Assembly (NCBI GenBank): GCA_947175335.1
Contig: CAMWMF010000018.1
Coordinates: forward strand, 1-39,234
Direction of reading: 5' to 3'
Origin: an uncultured Clostridia bacterium
Lineage (GTDB): Bacteria > Bacillota > Clostridia > Christensenellales > Pumilibacteraceae
DNA length: 39,234 nucleotides
Below, piece after piece: positions 1 to 39,234 of the stretch. Numbering within the stretch: position 1 is the stretch's first letter; every line of letters begins with the position of its first letter. Under the pieces are notes generated by a model that did not search any database, was not told where the DNA came from, and worked only from the letters and a program-made list of their open reading frames with translations. Position numbers and translations under genes: made by a program.

Positions 1-1
1 A

Positions 2-790
2 GAACAAAAAGGCAAACAGCAAGTCGCCGCCGAAAAAGCCAAGCAAAAAGCTGTTGCTAAGGCCAAGGCCGACGTAGCCAAGGAAGCCGAAATGAAGGCA
101 GCCAAGGAAAAAGCCGCGCAGGAAAAAGCTGCGGCTAAGGAAGCCGAAATGAAGGCGAAAAAGGAAGCCGCGGAAAAAGCCAAGGCCGAAAAAGCGGCAG
201 CCGATAAAGAAGCGAGAGAAAAGGCCAAAGCCGAAAAGGCAGCAGCCGACAAAGAAGCAAGAGAAAAAGCCAAGGCCGAAAAGGCAGCAGCCGACAAAGC
301 CGCCAAGGAAAAGGCAGCAGCCGATAAGGCCGCGCAGGAAAAAGCGCTTAGAGAAGCCGCCGAAAAGATAGCCAAAGAAATAGCGGAAAAGCCCGCTAAG
401 GAAACGGCGGAAACGGTAGCCGAAAAGACCGCCGAAACGACGGCTAAGGAAACCGCCAAGGAAACGGCTAAAGAAACAGCCGAAAAGACGGCGGAAAAGA
501 CCGCCAAAGAGGTTGCCAAGGAAGCCGCCGCGACGCAAGCAGCAAACGCTAACGACGATGACGACGAATACGACAACGAGTTCGGCGACGAAAACTCGGC
601 TGTCAAGGTAACGCTCAAATTCGACGAGGAAAAGGGCGACTGGGTAATCGAACGCACGGATATGAACAGAGCGTACAGACGTTTGCCCACCAAAGCTGAA
701 GCTTTGCCCGTTGCTCGCGAACTTGCCAAACGCTTGGAAGCTCAGCTGATAGTCCATAACAAGGACGGCAAGCTCAGCTACAACCTTTAA
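2..790 (+). CDS. Lys/Ala/Glu-rich coiled protein with DUF2188-like C-terminal domain (5' partial)
   Basis: The frame is open to the window edge, so the start lies upstream; 262 residues are visible. Residues 1 to about 180 are almost only A, K, E, D, T and Q, in repeats of the type [15 protein letters not shown] and later [11 protein letters not shown]. This pattern predicts a long charged coiled coil or extended helix. A short acidic linker ([13 protein letters not shown]) leads into a folded tail of about 60 residues with the pattern W-x-I-x-R ... R-R-x-P-T-K-A-E-A ... A-R-E-L-A ... L-I-V-H-N-K-D-G-K, which matches DUF2188-type domains, small alpha/beta modules with no firm function. An ATG at 92 is in frame but has no ribosome site and cuts the repeats, so it is probably internal. 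A terminator follows 11 bp after the stop. The cellular role is unknown; the DUF2188 call is moderately sure. Confidence 0.75.
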
Positions 791-800
791 AACAAAATAA

Positions 801-821
801 CCGCCTTCGGGCGGTTTTTTT
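801..821 (+). terminator. Rho-independent terminator of the coiled protein gene
   Basis: CCGCC-TTCG-GGCGG hairpin with a stable UUCG-type tetraloop, followed by seven T residues. Confidence 0.9.
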
Positions 822-860
822 GTTAGTGAATAATGAATAATGTCGGACTGCTTTACCGCT

Positions 861-914
861 GATTACCTTCCCCCACGGGGAAGGTGTCACCATAGGTGAC
901 AGATGAGGGCAATC
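861..914. repeat. Two-hairpin dispersed repeat (CCTTCCCC...GGTGTC...GACAGATGAGGG), copy 1
   Basis: An ACCTTCCCC/GGGGAAGGT hairpin is followed by a GTCACC/GGTGAC hairpin and the tail AGATGAGGGCAATC. Further copies are at 22998-23047 and 35131-35195. The outer GATTACC/GGCAATC ends are nearly inverted. The family is non-coding and lies between genes. Confidence 0.85.
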
Positions 915-954
915 ATTAAAATCTTATCCTTTTTACTAATTCTACATTCTGCAT

Positions 955-1212
955 TTACAGCAGCAGCGCTGCCGCAACCACTATCCCCGCCCCCGGCAGA
1001 CCGAGCACACCGACGAGCAAGGAGTTAAACACATTTAGCGGCAACGCGATAATATTGAACGCGGAAAGTCCCGCAATCAACGCGCCGCCCGCCAGCGAAT
1101 TTATAACAATGCGCAGCACCCCGCGCGTTTTAAGGTGCATAACCCACGCTACGACTGCTACAAGCATCGCCGCCGCCGCAAATATCAAAACCGTTTCCCA
1201 ACCGAATTTCAT
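955..1212 (-). CDS. bofA: BofA-like pro-sigma-K processing inhibitor
   Basis: An 85-residue hydrophobic protein. It starts at the ATG MKFGWETVL, has two or three membrane segments (about 7-25, 31-55 and 64-84), and ends with the BofA signature N-x-x-N-S-L-L-V-G-V-L-G-L-P-G. In Bacillus, BofA sits in the mother-cell-derived forespore membrane and holds the SpoIVFB protease inactive until pro-sigma-K should be cleaved. Its presence suggests a sporulating ancestry. The gene stands alone here, between the coiled-protein terminator and a lipoprotein gene. No good Shine-Dalgarno site precedes the ATG, and a large palindrome (1225-1259) lies just upstream. The family call is fairly sure; the role in this organism is inferred. 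Confidence 0.8.
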   Translation of the reverse strand: MKFGWETVLIFAAAAMLVAVVAWVMHLKTRGVLRIVINSLAGGALIAGLSAFNIIALPLNVFNSLLVGVLGLPGAGIVVAAALLL

Positions 1213-1224
1213 ACTGTAATATAT

Positions 1225-1259
1225 GACAAATCCCGACCGATAATCGGTCGGGATTTGTC
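1225..1259. other. 35-bp near-perfect palindrome upstream of bofA
   Basis: Two 17-nt arms beginning GACAAATCCCGACCGAT are separated by one base. The palindrome lies between the lipoprotein stop and the bofA start. Neither side has a real T tract, although the AAAT/ATTT ends could serve weakly as one. It could terminate the lipoprotein transcript or act as an operator/cruciform in front of bofA. Confidence 0.6.
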
Positions 1260-1305
1260 CGGTTTTGTCAAATAAAAGGTTTTTTGTTTAATATCAATGT
1301 TATTA

Positions 1306-2109
1306 TTATTCGTCCGACGAAATGACTGTTTTAAAATCGGTGGGAAGCGTAACGGTTGTTTTACCCACGTTAAAAACAATAATGCTCGATACGGTCTTGC
1401 CCGTCTCCGGCTCGTCCTCGTCGTTATCCGACCACTCTTCCACATAGCCGAAGTAAACTATCTTGCCGTTTTGAATTTTGATAGTGTACGTTTCGACATC
1501 GCTTACATTGTCGATATCATCATCATCCTCTTTGAACGTAGCGGTATAAGCGCCGTTCTCGAACGTGAACTCGGCAAAGCCGTTGTATGCAGTCTCATAT
1601 TGCCTGAAATCAAGCTTGGCGTTTTTCATTACGTCTTTATCTGTTTCTTTTCTGTACCAAGCTTTTTCCGTAACATCGTACTCGTATTGGTAATTTTTTC
1701 CGTCACCCATGGCAGCAAAGGATTTTTGCGGTCTGGTTTCCAAAACCCACTCACCGTTTTCCATTACGTAATCGCCCGTTTCGTCATCGTACTTTCTGCT
1801 CGTATACGTGCCGTCGATGCCGTATTTATCGGTTGTCATGGTAAGCGTAGAATCACCTTTGGTATAAACCTTGCCGTCTCTCTCGCGCCGCATGACCGAC
1901 CTCGCCGAAAAGTTAGCAATGCCGGTATAATCGAACGCCGCCTGCCACGCCGCTTCGTCGGCGACCTGCTCGGACTTGATAGTAGCGGGATCGGTGTCGG
2001 CGGTAATTCTATCATCGTGGTCACCGCCGTCGCCGATGCACGCGACCATACCGAACGCCGACGCAGCAATAGCCGAAGCTAACATAAGCGATAAGATTTT
2101 CTTTTTCAT
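1306..2109 (-). CDS. Lipoprotein of unknown function
   Basis: 267 residues. The N-terminus MKKKILSLMLASAIAASAFGMVAC is a type II signal peptide: Lys cluster, hydrophobic core and lipobox GMVA-C, so the mature lipid-anchored chain should start at Cys24 or so. The mature part is acidic and rich in D, E, K and Y. It has the alternating pattern of beta-rich exported lipoproteins (for example TSRKYDDETGDYVMENGEWVLE), but no family is recognised. An AAGGAG ribosome site precedes the ATG by 7 bases, and a consensus promoter is present at 2143-2171. It is a single-gene unit downstream of the histidine kinase on the same strand. The function is unknown; the localisation is fairly certain. Confidence 0.85.
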   Translation of the reverse strand: MKKKILSLMLASAIAASAFGMVACIGDGGDHDDRITADTDPATIKSEQVADEAAWQAAFDYTGIANFSARSVMRRERDGKVYTKGDSTLTMTTDKYGIDGTYTSRKYDDETGDYVMENGEWVLETRPQKSFAAMGDGKNYQYEYDVTEKAWYRKETDKDVMKNAKLDFRQYETAYNGFAEFTFENGAYTATFKEDDDDIDNVSDVETYTIKIQNGKIVYFGYVEEWSDNDEDEPETGKTVSSIIVFNVGKTTVTLPTDFKTVISSDE

Positions 2110-2142
2110 GATTGGCTCCTTAATAAGGTTAAATTCAACAAC

Positions 2143-2171
2143 ATTATACCCACCGTACGGCAGATTGTCAA
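2143..2171 (-). promoter_or_regulatory. Sigma-A promoter of the lipoprotein gene
   Basis: Minus strand TTGACA, 17 bp, TATAAT; both hexamers are perfect. Confidence 0.9.
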
Positions 2172-2193
2172 TCGTTTATTAATTGATTATTTA

Positions 2194-3465
2194 TTATATA
2201 CTCTCTTTCACCACACAGGTAAGCGCAATAACAAACGTACTGCCCTTGCCCTTTTCGCTTTCGACGGAAATCGTGCCGCCCATCATTTCCACTATCTGCT
2301 TGCAAATAGTAAGGCCCAAACCGCTTGACCCCGACTCCCTGCCGCGCACCTTGTCGCAGCGGAAAAACCTGTCGAATATCTGCGCCTGATCCTCTTGCGA
2401 TATGCCCATACCGTTGTCCTGAACGGCAATTTCCACGCCGCCCTCGACGCACTCTATAAACAGCTTGATAACGCCCTTTTCGGCGGGCGTGTACTTGATG
2501 GCGTTATCTACAAGCGTGCGCACCGCCTCGGTAAGCAAGTTCTTATCGGTATTCAGCGTGACGGACAGCTCGCCCACAAGCTCGATTTGGTGTCCTGTGT
2601 TGAGCAGCTTGTAGCCGTCCACAACCTCGGCAACAGTTTCGTAAAGGTTGAACTCGGTGCAGTTAAGCGCAAAATCGCCGAGCTTGGCAAGCCACAAAAG
2701 CTGCTCGACAATGCGCTTCATATTTTCGCTTTCGCGCGATATCGCTTCCACCGCCTCGGCAAGCACCTTGGGGTCGTCCTTGCCCCACCGCCGCAAAAGA
2801 TTGGCATAGCCCGCAATGACGGCAAGCGGAGTTTTAAGCTCGTGCGACGCGTCGGATACAAAGTTTTCCTGCCGCTCGAACGCCTGCTGCAACGAATCCA
2901 ACATTGAATTTATCTGCTCGGTAAGCTCCATCAGCTCGTCCTGCGAATCGACGGGGTCGAGCCGCGCCGACGCCGATAAATTATTCTCCTCGGAAATTTC
3001 CTTAACCCTGTGCGTAATCTTGCGCACGGGACTTATCATGTACTGGCTGGAAAATCCGCCCAGCACCGCGCCGAGTATAATAAACACCAGCACGACCACG
3101 GCGGACGTTATTATAAGCCGTTGCATATACGCTACGGAAATACTCTCCCCGCTACCAGACAGCTTGCCTATGCTGGCAAGCATAAAGGCGGCGTAGCCTA
3201 TAAGCATAAGCCCGAACACCACTGTAAACACGACGGTGGTTTTGGCTGTTATACCTATTTTCAGTTTTTTGGACAGCTTTCTAAACCCTATCACGCACAG
3301 CGTAACGGGAAAGAAAATACAGCAAAATATTTTAAACGCAATAGAGCGCGATTTGCTTTTCCGCTCAACGCGCTCCGAATTTTCGGACTTTATCTCCGCT
3401 ATTGTTTGCTTGACGGCTTCTTTTTTTTCCTCGTCGGAAGCAACTTGCTTGTTATCGTCGTTCAT
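2194..3465 (-). CDS. Two-component sensor histidine kinase (HAMP-HisKA-HATPase)
   Basis: 423 residues. A charged cytoplasmic N-tail of about 43 residues is followed by hydrophobic segments at about 44-62, 75-99 and 115-137, a HAMP region (about 138-190), HisKA with the phospho-acceptor in SDASHELKTP (His208), and HATPase with the N box DNAIKYTP (Asn321), a DNGMGIS G1 box and a GSSGLGL G2 box. All catalytic boxes are intact. It should autophosphorylate and pass phosphate to the response regulator encoded just upstream. The ATG lies inside the regulator's stop region (overlap ATGA, 4 bp), so translation is probably coupled. The extracytoplasmic loop is tiny, so sensing may occur within the membrane or envelope. 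The ligand is unknown. Confidence 0.95.
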   Translation of the reverse strand: MNDDNKQVASDEEKKEAVKQTIAEIKSENSERVERKSKSRSIAFKIFCCIFFPVTLCVIGFRKLSKKLKIGITAKTTVVFTVVFGLMLIGYAAFMLASIGKLSGSGESISVAYMQRLIITSAVVVLVFIILGAVLGGFSSQYMISPVRKITHRVKEISEENNLSASARLDPVDSQDELMELTEQINSMLDSLQQAFERQENFVSDASHELKTPLAVIAGYANLLRRWGKDDPKVLAEAVEAISRESENMKRIVEQLLWLAKLGDFALNCTEFNLYETVAEVVDGYKLLNTGHQIELVGELSVTLNTDKNLLTEAVRTLVDNAIKYTPAEKGVIKLFIECVEGGVEIAVQDNGMGISQEDQAQIFDRFFRCDKVRGRESGSSGLGLTICKQIVEMMGGTISVESEKGKGSTFVIALTCVVKESI

Positions 3466-4133
3466 CTTATAACGTAACCCGCGCCGCGCACGGTTTCTAT
3501 AATATTCACTTTATAAGTATTGTCTATTTTGGCGCGTAAATACCGTATGTACACGTCCACAACGTTGGTGCTGCCGTAAAAGTCGAACCCCCACACCTCG
3601 TCTAAAAGCGTTTCGCGCGAAATTACTACGTTACGGTGCTGCATAAGGTACAACAAAAGATCGAATTCCTTTTTGGTAAGGTCTATGGGCGCGCCCGCAT
3701 ACGTGGCGACTCGCGCGTCGGGATTGACGGACAGGTCGCCGCAAATCATATTGTTGGTCGACGACGCGACGGCGTTTTTGGTATGCAAGCGAATACGCGC
3801 CAAAAGCTCCTCTATTGCAAACGGCTTGGTCATGTAATCGTTTGCGCCTATGTCAAGCCCCGTCACCTTGTCAACCACTTGGTCGCGTGCGGTAAGTATT
3901 ATTACCGGCGTTTGCTTGGACATACGCAAGCGGCGCAACACCTCTATGCCGTTAAGCGACGGAAGCATAACGTCCAAAATAATAAGGTCGAAATCGGCGG
4001 CAAGCGCTATGTTAAGCGCCTCCCTGCCGTCGCCGCAAATGGTGCAGGCGTAGTTTTCGTGTTCGAGCTCCAGCTGCAAAAACCGCGAAATCTGCGCCTC
4101 GTCCTCGACTATAAGTATGCTTTTTCTATCCAT
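3462..4133 (-). CDS. OmpR/PhoB-family response regulator
   Basis: 223 residues. The receiver domain spans 1-120 with the acidic pair E10/D11, phospho-acceptor Asp54 (DLIILDVMLP) and Lys103 (TKPF). The C-terminal winged helix (about 130-223) has the typical LTKKEFDLLLYLMQH and RGAGYVIR signatures. It probably binds direct repeats as a dimer after phosphorylation by the overlapping kinase. It begins 27 bp after the pyruvate kinase stop without its own promoter, and only a weak GGAA sits ahead of the ATG. It may therefore be read through from pyk as a pyk-RR-HK operon. Target genes cannot be deduced. Confidence 0.95.
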   Translation of the reverse strand: MDRKSILIVEDEAQISRFLQLELEHENYACTICGDGREALNIALAADFDLIILDVMLPSLNGIEVLRRLRMSKQTPVIILTARDQVVDKVTGLDIGANDYMTKPFAIEELLARIRLHTKNAVASSTNNMICGDLSVNPDARVATYAGAPIDLTKKEFDLLLYLMQHRNVVISRETLLDEVWGFDFYGSTNVVDVYIRYLRAKIDNTYKVNIIETVRGAGYVIR

Positions 4134-4160
4134 ATGGCTGTGTTCCGATTTTGTCGTTAG

Positions 4161-5582
4161 TTAGAAGCGTTTAACCGTTTCTATGCGCAGGGTGTTGGTA
4201 TTGCCCGACACGCCTACGGGCACGCCCGCCGCTACGACAACCAAGTCACCCTCTGTTACAATTCCCGTATTAAGCGCGCAGTTTACCACATGCTTAAACA
4301 GCTCGTCGGACGATTCCTGTTTTTTGCTGAGCGTGGGCACAATACCCCAGTTCATAGCAAGCTGATTGTACGCCTTTTCGGACGTTGTGGGCGCAATGAT
4401 CGGCGCCGACGGACGGAAACGCGAAATCTTGCGCGCGGTGTAGCCCGACTGCGACACGGCTATAATCGCCTTGGCGTCAAGGTCGAACGCCGCCGCGCAT
4501 GCGGAGTGCGAAACCGCGTCCGTAATAGACTTGATATCTGCGTCGAGTACGTTAAACCGTTTTTTAAAATCTATACCGCTTTCGGCACGCTCGGCAATAG
4601 TCGCCATCGTGCGCACCGATTCCACAGGATAGTTGCCCGCAGCCGTTTCGCCGGAAAGCATGATAGCGGACGAGCCGTCGTACACGGCGTTTGCCACGTC
4701 GGAAATTTCCGCACGCGTCGGACGCGGATTGGTTACCATCGATTCAAGCATCTGCGTGGCGGTAATGACCTTTTTGCCGCTGCGGTAGCACCGCGAAATA
4801 ATGTCTTTTTGAATACCGGGCAGCTCCTCGAAGGGTATTTCCACACCCATATCGCCGCGCGCCACCATAACGCCGTCGCACTCGGCAAGTATGGACATAA
4901 CGTTGTCTACGCCCGAGCGGTTTTCTATCTTTGCGATGAGCTGAATGCTGTTGGCGTCGTTCTCGTTGAGTAGCCGCTTAACTATGCGCACGTCCTCTAC
5001 GCTGCGCACAAACGACATTGCTATGTAGTCGACGTCCTGCGAAATGCCGAATTCTATGTCCGCGCGGTCGCCGTCGGACAGGTACGGCATGTCTATAAAC
5101 GTGTCGGGCATGTTAATGCTCTTGCGGTTGGAAAGATAGCCGTCGTTCATAACGGTAGTCACTATATCGGTCTTATTCACGCTCTCGACGGACAGCTCGA
5201 TAAGCCCGTCGTTTACAAGTATGCGCGTACCCTTTTTTACGTACTGCGGAAGGTCCTCGTACGACACGGAAACTATGGTTTGGTCGCCCTCCACCTCGCG
5301 CGTGGTAAGCGTAAACTTATCGCCCTTTTTCAGCTCCACCTTGCCGTCTTTGAACGTCCTTATGCGGATTTCGGGCCCCTTAGTGTCAAGCAAAATAGCA
5401 ACAGGCACGCCCAATTCCTTGCGCGCGCGCTTTACCATATCCATGCGCCGCTTGTGCTCGTCGTACGTGCTGTGCGAAAAGTTAAGCCGCGCTACGTTCA
5501 TTCCCGCGCGTATCATGCTTTTAAGCACCGAGTAATCGTCGGTAGCCGGTCCAAGCGTACATACAATTTTGGTTCTGCGCAT
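4161..5582 (-). CDS. pyk: Pyruvate kinase
   Basis: 473 residues from the ATG at 5582, preceded by GGAGG at 10 bases; an upstream in-frame start at 5639 lacks this site and overlaps the promoter. The enzyme transfers phosphate from phosphoenolpyruvate to ADP, the last glycolytic step. Visible signatures are RTKIVCTLGPAT, GMNVARLNFSH, LDTKGPEIR, MVARGDMGVEIP and ITATQMLESM ... NPRPTRAEISDVANAVYDG, followed by the regulatory C-terminal domain. It lacks the extra PEP-utiliser-like C-terminal domain found in many Bacilli and Clostridia. It is the first gene of a possible pyk / response regulator / kinase transcript. Confidence 0.97.
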   Translation of the reverse strand: MRRTKIVCTLGPATDDYSVLKSMIRAGMNVARLNFSHSTYDEHKRRMDMVKRARKELGVPVAILLDTKGPEIRIRTFKDGKVELKKGDKFTLTTREVEGDQTIVSVSYEDLPQYVKKGTRILVNDGLIELSVESVNKTDIVTTVMNDGYLSNRKSINMPDTFIDMPYLSDGDRADIEFGISQDVDYIAMSFVRSVEDVRIVKRLLNENDANSIQLIAKIENRSGVDNVMSILAECDGVMVARGDMGVEIPFEELPGIQKDIISRCYRSGKKVITATQMLESMVTNPRPTRAEISDVANAVYDGSSAIMLSGETAAGNYPVESVRTMATIAERAESGIDFKKRFNVLDADIKSITDAVSHSACAAAFDLDAKAIIAVSQSGYTARKISRFRPSAPIIAPTTSEKAYNQLAMNWGIVPTLSKKQESSDELFKHVVNCALNTGIVTEGDLVVVAAGVPVGVSGNTNTLRIETVKRF

Positions 5583-5610
5583 AATGTAGTTTCCTCCGTT
5601 ATGGATAGGA

Positions 5611-5639
5611 TTTATATAAATATGAGCGCGTAGGCGCAA
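5611..5639 (-). promoter_or_regulatory. Probable pyk promoter
   Basis: Minus strand TTGCGC, 17 bp, TATAAA, about 29 bp upstream of the start. Confidence 0.65.
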
Positions 5640-5643
5640 CCGA

Positions 5644-5682
5644 TAATTCCGAATTCTTAATTCCGAATTCCGAATTATAATT
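5644..5682. repeat. AATTCCGAATT dispersed repeat
   Basis: Iterated AATTCCGAATTC units in a 39-bp palindromic block. It touches the stop codon of the minus-strand gene ending at 5681. Confidence 0.85.
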
Positions 5683-6274
5683 AAAGTATTTCTTTAATGC
5701 GTTGAATAAGCATTGCTTTTTCGTTGCCCTTAACTTTTTGAGCATAGGACATCAAAAGCGTGGATTGCTTGCGGTTAAGCTCAACCTTGCGCTGCGCGTT
5801 CTTTTTCATCATCTCGATAAAGAACTTGTCGAGGAATTCCAGCATATACTGACCGAACGAGCTTTTCATAGCTTCGTTCTTGATTACGTTTTTAAATATG
5901 CCGTCCACAATATCCACCTTGTTGGCGACAAGCAGGTTTATGACCATGGTAAACAACTCGCCCTTGTCGGCTGTCGGCGAAAAGGAAAACACCGCACGGT
6001 TTACGACGGGACGGTCTATAAGCGTCTTTTGCACCTTGGCGGCGTTTGCTTTAAGGAACAGCTCGTATATGCGGTCTACGTACAGCTTGGCAAAGACGAG
6101 GTTTTTAAGGTCTGCGTCGTTGCGGATAAGCATAAATTCCCAAAGGTCCTCGGCGGCGCCGTAATCCAAATTAAGCATAGCGCCGAAGTACTTGTCAACC
6201 GCTGCCTGCTTCAACATATCGGAATTGAAAAATTCGCTCAAAATCTCGTACTGCTTGATTTGTTTGGTGTTCAT
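5681..6274 (-). CDS. Helical protein of unknown function
   Basis: 197 residues, with no family recognised. The composition is strongly helical (many L, K, A, E, F, M), with no signal peptide, membrane segment or Cys motif, so it is probably a cytoplasmic all-alpha protein. Recurrent patterns such as LLVANKVDIVDGIFKNVIKNE suggest paired helices. The ATG follows GTGAGGATTT, a good ribosome site, and a TTGATT-17-TATAAT promoter lies at 6309-6337. The stop codon lies at the edge of an AATTC repeat, so the present C-terminus may have been set by repeat insertion. It appears to be monocistronic, upstream of pyk. Confidence 0.8.
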   Translation of the reverse strand: MNTKQIKQYEILSEFFNSDMLKQAAVDKYFGAMLNLDYGAAEDLWEFMLIRNDADLKNLVFAKLYVDRIYELFLKANAAKVQKTLIDRPVVNRAVFSFSPTADKGELFTMVINLLVANKVDIVDGIFKNVIKNEAMKSSFGQYMLEFLDKFFIEMMKKNAQRKVELNRKQSTLLMSYAQKVKGNEKAMLIQRIKEIL

Positions 6275-6308
6275 AAATCCTCACAAAGTAAAAATATTTT
6301 TCATTCTA

Positions 6309-6337
6309 ATTATACATTATACGCAATCCAAAATCAA
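6309..6337 (-). promoter_or_regulatory. Promoter of the 197-aa helical protein
   Basis: Minus strand TTGATT, 17 bp, TATAAT. Confidence 0.8.
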
Positions 6338-6412
6338 GCGTTTTGCCAAATTTACCGCCCCGTTTTGCGGCAAAAACGCATTACTATATGCGGACATTCA
6401 ACATAAATGCGA

Positions 6413-7117
6413 TTACGCGTTATTCAATATGTACCGCGAATGCTTTTCCACTTGGAATTTGGCTTTTTCTTTCCAATCGAGTTTTTCGGTCCATTCGTAT
6501 TGCGTAGGCAAAAACGATATTACGTTACCCTTCATTCCCTCGAATGGCTCGTCGTAACAGATAATTGCGCTCGGCTTGACACGCTTTAACATTTCGTTAT
6601 AGCCAAGCATAAAATCGTCCTCGCAATTTTCGCGGTAATACGTGCAAACCGCAACAATCGAGCCTTGCTCTATCCCGTCGAAGCAAAAGTCGAACGTGCG
6701 CTCGTCACCCCACGCAACTGTCGGGATAACGCGCAAGCCTTGGCTTTGCCAATACGCGCCGCACCAACGGTTTTTAAACACGCTCTCTATTTGCAACGCC
6801 AACGGCATATCGGTAAACAAGCTGAAATCGGGCGTTAAAAGAGCATAATATTGCTTTAACTTTTCTATCTCGTCATCCGGCTTGTCGTAAACCTTATCGA
6901 ACTTCCAATCGTGCATAAAAAAATGCACCGTTTTTTGTGCATTCTCGTTGTCGTTTATTTTGGTTTTGGTATAGTCTACAAACTTGATTTTGCTTATGTC
7001 GATTTGCTGTTTACGCACAAGCGGCATATCGTACTTGCCCACGCCGCGAAATTCGTTGCGCACAAACAACCTTTTGTGTTTGGCTTTTTGAATGTCGTAT
7101 TCGGTCAATTCTTTCAT
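6413..7117 (-). CDS. DUF4417-like protein
   Basis: 234 residues. The central block LLTPDFSLFTDMPLALQIESVFKN, followed by W-C-G-A-Y-W-Q-S-Q-G-L-R-V-I-P-T-V-A-W-G-D and FDGIEQGSIVAVCTYY, fits DUF4417, a family often encoded on phages and mobile elements. No enzymatic activity is established for it. AAGGAG precedes the ATG by 8 bases. It is the last gene of the four-gene minus-strand operon 8483-6413 and follows the zinc-ribbon paralogue by 27 bp. No convincing terminator follows. Its position suggests co-function with the toxin-like module, but this is an inference from proximity. Confidence 0.75.
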   Translation of the reverse strand: MKELTEYDIQKAKHKRLFVRNEFRGVGKYDMPLVRKQQIDISKIKFVDYTKTKINDNENAQKTVHFFMHDWKFDKVYDKPDDEIEKLKQYYALLTPDFSLFTDMPLALQIESVFKNRWCGAYWQSQGLRVIPTVAWGDERTFDFCFDGIEQGSIVAVCTYYRENCEDDFMLGYNEMLKRVKPSAIICYDEPFEGMKGNVISFLPTQYEWTEKLDWKEKAKFQVEKHSRYILNNA

Positions 7118-7144
7118 TTTGTTTTCTCCTTTTATATAATTGTT

Positions 7145-7642
7145 TTAATCCTCGGGCGGAAAGTCGTAATCATGCTCGTCGCCGCAATACATAAAGCACG
7201 GATGTACCACCTCATCCCAAATGTCTTTTAGTAAACGACCGCCAATGTTTGCTTGGTCATGAAATTCATCAATCGATATAAATGATTGTTCAAACTCTTT
7301 GCTCGCCAAAACCGCGCCATTGTTTTTACGAAAAACTTCATAAACTTTCCCGTTATGCCAAAACAACATTTCAGCATAAAACTTTAATCCGTTTATAAAA
7401 TCTTCAAACATCGCCTTAAATTTTTGACCCGCCTTGTACTGCTCTTTTGCGCGCGAAAGCGGTACAAGCATAGGGTAACTTATGCCGTAGCACTCCTCAT
7501 AAAATTCGCTGCCGCCGTTGCTTTTCCACCCACATTTTTGACATTTACACGTATTACCATAATCGTCCGCAAAAGTAAGTGCGCCACAAATTTCACATTT
7601 TATCGCATTATTATATTCCATTGTATTATATTTCTTTTCCAT
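7145..7642 (-). CDS. Zinc-ribbon protein, possible CPCC-like immunity protein (intact paralogue)
   Basis: 165 residues from the ATG at 7642; a longer frame to 7693 would run into the upstream gene. The N-terminal zinc ribbon C-E-I-C-G ... C-Q-K-C-G-W is followed by P-L-S-R-A-K-E-Q-Y-K-A-G. This resembles the CPxCG...CPVCGWEDD...L-x-E-A-R-x-N-Y pattern of CPCC-type proteins, which are often immunity proteins beside polymorphic toxins. The remainder (FEDFINGLKFYAEMLFWHN, then NIGGRLLKDIWDEVVHPCF) is unrecognised. It begins 7 bp after the end of a frameshifted paralogue with which it shares most residues. The family name is tentative; the paralogy is clear. Confidence 0.75.
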   Translation of the reverse strand: MEKKYNTMEYNNAIKCEICGALTFADDYGNTCKCQKCGWKSNGGSEFYEECYGISYPMLVPLSRAKEQYKAGQKFKAMFEDFINGLKFYAEMLFWHNGKVYEVFRKNNGAVLASKEFEQSFISIDEFHDQANIGGRLLKDIWDEVVHPCFMYCGDEHDYDFPPED

Positions 7643-7649
7643 AATGCTA

Positions 7650-8151
7650 TCAATCCTCGGGCGGAAAGTCGTAATCGGATAGCGAAGCAGCACAATACAT
7701 AAAGCACGGGTGTACGACTTCGTCCCAAATGTCTTTAATCAATCGCCCCCCCTATATTCCCGTTATTCACAAAATCATCAACGCTCTTATATATTTGTTC
7801 TGCACCTCTACTTTCCAAAAAAATTCCCGTATCACGATACCGCACGGCATAATATTTGTTGTTATGCCAAAACAGCATTTCTTTGTACCAATTCAGTCCG
7901 TTTATAAAATCCTCGAATGTTGCCTTGAACTTTTGTCCTTTCCTATATTGCTCTCGCGCACGCGAGAGCGGAACAAGCATAGGATAACTTATTCCGTGCC
8001 ATTTCTCCATAAGTTCATTACCGCCGTCTTGCATCCAACCGCAATGCGGGCATTTGTCAGTATTGCCGTAGTCATCCATAAATGTAATATTGCCACATAC
8101 TTCACACTTAGTTGCATTGTTATATTCCATAGGATTGCATTTCTTATCCAT
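7650..8151 (-). pseudogene. Frameshifted paralogue of the zinc-ribbon protein (G7 run)
   Basis: From the ATG at 8151 the protein matches the neighbouring paralogue (zinc ribbon C-E-V-C-G ... C-P-H-C-G-W, then GISYPMLVPLSRAREQYRKGQ) up to NIGG. A run of seven G (minus strand; 7746-7752) then shifts the frame and stops it at 7735, leaving 138 residues. With six G the frame continues as GGRLIKDIWDEVVHPCFMYC and ends DYDFPPED at 7650, exactly like the intact copy. A sequencing error, a recent null mutation or slippage-based phase variation would all look the same. Its ribosome site GAGGAG lies in the last codons of the toxin-like gene, 5 bp upstream. Confidence 0.85.
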
Positions 8152-8156
8152 ATTGC

Positions 8157-8483
8157 TTACTCCTCATAGCTTGGATAGTTGATATAGTCAGACGGCAAAT
8201 GCTCCGTGCCACGTTCTATATCGGCTTTTACAATGCCGTTCTCATCAATATACGTTTCAGTATACGTAGACCATACATGGTCATGAACTCCGAATTCTGT
8301 TTCTCCATAATCCCTATTTCTAAACGCTATTCCGTTACAATCGTACCAACGACTTTGCACTCGCACTCCATTGACATTATATAAGTCCATTCTTGAATTT
8401 GGCTTTACACCAAATCGTGGCAAACTTCCGACTCTGCCAATTCTTTTTGTAACCCCGCCGCTCGGTATTCCACCCGCACCCAT
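8157..8483 (-). CDS. Small polymorphic-toxin-like C-terminal module, stand-alone
   Basis: 108 residues. After a Gly/Ser-rich start (MGAGGIPSGG) the core reads P-N-S-R-M-D-L-Y, then R-W-Y-D-C-N-G-I-A-F-R-N-R-D-Y and H-D-H-V-W. From memory, this PNSxxD...RxYDxxGxA...DY...HxHxW layout occurs in short toxin domains at the tips of Rhs and other polymorphic toxins, where a delivery domain precedes it; here there is none. There is no signal peptide or membrane segment. AGGAGG lies 9 bases before the ATG, which overlaps the stop of a 16-codon upstream ORF (TAATG). Two zinc-ribbon paralogues follow at 5 bp, the usual place for immunity genes. The toxin call is an inference; catalytic residues are not established. 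Confidence 0.55.
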   Translation of the reverse strand: MGAGGIPSGGVTKRIGRVGSLPRFGVKPNSRMDLYNVNGVRVQSRWYDCNGIAFRNRDYGETEFGVHDHVWSTYTETYIDENGIVKADIERGTEHLPSDYINYPSYEE

Positions 8484-8533
8484 TATACCATTCCTCCTTT
8501 TGTTTTGTCAATGTGTACTGTTTTTGTTCTCAT
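8483..8533 (-). CDS. 16-codon upstream ORF coupled to the toxin-like gene
   Basis: MRTKTVHIDKTKGGMV, preceded by GGGAGG at about 6 bases. The stop overlaps the next start as TAATG, the classic arrangement for translational coupling. The toxin gene's own AGGAGG lies inside this ORF (codons for K-G-G), so ribosomes on the small ORF would also control access to that site. Confidence 0.55.
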   Translation of the reverse strand: MRTKTVHIDKTKGGMV

Positions 8534-8561
8534 ACATTCCTCCCTCTGTTTTTTAGGCAAC

Positions 8562-8591
8562 AAAAAACGGAAACCGCAAAAGATTCCGTTT
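8562..8591 (-). terminator. Terminator-like hairpin in the leader of the toxin-like operon
   Basis: Minus strand AAACGGAA, 11-nt loop, TTCCGTTT then TTT. It lies 29 bp before the small upstream ORF. A perfect -35 box (TTGACA, 8631-8636) lies about 40 bp further upstream, but its -10 is unclear (TATATT at 8612-8617 gives only 14 bp spacing). It could be an attenuator for the operon, or the tail of a short separate RNA. Confidence 0.6.
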
Positions 8592-8680
8592 AGAGCGTAA
8601 TATTTCTCTCGAATATAGTGTAACACACCTTGTCAAGACCATAAAATCATAACAATTATTCCAAGTAGTTTTGCCGCAAC

Positions 8681-8715
8681 AAAAAAACCGACAGAGCGTT
8701 ATGCCCTATCGGTTT
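8681..8715 (-). terminator. Terminator of the ArsB/NhaD-type permease gene
   Basis: Minus strand ACCGATAG ... CTGTCGGT with one mismatch, followed by seven T, directly after the stop. Confidence 0.8.
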
Positions 8716-8717
8716 TG

Positions 8718-10025
8718 TCATATAACGGTCAACATCAATGCAAGCACCCCGAGCGCAGCGGCAAGAGTCGGTATAGCGACTACAACGCCGATTTTAAGAA
8801 AATCTATGTACCTGAACTTGACTTCATGCTTGTTCAAAATATTGCTCCACATGATTCCCGCAAGTGCGCCTATGGGCGTAAACAATGCGCCGAGGTTGGA
8901 GCCGATTATCGTTGCGAACACCGCGCTCGTCGCCGCTCCGCCGCCGGATTGTATTATCGACGAAAACAGCACGCTCATAGGAATGTTGTTTATCAAGTTG
9001 GACGCGAGGAAGGAAGTCGTGCCGTATTTCAGCACTGAAAGATTGCTGCCGAGTAGCTCGCCTATTTTTGCGGTAACGCCGTTCTCGTTCAAGCCGACGA
9101 TAAGCACGAACATAGACAACACAAAAGGTATCAGCTGGTACGGCGCACGCTTAACGCAACCGAGCATAGCCGCAGGCTTTTTGCGCCGCACGATTGCGAT
9201 TACGCCCGATATAACGAACAAGCTTCCGACGGCGCACGCGGACACTATCCACATTTCGATATTTATGTACGAGCCGATTGCGAGCAAAACGGTACAAACT
9301 GCAAGGTGAACTATTCCCACCCACAGCGAAAGCCTATCCTCTATCACCACCGTTTCCGCCTCGCCTTCTATGGGCTGAGCAAGCTTTTTGCGAAACATCA
9401 AATACAGAGCGAGGAATGCAATCAGTCCCGCCGCCACGGTCGGCACAATACTCACTTTTAGGTACTGCACAAAGTCTATACCGCAAGCGGTTGCAAGATA
9501 TATGTTTGTGGGGTTGCCTATAACCAGCACCATGCTCCACGTGTTGGCGGCAACGAATTCGGCGGCAAGGTACGGCAACGGGTTTATTTTTGCGTTCTTT
9601 GCAAAGTAGCAAATAAAGGGCGTAAACGACAGGATTATAACGTCGTTGGACGTAAACACCGTCAGCACAGACACTGTTATGTAAAGGAGCATAAACAGCT
9701 TGGTTTGGCTTGTCTTGGCACGCCTAAGCACCACGCCCGCAAGATAGCGGAAAAATCCCAGCTCGTCGAGGAATATGGACAGCACCGTCATCGACAAAAA
9801 CAGAACGAGTATTTTTACGGGGTTTACGGCGGTGTCGGATATAAACGCGTCGCCCACCGCCTTAACGCTCGCCCCGCCGCACGCCAATAGTACACCCGCG
9901 CCGACAAGCGTAATAACCCAATAGGTATCTATACCGATTTTTCCCAGCTTAATCTTCGGGAAAAACTGTATGCTCAGTATCATAGCGACACAGGTTATGG
10001 AGCAAATAACAATAGCAAGCGTCAT
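8718..10025 (-). CDS. ArsB/NhaD (ion transporter) superfamily permease
   Basis: About 435 residues from the ATG at 10025, with eleven or twelve membrane segments. The family signatures DELGFFRYLA, TVFTSNDVIILSFTPFICYF and VLVIGNPTNIYLA in the first half, and a second-half counterpart NLINNIPMSVLFSS ... GSNLGALFTPIGALAG, mark the ArsB/NhaD/SLC13 group. The group includes arsenite pumps, Na+/H+ antiporters and dicarboxylate transporters. No ars genes surround it, so arsenite export is not supported and the substrate stays open. An in-frame TTG at 10052 lies within the promoter. A TTAACA-17-TATATT promoter ends 7 bp before the ATG, and no ribosome site is seen, so the transcript is probably leaderless. 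Confidence 0.85.
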   Translation of the reverse strand: MTLAIVICSITCVAMILSIQFFPKIKLGKIGIDTYWVITLVGAGVLLACGGASVKAVGDAFISDTAVNPVKILVLFLSMTVLSIFLDELGFFRYLAGVVLRRAKTSQTKLFMLLYITVSVLTVFTSNDVIILSFTPFICYFAKNAKINPLPYLAAEFVAANTWSMVLVIGNPTNIYLATACGIDFVQYLKVSIVPTVAAGLIAFLALYLMFRKKLAQPIEGEAETVVIEDRLSLWVGIVHLAVCTVLLAIGSYINIEMWIVSACAVGSLFVISGVIAIVRRKKPAAMLGCVKRAPYQLIPFVLSMFVLIVGLNENGVTAKIGELLGSNLSVLKYGTTSFLASNLINNIPMSVLFSSIIQSGGGAATSAVFATIIGSNLGALFTPIGALAGIMWSNILNKHEVKFRYIDFLKIGVVVAIPTLAAALGVLALMLTVI

Positions 10026-10032
10026 ACATAAC

Positions 10033-10061
10033 AATATAGCATATTTCGACAAAAATGTTAA
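10033..10061 (-). promoter_or_regulatory. Promoter of the permease gene, predicted leaderless
   Basis: Minus strand TTAACA, 17 bp, TATATT; the -10 ends 7 bp before the ATG at 10025. Confidence 0.65.
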
Positions 10062-10074
10062 ACAAAATCCGCTA

Positions 10075-10103
10075 TTGATTTTACATTGAAAAATTGATAT
10101 AAT
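10075..10103 (+). promoter_or_regulatory. Promoter of the ECF sigma / beta-propeller operon
   Basis: TTGATT, 17 bp, TATAAT. It is divergent from the permease promoter. Its -35 is of ordinary sigma-A type, so autoregulation by the ECF factor is not evident. Confidence 0.75.
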
Positions 10104-10113
10104 CAGTGAGTAA

Positions 10114-10150
10114 AACCTTTACTTAAAACGTTGTTTAAGTAGAAAGGGTT
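10114..10150 (+). promoter_or_regulatory. 5'-UTR hairpin upstream of the sigma factor gene
   Basis: AACCTTTACTTAAA pairs with TTTAAGT-AG-AAAGGGTT around the loop ACGTTG. It starts about 11 bp after the -10 box, so it is the very 5' end of the transcript. It has no T tract. It could stabilise the mRNA or bind a regulator. Confidence 0.6.
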
Positions 10151-10173
10151 AAACAGCCTTTTCGGAGGATCCG

Positions 10174-10719
10174 ATGGAACGCGGAGCGGAGTTGTACAAC
10201 AAATATTTGCGTGGCGATAACGAGGCATTAGAGCAGCTTGTTATCGGATACGGCGACGGGCTTATCGGCTACGCCTATTGTTTTCTGCACGATTTCGCGG
10301 CGGCGGAGGACGTAATGGAAGACACCTTTGCCACACTTATAGTCAAGCGCAAAAGGTTTGTTTCGCGCTCCCCGTTCGAGGCGTATCTGTTCAGGATAGC
10401 GCGCAACAAATGTTTGGACCGCTTGCGCAAGGCAAAACGCGAAACGCGCTTGGACGGCATAGAGCTTGCAGCCACCGCCGATATAGAGGACGACGCGTTA
10501 AAGGTCGTGCGGGACGAAAAGGTGTACAAGGCAATGCTAACCCTACCGCGCGACTACCGCACTGTACTGTACCTTATGTACTACCAAGGCTTTACGGTGG
10601 ACGAGATAGTCGCGGCGCTCGACAAGAACAAAAAGCAAGTGTACAATCTACTATCGCGCGCCAAAGCCGCCCTCAAACAATTATTGATCAAGGAAGGTAT
10701 CGGTTATGAAGACCTATAA
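10174..10719 (+). CDS. ECF-type RNA polymerase sigma factor
   Basis: 181 residues. Sigma region 2 spans about 20-85 (Y-C-F-L-H-D-F-A-A-A-E-D-V-M-E-D-T-F; F-E-A-Y-L-F-R-I-A-R-N-K-C-L-D-R-L-R-K-A-K-R) and region 4 about 115-170 (LPRDYRTVLYLMYYQGFTVDEIVAAL, then a helix-turn-helix). Regions 1 and 3 are missing, as expected for ECF factors. GGAGG lies 5 bases before the ATG. The 3' end overlaps the beta-propeller gene by 14 bp, which suggests that this membrane protein controls or is controlled with the sigma factor. The regulon is unknown. Confidence 0.93.
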   Translation: MERGAELYNKYLRGDNEALEQLVIGYGDGLIGYAYCFLHDFAAAEDVMEDTFATLIVKRKRFVSRSPFEAYLFRIARNKCLDRLRKAKRETRLDGIELAATADIEDDALKVVRDEKVYKAMLTLPRDYRTVLYLMYYQGFTVDEIVAALDKNKKQVYNLLSRAKAALKQLLIKEGIGYEDL

Positions 10720-12595
10720 AGAGCGCACGCAAAGCATTCTGCAAAAAGCGGAAGTACAGCGCAAACAAAAGCATAAAAGAATAACGTTAATAACGGTTTT
10801 ATCAAGCGTAGCGGCGGTTATACTCGCGCTCAACCTCGTGCTGTTCGTGCCGTACACCGTAGGCGGCACCGATTTGACAAAATACAGTTCAAGCGAATAT
10901 TACGGCGTTATCCAACAGCTTTACGGACTTACGCATGAAATTACCGAACCTCGCCGAACAAACAACTTTAACGAATGGTTCGGATTCATTTTCAAAGCGG
11001 GCGCAGCAGCCCCCGCCGATAAAAATTTAGCCGGTAGCTCAAGGCCACCCACCGCCCCCGGCGCGGAAACCGATTCGAGCACTGCAATCGGCAACAACTA
11101 TCAGGAAACAACGCTCAACCAAACGGACGGCGTTACCGAAGCCGACCTATTCAAGCGCAGCGACACACACATATTCTATCTCGGGTACACAAGCACGTTC
11201 AGTAGCACGTCGTATGATTTACGAGTTTATTCGATTGACGGCGAGGACTCGAAGCTTATAACAACGTACACCGTCAAGCCCGACAAAGACACGTCGTTCT
11301 CGGGATACGCCGCCGACCGAGAAATGTATTTAAGCAAGGATTTAAGCACGATAACAATTATATCGCCGTGCTACAATTATCAAGCGGGCGGACGATACAC
11401 GACGGTAATCAACGTGGACGTATCTAATTTGTCTAATATCAAGGAAAGCAACAGAACGTATATCTCGGGACGTTACGTCAGCTCGCGCATAGCGGACGAC
11501 AATTTGCTTGTAATATCCGATTTTACGGTGTCACGCAACGCGAACTTCGACGACGTAACGGCGTACGTTCCGCAGGTCGGCAAAAAAGACAGCATGAAGC
11601 CGCTGTCTGCAAAGGACATCGTATGCCCCCAAAACGCCGACAAAGCACGCTACACCGTAATTTGCTCGCTGGACAGCGATTTGGAGGTAAAGGATTCCGT
11701 CGCGCTGCTGTCGTTCTCCGACGACGTGTACGTTTCGCAAAACAACCTGTTTGCCACCCGCACGTACGACAATGCCGTCCAAACGGCGGACGGCATAGAA
11801 TACACGGACGGCACGCACAGTATGACCGAAATACGCATTGTACCGTACGATAACGGAACGTTGGGCGATACCCGTTCGATAACCGTCGACGGCACCGTAC
11901 TCAACAGATACAGCCTCGACGAGTACAACGGCGTACTCCGCGCGGTAACTACTATCAACTATTCCGTAGGCAGGAATAGAAGCAAATGCATGCTGTACTG
12001 CTACGACTTGGACACGTTGGAGGTTACGGCAAAGGTAACAGATTTCGCACCCGTCGGCGAGTCGGTCAAGTCGGCGCGCTTCTACGGCGACGTCGCGTAC
12101 GTTTGCACGGCGGAGACAAGAGTAGTTATCACCGACCCGGTATTCGCGTTCGACCTTTCCGATTTGAACAACATAACGTACACCGACACCGGTACAATCC
12201 CCGGCTACTCGCTGTCGCTCAATAAGTTTGCCGACAATACCCTGCTCGGCATAGGATACGGCAACGACATCCGAACGCTCAAAATCGAGCTGTACGAACA
12301 AACGGACAGCGATGTAAAATCGGTCGCCACATACGAGGAATGGGACGTAAGCTTTTCGTCGGAGTTCAAGGCGCACCTTATCGACGCTAAAAACGGCATT
12401 ATCGGCTTGGGCATATCGTCGCTCACGCAAGACGGCACGCGCTACGCCATATTCCGCTACGACGGCTACGACCTTACGGAAATCGCGTCGGCCAAAACCG
12501 AATCGCATATTGTGAATTATATGCGCGCAACTGTAATCGACGGCTACGCCTATATCTTTGAAGACGGCGGATTCCACGTATTAAAATTAGCATAA
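10706..12595 (+). CDS. Membrane-anchored beta-propeller protein (Beta_propel family), possible sigma regulator
   Basis: 629 residues. Residues 1-28 are basic and cytoplasmic (K-E-R-T-Q-S-I-L-Q-K-A-E-V-Q-R-K-Q-K), residues about 27-50 form one membrane helix, and the rest is extracytoplasmic. After a Pro/Ala/Gly-rich linker the propeller begins with N-N-Y-Q-E-T-T-L-N-Q-T-D-G-V-T-E-A-D-L-F-K, the hallmark N-terminal stretch of the secreted beta-propeller family (NVQVEGVDEADIVKT type). Repeated blade motifs such as D-L-R-V-Y-S-I-D-G follow. The gene overlaps the ECF sigma gene by 14 bp. By analogy with sigma/anti-sigma pairs, its cytoplasmic tail could hold the sigma factor, but the tail is short and shows no recognised anti-sigma domain. 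Confidence 0.88.
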   Translation: MKTYKERTQSILQKAEVQRKQKHKRITLITVLSSVAAVILALNLVLFVPYTVGGTDLTKYSSSEYYGVIQQLYGLTHEITEPRRTNNFNEWFGFIFKAGAAAPADKNLAGSSRPPTAPGAETDSSTAIGNNYQETTLNQTDGVTEADLFKRSDTHIFYLGYTSTFSSTSYDLRVYSIDGEDSKLITTYTVKPDKDTSFSGYAADREMYLSKDLSTITIISPCYNYQAGGRYTTVINVDVSNLSNIKESNRTYISGRYVSSRIADDNLLVISDFTVSRNANFDDVTAYVPQVGKKDSMKPLSAKDIVCPQNADKARYTVICSLDSDLEVKDSVALLSFSDDVYVSQNNLFATRTYDNAVQTADGIEYTDGTHSMTEIRIVPYDNGTLGDTRSITVDGTVLNRYSLDEYNGVLRAVTTINYSVGRNRSKCMLYCYDLDTLEVTAKVTDFAPVGESVKSARFYGDVAYVCTAETRVVITDPVFAFDLSDLNNITYTDTGTIPGYSLSLNKFADNTLLGIGYGNDIRTLKIELYEQTDSDVKSVATYEEWDVSFSSEFKAHLIDAKNGIIGLGISSLTQDGTRYAIFRYDGYDLTEIASAKTESHIVNYMRATVIDGYAYIFEDGGFHVLKLA

Positions 12596-12616
12596 AAAAT
12601 TACACTGTATCACAAC

Positions 12617-12644
12617 AAAAGCGGGAGCAAACACTCCCGCTTTT
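12617..12644. terminator. Bidirectional terminator between convergent genes
   Basis: AAAA-GCGGGAG-CAAACA-CTCCCGC-TTTT. The symmetric A and T tracts serve the beta-propeller gene (plus) and the Nudix gene (minus). Confidence 0.92.
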
Positions 12645-12657
12645 GTATTTGATTATT

Positions 12658-13143
12658 CTACTTCAATTCGTCGATAAAGTTTTGCATTCGTTCGGTTACG
12701 AGTTGGTCGCGCTTCATACCGACAAGCTCCTCACGGCTCACCCACTTATAAGCTATCGTTTCCCATTCCTGCAAAGTTATGTTATCTTTGTCCCAATCGG
12801 TAACGCAAAGAAACTCTACAAAAATGCAATGCACCTTATCATCTATTACCTGCCCCACTTCGGTCAGTTCGGACGCGACAATCCCCGTTTCCTCACGTAG
12901 CTCTCTTACAGCGCACTCAAGCGGCGTTTCGCCCGCAAGCGCCGAGCCGCCCGCAGTTGCTTCCCACATTCCGCCGTACGACTTTCTGTAATCCCGTTGC
13001 ATAAGCAAATACGTTCCGTCGGTGTGCTTGACCAAAATATCGCAAACAAGATGAAACAGCCCGTCCTCGATTTTTACCCCGCGCACAAGCTGCTTGCCCT
13101 CGACCTTTTCAAAGTTACAATTATACGCATCCCAAATTTCCAT
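12658..13143 (-). CDS. Nudix hydrolase
   Basis: 161 residues. The complete Nudix box G-S-A-L-A-G-E-x7-R-E-L-R-E-E-T-G-I is present near residues 66-88, so a nucleoside-diphosphate-linked substrate should be cleaved with Mg2+. The N-terminus (MEIWDAYN ... RGVKIEDGLFHLVCDILV) and the absence of extra domains leave the substrate open. GGAG lies 9 bases before the ATG. It follows the 378-aa protein by 30 bp on the same strand and probably shares its promoter. Confidence 0.93.
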   Translation of the reverse strand: MEIWDAYNCNFEKVEGKQLVRGVKIEDGLFHLVCDILVKHTDGTYLLMQRDYRKSYGGMWEATAGGSALAGETPLECAVRELREETGIVASELTEVGQVIDDKVHCIFVEFLCVTDWDKDNITLQEWETIAYKWVSREELVGMKRDQLVTERMQNFIDELK

Positions 13144-13173
13144 AAATGTTTACTCCGCATATACTTTATATCG

Positions 13174-14310
13174 TTATTTTATAAGTTTTTTAATAATATG
13201 CTTGACAGTCTTTTCGGGCGTCTTTTTTTCGTAATCGCGAAGCAAATCGAAATTACTGAACGTGCCGCCGTCGGGGCTCGACCAGCCTATCAGCCACTCA
13301 TTAACGCAATCGTCTGACAAGTTGTCGCTGTCGGACTTGTATTTAAAAACGTAATATACTTCCTTCTTTACCTTGCCGCTGCCCAACAGTTGTATGTCGT
13401 CAGGCTTTTTGCCGAGCTCGGTGGGATAGACAAGCCAATGCACCATGTCGCTTTTTGCCAAGTATTCCGCATTGTTCAGTTCGGCGGGAAACAGCTCTTG
13501 CTTGCCATGCTTGCAAAGCAAACCGTAAGTAAGCTCCGCGTACTCCAAATCCTCCGCGAGCGGCTTTACAATGCTTTCGGTTACGGTGCGATTGTTATTA
13601 AGCAGCGTTTCCAGCGCGTAGTACCGAACGTTGTCGGTGCACGATTGCAATACGCGTTCAAGCAGGTCTAACAGCCTATCGGTTATGCAATGCTTGCACA
13701 CGTCCGCCAAATATTCCAACTCGACCATTTCGTCGGAATCCGGTTGTGCTATGGAAATCAAGCGTTCCGCTTCGTCGGCAAGATATTCGGCAAGCGCCGC
13801 TTGCGCTTCGGGCGAAAGCTTTTTAATGCCGTCCTTATACTCGTTTAAGCCCTGCAAAAATTTACCCCGCCGATACTCGTCGGTTATGGGCTTGATTATT
13901 TCGATCACTTTATCTATGTCGGCTTTGGAAACGGTGTTTTGCTTAAAAAGCTTATCGACGGCGGTTTCTATCGTACACTCGGCGGAAACGAGCGTCACCA
14001 ATTCTTTTATAACCTCTATATCGGCGTCGGTTGCGAAATCGGTATTTTTTCCGGCAAGAGTGTACAGCATAAGCAGCTTGTCTTCGTAATTGAATATTTC
14101 GTCCTTCTTTTTGTACTCAGTCACAGTCGGTATAACAGTCAAAAGCCTACGCATTTCGTCGACCGAAAAACGCACTATATATTCGAGATCTGCACGCGAC
14201 AGACTGTTGGTTTTTAATACTATATTGCCTATGTATGACAGCAAATTGGCGTGTTCGGTATACTTATCCGTATTCTTTACGCTATCCAGCATTTCAGTTA
14301 TTTGCGACAT
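13174..14310 (-). CDS. Helical repeat protein of unknown function
   Basis: 378 residues, cytoplasmic, with no signal peptide. Residues 1-300 look like stacked helix pairs: L-E-R-V-L-Q-S-C-T-D-N-V-R-Y-Y-A-L-E-T-L-L-N-N resembles an ARM/HEAT repeat. The last 80 residues are of mixed alpha/beta character, with F-K-Y-K-S-D and E-W-L-I-G-W-S-S-P-D-G-G-T. No family is recognised. A consensus promoter (14339-14367) and a GGGGTGAG ribosome site 3 bases from the ATG support expression. It is probably co-transcribed with the Nudix gene. Confidence 0.82.
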   Translation of the reverse strand: MSQITEMLDSVKNTDKYTEHANLLSYIGNIVLKTNSLSRADLEYIVRFSVDEMRRLLTVIPTVTEYKKKDEIFNYEDKLLMLYTLAGKNTDFATDADIEVIKELVTLVSAECTIETAVDKLFKQNTVSKADIDKVIEIIKPITDEYRRGKFLQGLNEYKDGIKKLSPEAQAALAEYLADEAERLISIAQPDSDEMVELEYLADVCKHCITDRLLDLLERVLQSCTDNVRYYALETLLNNNRTVTESIVKPLAEDLEYAELTYGLLCKHGKQELFPAELNNAEYLAKSDMVHWLVYPTELGKKPDDIQLLGSGKVKKEVYYVFKYKSDSDNLSDDCVNEWLIGWSSPDGGTFSNFDLLRDYEKKTPEKTVKHIIKKLIK

Positions 14311-14338
14311 TTCTCACCCCGCGAAAAATATTTTTTTG

Positions 14339-14367
14339 ATTATACCATAGCGCATAAAAGCTGTCAA
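14339..14367 (-). promoter_or_regulatory. Promoter of the 378-aa protein / Nudix operon
   Basis: Minus strand TTGACA, 17 bp, TATAAT; perfect consensus. Confidence 0.92.
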
Positions 14368-14388
14368 TATGATACGGTTAGATTATCT

Positions 14389-14580
14389 AAGTACACCAAA
14401 GAGAATGCCCGCGAAGACTAACGCGGTCGGGCTTCGGCGTTCCGCCGAGCACAAGACAAGCACCACTCGCCTCGATATTACACATAAGTAAAGCACCCAA
14501 AGAGAATGCCCGCGAACTGCGCGGGCGGGCTTCGGCTACGCCGAGCGCCTAGCGAACTGCGCGCCGAAACTGCTTACTTA
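14389..14580. repeat. Two direct copies of a palindromic intergenic repeat
   Basis: TAAGTACACCAAAGAGAATG (from 14389) and TAAGTAAAGCACCCAAAGAG (from 14486) each lead into AATGCCCGCGAA, a GC-rich hairpin of the GCCCGCG...CGGGC type and a TTCGGC...GCCGA hairpin. Between and after them is unstructured DNA. The second copy shares CACCCAAAGAGA with the complement of the tRNA-Arg 3' end 200 bp downstream. No gene is seen in this stretch. Confidence 0.75.
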
Positions 14581-14663
14581 TAATCGATATTTAATATTCT
14601 TTATAATGTTTAATGTATATTGTGTTTACAACGACGCGCTACTCTTGCTTTGGGTGCACCACC

Positions 14664-14690
14664 AAAAAAACACGCACAAGGCGTGTTTTC
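14664..14690 (-). terminator. Terminator of tRNA-Arg, core of a larger palindrome
   Basis: Minus strand AACACGC-CTTGT-GCGTGTT then TTTTT, 4 bases after the CCA end. Complementarity continues outwards into the tRNA itself (14650-14706). Confidence 0.85.
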
Positions 14691-14694
14691 TTGG

Positions 14695-14771
14695 TGGTGC
14701 ACCCAAAGAGACTCGAACTCCCAACCTTCTGGTCCGTAGCCAGACGCTCTATCCAATTGCGCTATGAGTGC
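14695..14771 (-). tRNA. tRNA-Arg (anticodon ACG), CCA encoded
   Basis: 77 nt including CCA. The acceptor stem pairs GCACTCA with TGGGTGC. The D arm reads GCGCAATTGGATAGAGC, the anticodon arm TCTGG-CTACGGA-CCAGA (anticodon ACG, read as ICG), and the T arm GGGAG-TTCGAGT-CTCTT. Its own promoter TTGACA-17-TATAAT lies 38 bp upstream. It is a single isolated tRNA gene. Confidence 0.96.
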
Positions 14772-14808
14772 AAATATAATAATCAAAGTAAGCGAACTTA
14801 CGAAGATT

Positions 14809-14837
14809 ATTATAAACCACACAATTTACTTTGTCAA
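14809..14837 (-). promoter_or_regulatory. Promoter of tRNA-Arg
   Basis: Minus strand TTGACA, 17 bp, TATAAT; perfect consensus. Confidence 0.92.
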
Positions 14838-14870
14838 GCGTTGTGACGCAGTTAATTTAAAATTCATAGC

Positions 14871-15048
14871 ATTTGCGGCTGGCTCCTAGATTTCTCCACT
14901 ACGCGCATACGCGCTTCGGTCGAAATGATGGGGCTACATGTTCAGCTTTACTCCCATCACCCCGAGCGAAGTCGAGGGGTCTAGGCGTAGCCGCACAATC
15001 TATAAATCTTAACCTTATCTATAATTCTGCATTCTTAATTCTGAATTT
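14871..15048. repeat. Long inverted-repeat element with TCTAGG...GAGCGAAGTCGAG core, copy 1
   Basis: The left arm (GCGGCTGGCTCCTAGATTTC) is roughly the complement of the right arm (CGAGCGAAGTCGAGGGGTCT then AGGCGTAGCCGC). The right side continues as CACAAT...AACCTTAT.TATAATTC and a degenerate AATTCTGAATT block that supplies the stop codon of the ABC-F gene at 15035. A second copy is at 18666-18908. Confidence 0.8.
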
Positions 15049-16501
15049 CCACCACGGCGGTTGCTATTTTGTTTTGGAATGCCTTGTCGTGTTCGACGAA
15101 AATCATGGTCGGGTTGAATGCGGTCAACAACTCCTCTATTTGTATGCGCGAAAAGACGTCTATATAATTTAGCGGCTCATCCCAAACGTATAGGTGCGCG
15201 CTTTCGCACAAGCTTTTTGCAATCAAGGTCTTTTTCTTTTGCCCGCCCGAAAAGTCCGACATATCCTTGTCGAACTGCGTTTTGTCAAACCCCATCTTTT
15301 GCAGAATGCTCTTAAACAAGCTCTCGTCAATCTTGCTGTCTATCGCAAGGTCTTTCAACGTGCCACACAAAAAAGACGCGTCTTGCGGCACGTAAGATAT
15401 TACAAGATTAGACCCTATTTTTATATCGCCGGAGTGGTCTATGTCCTGCCCACACAGCAACTTTAACAGACTGCTTTTGCCGCTGCCGTTTTTGCCCTCT
15501 ATCGCTATTCTGTCCCCGCGCTTTATACTGAACGATACGGGACGCATAACTTCCCTGCCGTCGTACACCGCCGCAACGTTACTGAACGTGGCAAGCGTTT
15601 CGACGCGGCATACGAGCGGCGCAAGCTTTAACTTATGCGTATACTCAACGTTTTTTAATAGCTGCGATTTTTGCTCGATTTCCTTTTGCTGTCGCGCTTC
15701 CACAACCTTTGCGCGCTTCATCATCTTAGCGGATTTGTGCCCTACGTAACCTTTATCATACGCGCCGATTTTTGACGCTTCAACTTTATCCGACCATTCG
15801 GCGGTGCGCCGCGCGGTTTCCTTTAAGCGCCTTATATCCGTTTGCAGCCGCGCCGCCTCTCTGCGCTCGTAATCCTGTTGCCTTTCGAAGTCGGTCATAA
15901 ACGACGAAAAGTTTCCGCCCACAACGTCTATGTTCGACTTGTTGAGCGACAAAATATGATCGACGCACCCGTCCAAAAAATTTCTGTCGTGCGACACCAA
16001 TATGAACCCTTTTTTCCTGCGCAGATATTCCGCCACCAAGCTGCGCGCCGCCGTGTCCAAGTGGTTGGTCGGCTCGTCAATAAGCAAAAACTTCCCCTCG
16101 TTCAAAAACAGCGCGGCAAGTAACACCTTGGTCTGTTCGCCGTTACTCAACGTATTAAAAGGACGATACAGCACTTCGGCACTCACGTCAAGGTAGGACA
16201 GCTCGCGCATAAACTGCCAGTCCTCGGCGGCCGGCGCGACGGCGTGCAAAATATCCTCGGTGTTTACGCTCTTGTCCTCTACCTCATACGGAAAGTAGTC
16301 AAACCCGACGGACGAAATGATTTTGCCGCCGTATTCGTACTTACCCATAAGCAAATTCAAAAACGTTGTTTTACCCCTGCCGTTTCTGCCCACAAACCCA
16401 AGCTTCCAGTCGGTATCTATACTGAAACTGACGCTATCGAAAATAAGGTCGTCGCTCGTCGGGTAACCGAACGTAAGATTTTCCACTTTTATAATAGCCA
16501 T
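15035..16501 (-). CDS. ABC-F ATPase, Lsa-like ribosomal protection protein
   Basis: 488 residues from the ATG at 16501 (GGAGG 7 bases upstream; an in-frame start at 16546 lies in the attenuator). There are two ABC domains and no membrane segments. Domain 1 has W-K-L-G-F-V-G-R-N-G-R-G-K-T-T, the signature LSNGEQTKV and FLLIDEPTNHLD. A charged helical linker (about 190-285) follows. Domain 2 has G-K-N-G-S-G-K-S-S, FSGGQKKKT and LYVWDEPLNYIDVF. Both Walker A lysines and both catalytic glutamates are present. WKLGxxGRNGRGKTT and WDEPLNYxDVF are typical of Lsa/Vga proteins, which clear lincosamides, streptogramin A and pleuromutilins from the ribosome. A drug phenotype is inferred, not shown. The leader carries an attenuator. 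A repeat supplies the stop codon. Confidence 0.9.
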   Translation of the reverse strand: MAIIKVENLTFGYPTSDDLIFDSVSFSIDTDWKLGFVGRNGRGKTTFLNLLMGKYEYGGKIISSVGFDYFPYEVEDKSVNTEDILHAVAPAAEDWQFMRELSYLDVSAEVLYRPFNTLSNGEQTKVLLAALFLNEGKFLLIDEPTNHLDTAARSLVAEYLRRKKGFILVSHDRNFLDGCVDHILSLNKSNIDVVGGNFSSFMTDFERQQDYERREAARLQTDIRRLKETARRTAEWSDKVEASKIGAYDKGYVGHKSAKMMKRAKVVEARQQKEIEQKSQLLKNVEYTHKLKLAPLVCRVETLATFSNVAAVYDGREVMRPVSFSIKRGDRIAIEGKNGSGKSSLLKLLCGQDIDHSGDIKIGSNLVISYVPQDASFLCGTLKDLAIDSKIDESLFKSILQKMGFDKTQFDKDMSDFSGGQKKKTLIAKSLCESAHLYVWDEPLNYIDVFSRIQIEELLTAFNPTMIFVEHDKAFQNKIATAVVEIQN

Positions 16502-16510
16502 AAATTTTCC

Positions 16511-16551
16511 TCCAAAAACGAAAAGAGCTATGAGAAAGTTTCCCATAGCTC
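16511..16551 (-). terminator. Attenuator terminator in front of the ABC-F gene
   Basis: Minus strand GAGCTATG-GGAAACTTTCT-CATAGCTC, then TTTTCGTTTTT, ending 10 bp before the ABC-F start. The loop strand AAACTTTCT (16533-16541) is complementary to AGAAAGTTT in the leader (within 16589-16600), so a competing anti-terminator can form. Confidence 0.85.
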
Positions 16552-16586
16552 AAAAGACATAGTAAATATGTTTGAGAATAAAATGA

Positions 16587-16625
16587 TTAAACTTTCTTGC
16601 AAACCGCGCAAGCCAAAATAAACAT
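16587..16625 (-). CDS. Second leader ORF of the ABC-F gene, 12 codons
   Basis: MFILACAVCKKV then TAA. The last codons contain the anti-terminator strand GCAAGAAAGTTT. No Shine-Dalgarno site is seen ahead of its ATG, so translation is doubtful. Confidence 0.35.
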   Translation of the reverse strand: MFILACAVCKKV

Positions 16626-16654
16626 ATATGTTCGTTTGACTAACGCTATTCAAT

Positions 16655-16675
16655 TTAGCAAGAAGCTTTCTTCAC
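16655..16675 (-). CDS. First leader ORF of the ABC-F gene, 6 codons with GTG start
   Basis: GTG AAG AAA GCT TCT TGC TAA (MKKASC), with GAGG 6 bases upstream. Its codons include CTTCTTGC (16658-16665), which can pair with GCAAGAA(A)G at 16593-16600 and so remove the anti-terminator strand. A ribosome paused here would free that strand. Confidence 0.55.
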   Translation of the reverse strand: MKKASC

Positions 16676-16702
16676 TTTGCACCTCAAAGTTTTGTTGTAA
16701 TC

Positions 16703-16731
16703 AGTTTACCACACCGCGACAAAAATGTCAA
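16703..16731 (-). promoter_or_regulatory. Promoter of the ABC-F gene
   Basis: Minus strand TTGACA, 17 bp, TAAACT. The -35 overlaps the last codons of the P-type ATPase gene. It gives a leader of about 195 nt. Confidence 0.85.
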
Positions 16732-18650
16732 GCGGTGGTTTTGGGTTGTTTAACGTACTTACTGTTGACGCGTATTGCGTTGAGTATGGCAAGCACCGCT
16801 ACGCCAACGTCGCCGAAAACGGCAATCCACATATTGGCTATGCCGAACGCGGAAAGTATGAGTATTGCAAGCTTGACTATAAGCGAAAACCAAATATTTT
16901 CAAGCACTATCGCCATAGTCTTTTTGGCAATGCGTTTGGCAAGCGAAATGCCTTTTAGGTCATCCTTCATAAGAACTATGTCGGAAGCCTCTATCGCCGC
17001 GTCGCTACCCACGCCGCCCATAGCAATGCCTATGTCCGAGCGCATAAGCACGGGCGCGTCGTTTATGCCGTCGCCCACAAAGCACAGCACGTCGTTTTTG
17101 TCTTTGGCGGCCAAAAGATTCTCAACCTCTTCCACCTTGTTTTGCGGAAGCAGCGACGCCTTGTAGCCCGTCAATCCGATTTGTGTTGCCACGCTTTCGG
17201 CAATAGCTTCGTTGTCGCCGGTGAGCATTACCGTTTTGCAGCCCATACCGTTAAGCTCGCCTATTACCTGTTTTGACTCTTCTTTTATCTCGTCGGCAAT
17301 GAGCAGCGACCCGACAAACTTGCCGTTATGCGCCACGTATACAACGGTACCCAGTCCGTCCTCTTTTACGTACTCTATACCGTTTTGCGCCATAAGCTTG
17401 TCGTTGCCGCACAAAATAGTATCGTCGCCGTTTGTCGCTACAATACCCGCACCCGCAACGTTAGTCAGCGTGTAACCGCCGTCAACCTGTCCGCCGTAAG
17501 CGGACACGATCGAACGCGCTATGGGGTGATTGGAATTCTGCTCGGCAATTGCGGCAAGCCGCAAAACGTTGTCCCTGTCGCTTTCGGGCGACACCTTAGT
17601 CACAGCGAAATTGCCCTTGGTAAGCGTGCCCGTCTTGTCGAACACAAACGTATTGGCTTTGTTGAACTTTTCAAGATAGTTGGAGCCCTTTACCAAAATG
17701 CCGTAACGCGACGCCGCGCCGATACCCGCAAAGAAGGACAGCGGGATAGAAATAACGAGCGCGCACGGGCACGACACTACAAGGAAGCTGAGCGCACGGT
17801 ACACCCAAGTCGACCAGTCGGAAGTGACGGCACCGGGGATGATTGCCAGCAGTAGCGCCACACCGACGACTGCGGGCGTATAGTACTTGGCGAACTTGGT
17901 AATAAAGTTTTCCGCCTTGGATTTTTGCGAAGACGCATTTTCCACGAGGTTGAGAATTTTGGACACGGTGCTGTCGTAAAACACCTTTGTCACGCGCACT
18001 TCTATTTGCGAGGTGAGATTTACGCAACCGCTTATAACCTCGCCGCCCTCGGCAATGTCGCGCGGCAAGCTTTCGCCCGTCAGCGCCTTGGTGTCCAGCG
18101 TGGTAGCGCCTTTTACCACAACGCCGTCCAGCGGTATTTTTTCCCCGGGGTTTACCACTATAACGTCGTCAACATTTACCTCGCTCGGGTCGACCGTTTC
18201 CGTGCCGTCCTCGCGCTTAACGTTGGCGTAGTCGGGGCGAATATCCATAAGCGAGGAAATGGACTTGCGCGACTTGCCCGTCGCGTACGACTGAAACCAC
18301 TCGCCCACTTGATAGAACAGCAGCACGGCGCACGCCTCGTCAAAGCCCTCTATTTCCAGCCCGCTCACTCCGCGGTAGATAGCCAAAGCAAACGCACCGA
18401 GAGTCGCCACACACATGAGAAAGTTTTCGTCAAAAACCTGTCCATGCGCAATGTTGCGAACCGCCTTCCACAGCACGTCGTAGCCGATTACTATGTACAC
18501 AGCCAAGTACAACGCGAACGGGAACAGCCAGCCGTATTTGCCGCCGAACACGCTATCCAGCGCAATAACCTTATCGGTAATGAATATCGCAAGAAACGCC
18601 GCTAACGCAACGAGTATTCGTATTAAATTCTTTTTTTGCCGTCGTGTCAT
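16728..18650 (-). CDS. P1B-type heavy-metal ATPase, Zn/Cd-type
   Basis: 640 residues. Order: basic N-terminus, first membrane helices, A domain with L-T-G-E-S-L-P (about 185-195), the metal-binding C-P-C in SCPCALVISIPL (about 290), phosphorylation site DKTGTLTKG (Asp near 337), the HP locus in NSNHPIAR, and hinge GDGINDAP. The CPC motif, the P1B layout and the HMA partner fit export of Zn2+, Cd2+ or Pb2+ (or Co2+). The usual N-terminal HMA domain is missing and is encoded as a separate 72-aa gene upstream. GGAG lies 5 bases before the ATG. A 240-bp repeat block separates it from the HMA gene, but the two probably form one unit with the ArsR-type sensor at 19724. Confidence 0.93.
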   Translation of the reverse strand: MTRRQKKNLIRILVALAAFLAIFITDKVIALDSVFGGKYGWLFPFALYLAVYIVIGYDVLWKAVRNIAHGQVFDENFLMCVATLGAFALAIYRGVSGLEIEGFDEACAVLLFYQVGEWFQSYATGKSRKSISSLMDIRPDYANVKREDGTETVDPSEVNVDDVIVVNPGEKIPLDGVVVKGATTLDTKALTGESLPRDIAEGGEVISGCVNLTSQIEVRVTKVFYDSTVSKILNLVENASSQKSKAENFITKFAKYYTPAVVGVALLLAIIPGAVTSDWSTWVYRALSFLVVSCPCALVISIPLSFFAGIGAASRYGILVKGSNYLEKFNKANTFVFDKTGTLTKGNFAVTKVSPESDRDNVLRLAAIAEQNSNHPIARSIVSAYGGQVDGGYTLTNVAGAGIVATNGDDTILCGNDKLMAQNGIEYVKEDGLGTVVYVAHNGKFVGSLLIADEIKEESKQVIGELNGMGCKTVMLTGDNEAIAESVATQIGLTGYKASLLPQNKVEEVENLLAAKDKNDVLCFVGDGINDAPVLMRSDIGIAMGGVGSDAAIEASDIVLMKDDLKGISLAKRIAKKTMAIVLENIWFSLIVKLAILILSAFGIANMWIAVFGDVGVAVLAILNAIRVNSKYVKQPKTTA

Positions 18651-18665
18651 GATAACTCCAATAGA

Positions 18666-18908
18666 TAATTAGGAATTATGAATTCGGAATGCGGAATTAT
18701 GGGTGGTAATAACGTAACATGTATGCGGCGGTTCGCCTAGACCACCCCAGTCCCCGCTACGGTCGGGGTGATGGGTATGCGAACTGTACTATTAGAAAAG
18801 ATAATCCAATACTCCCATCATTTCGAGCGAAGTCGAGAAATCTAGGCGTAGCCGCACAATATAAAATCTCAACCTTATTTATAATTCCGCATTCCGCATT
18901 CCGAATTT
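18666..18908. repeat. Composite inverted-repeat element, copy 2, between HMA and ATPase genes
   Basis: The ends are inverted AATTCGGAATGCGGAATTAT and ATAATTCCGCATTCCG blocks. The inside holds the same core as at 14871-15048 (CTCCCATCA...CGAGCGAAGTCGAG...TCTAGGCGTAGCCGCACAAT). The right end supplies the stop codon of the HMA gene. It has the architecture of a small non-autonomous element. Confidence 0.8.
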
Positions 18909-19125
18909 AAAGTATTATCCTGCAATCGGGCTCTACCTTTTTGCAAACCTTAACGGCTTCTTTCATAATATCTTCAAACCGAGCGTCATCCGCTTCGATT
19001 GTCAACCTTTGACTCATAAAGCTAATGCTTGCGGCAGTAACGCCGTCAATCTTGGCAATCGCCCGCTCCATCTTAGCGGCACAGTTGGCGCAATCCAAAT
19101 CCTGCAATTTGTAAACCTTTTTCAT
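18907..19125 (-). CDS. Heavy-metal-associated (HMA) metallochaperone-like protein
   Basis: 72 residues with the ferredoxin-like HMA pattern: L-D-C-A-N-C-A-A-K-M-E near the start, then I-D-G-V-T-A-A-S-I-S-F-M-S-Q-R-L-T-I-E-A. The Cys pair (Cys14 and Cys17) should bind one metal ion. The adjacent ATPase lacks its own HMA domain, so this is probably its detached binding domain or metal donor. GGAGGG lies 5 bases before the ATG. Copper chaperones look alike, but the neighbouring CPC ATPase and Zn-type sensor favour Zn/Cd. The stop lies in repeat DNA. Confidence 0.9.
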   Translation of the reverse strand: MKKVYKLQDLDCANCAAKMERAIAKIDGVTAASISFMSQRLTIEADDARFEDIMKEAVKVCKKVEPDCRIIL

Positions 19126-19153
19126 AATAACCCTCCGTAGGTTGTTTTTAATT

Positions 19154-19331
19154 TATTGTTGAACACTTTTATTTTTCGAGGAGTATTTTTGCCCGCTTGC
19201 GGGAGCAAAAATGCGACGACGACAAATCATATATAATACAACGCTGCTTGCAGCGGAACTTGCGTGCTTTGCGCGCAAGTGTAGAGCTTGCTCTACAATA
19301 TAATATGTGATTTATTGAGTAAGTGTTCAAC
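19154..19331. repeat. 178-bp hairpin-rich element with 11-bp terminal inverted repeats
   Basis: The ends are GTTGAACACTT and AAGTGTTCAAC. Inside are a GCCCGCTTGCGGG hairpin, then AATCATATATAAT ... TATAATATGTGATT flanking three short GC hairpins (GCTGC/GCAGC, ACTTGCG/CGCAAGT, TAGAGC/GCTCTA). No ORF is present. The right end abuts the operator-like TTCAACTGTT, so the ends may be regulator sites rather than transposon ends. Confidence 0.65.
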
Positions 19332-19335
19332 TGTT
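19326..19335. promoter_or_regulatory. Candidate metal-sensor operator upstream of the HMA-ATPase genes
   Basis: TTCAACTGTT, identical to 19751-19760 in front of the sensor gene. It lies in AAGTGTTCAACTGTT, next to a TTGAAC-17-CATATT promoter-like pair on the minus strand. Confidence 0.45.
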
Positions 19336-19341
19336 GTCCCT

Positions 19342-19364
19342 TAAAAAACAGGTTTAACCCTGTT
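19342..19364 (-). terminator. Terminator after the ArsR/SmtB gene
   Basis: Minus strand AACAGGGTTAAACCTGTT then TTTT, 13 bp after the stop. Confidence 0.8.
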
Positions 19365-19376
19365 CGTTAAGTTATT

Positions 19377-19724
19377 TTACTTGTCCTCGTTTACGTGCGT
19401 TAAGCCGTATTCCAAAATCTTGGTAACGTGGTCGTCGTCCAGCGAGTATTTGACTTCCTTCCCCTCTTTGGTGCCCTTGACGAGCTTTGCCGCCCTAAGC
19501 ACTCTAAGCTGGTGGGAAACCGCCGATATACTCATACCCAAAACGTCGGCTATCTCGCTCACGTACAGGTCGCGTATTTGCAAGCATTGCAATATCTTGG
19601 CGCGCGTCGAGTCGCCGAACATTTTGAACAAATCGGCAAGGTCGTATATAACGTCGTCGCTCGGCAGCATATTCCTAAGCGCCGTAACCGAATCCGTATT
19701 TATTTTGCCGCCGTTATCAGTCAT
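19377..19724 (-). CDS. ArsR/SmtB-family zinc-type repressor
   Basis: 115 residues from the ATG at 19724, which has GGAGG 5 bases upstream; an earlier in-frame start at 19736 overlaps that site. The winged helix reads F-K-M-F-G-D-S-T-R-A-K-I-L ... S-A-V-S-H-Q-L-R-V-L. The C-terminal helix carries D-D-H-x10-H-x2-E (LDDDHVTKILEYGLTHVNE), which matches the alpha-5 Zn site of CzrA/SmtB (D-x-H-x10-H-x2-H/E). The alpha-3 Cys pair of CadC/ArsR is absent (DLYVSEI). It should release DNA on Zn binding and derepress the efflux genes downstream on the same strand. Confidence 0.92.
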   Translation of the reverse strand: MTDNGGKINTDSVTALRNMLPSDDVIYDLADLFKMFGDSTRAKILQCLQIRDLYVSEIADVLGMSISAVSHQLRVLRAAKLVKGTKEGKEVKYSLDDDHVTKILEYGLTHVNEDK

Positions 19725-19741
19725 TCCGACCTCCAATACTT

Positions 19742-19765
19742 GAACGGTTCTTCAACTGTTCAATA
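19742..19765. promoter_or_regulatory. Candidate ArsR operator
   Basis: The dyad TTGAAC-N12-GTTCAA (read on the minus strand) lies between the -10 box and the ribosome site and includes TTCAACTGTT. A second dyad ACTGTT-GACA-AACAGT overlaps the -35 box. Confidence 0.6.
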
Positions 19766-19767
19766 GT

Positions 19768-19796
19768 AGTATATACAATACAACACTGTTTGTCAA
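19768..19796 (-). promoter_or_regulatory. Promoter of the ArsR/SmtB gene
   Basis: Minus strand TTGACA, 17 bp, TATACT. Confidence 0.9.
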
Positions 19797-19826
19797 CAGT
19801 TTTTTACAAAATTTTTAAAAAATTTT

Positions 19827-20282
19827 TTACAGCAATTTTATTAGCTCGTACAGGTAGCCGATAAATTCTTCCACGGTCAATACCGTAATACGCTTTTTGT
19901 GCTTGCCTATTGTGTGCGCAAGCGTTTTGCCCTTTGCGCTCTCTAATGCGGCACGGAACGTTTCGTTGTCAAACATTGCCTTGTACGCAGCAAAGCGCAA
20001 ATCGGCGAACTCCTTGCTTTTGCGTTTGTACCGCTTCCCCTGCCAGTACAGATTGCCGGTCAGCTTCCACAACCGTTTTTTGCCGCCCGCCGCCTTGGCT
20101 TCCTTTCCCGCCAGTCCGCAAACTTGTTTTTGCTTGTCTGCGTTGCGGTATTTAAGCGCTTGCAAAAAGCCCTCCATGCTCGCGCACTGAACGCCGTCGA
20201 ACACAAAGCCGTTTGGATAAAAATTGGACAATACGTTCGCGGGATATTCGCCCTTGCTGTTAATGTCTATTACGTCAGTCAT
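19827..20282 (-). CDS. NADAR-family protein (YbiA-like)
   Basis: 151 residues. N-V-L-S-N-F-Y-P-N-G-F-V-F-D-G-V-Q-C-A-S-M-E-G near the start, then Q-A-L-K-Y-R-N-A-D, G-L-A-G-K-E-A-K and A-Y-K-A-M-F-D-N, fit the NADAR/YbiA domain. Known members act as N-glycosidases on riboflavin-pathway intermediates or remove ADP-ribose from guanine in DNA or nucleotides. The canonical glutamate in the YPSxEH region is represented by M-E-G rather than V-E-H, so activity should be checked. The ATG overlaps the exonuclease stop by 4 bp. It is the last gene of the MATE-exonuclease-NADAR unit. AT-rich DNA follows with only a weak hairpin. Confidence 0.8.
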   Translation of the reverse strand: MTDVIDINSKGEYPANVLSNFYPNGFVFDGVQCASMEGFLQALKYRNADKQKQVCGLAGKEAKAAGGKKRLWKLTGNLYWQGKRYKRKSKEFADLRFAAYKAMFDNETFRAALESAKGKTLAHTIGKHKKRITVLTVEEFIGYLYELIKLL

Positions 20283-20830
20283 ACTCGCAGCTCCCTTTTC
20301 AGATTAATATAACACGCGTTACATATTTCACAGTCGCGTAGCGCCCTGTGCGCGCCACGCGTGGAAATGCCGTAATACTCGGCTATCGTAGTTTGCTTGT
20401 GATTGGATATGTGCGGCAAGGCTTTACGCGCAAGGCGGAGCGTATCAACAAAATCGTTGTCCAGCACGAGCCCGTTGTGCAGCCACAGCTTGTCGTACAA
20501 AAAGTTGACGTCGAAGTTTACGTTATGCCCGACAATAATATCCTTACCGACAAAGTCGTAAAACCGCCCCAACACGTCCGCCGCATCGGGCGCGTCCGCC
20601 ACCATATCGTTTGTAATGCCCGTCAGGTTGGTTATAAACCACCCTATCGGTTCGGTCGGCTTGATTAGCGACGAAAAGGTATCTGTCACCATATAGTCGC
20701 GGCATTTGAGCGCCGACACCTCTATGATCTCGCAATCGCCCGTGCTGAGTCCGTTGGTTTCTATATCCACCACGGTGTAGTCGGGCGGAAACGCGAACAA
20801 ACTTTGTCCCTTAAACTTCCGCTGTTCCAT
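20279..20830 (-). CDS. DEDDh-family 3'-5' exonuclease (DnaQ/PolIII epsilon-like)
   Basis: 183 residues. Exo I is V-V-D-I-E-T-N-G (Asp22, Glu24), Exo II is G-H-N-V-N-F-D-V-N-F-L, and Exo III is H-R-A-L-R-D-C-E, so all acidic residues and the general-base His are in place. There is no polymerase-binding tail or helicase domain. It may trim single strands in repair or degrade RNA/DNA. GAGG lies 6 bases before the ATG, within the MATE 3' end. It overlaps MATE by 20 bp and NADAR by 4 bp, which indicates a translationally coupled operon. Confidence 0.92.
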   Translation of the reverse strand: MEQRKFKGQSLFAFPPDYTVVDIETNGLSTGDCEIIEVSALKCRDYMVTDTFSSLIKPTEPIGWFITNLTGITNDMVADAPDAADVLGRFYDFVGKDIIVGHNVNFDVNFLYDKLWLHNGLVLDNDFVDTLRLARKALPHISNHKQTTIAEYYGISTRGAHRALRDCEICNACYINLKRELRV

Positions 20831-22316
20831 CCGTCGCCTCGTCCGCGCTTGCGGCAGCTTCTGCGTTTACTCTGCCGTCCACGTTCTCTATACCGCCGGC
20901 GATTGCTGCGCCGTCCGCGTTATCCACGGGTTGCGGCTTTTTGTAAAACCCAGCCTTGTAGCAAATTATGTAATAGCTTATCATCAACGCGACGCCGGTC
21001 ACAATCCACGAAATGGGATAGATTATCATAAGCAGCCAGTAGTAAGTGTACACGGCGTATATGGAGTAAATCCACACTATACGCAATATGCACGACCCGA
21101 TAATAGTAAACACGGCGGGCAGCATGGAATGTCCCATACCGCGCAGCGCGCCGCCCGCTATCTCGTACAGACATGGCAGCATAGACCCCGACAACACGCA
21201 CCACATACGAATAACGGCAAACTCGATTGCCACCTTGTCGTTGGTGTAAATGCGTATAAACGCGTCGGCGCCCAGCGTGAACACCGCGCACAGCACGGTG
21301 GATATTATAAGCGCCGCGAGCATGTTTATCTTGAACACCTGCTTACAGCGGTCGAGCTTGCCCGCCGCATAGTTTTGCCCGAAGAACGTGACCGTGGACG
21401 ACGCAAAGCCGTTGACAAAAAAGTACACGTAGTATTCGAAGTTGACGGCGTCGCCGTTGCCCGCAACCGCGCTCGACCCGAACGCGTTTACCGCCGACTG
21501 GATAAGCACGTTGGCGATTGAGAACACCACGCCCTGCAAGCCCGCAGGCAAGCCGATAACGATTATGCGCTTAACGTACTCCTTGCGCACGCGCGAGGTA
21601 CGACGAATCTTGAACAATCCGTCCTTCATAATAAACCACATAACGAGCGCAGCGGAAGCTACGTTGCAAATAACGGTCGCAAGCGCAACGCCGGCAACGC
21701 TCATCTTGCACGCCGCGACAAACAGCACGTTCAGCCCGATATTAAAAACGCCCGTAACCAAAAGTATAAACAGCGCCTTTTTGGTATCGCCCACTCCGCG
21801 CAGCACCGCCGCACCGAAGTTGTAAATCATCAAAAACGGCATGCCTATAAAGTAAACGCGCAGGTACTCGGTAGCGAGCGGAAGCGTTTCGGGCGGCGTG
21901 TCCATAAGTTTAAGCAGCGGTGCGGAAACGCCTATGCCCAGTCCCAGCAGCACTACGCCGCTGACGGCGGCGATTATAAGCGAGGTAAGCACAACGCTGT
22001 GCAAGTCGTCCGTTTTCTTTTTGCCCACGTATTCGGCTATGACTACGGTAACGCCAACTGACATACCGGAGAACAAATTTATAAGCAGATTGACCAGCGC
22101 GCCGTTACTGTTGACCGCGCTTTGCGCAACGCTCCCCTCAAACCAAAACACCACCGCCATATCGGCAGAAGTAAACAACTGTTGCAATATTCCGCACAGC
22201 GCCAAAGGCAAAGCAAAAATAAGGATATTTTTCAGCATCGGGCCGTGCAGCATATCCATCTGTTTGCGCTGCTTGCGCTTGGGGCTATCGGGGTTGATTT
22301 GCTCTATGTTATCCAC
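20811..22316 (-). CDS. MATE-family efflux transporter, probable leaderless GTG start
   Basis: About 501 residues from GTG at 22316. Twelve membrane segments in two homologous halves are visible. The N-terminal part reads M-D-M-L-H-G-P-M-L-K-N-I-L-I-F-A-L-P-L-A-L-C-G-I-L-Q-Q-L-F-T-S-A-D, typical for the family, and GVLRGVGDTKKALFILLV and GALRGMGHSMLPAVFTII are the paired loop motifs. It probably exports drugs or metabolites with Na+ or H+. The last 40 residues are an Ala/Asp/Glu-rich low-complexity tail. An ATG at 22328 is in frame but is part of the -10 hexamer TATGAT, so GTG, 7 bp after the -10, is the better start. Confidence 0.88.
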   Translation of the reverse strand: MDNIEQINPDSPKRKQRKQMDMLHGPMLKNILIFALPLALCGILQQLFTSADMAVVFWFEGSVAQSAVNSNGALVNLLINLFSGMSVGVTVVIAEYVGKKKTDDLHSVVLTSLIIAAVSGVVLLGLGIGVSAPLLKLMDTPPETLPLATEYLRVYFIGMPFLMIYNFGAAVLRGVGDTKKALFILLVTGVFNIGLNVLFVAACKMSVAGVALATVICNVASAALVMWFIMKDGLFKIRRTSRVRKEYVKRIIVIGLPAGLQGVVFSIANVLIQSAVNAFGSSAVAGNGDAVNFEYYVYFFVNGFASSTVTFFGQNYAAGKLDRCKQVFKINMLAALIISTVLCAVFTLGADAFIRIYTNDKVAIEFAVIRMWCVLSGSMLPCLYEIAGGALRGMGHSMLPAVFTIIGSCILRIVWIYSIYAVYTYYWLLMIIYPISWIVTGVALMISYYIICYKAGFYKKPQPVDNADGAAIAGGIENVDGRVNAEAAASADEATDGTAEV

Positions 22317-22323
22317 TCGAAAA

Positions 22324-22352
22324 ATCATACCACTCTCGCAAAAAAATGTCAA
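22324..22352 (-). promoter_or_regulatory. Promoter of the MATE-exonuclease-NADAR operon, predicted leaderless
   Basis: Minus strand TTGACA, 17 bp, TATGAT; the -10 ends 7 bp before the GTG at 22316. Confidence 0.75.
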
Positions 22353-22392
22353 ACCTTTGCCCAAGCAATTATACGCAAACAGCAAAAATCTA

Positions 22393-22421
22393 TTGACAAA
22401 AAGGTAGATATGTGCTATAAA
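22393..22421 (+). promoter_or_regulatory. Promoter of reverse rubrerythrin
   Basis: TTGACA, 17 bp, TATAAA; divergent from the MATE promoter. Confidence 0.9.
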
Positions 22422-22462
22422 ATTCTTAACAAAAAATTTCTTACAAAAGGAGTTACATTATC

Positions 22463-22987
22463 ATGAAAAGATGCGCAGTTTGCGGAGAGATCGTAGAGGA
22501 CGGCGTTGACGTTTGCCCCGTATGCAAGGCTAAAAAGTTCGTACCCGTCACCGAAACCAATTACGCTTGCGAACACCATGTCGGCGACGGCAAGGTCGAG
22601 GACAAGGAAGTCACCGAAGGCCTTAAAGCCAACTTTATGGGCGAATGCACCGAGGTAGGTATGTACCTTGCAATGGCGCGCGTTGCCGAGCGCGAGGGCT
22701 ATCCCGAAATCGCCGAGGCTTACAAACGCTACGCCTACGAGGAAGCCGAGCATGCTTCTAAGTTTGCCGAGCTTTTGGGCGAAGTCGTTACCAATTCCAC
22801 CAAAAAGAACCTCGAGCTTCGTGCCGCCGCGGAAGCGGGCGCTTGCGAAGGCAAGCTTGCTCTTGCAAAGCGCGCCAAGGAGCTTGGCTACGACGCAATC
22901 CACGACACCGTGCACGAAATGGCAAAGGACGAAGCCCGTCACGGCGCAGGCTTTGCGGGAATGTTAAAGAGATATTTCGGCAAATAG
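22463..22987 (+). CDS. Reverse rubrerythrin (NADH peroxidase-type)
   Basis: 174 residues. The N-terminal rubredoxin site C-x2-C (Cys4, Cys7) ... C-x2-C (Cys18, Cys21) precedes a four-helix diiron domain with E-C-T-E, Y-E-E-A-E-H and K-D-E-A-R-H ligand motifs. The rubredoxin-first order defines reverse rubrerythrins, which reduce H2O2 and O2 in anaerobic Clostridia with electrons from NADH-dependent reductases. AGGAG lies 10 bases before the ATG. It is a single-gene unit with its own strong promoter, a dispersed repeat and a terminator downstream. It supports an anaerobic lifestyle. Confidence 0.95.
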
Positions 22988-22997
22988 TCCGCTTTCT

Positions 22998-23047
22998 CGC
23001 CTTCCACGTGGGGGAAGGTGTCGCGCAAGCGACGGATGAGGGGCGAC
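22998..23047. repeat. Two-hairpin dispersed repeat, copy 2
   Basis: CCTTCCAC/GTGGGGGAAGG hairpin, then GTCGC-GCAA-GCGAC and GGATGAGGGG. It lies between the rubrerythrin stop and its terminator. Confidence 0.85.
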
Positions 23048-23060
23048 CTTATTACAATAC

Positions 23061-23092
23061 AAAAGACGGCTCGATAACGAACCGTCTTTTTT
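23061..23092 (+). terminator. Terminator of reverse rubrerythrin
   Basis: AAAAGACGGCTCG-ATAA-CGAACCGTCTTTTTT, with one mismatch in the stem. Confidence 0.9.
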
Positions 23093-23191
23093 GTTGCTGT
23101 TTTACAATTTTATACAATTATTCTTGTAAAATAACACAAATACAAGTATATGTGATAATATAACACCATACCGTTCCGTGGTTGCAACATC

Positions 23192-23234
23192 AAAAAACAA
23201 TCCACATGTCTCCTTGAAATGGGGATTGTTTTTT
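23192..23234. terminator. Orphan terminator-like hairpin
   Basis: AAAAAACAATCC ... GGATTGTTTTTT around a loop containing CATGTCTCCTTGAAATG. It works on either strand. No coding gene ends here, so a short RNA transcribed from about 23155 may. Confidence 0.7.
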
Positions 23235-23238
23235 AAAT

Positions 23239-23269
23239 AAAAAAAGATAGGCACTCGCCTATCCTTTTT
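23239..23269 (-). terminator. Terminator of the SHOCT membrane protein gene
   Basis: GATAGGC-ACTC-GCCTATC flanked by A and T tracts, usable on both strands. Confidence 0.9.
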
Positions 23270-23294
23270 GTTATTGCTTAATATTTTACAGCCG

Positions 23295-24209
23295 TTAAAT
23301 GCTGTTTAATATATCCTCGCGCTTTTTGTCGTACTCTTCCTGAGTAATCAAGCCTTTGTCGAGGAGGTCTTTTATTTTTGCAAGTTTTTCGTCTACGGGA
23401 GTAGCGTCGGTTTCGGCGGGAGTCACCGCGGTTTTGTTTTCGCTCTCATCGTTCAGTTGTCCGGCAGCATACTTCATCATATTTCTTCTGTCAACGCGTC
23501 TAAACACGACAGACGAGAATATAGAGAGTATAAAGGATATGGCTAATAATGCGTACGGCCAAGCCTTTGTCAACCATTCCGCCGTATCGCTGATTAAAAA
23601 TTCTCCTTTTTGTGTGATGGTGAACGCAGTAAGCAAAAGACAAATGAAAAAGTCGAAATACACCTGCGACACGCCCGACATGACTTGATAAGGTATAAGC
23701 GTTTTATTATACTTGATTACGTTTTTAGCTATAAACGACGACACAGTCAGCTGAATAGATACTATAATGACTGCGCGAATTGTGTTGAGCGTGCCGATAA
23801 TATCTTTGGCATAATCGATAACCGCGCCGGTAGAGTCGATACTGCCGCTCGCAGCCGTATTGACAAGATTGATAATCAACCATACGCATATTATCCAAAG
23901 TATAATGCACACGCCGCTTATCGCCAAAAATACTATCGCGGTAATTCTGTAACGCTTAGCTTTGAGCGCTTCCAGCACACGCACCCACGGCAACGCGGCA
24001 AAAGCGCCGATACCTATAACGCCTACCGTACATACGAGCCCTGTACCGGTAGAGCCCAGCGATATCATTCCGGTAATTCCGAAAATCAAAACCGCGACGG
24101 CTACAATTATAACCAATATGGAAATAAGCTGCACAAGCTTGTAAATCTTGCCGTCGCCGGCCTTAGGCGCAATCGCCATATCGCCGTTATCATAGCCATA
24201 GTAAGACAT
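23295..24209 (-). CDS. Membrane protein with C-terminal SHOCT domain
   Basis: 304 residues from the ATG at 24209, which has AAGGA at 9 bases; the ATG three codons earlier sits on that site. After a short polar N-terminus there are about six membrane segments between residues 25 and 230. A soluble linker rich in N, E, T and P follows, ending with the SHOCT motif I-K-D-L-L-D-K-G-L-I-T-Q-E-E-Y-D-K-K-R-E-D-I-L. SHOCT is a short helical pair found at the ends of many membrane and secreted proteins, thought to mediate oligomer or partner contacts. The function is unknown. It has its own consensus promoter and terminator. Confidence 0.88.
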   Translation of the reverse strand: MSYYGYDNGDMAIAPKAGDGKIYKLVQLISILVIIVAVAVLIFGITGMISLGSTGTGLVCTVGVIGIGAFAALPWVRVLEALKAKRYRITAIVFLAISGVCIILWIICVWLIINLVNTAASGSIDSTGAVIDYAKDIIGTLNTIRAVIIVSIQLTVSSFIAKNVIKYNKTLIPYQVMSGVSQVYFDFFICLLLTAFTITQKGEFLISDTAEWLTKAWPYALLAISFILSIFSSVVFRRVDRRNMMKYAAGQLNDESENKTAVTPAETDATPVDEKLAKIKDLLDKGLITQEEYDKKREDILNSI

Positions 24210-24247
24210 TTTTTCCATTCCTTTTTATTAGATTGTAAGTTAAGCTG

Positions 24248-24276
24248 AGTATACAGTATATTTTTATATTTGTCAA
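24248..24276 (-). promoter_or_regulatory. Promoter of the SHOCT membrane protein gene
   Basis: Minus strand TTGACA, 17 bp, TATACT. Confidence 0.9.
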
Positions 24277-24333
24277 TACCTTTCACAAAATTATACCCAA
24301 TTGACAAATATTATATGTCTATTTTAAATTATT

Positions 24334-24825
24334 TTAAAAATCAATTTCGGTCACGTCGTCGGGCACTAAAATATCCAGCTCCTGCTCTACCGAAGCGTCG
24401 GTGATTTTTTCGGCGGGCATAATCAAATACTTAGCCTCGCCCTCGGCAAGCACTTCGCCGTCCATGTTCATTACGTAGCACTTGGCAGAGTACGCGCGCG
24501 ACAGCTTTTGCGAGTAAACGCCCCTGCCTTTAAGCGGCACGTCGTACGGCACGGGCTTGCGGTACTTGACGTTAATATCCATAGTAACGGCAATCTTGTC
24601 GGGACAGTCCGTCCACAGCACTCTGCCAGCCAGCTCGTCAATCATCGTGGCAAGCATGCCGCCGTGAACGCGGCCGGGATAGCTTTGGTGTTCGGAGCGG
24701 AACGTGAACAGCCCGCCCACCGAGCCGTCCTCCATGTTATAAAACTGCGCCTTAACGCCCAAAGTGTTTTCCATGCCGCAAATAAGGCACATATGCGAAT
24801 TGTTCTGTTTGGAAACTACCTTCAT
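24334..24825 (-). CDS. Hotdog-fold thioesterase (PaaI-like)
   Basis: 163 residues with the hotdog signature G-R-V-H-G-G-M-L-A-T-M-I-D-E-L-A-G-R near residue 65, followed by D-I-N-V-K-Y-R-K-P-V-P and an alternating beta-strand C-half. It should hydrolyse an acyl-CoA or aryl-CoA thioester; the acid residue of IDELAG is the likely catalytic one. An N-terminal C-L-I-C-G is unusual for the family. GAGGTG lies 4 bases before the ATG, and a perfect promoter is at 24849-24877. It is monocistronic. Confidence 0.9.
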   Translation of the reverse strand: MKVVSKQNNSHMCLICGMENTLGVKAQFYNMEDGSVGGLFTFRSEHQSYPGRVHGGMLATMIDELAGRVLWTDCPDKIAVTMDINVKYRKPVPYDVPLKGRGVYSQKLSRAYSAKCYVMNMDGEVLAEGEAKYLIMPAEKITDASVEQELDILVPDDVTEIDF

Positions 24826-24848
24826 AATTCACCTCTTAGTATAGTGAA

Positions 24849-24877
24849 ATTATACAACTTAGCGAATTTTTTGTCAA
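24849..24877 (-). promoter_or_regulatory. Promoter of the thioesterase gene
   Basis: Minus strand TTGACA, 17 bp, TATAAT; perfect consensus. Confidence 0.93.
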
Positions 24878-24888
24878 ACGCTGCACAT

Positions 24889-25246
24889 TTAATTCGGAAT
24901 TCGGAAAGCGGAATTCGGAATTATGGATTGATTTGTCATTTTCCTCACCGTATTAAGTACAGACTCTTCGGCGGGCAAAAAAAACGCTCAGAGTGACAGG
25001 TAAATAGGCTTAGGATAGTTTTATACCGGCAACATCACCATAACGGCAATTATCGGCGTATACCACGTCATATTATTGTCCTACGCAGCAACCGAAGGTT
25101 ATGCTGAGCGCAGCGAAGCATTGTTTATTAGTACCGCGAGAGTACGACATATAATAGTTGTGCCATTACTGCCCTTAATTCCGAATTCATAATTCCGAAT
25201 TCCGAATTCATTCTGCATTCTTAATTCTGAATTCTTAATTAAATTA
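24889..25246. repeat. 358-bp composite element bounded by inverted AATTCGGAATT blocks
   Basis: The left block (24889-24924) and the right block (25176-25246, partly AATTCTGAATT) are inverted relative to each other. The interior contains TTATGCTGAGCGCAGCGAAG-type hairpin DNA and no ORF of note. It fills the gap between the thioesterase promoter and the promoter at 25280. Confidence 0.75.
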
Positions 25247-25279
25247 AGTTTTTCTAATCAATTTCTAATCTTTCTCATA

Positions 25280-25307
25280 TTGATTTCTAAGAATTGTATG
25301 CTATAAT
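25280..25307 (+). promoter_or_regulatory. Promoter of the 104-aa membrane protein
   Basis: TTGATT, 16 bp, TATAAT. Confidence 0.75.
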
Positions 25308-25333
25308 GATACTGTAATCACAAGGAGGATATT

Positions 25334-25648
25334 ATGAAAAAACTTGACAAAACCTTATCGGTAATAATCTTGGTCGCGTACGCGGTGCTGTGGGTCATAT
25401 CGTGGATAATGGTATATACCTCTGTGCCGGCAGGTGTAATAACCGGAATGGCGATAACACGCACGGTGGTGCTGTGCCTTATGTACGTGGTAGTGCTGTA
25501 CAATGCGCTGGGCTGGACTAACAACCTTATCCTGCGCATAGTGTTCATCGGACTTGCACTGTTCCTTATAGCCAGCGCGATTGCAATGCAGGTACCCGAA
25601 GTGTATAGCTACATTTTCGGCAAGTACGGCATCCCGCTGATGGTCTAA
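25334..25648 (+). CDS. Small membrane protein of unknown function
   Basis: 104 residues with three, possibly four, membrane helices (about 9-29, 38-58, 65-86, and a weaker C-terminal part). The short basic start MKKLDKT suggests a cytoplasmic N-terminus. No conserved family or charged functional motif was recognised. GGAGG lies 5 bases before the ATG, a promoter lies upstream and a terminator downstream, so it is probably a real single gene. Confidence 0.8.
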   Translation: MKKLDKTLSVIILVAYAVLWVISWIMVYTSVPAGVITGMAITRTVVLCLMYVVVLYNALGWTNNLILRIVFIGLALFLIASAIAMQVPEVYSYIFGKYGIPLMV

Positions 25649-25679
25649 AAAACGAGTTTTACACAAAAATACAGGCGCA

Positions 25680-25714
25680 AAAAGGACTTAAACGCATTGT
25701 TTTCGTCCTTTTTT
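25680..25714 (+). terminator. Terminator of the small membrane protein gene
   Basis: AAAAGGAC ... GTCCTTTTTT, with a 17-nt loop. Confidence 0.75.
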
Positions 25715-25726
25715 GTTGTTTAAAAA

Positions 25727-25755
25727 TTGACAAGCGCCGCCGAACATGCTAAAAT
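25727..25755 (+). promoter_or_regulatory. Promoter of the IlvD-like / ACP operon
   Basis: TTGACA, 17 bp, TAAAAT. Confidence 0.88.
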
Positions 25756-25801
25756 ATAGCATATATTATTGACATACTCAAAAACGAAAAAGGAAGCATT
25801 T

Positions 25802-27454
25802 ATGTCCAAGGAACTTTACACCGCAATGGAAAAAGCGCCGCAACGCGCCACGCTCAAAGCACTGGGATTGACGGACGACGAGCTTGAAAAGCCGCTCATC
25901 GCCGTAATTGCCGCACGCTCGGAAATCGCTCCCGCGCATATGCATTTGGACGATATAGTGAACGCTGTCAAAATCGGCATCTATGCCGGCGGCGGCACAC
26001 CTATAATCCTCCCCTCTATCGCGGTGTCCGACGGCATTGCCGCGGGCGGCGTGGGATTCAAGTACGGGTTACCCTCGCGCGAGCTTATAGCCGACAGCGT
26101 GGAGACAATGCTTATAGCGCACGGCTTTGACGGCGCGGTATTCGTTCCAAACACCGACACGGCGATTGCGGGTATGCTTATGGGCGCGGCACGCGCCAAC
26201 ATACCGTCGGTGTTCGTAACCGGCGGACCTATGGACAGCGGAATTTTCGGCGGCAAAAAGATAGGGCTTGCGTCTATGTACGAGGGCGTAGGCAAGGTAA
26301 AGTGCGGATCTATGAGCTTGGACGAGCTTACGCAAGCGGAAGCCGTTGCTTGCCCCGCGGCGGGCAGCGCAAACGGAATGTATGCGGCAAACCCGCTCGC
26401 CTGCGTATTGGAGGCATTGGGCCTTGCGCTTGCCGGCAACGGCACCGCACCCGCGCTCGGCAGCGAACGCATACGCATAGCCAAAAACAGCGGTATGTGC
26501 GTGTGCGAGCTTGTTCGCAACGCCGATACGCCTAAGATGATAATTAACAAGCGCTCGCTTACCAACGCGCTCAGGCTGGACATGGCGCTCGGCGGTTCGG
26601 CAAACACCGTACTGCATATAATGGCGCTGGCAGCCGAATACAATATCGCCATCGACCTCGACTACGTTCAAAATATATCCAATACGACGCCCGTGCTTGC
26701 CCTCCTTATGCCCAACGGCAAAGCGGACATGTCGGACTTTCACCGTGCGGGCGGCGTTCAGGCAGTGCTGCACGAGCTTGCCAAAAAGAACATAGTAGAC
26801 GGCGCGCTTCGCACCGTCGCGGGCTGCTCGCTCACTTCTTTGTACGAGCACGCGCACGTGACCGACGAAACGGTAATACACAAAATAGATAATCCCGTGT
26901 CCCCCGTCGGCGGCATAACCGTCATAAAGGGCAACCTTGCCGAAACAGGCGCGATTGCGATGCGCACGTCGTCGAGGACGGTCATAAACGGCAAAGCCAA
27001 ATGCTTCGACCGCGAAGAGGAAGCCGTGGAAGCCATATATTCGGGCAGAGTCAAAAGAGGCGACGTGGTGATTATTCGCTACGAAGGACCCAAGGGCGGC
27101 CCCGGCATGCGCGAAATGCTCCCCTCGGCGGCGGCTATCGTCGGCATGGGATTGGAAAACGACGTAGCTATAATAACCGACGGCAGAATACCCAATGCAA
27201 CGCGCGGCTTGGTAATAGGCCACGTTTGCCCGGAAGCGGCGGACGGCGGCAAGATTGCGCTTGTCAAGGACGGCGACGCTGTCAAGATAGATATAACAGG
27301 CGGCAGGATCACCCTTGACGTTCCCGCAAAAGAACTGCAAGCAAGGCAAAAGAAGCTCCGTCCCAAGGACTCCAACGCGACAGGCTGGCTTTTAAGATAC
27401 CAAAACTTAGTCACCACCGCTGCGGAAGGCGCAGTGCTCAAAAAGAAGTTTTAA
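25802..27454 (+). CDS. IlvD/Edd-family protein lacking Fe-S and catalytic residues
   Basis: 550 residues from the ATG at 25802 (AGGAAG upstream), full length for dihydroxy-acid or sugar-acid dehydratases. The fold is clearly retained: [60 protein letters not shown] and [16 protein letters not shown]. Active-site positions differ. P-C-N is P-A-H (Ala45), C-D-K is T-D-T (Thr118 and Thr120 replace the cluster Cys and the metal-binding Lys), G-x-C-x-G-M is G-S-A-N-G-M (Ala190), and D-G-R-F-S-G-G-T is D-G-R-I-P-N-A-T (Pro464 replaces the catalytic Ser). Normal dehydration chemistry is therefore unlikely. No ilvB, ilvC or edd neighbours are present; an ACP gene follows 58 bp later. Confidence 0.88.
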
Positions 27455-27512
27455 TCAGTCAATACCGAGCGCAATGCTCGCAAAAATTAAAAATCAATAA
27501 GGAGAACAAATA

Positions 27513-27731
27513 ATGTTTGAAAAAATTCAACAAGAGCTTGCCGAATACTTCGGAATAGACGCAAGCACGATCACACGCAACACCACGTTCGCAAACGACC
27601 TTAAAGCTGACTCGCTGGCGCTGATGGAACTCATGTTCAGCTTGGAATCGGAAACGGGCAAAACGCTTGACGACGACGTAATGGACAAAATCGTAACCGT
27701 CGGCGACCTTTGCGACATGTTGGAAAAATAA
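27513..27731 (+). CDS. Acyl carrier protein
   Basis: 72 residues, acidic, four-helix ACP pattern with the phosphopantetheine Ser34 in L-K-A-D-S-L-A-L-M-E-L. Loop and helix III match acpP-type proteins. AGGAG lies 8 bases before the ATG. No fatty-acid or polyketide synthesis genes are nearby, so it may be a dedicated carrier working with the IlvD-like protein on the same transcript; alternatively it is a second housekeeping ACP. A terminator follows at once. Confidence 0.93.
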   Translation: MFEKIQQELAEYFGIDASTITRNTTFANDLKADSLALMELMFSLESETGKTLDDDVMDKIVTVGDLCDMLEK

Positions 27732-27752
27732 TATGAAAACCACATAAAAAAT

Positions 27753-27777
27753 CCGCGCTCATCGGCGCGGTTTTTTT
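27753..27777 (+). terminator. Terminator of the IlvD-like / ACP operon
   Basis: CCGCGC-TCATCG-GCGCGG followed by seven T. Confidence 0.92.
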
Positions 27778-27787
27778 GTGCCATAAT

Positions 27788-28885
27788 CTACTTGTAAATC
27801 AAAAACAAGTACACGCCGTTGGGAAAACGGAAGTACGGCATTGCGCCGCCCGAAATGTTAAAGCCCGCGTTATCCACGTTTTTGTACGCCTTACCTATTT
27901 CGGTGACGTACATATCGGCGCTGTTCACCTGCGTTTTGCCCGCAAAGTCAAGTTTAAGCTCTATCTTGCCGATACCCCCCTTTTGGTCGGATATGGCGGA
28001 AAACAGTGCGTCAAGCTCGGCTTGACTCTTTACCACGCGCGAATAGTTTTTGCCGCCTATATTAACCGTATTGTCGGAATAGTAATCGAAGTCGGCGGGC
28101 GCGGTAAACTGCGTTTGCACAAAGTCGTGACCGTTCGGGTTAAAGCTATTCAGCGTATCGTCGCATATAAGCATAAAGCCGTGCGCTATTTGCTTGTAGC
28201 TTTTATCACCCACTTCGTAATGAACTGCGTCGGCGGTGACGTCCACGTTGTACCACTGCCCGTCCACCTTTACCTTGTTCCAAGCATGCGGCGCCGACGA
28301 AAACGAGCCGGTAACGCGCATGCTCTGTATGCCCTCCATCGCGCACAAAAAGTTGAACGTACGCGCCAGTCCGTCACACACGGCCTTACCGTTAAGCAGC
28401 ACCCCGTCAATAAAGAATGCGGGATTATCGGCGTAATCGGTATTGCCACCCAAATAGGATTGATACAGCTTAAAGTCGTAATCGGTTTTGGAAATAAGCC
28501 AATCGTGAACGACGTGAACGGTGTTCACCTCGCGCTCGACGCCTTGCCAATCGTCGTGAATGTAGGCGGACAAAAACTTGTGCGCTTCGTCGTATATCGG
28601 CTGCACCGGGTCATTATCCGCAAACACAGGCTTTTTACCGTCGTACACCACTGTATCGTACAAAAGCTGCACACGCTCGCGGTACTGCGCCGGTGTAAGC
28701 TCGCCCGACACAGTCGGCATTTGAAACTGCTCGAAGCTATCGATAGCAACCGCTTGCTCGGCCGTTGCCGCTACTATATGCGGCTCAATATCGGGCGACG
28801 TTATATCCCCGCCGCAGCCGCACAGCATAAGCGCTGCCGCAAATACAGCGACGACGATTGATATAAGTTTACGACTAAATTGCAT
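27788..28885 (-). CDS. Transglutaminase-like lipoprotein
   Basis: 365 residues from the ATG at 28885; a TTG five codons earlier is less likely. A signal peptide with lipobox (ALMLCG-C) predicts lipid anchoring at about Cys24. The transglutaminase-like core has a Cys-His-Asp triad: G-K-A-V-C-D-G-L-A (about Cys170), P-H-A-W-N-K-V (about His200) and Y-N-V-D-V-T-A-D (about Asp213). Such extracytoplasmic domains usually act as proteases or cross-linking enzymes on the envelope. No ribosome site is seen; the start overlaps the HtrA stop by 11 bp, so translation is probably coupled. Confidence 0.9.
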   Translation of the reverse strand: MQFSRKLISIVVAVFAAALMLCGCGGDITSPDIEPHIVAATAEQAVAIDSFEQFQMPTVSGELTPAQYRERVQLLYDTVVYDGKKPVFADNDPVQPIYDEAHKFLSAYIHDDWQGVEREVNTVHVVHDWLISKTDYDFKLYQSYLGGNTDYADNPAFFIDGVLLNGKAVCDGLARTFNFLCAMEGIQSMRVTGSFSSAPHAWNKVKVDGQWYNVDVTADAVHYEVGDKSYKQIAHGFMLICDDTLNSFNPNGHDFVQTQFTAPADFDYYSDNTVNIGGKNYSRVVKSQAELDALFSAISDQKGGIGKIELKLDFAGKTQVNSADMYVTEIGKAYKNVDNAGFNISGGAMPYFRFPNGVYLFLIYK

Positions 28886-30290
28886 AACGCAATCCGTCAA
28901 ACGTGACTGTAAGCGTCACGTCGCCGCGTTGTACCGTCAGAGTGAGCGGCTTGCCCGTGCCTTGGCGGTGATATCTGAGCAGCTGTCCCGTCACTCCGCA
29001 AATATCGGAAAAAGTGTTATAGTCGTCTATCTTTTGCGTCACGGTGTAGTCGCCTATCTTGGTTATTACGTCACCCACTTTAAGTTTGCTCGCATCGTCG
29101 TACACATTTTTTACGGTCAGGTTAAAGCCTTTATATTCGCAGGCGATATCCAGCATGGGCATACTTACACTGCCTACTGCGGAGCTTGTCTTGCTTACGT
29201 TTACCGTAAACAGTCCGACAGCGCCGCCGCCACCTTCGAGTATTCGCTTGTACACGGGATACACAATGGACATAGGCGTGGCAAAGCCTGTATTTTCCAC
29301 GTCGGTTGACGCGCCGCCCTCGGTATCAACGCCGGCGGTATTGCTCATCCTGTATGTTCCCAAACCGATAAGCCGTCCGTTCATATCGAACACGCCGCCG
29401 CCGCTCATTCCGGCGTTTATAACCGCCGTAGTGCGGAACACGGGCACCGTCTTTTTTCCGCTTACGCCAAACAGCTCGTCACATTCCAACAGCTCGCTCT
29501 TGCGCGAGATAATTCCGTCGTATGCGGAAACGCCCATGCTCATCGCATTGCCGATTGAAACAACGTAATCGCCCTCTATAAACTCCACGTCGGGCGAAAG
29601 CACGTCGCTGCCGTCAATATCGAACACAGCAAGCCCGTCGTCGACGGCAACGCTCAATACGGCTATATCGTAATGGCTGTCGTAGCCCAAAACGTCCACG
29701 TCGGCAAAGTAATCGTCGTAACCGTAAAACCTTACATGCGGCGCGGTGGAGGTATTAGCAACGTACTGTGCAATGGCGTGCGCATTGGTAAGCACTATAG
29801 CCTTTTTGCCGTCGCGCTTCATCGCTATACCGCTGGAAGTAAGAGAGCCGCACCGCACCTCTACAATACTGCTTTTACGCGCGGTTACGACTGCGGCAAC
29901 GTTTTGCTGCACAACGCCGTTAGTGTTGATTTCGGCGGGCTTAATGCCCTTTTGCACAAGCCGCGCGGTAATCACCGCCGAGCAAATGCCGACAGCGATA
30001 CACATGACTGTCATAACGAGAATAACAATCCAAACAAGCCTGTTATCATGCCTTTCTACCGGACTGCCCTTGACCGAAGCGTACCCGCCGTGCATAGTAT
30101 TGTCGCCCTGCTCCGCCTCGTACATAGTAATGGCGTCGGGCTCGGCAGGTGCACGCTCTTCCTTGTCCGTAGGCAGCTCGCCGTTTGACACAACCATAAG
30201 CTCGTCGGACGGCGCTTCGCCCGCGATAGGCGCAGGTACGTTGGAATTCTCATTTGTATTATCTTGATTGATTTTTTCTTGTTCGTCCAT
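28875..30290 (-). CDS. HtrA/DegP-like membrane serine protease with PDZ domain
   Basis: 471 residues from the ATG at 30290. A cytoplasmic N-tail of about 95 acidic residues precedes one membrane helix (W-I-V-I-L-V-M-T-V-M-C-I-A-V-G) and an extracytoplasmic trypsin-like domain. The triad is His in L-T-N-A-H-A-I-A, Asp in S-H-Y-D-I-A-V-L and Ser in N-A-G-M-S-G-G-G. A PDZ-like domain forms the last 100 residues. It probably degrades misfolded envelope proteins. No ribosome site precedes the ATG, which lies 6 bp after the -10 box, so the mRNA should be leaderless. It is first in an operon with the overlapping transglutaminase-like lipoprotein. Confidence 0.9.
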   Translation of the reverse strand: MDEQEKINQDNTNENSNVPAPIAGEAPSDELMVVSNGELPTDKEERAPAEPDAITMYEAEQGDNTMHGGYASVKGSPVERHDNRLVWIVILVMTVMCIAVGICSAVITARLVQKGIKPAEINTNGVVQQNVAAVVTARKSSIVEVRCGSLTSSGIAMKRDGKKAIVLTNAHAIAQYVANTSTAPHVRFYGYDDYFADVDVLGYDSHYDIAVLSVAVDDGLAVFDIDGSDVLSPDVEFIEGDYVVSIGNAMSMGVSAYDGIISRKSELLECDELFGVSGKKTVPVFRTTAVINAGMSGGGVFDMNGRLIGLGTYRMSNTAGVDTEGGASTDVENTGFATPMSIVYPVYKRILEGGGGAVGLFTVNVSKTSSAVGSVSMPMLDIACEYKGFNLTVKNVYDDASKLKVGDVITKIGDYTVTQKIDDYNTFSDICGVTGQLLRYHRQGTGKPLTLTVQRGDVTLTVTFDGLRYAI

Positions 30291-30296
30291 AACCAC

Positions 30297-30326
30297 ATTG
30301 TACCATAAACAAAAGACGGTTGTCAA
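30297..30326 (-). promoter_or_regulatory. Promoter of the HtrA operon, predicted leaderless
   Basis: Minus strand TTGACA, 18 bp, TACAAT; the -10 ends 6 bp before the ATG. A 12-bp perfect palindrome AACATTAATGTT (30327-30338) abuts the -35 box and may be an operator. Confidence 0.75.
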
Positions 30327-30364
30327 CATTAATGTTTTGTCGAAAACCCCGAGTAATCGAACTA

Positions 30365-30462
30365 TTCGACAACGCGCGAAAAAACGTAGTATTCACCCTT
30401 TTCGACATAACTACACATTGACTGTCGAAAGTATATAATACTCACCTTTTTCGTCAAAAACG
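30365..30462. repeat. Imperfect duplicated motif in the HtrA-ung intergenic region
   Basis: GTAGTATTCACCCTTTTCGAC (30387-30405 region) recurs as TAATACTCACCTTTTTCGTC (30437-30455 region), and both lie next to CGCGC-containing A-rich DNA. No ORF was found in this gap. Confidence 0.5.
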
Positions 30463-30464
30463 CG

Positions 30465-30495
30465 CAAAATAAAACCGCCGCTTTTAAAGCGACGG
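30465..30495 (-). terminator. Terminator of ung
   Basis: Minus strand CCGTCGCTTT-AAAAGCGGCGG then TTTTATTTT. Confidence 0.75.
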
Positions 30496-30508
30496 CTATT
30501 ATACGTTT

Positions 30509-30544
30509 TTAATTCCGAATTCATAATTCCGAATTCCGAATTAT
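30509..30544. repeat. AATTCCGAATT dispersed repeat at the ung 3' end
   Basis: AATTCCGAATTCATAATTCC followed by GAATTCCGAATT. It ends 3 bp from the ung stop codon. Confidence 0.85.
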
Positions 30545-30546
30545 CA

Positions 30547-31263
30547 TTACGCTCTGTTTATTTTATGCGAGTTTTTGTAGTACTCGGCGGGCTCGTACCT
30601 GCCTGTCATCTGCCAATGCACGGGTTGCATGCCGTTAGCGGAAAGCCAGCTGTTTACCTTGGAGAACGGCTTGGAACCGAAAAAGCCGCGGTAAGCGGAA
30701 AGCGGGCTGGGGTGCGCGGAAGTCACAATAAAATTGCGATCGGAAATTAGCGACATTTTTTCGCGCGCACTCATTCCCCAAAGGATATACGCGACAGGCG
30801 TTTTGCGATTGTTAAGCGAACGTATAACGGCGTCGGTAAGGTTGTGCCAGCCCAACGACGCATGCGACTGCGCTTCGCCAGCGCGCACGGTGAGCGACGC
30901 GTTAAGCAGCAGCACACCTTGATTGGCCCAGCCGACAAGGGTGGTGTCGTCGTTCGGCTGGACGTTCAAGTCCGACTTTAACTCGGTAAAAATATTCACC
31001 AGCGACGGCGGCGGTTCGACGCCCTTATTGACGGCAAAGGCAAGCCCGTTTGCCTGGCCTGCACCGTGATAGGGGTCCTGACCGAGTATGACCACGCGCA
31101 CCTCGTCGTAGTCGACAAGCTGCATAGCGGCATAAATACGGTCGCGCGGCGGGTACACCGTATAGCGTGAGTATTCGCGGTCGACCGATTCCATAAGCGT
31201 TTTAAAGTACGGCTTATCGAATTCGGCGGCTAATTGTTCGTCCCATTTTTCGGTGATGATCAT
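30547..31263 (-). CDS. ung: Uracil-DNA glycosylase, family 1
   Basis: 238 residues. The catalytic block G-Q-D-P-Y-H-G-A-G-Q-A-N-G-L-A-F (Asp63, His66) and the C-terminal S-A-H-P-S-P-L-S-A-Y-R-G-F-F-G minor-groove loop are complete. It excises uracil from DNA for base excision repair. AGGA lies 11 bases before the ATG. It starts 23 bp after an ArsR-type regulator gene and has no promoter of its own, so the two are probably one transcript, an unusual partner for ung. Confidence 0.96.
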   Translation of the reverse strand: MIITEKWDEQLAAEFDKPYFKTLMESVDREYSRYTVYPPRDRIYAAMQLVDYDEVRVVILGQDPYHGAGQANGLAFAVNKGVEPPPSLVNIFTELKSDLNVQPNDDTTLVGWANQGVLLLNASLTVRAGEAQSHASLGWHNLTDAVIRSLNNRKTPVAYILWGMSAREKMSLISDRNFIVTSAHPSPLSAYRGFFGSKPFSKVNSWLSANGMQPVHWQMTGRYEPAEYYKNSHKINRA

Positions 31264-31286
31264 AACGGTTTATCCTTTGCTATTTG

Positions 31287-31631
31287 CTAAAATTCGCCGT
31301 TCATAACCGCGCGAACGGCGGTGTTCATAACGGTGGGTATTTCGCGGCTTTCCACGCCGTAAAATATGACTTTGCCTTGGCGGGTTCCATCCACAATATG
31401 CGCGCCCTTCAGTATGCGCAGCTGGTGGGAAACGGTGGTCTGGTTGAGTCCTGTCACTGCGGCAAGATCGCTTACGCACATTTCGGACACTGTAAGCGCC
31501 GAAAGTATTTTGAGCCGTGTAACGTCGGACAGCGCGTCAAAAAAGGACGCAAGCGCCGTAAGCCCGGACTTAGACGGCAAGCTATCCTCGACCTTAGCGG
31601 CCGTAATACTGTCAAGAAGCAGTGTGTTCAT
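31287..31631 (-). CDS. ArsR-family transcriptional regulator upstream of ung
   Basis: 114 residues from the ATG at 31631; a TTG two codons earlier lies in the promoter spacing. The winged helix reads L-S-D-V-T-R-L-K-I-L ... L-N-Q-T-T-V-S-H-Q-L-R-I-L-K. The alpha-3 segment S-E-M-C-V-S-D-L has one Cys only, and the C-terminal helix lacks the His/Asp zinc site, so the signal it senses is unclear and may not be a metal. The ATG lies 6 bp after the -10 box (leaderless). It is co-transcribed with ung. Confidence 0.88.
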   Translation of the reverse strand: MNTLLLDSITAAKVEDSLPSKSGLTALASFFDALSDVTRLKILSALTVSEMCVSDLAAVTGLNQTTVSHQLRILKGAHIVDGTRQGKVIFYGVESREIPTVMNTAVRAVMNGEF

Positions 31632-31637
31632 ATGCAA

Positions 31638-31666
31638 ATATTAACATATAAAACTGCATTTGTCAA
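31638..31666 (-). promoter_or_regulatory. Promoter of the arsR-ung operon, predicted leaderless
   Basis: Minus strand TTGACA, 17 bp, TAATAT; the -10 ends 6 bp before the ATG. Confidence 0.85.
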
Positions 31667-31806
31667 CGCCGAAAAAAGTCGATTATATTAAGCTATTATC
31701 AAGTATTGGCGAATAGGACGCGCCGATTAAGTGACGCGTCCGAAATACATGTAACACAATCGACAAAATTCGCATATATGATTTTGTGTAATGACGGAGG
31801 GCGGTT

Positions 31807-32001
31807 ATGCAAGACGGAATTTTCAATTTATTACTGATGATATTGATGATGGAAAACGGCGGCGGCACGGAAAGCATTAACCAGCTGATAATAATGTTTT
31901 TGATGATGAACTCGCAACAAAGTCGCAACAACGACACAACAAACAATCGAGGGTCGCTTTGCTGCCACAACTGCGGCCGCGAGGAAGGGTTTACGTTTTA
32001 A
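31807..32001 (+). CDS. Small Met-rich protein with C-terminal Cys motif
   Basis: 64 residues. The first 40 are rich in Met, Leu and Ile (L-L-L-M-I-L-M-M; L-I-I-M-F-L-M-M), followed by a polar Asn/Ser stretch and C-C-H-N-C-G-R-E-E. GGAGG lies 7 bases before the ATG. No family is recognised, and no clear promoter is seen. The stop codon TAA is the first base group of an AATTCGGAATT repeat, so the ORF may once have been longer or different. Moderately likely to be real. Confidence 0.55.
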   Translation: MQDGIFNLLLMILMMENGGGTESINQLIIMFLMMNSQQSRNNDTTNNRGSLCCHNCGREEGFTF

Positions 32002-32161
32002 TTCGGAATTATGAATTAGGAATTCGGAATTAAAGTAATACGATTTTAACCGTTTCTATAAAACAAAACAATCCGCACAGTTATAAACTGTATGGATTGT
32101 TTATCGTTAAAAAATTATCCTTTTTCTTAATTCCTAATTCCGAATTCCGAATTCCGAATTC
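31999..32161. repeat. Composite element: inverted AATTCGGAATT blocks around a hairpin
   Basis: The left block is at 31999-32032 and the inverted right block at 32127-32161. Between them AAACAATCC-G-CACAGTTATAAACTGT-A-TGGATTGTTT (32066-32102) forms a strong terminator-like hairpin. The right end lies 7 bp from the argS stop. Confidence 0.8.
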
Positions 32162-32167
32162 AATGCG

Positions 32168-33817
32168 CTACATTTTTTCCGGCGCGTCGAGTAGGACAAG
32201 CTTCAGCCCGCGCTTTAATGCGTCGGCTACTCGAAGCGTAAGCTCCAACCGCGCTTTTTCGGTCTCCCCGCCGCACATAATCCTGTCTGCGTTGTAGAAC
32301 CTGTTAAACGCTTGGCAAATCTTGACAAGCCTGCGCGACACGACCGACGGCTCGTACTTGACTGCGGCGGTATACACAACCTCGTCAAAGTCGGCAAGCA
32401 GCTTGACAACCTCGTACGCCTCGTCGTCGGTAAGCTGTGCCCAGTCGATTTTCTGTGACGGCTTATACCCCGCCTTGGCAAGCACCGAACGGCAACGCGC
32501 GTGCGTGTACTGAACGTACGGGCCGGTTTCGCCGTCAAAGTTAAGCGCGGATTCCAGCGAGAAATTTTTGTCTTTAAGCTTGCCGTCGTACAGCGCGCCG
32601 AACACGACCGCGCCCACGCCCACGCTTTCAGCAACACGCGTTTTGTCCTGCAAATCGGGATTGCGCTCGGCGATTATCGCGGCGGCTTTTTCCACAGCCG
32701 AATCGAGCACGTCACTCAAATACAAAACGTTGCCCCGCCGAGTGGACAGCGACATGCCCTCCACCGACACCATGCCGTAGCTTACGTGCACCATTTCCTG
32801 CGCCCAAGGCTCGCCCAGCAATTCCAGCACCTTAAATAATTGTTTAAAGTGCAATGCCTGGTGGCTCGCCACCACGTATAAGCATTTATCGAAGTCGTAG
32901 TTAGCTTTGCGGTAGTACGCCGCGGCAAGGTCGCGAGCGATGTACAGCGACGCGCCGTCGCTGCGCCGTATAAGCGCGGGCGGCATATCGTCGGTTAGCT
33001 CGACTATTTCCGCGCCGTCACTCATTTTCAGCAAGCCCTTGTCTTGCAGCTTTTTCTCGACGGCGGGCACCTTGTCCACGTAAAAGCTTTCGCCGAGATA
33101 GCTGTCAAACTCTATGTTGAGCCGTCTGTACACCTTTTTCGCTTGTTCGAGCGTGATAGCCTTGAACTTTTCAAACAGCTCGACGGCGTAAGGATCGCCG
33201 CTCTCTATCTTTTTGGACCACTCGCGCGCCTCGGCGGCAACGGCCTCGTCCTTTTCCGATTCATTGTGGTAACGTACGTACAATTCGAGCAGCTCGTCCA
33301 GTCCGCGCTCGTTAAGGCGCGCCTCGTCGCCCCAACGTCTGTATGCCGAAATAAGCCCGCCGAACTGCGTGCCCCAGTCGCCCAAATGATTGATGCCGAC
33401 AACCTTCGCGCCCAACTCGCGGTAAATGTTGCACAGCGACCCGCCTATAACGGTGGTCATAAGATGCCCTATATGAAATGGCTTTGCAATGTTTACCGAC
33501 GAATAATCAAGACACACCGTCTTGCCGTCGAGCGGCTTATAGTCGGCAGCTTTATCGAACGCGTGGCGAATAAACGATTCGCGCTCGATTGTGAAGTTAA
33601 GGTAACCGTTAAGCGCTTCCACCTTTATGCCGTCTATCGTTAATTGCGCAGCGGCCTCGGCGGCGATAACGGCGGGGCTTTTGCGCAAAATTTTTGCGAA
33701 CTTAAAGCACGGCACGCAGTAGTCGCAAAACGCGTCCGCGGCAGTTACGTCGCTCGGCTCCAAGCCGTTAAGCACGTTTTTTGCCGAATTGTATATTAAA
33801 GTCTTATAATCGAACAT
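32168..33817 (-). CDS. argS: Arginyl-tRNA synthetase
   Basis: 549 residues, the normal class I ArgRS length. Visible parts are the N-terminal Add-1 domain, Y-S-S-V-N-I-A-K-P-F-H-I-G-H-L (HIGH at 115-118), N-H-L-G-D-W-G-T-Q-F-G, the degenerate KMSKS loop M-S-L-S-T-R-R-G-N-V, and a helical anticodon-binding C-terminus with C-Q-A-F-N-R-F-Y-N. It charges tRNA-Arg with arginine. AGGTG lies 6 bases before the ATG; no promoter consensus was found upstream, where a repeat pair lies. Confidence 0.97.
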   Translation of the reverse strand: MFDYKTLIYNSAKNVLNGLEPSDVTAADAFCDYCVPCFKFAKILRKSPAVIAAEAAAQLTIDGIKVEALNGYLNFTIERESFIRHAFDKAADYKPLDGKTVCLDYSSVNIAKPFHIGHLMTTVIGGSLCNIYRELGAKVVGINHLGDWGTQFGGLISAYRRWGDEARLNERGLDELLELYVRYHNESEKDEAVAAEAREWSKKIESGDPYAVELFEKFKAITLEQAKKVYRRLNIEFDSYLGESFYVDKVPAVEKKLQDKGLLKMSDGAEIVELTDDMPPALIRRSDGASLYIARDLAAAYYRKANYDFDKCLYVVASHQALHFKQLFKVLELLGEPWAQEMVHVSYGMVSVEGMSLSTRRGNVLYLSDVLDSAVEKAAAIIAERNPDLQDKTRVAESVGVGAVVFGALYDGKLKDKNFSLESALNFDGETGPYVQYTHARCRSVLAKAGYKPSQKIDWAQLTDDEAYEVVKLLADFDEVVYTAAVKYEPSVVSRRLVKICQAFNRFYNADRIMCGGETEKARLELTLRVADALKRGLKLVLLDAPEKM

Positions 33818-33840
33818 ATGTACACCTGTGAATATGTAGA

Positions 33841-33931
33841 TAATTCGGAATGCTGAATGCGGAATTAGGAATTATAGCAGTTGAGCTTTTTCACTTTTAA
33901 TTCCGAATTCATAATTCCGAATTCCGAATTA
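33841..33931. repeat. Paired inverted AATTCGGAATT blocks between ychF and argS
   Basis: Blocks at 33841-33876 (AATTCGGAATGCTGAATGCG type) and 33898-33931 (AATTCCGAATTC type) face each other across 21 bp. The right block supplies the ychF stop codon. Confidence 0.85.
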
Positions 33932-35020
33932 AACGTTAAACTTAAACTCCACCACATCGCCATCACGCATAACGTAGTCCTTGCCTTCGCTGCGCAGCTT
34001 ACCCGCGGCTTTAACTGCGGCAAGCGACCCGCAAGATACGAGATCGTCGTAGGACACGATTTCCGCGCGAATAAATCCGCGCTCGAAGTCGGAGTGGATT
34101 TTGCCGGCGGCTTTGGGCGCGGTGGTACCCTTTTCGATAGTCCAGGCGCGCACTTCTTTTTCGCCTGCCGTAAGATAGCTCATAAGCCCCAAAAGCTCAT
34201 AGCCCGAAGTGATAACCCGTTCAAGACCGGACTTAGTCAGTCCGAGTGCTTCGAGGTATTCGGCACGCTCATCAATAGGCAGCTGCGATATTTCGTTTTC
34301 CACCTTGGCGCAAATATCTATAACGGCCGCGCCGTCCGCCTTGGCGTATTCGCGTATGGCGTCCACGTATTTGTTGGACGGCTGACCAATATCGTTTTCG
34401 GAAATGTTGGCGCAATATATTATGGGCTTGACGGAAAGCAAAAACTGTCCGTCTACCAATGCCAGTGTTTCGTAATCGAGTTTAAGCGAACGCAGCGACT
34501 TGCCCGCGTTTATGCACTCGGTCATGCGCGTTAGTAGCTCCAACGCCTCGACGGCTTTTTTATCGCCGCTCTTGACGGTCTTTTCAAACCGCGCACGCCG
34601 CTTTTCTATGCTCTCCAAATCGGCGAGCATAAGCTCGGTATTGATTGTGTCGGCGTCACGCACGGGGTCGACGGTGTCCGACACGTTTATTATATTCTCG
34701 TCGTCAAAGCAGCGCACAACCTCGATAATGGCGTCGCATTCGCGTATGTGCGACAGGAACTTGTTACCCAAGCCCTCGCCGTGCGACGCGCCCTTAACAA
34801 GACCGGCAATGTCGACAAACTCTATTACGGCGGGAACAACGCGCTTAGACGAATACATTTTTTCCAAAACGGCAAGCCGCTCGTCGGGCACTGCCACAAC
34901 GCCCACGTTGGGCTCGATTGTGCAGAACGGATAATTAGCGCACTCCGCCCCCGCCTCGGTTATGGCGTTGAACAGCGTGCTTTTACCGACGTTAGGCAAT
35001 CCTACAACTCCGATTTTCAT
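33929..35020 (-). CDS. ychF: Redox-responsive ribosome-binding P-loop ATPase YchF
   Basis: 363 residues. G1 is G-L-P-N-V-G-K-S-T-L-F, the DIAGLV G3 motif follows (F-V-D-I-A-G-L-V-K-G-A-S-H-G-E-G-L-G-N), then the helical insertion, and a C-terminal TGS domain ends D-G-D-V-V-E-F-K-F-N-V. YchF/OLA1 proteins prefer ATP and associate with ribosomes. GGAG lies 5 bases before the ATG, and a TTGACA-17-TAAAAT promoter is at 35047-35075. The stop lies in repeat DNA, but the protein ends at the usual place. Confidence 0.97.
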   Translation of the reverse strand: MKIGVVGLPNVGKSTLFNAITEAGAECANYPFCTIEPNVGVVAVPDERLAVLEKMYSSKRVVPAVIEFVDIAGLVKGASHGEGLGNKFLSHIRECDAIIEVVRCFDDENIINVSDTVDPVRDADTINTELMLADLESIEKRRARFEKTVKSGDKKAVEALELLTRMTECINAGKSLRSLKLDYETLALVDGQFLLSVKPIIYCANISENDIGQPSNKYVDAIREYAKADGAAVIDICAKVENEISQLPIDERAEYLEALGLTKSGLERVITSGYELLGLMSYLTAGEKEVRAWTIEKGTTAPKAAGKIHSDFERGFIRAEIVSYDDLVSCGSLAAVKAAGKLRSEGKDYVMRDGDVVEFKFNV

Positions 35021-35046
35021 AATCGCTCCAAATAATTAATAGATAT

Positions 35047-35075
35047 ATTTTACAATATATAAAGTCCCATGTCAA
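35047..35075 (-). promoter_or_regulatory. Promoter of ychF
   Basis: Minus strand TTGACA, 17 bp, TAAAAT. Confidence 0.9.
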
Positions 35076-35084
35076 GCAAACATT

Positions 35085-35118
35085 TAATTCGGAATTATGA
35101 ATTCGGAATTCGGAATTT
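35085..35118. repeat. AATTCGGAATT dispersed repeat upstream of ychF
   Basis: AATTCGGAATTATGAATTCG followed by GAATTCGGAATTT. Confidence 0.85.
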
Positions 35119-35130
35119 ACAAAAAGAAAA

Positions 35131-35195
35131 GATTGCCTACATGAATACCTTCCCTCGGGGGAAGGTGTCGGCGAAGCCGACAGATGAGGGCAATC
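35131..35195. repeat. Two-hairpin dispersed repeat, copy 3
   Basis: The outer arms GATTGCC/GGCAATC are perfect, enclosing CCTTCCCTC/GGGGGAAGG and GTCGGC-GAA-GCCGAC hairpins and AGATGAGGG. Confidence 0.85.
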
Positions 35196-35227
35196 ACTCG
35201 AAAACTATCCTTAATTTTATCGTTTAT

Positions 35228-35449
35228 TCAGTTATCGCTCAACCCTAAAATATATGCAGGGTCAACGTCCAGCACTTCACAAAGATTAGCAAACGTATCC
35301 AGCGCGGGAAAAATCTCGCCCGACACATACTGCGCAATCGCCGGTTGTTTCACCCCTATCTTTCGCGCAATTCCAGTTTGCGACAATCCGCTAAATCTAA
35401 TAGCCTCGGACAACCGTTTCCTTATAATGTCAACATTAATCATATCCAT
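35228..35449 (-). CDS. Small XRE-family repressor
   Basis: 73 residues, essentially one helix-turn-helix domain (L-S-Q-T-G-I-A-R-K-I-G-V-K-Q-P-A-I-A-Q-Y-V-S-G-E) with the usual continuation F-P-A-L-D-T-F-A-N-L-C-E-V-L-D-V-D-P-A-Y-I-L-G-L-S. It has no effector domain, so it probably acts as a simple dimeric repressor. The start is ATG 35449 or 35443; neither has a ribosome site, and the first is only 3 bp from a TATAAT box. It is divergent from a Cys-rich 89-aa gene, with two matching dyads between them. Confidence 0.9.
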   Translation of the reverse strand: MDMINVDIIRKRLSEAIRFSGLSQTGIARKIGVKQPAIAQYVSGEIFPALDTFANLCEVLDVDPAYILGLSDN

Positions 35450-35453
35450 AATA

Positions 35454-35501
35454 TTATAAGTAATACCTATAATTTAATTGACTTATAAGCACACCTTATA
35501 A
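35454..35501. promoter_or_regulatory. Two candidate XRE operators, TTATAAG-N5-CTTATAA
   Basis: TTATAAG-TAATA-CCTATAA (35454-35472) and TTATAAG-CACAC-CTTATAA (35483-35501) have centres 29 bp apart. The second fills the spacer of the plus-strand promoter; the first overlaps the XRE gene's own -10. Confidence 0.65.
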
Positions 35502-35507
35502 TATACT
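35478..35507 (+). promoter_or_regulatory. Promoter of the Cys-rich 89-aa gene
   Basis: TTGACT, 18 bp, TATACT, with an operator dyad inside the spacer. Confidence 0.7.
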
Positions 35508-35529
35508 AAATTAAAAACAAAGGACTATT

Positions 35530-35799
35530 ATGGAAAATAATAACTCTTGTAGAAACTGCCGATTTTTCAAACCGCACTATGCGCAAAACGACGACGGCGA
35601 AATGTACATGCTGGGAACCGGACACTGCGAAAATCCGCATATTCATATAATGCAATTTAAAAGAGGATTTAAAAACAACACCGCTTGCAATTATTGGCAA
35701 GCAGTAAAGGACGAACAACCCAAAGTAAGCATTAACGATATAATAAAAAACATGGCGACCCGCATAGAGCAAATCGCCACGTATTTGAATATTAAATAG
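35530..35799 (+). CDS. Small Cys-rich protein controlled by the divergent XRE repressor
   Basis: 89 residues. N-terminal C-x2-C (N-S-C-R-N-C-R-F-F), G-H-C-E-N-P and N-T-A-C-N-Y-W give four Cys spaced as in a small zinc or Fe-S site. The C-terminal 30 residues form a helix (S-I-N-D-I-I-K-N-M-A-T-R-I-E-Q-I-A-T-Y-L). AAGGA lies 7 bases before the ATG. No family was recognised. Repression by the divergent XRE gene is inferred from operator placement. The stop is 8 bp from the end of the convergent Fic gene, with no clear terminator. Confidence 0.75.
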   Translation: MENNNSCRNCRFFKPHYAQNDDGEMYMLGTGHCENPHIHIMQFKRGFKNNTACNYWQAVKDEQPKVSINDIIKNMATRIEQIATYLNIK

Positions 35800-35806
35800 A
35801 TTCTGT

Positions 35807-36697
35807 TTATTTTAACACACGCAAGTACGTATCAAGCCGTTCAAGCATATATTCGGCAAAAAGCGTTTGCATCGGCATCAAGTCGCCTTGACCGTGATAA
35901 CTGTCGAATGCGTCATAATATCTATGTCTATCTGTGTACTTTATATCGATAGGCGGATAGCCGGCTTTCATTAATTCGAGGTTTATTATAAGTCTTCCCG
36001 TTCTGCCGTTGCCGTCAATAAACGGGTGTATAGCTTCGAACTCGATATGAAATTTAGCAAGCTTGGTAATTATATTTGTCGTATCGGCATTATAGTCTAA
36101 CAAAAGCTTTTCCATCATCGGCGCAATCGAAAACGGCTGCGGAGGTTCATGCTTTGCGCCTAAGATGCGCACGGGAATACGGCGGTATATGCCGCGGTCT
36201 TGCGGCTTGTCCGACAATACAAACGAATGTATTTGCTTAATCAAGCTCTCCGTTAGCGGCTTGTTTTCCTCGACAAGCGCACAAACAAATTCAAACGCTT
36301 CCTTATGTCCTATCGCTTCCAAATGGTCATTCAGCGGTTTTTTATCGACGGTCACGCCCTGCAAAACAAGACTTGTTTCGCGCAAGGTCAGCGTATTTCC
36401 TTCTATGGCGTTGGAGTTGTAAGTGTACTCAACGGAAAATTCGTCGTTCAACCGAATAAGCTCACCCTTCGACAACGGTCTTAATGCGCTAAGCTCCGCC
36501 TTTTTGGCTTCGATTTGCGCGAGGATTGCCGCCGTATTCTTAACTCGTCCGTCAAACGGCTTAACGGCATCGGCGGGAATATTCCAGCCACGCCCTACTT
36601 GCATTGCTCCTTGTATTTTGCCTTCCGCGCACAATACGCGCACGCGCCGCTCGGATATGCCCCACTTTTCTGCGGCTTGCTTAGTGGTTATATACAT
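35807..36697 (-). CDS. Fic-family protein with N-terminal helix-turn-helix domain
   Basis: 296 residues from the ATG at 36697, which has GAGGAG 6 bases upstream. Residues 1-46 resemble an excisionase/MerR-type DNA-binding domain (Y-I-T-T-K-Q-A-A-E-K-W-G-I-S-E-R-R-V-R-V-L). A helix carries the inhibitory motif S-N-A-I-E-G ((S/T)xxxE(G/N)), and the Fic core has the full H-P-F-I-D-G-N-G-R-T-G-R (His near 220). It should transfer AMP, or another nucleotide group, to a protein target once the inhibitory Glu is displaced. The DNA-binding part suggests autoregulation. Its promoter and upstream region hold repeated CGGAAYAAT boxes. No separate antitoxin gene is seen. Confidence 0.92.
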   Translation of the reverse strand: MYITTKQAAEKWGISERRVRVLCAEGKIQGAMQVGRGWNIPADAVKPFDGRVKNTAAILAQIEAKKAELSALRPLSKGELIRLNDEFSVEYTYNSNAIEGNTLTLRETSLVLQGVTVDKKPLNDHLEAIGHKEAFEFVCALVEENKPLTESLIKQIHSFVLSDKPQDRGIYRRIPVRILGAKHEPPQPFSIAPMMEKLLLDYNADTTNIITKLAKFHIEFEAIHPFIDGNGRTGRLIINLELMKAGYPPIDIKYTDRHRYYDAFDSYHGQGDLMPMQTLFAEYMLERLDTYLRVLK

Positions 36698-36731
36698 AAT
36701 AAACTCCTCATTACTCAATGCTGTTATATTA

Positions 36732-36760
36732 ATATTATACCGTTATCGGAATAATGTCAA
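36732..36760 (-). promoter_or_regulatory. Promoter of the Fic gene
   Basis: Minus strand TTGACA, 17 bp, TAATAT. An ATTCCGATAACGG box lies within the spacer. Confidence 0.8.
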
Positions 36761-36915
36761 GCCATTTTACGGCATTTATCGGAACAATACTAAAATTGCA
36801 CCTAAAACAAACGTATTTTAGGCGCAAAGTCAACTGTTTTAGGCGCAAATCACTTATATTGTTCCGCAATCGGAATAATACTAAGCATATTTTAACATTT
36901 TTCGGAATATTACGG
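36738..36915. repeat. Cluster of CGGAAYAAT boxes and TTTTAGGCGCAAA repeats upstream of the Fic gene
   Basis: TTATCGGAATAAT (from 36743), TTATCGGAACAAT (from 36776), the dyad ATTGTTCCG-CAAT-CGGAATAAT (36858-36879) and TTTCGGAATATT (from 36900). Between them TTTTAGGCGCAAA occurs twice (about 36816 and 36837), and its relative TTTTAGGTGCAATTT once inverted (about 36790). The 200-bp region has no ORF and looks like a multi-site operator, or less likely an iteron cluster. Confidence 0.6.
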
Positions 36916-36932
36916 CAATTATGGTATCATCC

Positions 36933-36967
36933 ATAATTCCGAATTCATAATTCCGAATTCCGAATTA
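36933..36967. repeat. AATTCCGAATT dispersed repeat at the rnr 3' end
   Basis: AATTCCGAATTCATAATTCC followed by GAATTCCGAATT, 12 bp from the rnr stop codon. Confidence 0.85.
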
Positions 36968-36978
36968 AACCAGCCTTC

Positions 36979-38910
36979 TTAATTCAAAAGAAAATCGATT
37001 CTGTCCCCTTCCACCTTGTCGACGATTATATTGACTTTATCGCCCAAACGGAACGCAGCCCTGCCGCACATAATACACATACGCTTGGAGTCGAATATTG
37101 CTGCGGGCGGAAGATTGCCCATGCGCACAAGCCCTTCGGCGGAATTGTCCAGCTCTACAAAAAAGCCGAACTCGGTGACCGAGCTTATTGTTCCGCTATA
37201 CCTTTCGCCTATGTGGTGTGACATATATTCCGCTTTTTTAAAGTCGTCCACCTTGCGTTCGCAGTCCTGCGCGATGCGCTCGGCTTTGGAGCTCTTTTTT
37301 GCGGCGTCGCTTGCAAAGTCCTTGTATTTGGTAACAGCTTTCATTCCGCCACGCAAGTACGCCTTGATAATGCGGTGGATGGCAAGGTCGGGATAGCGGC
37401 GTATGGGCGAAGTAAAGTGGCAGTAGAATTCTTCCGCCAAGCCGAAGTGCCCCTTGTTTATAGGTTGGTAGTCTGCCTTTTGCATTGCGCGTAGCGTCAC
37501 CTTGGCGACCGCCGCCGAAATGTCTTTGGGAACGCCGGCGAGCAATCCGGCAACCTGCGACGGCGACGGGCGCATGGGACAGCTCATTCGCACACCCACG
37601 GCGTCCAAATACTCGTTTAGCGCAATAAGCTTCTCAGCCGACGGGCGCTCGTGCACGCGATACACAAACGGCATTTTGGATATTTTGTTAAACGTTTCGG
37701 CGACGGCGCAGTTTGCGAGGATCATAAACTCCTCGATTATCTGCATGCTGAACAGCCGCTGTTTTTTTGCTATGTCGGTCACCCGCCCGAACTCGTCGAA
37801 CTTGATTTCCGTTTCGGTCAAATCAAAGTCGATCGAACCGCGCTGTTTTCTAATCGCAACGCGCTTTTGCGCAAGCTCTTTCATTATTGTCAGCGACGAC
37901 AAAACGGTATCGTATAACTCGTTTTGCATTTGTCCGTCCAGTGCCGCTTGAACGCCGTCGTAGGTAAGCCGCGCCGACGAACGTATAACGCCCTCGCAAA
38001 TTTCCGAGCTAATGCGGTTGCCGTCGTTGTCCAGCTCGATTATCGCGGCAAGCACGAGCCTGTCCTCGCCCATATTGAGCGAACACAGCTCGTTGGACAG
38101 CGCTTCGGGCAGCATGGGGATAACGCGATCGGCAAGGTAAACACTCGTACCGCGCAGCAGCGCTTCCCTGTCCAGCGGCGACCTTTCCGTAACGTACTGC
38201 GCCACGTCTGCAATGTACACGCCGAGCGTGTAGCCGTTTTCGGTTTTATCGATAGACACCGCGTCGTCAAAGTCCTTGCTGTCCACGCCGTCTATCGTAA
38301 AAATAATCTTATCCCGAAAATCGCGACGGTACGGCTTGCTAGCTTCGTTCTCGTCTATAACCTTGCCGTAGCTTTCCGCTTGGTCTATTACGTCCTTGGG
38401 AAACTCGGTGCGCAGGTTATGCGACGCGATAACGCTTTTTACGTCCATGCCTATTTCGTCCGCGCGGCCCAGCACCAATACCACCCTAGCCTTGTCGCAC
38501 GTAGAGGTTTGCACAAGCTGTACGACAACCTTGTCGTGCAGGCTCGCCCCGCCCGACGCAATAAGCGGCAGCTTTTCGCCGTAATGCCTATCGTCGGGTA
38601 ATACGTAATAAGTATTGTCGCGGTAGACCACCGTGCCGACAATGCCCATGGGGTTCTTTTCCAAAATCTCGATAACACGACCTTCGCGCCGACGTCCTCC
38701 GTCGCGCCTGCTTCTGTCACCCGTTATGAGCGCGCGAACGGTATCGCCGTGCCGCGCGCCGAATAGGCTGTTACCACCCACAAACACGTCGCCGTCCTGG
38801 GTGGAAATAAACCCGAACCTATCGCCTTTGCAGTCGATAACGCCGGTAACTATATCAAGCCCGCCGTCGAATATTCCGCGCGGGGATTTGTAATGCTTAT
38901 TGTATTTCAT
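36979..38910 (-). CDS. rnr: Ribonuclease R (RNase II/RNB family)
   Basis: 643 residues, shorter than many RNase R proteins because the N-terminal winged helix is absent. OB/cold-shock parts start at G-V-I-D-C-K-G-D-R-F-G-F-I. The RNB catalytic core holds I-D-G-V-D-S-K-D-F-D-D-A-V-S-I with clustered Asp residues. An S1 domain ends the chain (Y-S-G-T-I-S-S-V-T-E-F-G-F-F-V-E-L). It degrades structured RNA 3' to 5'. AGGA lies 6 bases before the ATG. It follows a probable secG, the usual Bacillota order, although smpB does not follow here. Confidence 0.95.
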   Translation of the reverse strand: MKYNKHYKSPRGIFDGGLDIVTGVIDCKGDRFGFISTQDGDVFVGGNSLFGARHGDTVRALITGDRSRRDGGRRREGRVIEILEKNPMGIVGTVVYRDNTYYVLPDDRHYGEKLPLIASGGASLHDKVVVQLVQTSTCDKARVVLVLGRADEIGMDVKSVIASHNLRTEFPKDVIDQAESYGKVIDENEASKPYRRDFRDKIIFTIDGVDSKDFDDAVSIDKTENGYTLGVYIADVAQYVTERSPLDREALLRGTSVYLADRVIPMLPEALSNELCSLNMGEDRLVLAAIIELDNDGNRISSEICEGVIRSSARLTYDGVQAALDGQMQNELYDTVLSSLTIMKELAQKRVAIRKQRGSIDFDLTETEIKFDEFGRVTDIAKKQRLFSMQIIEEFMILANCAVAETFNKISKMPFVYRVHERPSAEKLIALNEYLDAVGVRMSCPMRPSPSQVAGLLAGVPKDISAAVAKVTLRAMQKADYQPINKGHFGLAEEFYCHFTSPIRRYPDLAIHRIIKAYLRGGMKAVTKYKDFASDAAKKSSKAERIAQDCERKVDDFKKAEYMSHHIGERYSGTISSVTEFGFFVELDNSAEGLVRMGNLPPAAIFDSKRMCIMCGRAAFRLGDKVNIIVDKVEGDRIDFLLN

Positions 38911-38960
38911 GATCTATCCTAAATTATTCCCTTTATTTAAAAAATAAGTAATTGGCGGGA

Positions 38961-39113
38961 GCAAATTGGAAAGTGACGCGGCAAGATTGCGTCGGCGATT
39001 TTCGCGATAAGCAGGACGCGTGCTGTGGTTCGTAGCATCGCTACGTACGCAGTACGCGGACGAACTTAGCGCGGAAATCGACAGCAAGATGTCGCACAAA
39101 CTTTTCAATTTGC
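38961..39113. repeat. 153-bp interrupted palindromic element between secG and rnr
   Basis: The ends are GCAAATTGGAAAGT and ACTTTTCAATTTGC. Inner arms CGATTTTCGCG and CGCGGAAATCG follow, and the centre carries GTAGC-ATC-GCTAC and GTTCGT ... ACGAAC hairpins. No credible ORF is present. It may be a mobile repeat or a structured RNA in the rnr leader. Confidence 0.65.
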
Positions 39114-39117
39114 GACC

Positions 39118-39143
39118 AAAAAAAAGTGGAGCTTGCGCTCCAC
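39118..39143 (-). terminator. Terminator of the probable secG gene
   Basis: Minus strand GTGGAGC-GCAA-GCTCCAC followed by eight T. Confidence 0.92.
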
Positions 39144-39151
39144 CGACCTTT

Positions 39152-39234
39152 TTACCATTGTGCGAACAGCAACGTTACGAAGAACCCTACCGCAAGCACG
39201 CCCTCGATTATACCGAGTATAACGGTGATTTTTT
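39152..39234 (-). CDS. secG: Probable SecG C-terminus (5' part outside the window)
   Basis: Only the last 26 residues are visible (K-I-T-V-I-L-G-I-I-E-G-V-L-A-V-G-F-F-V-T-L-L-F-A-Q-W), one hydrophobic helix ending the protein. Length and character fit the second membrane helix of SecG, the small SecYEG subunit. The call rests mainly on the position upstream of rnr, where secG usually lies in Bacillota. A strong terminator follows the stop. Any small membrane protein could look the same. Confidence 0.5.
   Translation of the reverse strand, partial: KITVILGIIEGVLAVGFFVTLLFAQW

What the first reader, a model, noticed from the sequence alone, without database searches (positions are those of the whole stretch)
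16501..16731. Ribosome-responsive attenuator ahead of an Lsa-like ABC-F gene
Seen: a TTGACA-17-TAAACT promoter, a leader of about 195 nt, a 6-codon GTG ORF with GAGG (16655-16675) containing CTTCTTGC, then GCAAGAAAGTTT (16589-16600), then a terminator whose loop strand is AAACTTTCT. Segment 1 can pair with 2, and 2 with 3, where 3 belongs to the terminator. Known: several ABC-F resistance genes are induced by antibiotics through leader ORFs and premature termination. Inferred: a drug-stalled ribosome on MKKASC covers segment 1, frees segment 2 to block the terminator, and turns on the ABC-F gene. The 6-codon ORF and this pairing scheme may be undescribed.
Basis: partly seen in the sequence, partly recalled or inferred. 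Interest (0 to 1): 0.82.

Follow-up and report, generated by a model that had tools for sequence, protein, structure and literature searches.

The report
RNA switch before antibiotic-resistance gene
Ahead of a ribosome-protecting resistance gene in a relative of the Clostridia lies a short RNA with a six-codon reading frame that most likely stops transcription unless an antibiotic traps a ribosome on it; many related bacteria have it, and so does a plasmid copy of the resistance gene lsa(E).

Summary
On the minus strand the window has a promoter (16731-16703), an SD plus 6-codon ORF MKKASC (16675-16655), a strand (16600-16589) that pairs with the ORF's last codons, and a terminator (16551-16525) whose loop strand pairs with that same strand. 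An Lsa-like ABC-F gene starts at 16501. Such an ORF is in 65 of 87 distinct upstream regions of relatives, against 2.2 after shuffling, and pairing changes are compensated. A covariance model without gene sequence finds the leader in 33 of 391 genomes of the class, 28 times just before an Lsa-like gene and once before another ABC-F, and before plasmid lsa(E). Blocking the start codon, as a stalled ribosome would, lets the antiterminator form in 57 of 64 leaders, against 0 of 64 free, but in most window-type leaders only until the terminator is complete. In 8 of 27 model hits before ABC-F genes the ORF has only 2-3 codons, yet the paired strand stays 18-19 nt from the start: the RNA matters, not the peptide. 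The mechanism class is known; this RNA family was not found in Rfam or in my literature searches. Drug response is untested.

The parts
16703..16731 (-). Promoter TTGACA-17-TAAACT with TG before the -10; the -35 overlaps the stop codon of the upstream gene (metal P-type ATPase by its sequence, recalled)
   Evidence: 10 of 12 matches; 1 found against 0.5 expected from shuffles
16655..16675 (-). 6-codon leader ORF GTG AAG AAA GCT TCT TGC TAA (MKKASC), with GAGG just upstream
   Evidence: same kind of ORF in 65 of 87 distinct homologous upstream regions against 2.2 in shuffles
16658..16664 (-). Strand 1 (TTCTTGC), inside codons 4-6 of the leader ORF, ending 18 nt from the first base of the start codon
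   Evidence: 99.3% of cells paired with strand 2 in 20 window-like leaders; distance 17-18 nt in 65 leaders
16606..16646 (-). Hairpin between strands 1 and 2, extending the anti-antiterminator
   Evidence: 9 of 12 pairs show double compensatory changes
16589..16600 (-). Strand 2 (GCAAGAAAGTTT), pairs with strand 1 or with strand 3
16525..16551 (-). Intrinsic terminator hairpin followed by TTTTCGTTTT
   Evidence: 7 of 8 counted pairs show double compensatory changes
16533..16541 (-). Strand 3 (AAACTTTCT), loop and upper 3' arm of the terminator; pairs with strand 2 in the antiterminator
16586..16688 (-). Match to covariance model R1 of this leader family (built from 53 leaders, the window included)
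   Evidence: 73.4 bits, E 4.4e-14
15035..16501 (-). Lsa-like ABC-F ribosome-protection gene (488 aa), the regulated gene
   Evidence: NF000355 474.2 bits, cut-off 380; NF000167 709.7 bits, cut-off 750; best match among solved structures by sequence: Lsa(A), 7nhk, E 2.9e-123

Best explanation
A ribosome-mediated transcription attenuator. With no drug, a ribosome translates the short ORF and leaves; strand 1 pairs with strand 2, the terminator forms and transcription stops before the ABC-F gene. When a drug that arrests initiation or early elongation (predicted: lincosamides, pleuromutilins, streptogramin A) holds a ribosome near the start codon, the ribosome's downstream edge covers strand 1. 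Strand 2 is then free to pair with strand 3 as soon as strand 3 leaves RNA polymerase, before the 3' arm of the terminator is complete, and transcription reads into the ABC-F gene. Shown here: the parts, their conservation, compensatory changes, the fixed distance from start codon to strand 1, the link to ABC-F genes, and a switch in predicted folds of growing transcripts when the start codon is blocked. Inferred: translation of the ORF, drug stalling, termination and read-through in cells, and the drug spectrum.
For: Parts as described. ORF in 65 of 87 distinct upstream regions against 2.2 in shuffles. Window-like leaders: 16 of 27 pairs with double compensatory changes, 0 of 500 shuffles as high. 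57 distinct strand triples: 1:2 paired 0.891, 2:3 paired 0.902, 0 of 2000 permutations as high for either, relatedness ignored. One type-B position alternates T-A/C-G between strands 2 and 3, and strand 1 follows it more loosely. Model R1: 33 of 391 genomes, 28 of them with an Lsa-like gene 79-285 nt downstream on the same strand, 1 with another ABC-F. Strand 1 ends 17-19 nt from the first base of the start codon in all 65 aligned leaders and in the 8 leaders with 2-3 codon ORFs, as a start-codon footprint would need. Folds ending at strand 3: antiterminator in 57 of 64 with the start codon blocked, 0 of 64 free, 4 of 64 with an equally long block in the hairpin; two bases on, terminator in 26 of 30 and 32 of 34 free, 2 of 30 and 2 of 34 blocked. 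The same logic is experimentally supported for vmlR and cplR (PMC9226507 and PMC10201436, passages seen).
Against: No expression data. With nearly the whole terminator exposed, it forms in 28 of 30 window-type and 22 of 34 type-B leaders even with the ribosome block, so the model depends on kinetics that equilibrium folds cannot show. In the 20 window-like leaders the 2:3 helix is nearly invariant and gives no significant covariation by itself (1 double change); in the 35 type-B leaders 2:3 pairing by fraction is not significant (176 of 2000). Only 28 of 72 genomes of the class with a close Lsa-like gene show the leader, and 15 of 100 loci whose upstream region I examined have no R1 match or pattern match at all.
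Confidence: 0.86

Rival explanations
1. Peptide-specific stalling: the nascent M-x-x-[hydrophobic]-S-C peptide itself arrests the ribosome with the drug, as in erm or msrD leaders, and the RNA segments are secondary.
For: Ser-Cys is common: codon 6 is TGC in 63 of 68 leaders. [quoted passage not shown]
Against: In 8 of 27 R1 hits before ABC-F genes the ORF is MI, MK, MRN or MKL and then stops, while strand 1 is kept, untranslated, 18-19 nt from the start, in 6 of the 8 shifted by one base; 5 of the 8 are from one genus, 4 genera in all. In L035 and L038 strand 1 is read in another frame. Ala in L018 and Thr in L020 come with matching changes in strand 2, though the Thr of L014 does not. All 58 TCN Ser codons at codon 5 are TCT or TCC, none TCA or TCG. 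The pattern allowed only Cys or Phe at the end and no AGY Ser codon, so the peptide counts overstate conservation.
Confidence: 0.05
2. Amino-acid attenuation: the ribosome stalls at the Cys codon when charged tRNA-Cys is short, and the leader reports starvation, not drugs.
For: A Cys codon often sits just before the stop; Cys-codon attenuators are proposed elsewhere (a cysS leader motif in PMC8632094, passage seen).
Against: Only one Cys codon; it is Phe in L003 and L014, absent in frame from L035 and L038, and absent from the 8 leaders with 2-3 codons. The regulated gene is a ribosome-protection factor.
Confidence: 0.02
3. The control is mainly translational: the structures hide the ABC-F start site, and early termination is minor.
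For: cplR and vmlR combine both kinds of attenuation (PMC10201436, PMC9226507, passages seen).
Against: Here the terminator with a U tract lies between leader and gene, its stem is conserved by compensatory changes, and the ABC-F SD lies outside it, under only a short weak hairpin in the predicted fold.
Confidence: 0.1

Closest known systems
vmlR leader of Bacillus subtilis (PMC9226507)
   Same: Short ORF inside an anti-antiterminator; antibiotic-stalled ribosome allows an antiterminator; ABC-F gene; intrinsic terminator (passages seen).
   Different: The ORF there is M-I-N, three codons, in a bulge. Here the window ORF has six codons whose last ones form strand 1. Type-B leaders often begin M-I-N and go on F-S-C-K/R, and some relatives have 2-3 codon ORFs, so the types may grade into each other; sequence relation to vmlR was not tested.
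cplR leader of Clostridioides difficile (PMC10201436)
   Same: Clostridial ABC-F for the same drug group, leader ORF, premature termination, induction by lincomycin and retapamulin (passages seen).
   Different: Its ORF is MR[I/M]; its terminator hides the gene's SD. Here the SD lies after the terminator.
Enterococcus faecalis lsaA leader (PMC10201436, text and Figure 3 legend)
   Same: Same protein family (ARE3, Lsa).
   Different: Reported ORF consensus is MAGN (passage seen); the family here is mostly M-x-x-[hydrophobic]-S-C-[K/R]. The lsaA leader DNA was not compared.
Rli53 before lmo0919 in Listeria monocytogenes (review PMC8079631)
   Same: Anti-antiterminator/antiterminator overlapping a small ORF; lincomycin-dependent read-through (passage seen).
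   Different: Three-amino-acid ORF; Vga-type gene. The primary paper (Dar et al. 2016) was not read.

Membership tests
Ribosome-mediated transcription attenuators of resistance ABC-F genes | Leader ORF with an SD, conserved in homologues | tested here: met
Ribosome-mediated transcription attenuators of resistance ABC-F genes | Intrinsic terminator between the leader ORF and an ABC-F gene | tested here: met
Ribosome-mediated transcription attenuators of resistance ABC-F genes | Mutually exclusive anti-antiterminator and antiterminator, switched by a ribosome on the ORF | tested here: inconclusive
   predicted folds of growing transcripts switch and covariation supports the pairings, but full-length equilibrium folds of window-type leaders do not switch
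Ribosome-mediated transcription attenuators of resistance ABC-F genes | Drug-dependent read-through and translation of the leader ORF | not testable with these tools
   needs expression data or toeprints
Published ABC-F leader ORF types (MIN, MK[L/Q], MR[I/M], MAGN) | Same short peptide as the whole ORF | tested here: not met
   window ORF is MKKASC; published consensuses; no whole-ORF match among 68 leaders, but one further R1 hit, L150, has the ORF MKL
Rfam families (release 15) | Match at the gathering score over the leader | tested here: not met
   and, for 10 related loci, 49
Ribosomal protection-like ABC-F (NF000355) | Score above curated cut-off | tested here: met
   474.2 bits, cut-off 380
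Lsa family (NF000167, exception-level model) | Score above curated cut-off | tested here: not met
   709.7 bits, cut-off 750; hence 'Lsa-like'. The L061 homologue reaches 751.8

The most novel reading that the evidence does not exclude
An undescribed, widely shared family of antibiotic-sensing leader RNAs in Clostridia that reads a ribosome's position, not its peptide. The constant feature is a start codon with a pairing strand ending 17-19 nt downstream, just where a ribosome held at initiation reaches; whether that strand is translated (6-7 codons, the Ser-Cys peptide then being a shadow of RNA pairing) or not (2-3 codons) does not matter. The module is portable: it occurs before Lsa-like genes, before a different (Msr/CplR-like) ABC-F, and before plasmid lsa(E) in Enterococcus, where it would make lsa(E) drug-inducible.
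Probability: 0.5. Interest if true: 0.7.

Novelty: new member of a known kind. Interest (0 to 1): 0.57.

Why it matters
If right, Lsa-type resistance in many Clostridia is kept silent and switched on by the drug, so gene presence alone would misjudge expression. The same leader on lsa(E) plasmids, with no feature annotated under it in the 12 records listed (that gene table is incomplete), predicts inducible lsa(E) expression and ties this known resistance gene to a leader type of Clostridia. The family is also a natural experiment on whether ABC-F leader peptides matter as peptides or only place a ribosome on the RNA.

Tried and rejected
Rejected: riboswitch or known RNA family (no Rfam match; only chance miRNA matches). 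Rejected: the ORF from 16546 as the true ABC-F start (it begins inside the terminator). Taken as chance: R1 hits in G231 (L156) and G426 (L157), whose flanks I read and which show no ABC-F, and in G184 and G279 (E 0.007 and 0.006, no Lsa-like match; flanks not read). G423 has a second weak hit (E 0.007), not followed. The plus-strand R1 hit in the window (29.1 bits) is the mirror of the hairpin.

Led nowhere: the automatic duplex-based choice of leader ORF picked wrong ORFs in many leaders and was replaced by the pattern. Equilibrium folding, which my string matching limited to 46 of 65 leaders, showed the switch in 21 of 33 type-B but only 1 of 13 window-type leaders; one search repeated it along the growing transcript on 64 of 65 (L103 has N). 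Literature searches for lsaE with attenuation or leader (10 of 16 and 10 of 34 papers listed) showed no title on lsaE regulation; the spelling lsa(E) cannot be searched.

Rows dropped: 5 of 80 named loci were left out for lack of upstream DNA or gene start (L034, L042, L064, L068, L104) and 2 of 27 unnamed ones as partial (L025, L026), leaving 100 regions; 78 matched the pattern, 5 more were added by hand (L012, L013, L035, L038, L106), 15 were exact duplicates, leaving 68. Of the 17 without a leader, R1 later found one in L091, about 1.3 kb before the gene, and a weak partial one in L088. Searches used 65 of 68 (L086, L096, L107 dropped), split by locus number: up to L051 type A (30), the rest type B (35). 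A1 holds 53 of 65; A2 holds 20 of 30 type-A leaders, without the more divergent ones. The pattern allows only ORFs that end in Cys or Phe (with at most one more codon) and no AGY at codon 5, so peptide counts lean that way and 2-3 codon ORFs could not be found by it.

Full report
What is there. The region is read on the minus strand. A promoter TTGACA-17-TAAACT lies at 16731-16703 and overlaps the stop codon of the upstream gene (a metal P-type ATPase by its sequence, recalled). About 195 nt of leader follow before an ABC-F gene that starts at 16501. The leader has a GAGG and the ORF GTG AAG AAA GCT TCT TGC TAA (16675-16655), a hairpin (16646-16606), a strand GCAAGAAAGTTT (16600-16589) and an intrinsic terminator (16551-16525) with a U tract. 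TTCTTGC in the ORF pairs with GCAAGAA (1:2, 7 bp); AGAAAGTTT pairs with AAACTTTCT in the terminator loop (2:3, 9 bp). The two helices share strand 2 and exclude each other. A chained match at least this good came up in 9 of 5000 dinucleotide shuffles, and the 177-nt leader folds at z = -5.36.

The gene. The 488-aa product passes NCBIfam's ribosomal protection-like ABC-F model (474.2 bits, cut-off 380) and falls short of the curated cut-off for the Lsa family (709.7, cut-off 750). By sequence the best match among solved structures is Lsa(A) (7nhk, E 2.9e-123); plasmid Lsa(B) and Lsa(E) are 63% and 58% identical. I call it Lsa-like. Of 61 genomes (own and relatives), 27 have a homologue at E <= 1e-60. 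The closest named record (97% identity) is an uncultured Clostridia MAG; further ones are named Lachnospiraceae, Flavonifractor and others (best 80 of 338).

Conservation. From 100 upstream regions (25 of 27 unnamed loci, 75 of 80 named loci) 78 matched a pattern for a short ORF with SD and I added 5 by eye; without 15 exact duplicates this gives 68 leaders. Control: in 87 distinct regions the pattern occurs in 65, against a mean of 2.2 after dinucleotide shuffling; with an exact complement of 7 nt or more downstream, 51 against 0.3. The ORF is mostly M-x-x-[F, V, I, L]-S-C in type A (loci up to L051, the window's group and its nearest) and M-x-x-F-S-C-[K/R] in type B; the pattern itself favours such endings. 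Of the 17 regions without a match, L091 has the leader about 1.3 kb further upstream and L088 a weak partial one; 15 have none that I found.

Covariation. In 20 of the 30 type-A leaders (alignment A2), the anti-antiterminator, the inner hairpin and the terminator together show 16 of 27 pairs with changes on both sides; 0 of 500 shuffles reach this, and sliding the partners by 1-3 columns leaves 5-8 such pairs. The double changes are in the inner hairpin (9 of 12 pairs) and the terminator (7 of 8); the 1:2 helix itself is 99.3% paired but almost invariant. The 2:3 helix in the same set is 94.9% paired, also nearly invariant, and gives no significant covariation alone. Across 65 leaders (57 distinct triples) both 1:2 (0.891) and 2:3 (0.902) exceed all 2000 permutations; within type A both do; within type B 1:2 does and 2:3 does not (176 of 2000). 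At one position type-B strands 2 and 3 alternate between T-A (18 of 35) and C-G (15 of 35), with 2 exceptions (Fisher p 7.5e-8; 3.1e-6 on the 29 distinct), and strand 1 follows less strictly (p 0.0017; 0.0084 on the distinct). Permutations and p-values ignore relatedness.

Link to ABC-F genes. I built a covariance model, R1, from the ORF-to-strand-2 part of 53 leaders, with no coding sequence of the gene. It scores the window at 73.4 bits, matches 19 of 61 genomes of the relatives set and 33 of 391 genomes drawn from the class. Comparing positions, 28 of the 33 have an Lsa-like gene 79-285 nt downstream on the same strand (gaps listed). One (G425, L135) has the leader before a different ABC-F, 26% identical and closest to the Msr and CplR models, though below their cut-offs. 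Four are weak hits (E 8e-4 to 7e-3): two show no ABC-F in the flanks read, two were not read. Of 72 genomes in that set with an Lsa-like gene at E <= 1e-100, 28 have the leader at the stricter filter used. Some of these genomes also gave training sequences (the window's own, and G152, whose contig has the same length as that of L106), so the set is not fully independent.

Position, not peptide. Reading the ORF in the 27 R1 hits that precede ABC-F genes (of 29 loci fetched), 19 have 6-7 codons, 18 of these with Ser-Cys; 8 have only MI, MK, MRN or MKL before a stop. In those 8 the strand TTTCTTGC or a close variant follows the stop untranslated, and strand 2 and a terminator with strand 3 are in place. 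Strand 1 ends 18-19 nt from the first base of the start codon there, and 17-18 nt in the 65 aligned leaders. Five of the 8 belong to one genus; four genera are represented. In L035 and L038 strand 1 is read in another frame. Ala in L018 and Thr in L020 have matching changes in strand 2; Thr in L014 does not, and the Phe that replaces Cys in L003 and L014 leaves one unpaired position. So the fixed element is a start codon with a pairing strand at footprint distance.

Plasmid lsa(E). R1 finds the leader before lsa(E) on an Enterococcus plasmid (60.3 bits, E 8.5e-12): the ORF M-Y-N-F-S-C (alignment), strand 2 and a terminator with strand 3 are visible. DNA of this leader (261 nt) is in 107 of 72,556 plasmid records, 106 of them at 99% identity or more; the 12 records listed have no feature annotated under it. 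Plasmid lsa(B) and a Priestia relative have no R1 match; a Paenibacillus one has only a weak match (19.1 bits).

Mechanism. I folded 64 of 65 leaders cut at successive points, free or with the start codon and its ribosome footprint kept single-stranded. These are equilibrium folds of growing transcripts, not kinetics. With strand 3 just exposed the antiterminator forms in 57 of 64 blocked leaders and 0 of 64 free ones; an equally long block in the hairpin gives 4 of 64, and one shifted onto the ORF body 38 of 64. Two bases later the terminator forms in 26 of 30 (type A) and 32 of 34 (type B) free leaders, but in 2 of 30 and 2 of 34 blocked ones. With nearly the whole terminator exposed, it forms in 28 of 30 type A and 22 of 34 type B even with the block; full-length folds of 46 leaders agree. 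So the switch works only if the antiterminator forms first and outlasts the decision. That is a usual assumption for attenuators, but inferred here. In the window's leader the antiterminator fold also takes up part of the terminator's 5' arm.

Why the start codon. [quoted passage not shown] PMC9226507 (passages seen) shows a 30S toeprint 16 nt downstream of the A of the vmlR leader start codon. A ribosome held at the window's GTG would reach strand 1. Against a pure position model, the same papers report that the vmlR ORF sequence affects induction.

Novelty. Regulation of this kind is established for ABC-F genes such as lmo0919, vmlR, cplR, msrD, vgaA and lmrC (PMC8079631, PMC9226507, PMC10201436, PMC12421871: passages seen; PMC10314930: start of abstract in a listing). 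The published leader ORFs that I saw are MIN, MK[L/Q], MR[I/M], MAGN and MLV, MRS and MVGDDDISG. None has Ser-Cys, though the short ORF of one relative here, MKL in L150, fits MK[L/Q]. No Rfam family matches the window leader or 10 related loci at the leader. In searches of open-access papers no listed title or abstract start concerned this leader or the regulation of lsaE; most subscription papers and all supplements, Dar et al. 2016 included, were out of reach. I file it as a new member of a known kind: same logic, new RNA family as far as I can see.

Open points. No expression data exist here. Whether the leader moves between ABC-F genes, or was lost by those without it, needs trees. Why 44 of 72 genomes with the gene show no R1 match is unknown; some may be lost to the filter, others may carry other leader types, as lsa(B) seems to.

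Noticed in passing
L161:324-700 (Enterococcus faecium plasmid pY13, upstream of lsa(E)): The same attenuator precedes plasmid lsa(E); between its terminator and lsa(E) lies a further stretch of about 140 nt that, by eye, shares a short motif with the lsa(B) leader, as if two leader types were combined.
   Followed up: partly
L135:1-1598 (minus strand): The leader (ORF M-I-I-F-S-C-K) stands before an ABC-F closer to Msr/CplR than to Lsa, which suggests exchange of the leader between ABC-F families.
   Followed up: partly
L136, L139, L145, L147, L148, L150, L152, L154 (R1 hits): Leaders of the same family whose ORF stops after 2-3 codons, with the pairing strand kept downstream of the stop.
   Followed up: partly
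L091:1590-1690: A strong leader match (83.7 bits) lies about 1.3 kb before the ABC-F gene; the DNA printed between them resembles part of a transposase (by eye), so an insertion may have split leader and gene.
   Followed up: no
L160 and L162 (upstream of lsa(B) and a Priestia Lsa gene): No R1 match; by eye another terminator-like hairpin and a longer leader ORF: apparently a second leader type.
   Followed up: no
window 16728-18650 and 18907-19736 (minus strand): Genes that look like a metal P-type ATPase, a heavy-metal-binding protein and an ArsR-type regulator (recalled, no family search) upstream; the ABC-F promoter's -35 overlaps the ATPase stop, and DNA upstream of the leaders of L002-L006 resembles the end of the ATPase gene.
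   Followed up: no
window 5639-36966, 12 copies (family D2): Dispersed AT-rich repeats built from TTCCGAATT-like units, in both orientations.
   Followed up: no
window 14949-15005 and 18810-18866: Two copies (86%) of a 57-nt repeat on either side of the ABC-F and ATPase genes.
   Followed up: no
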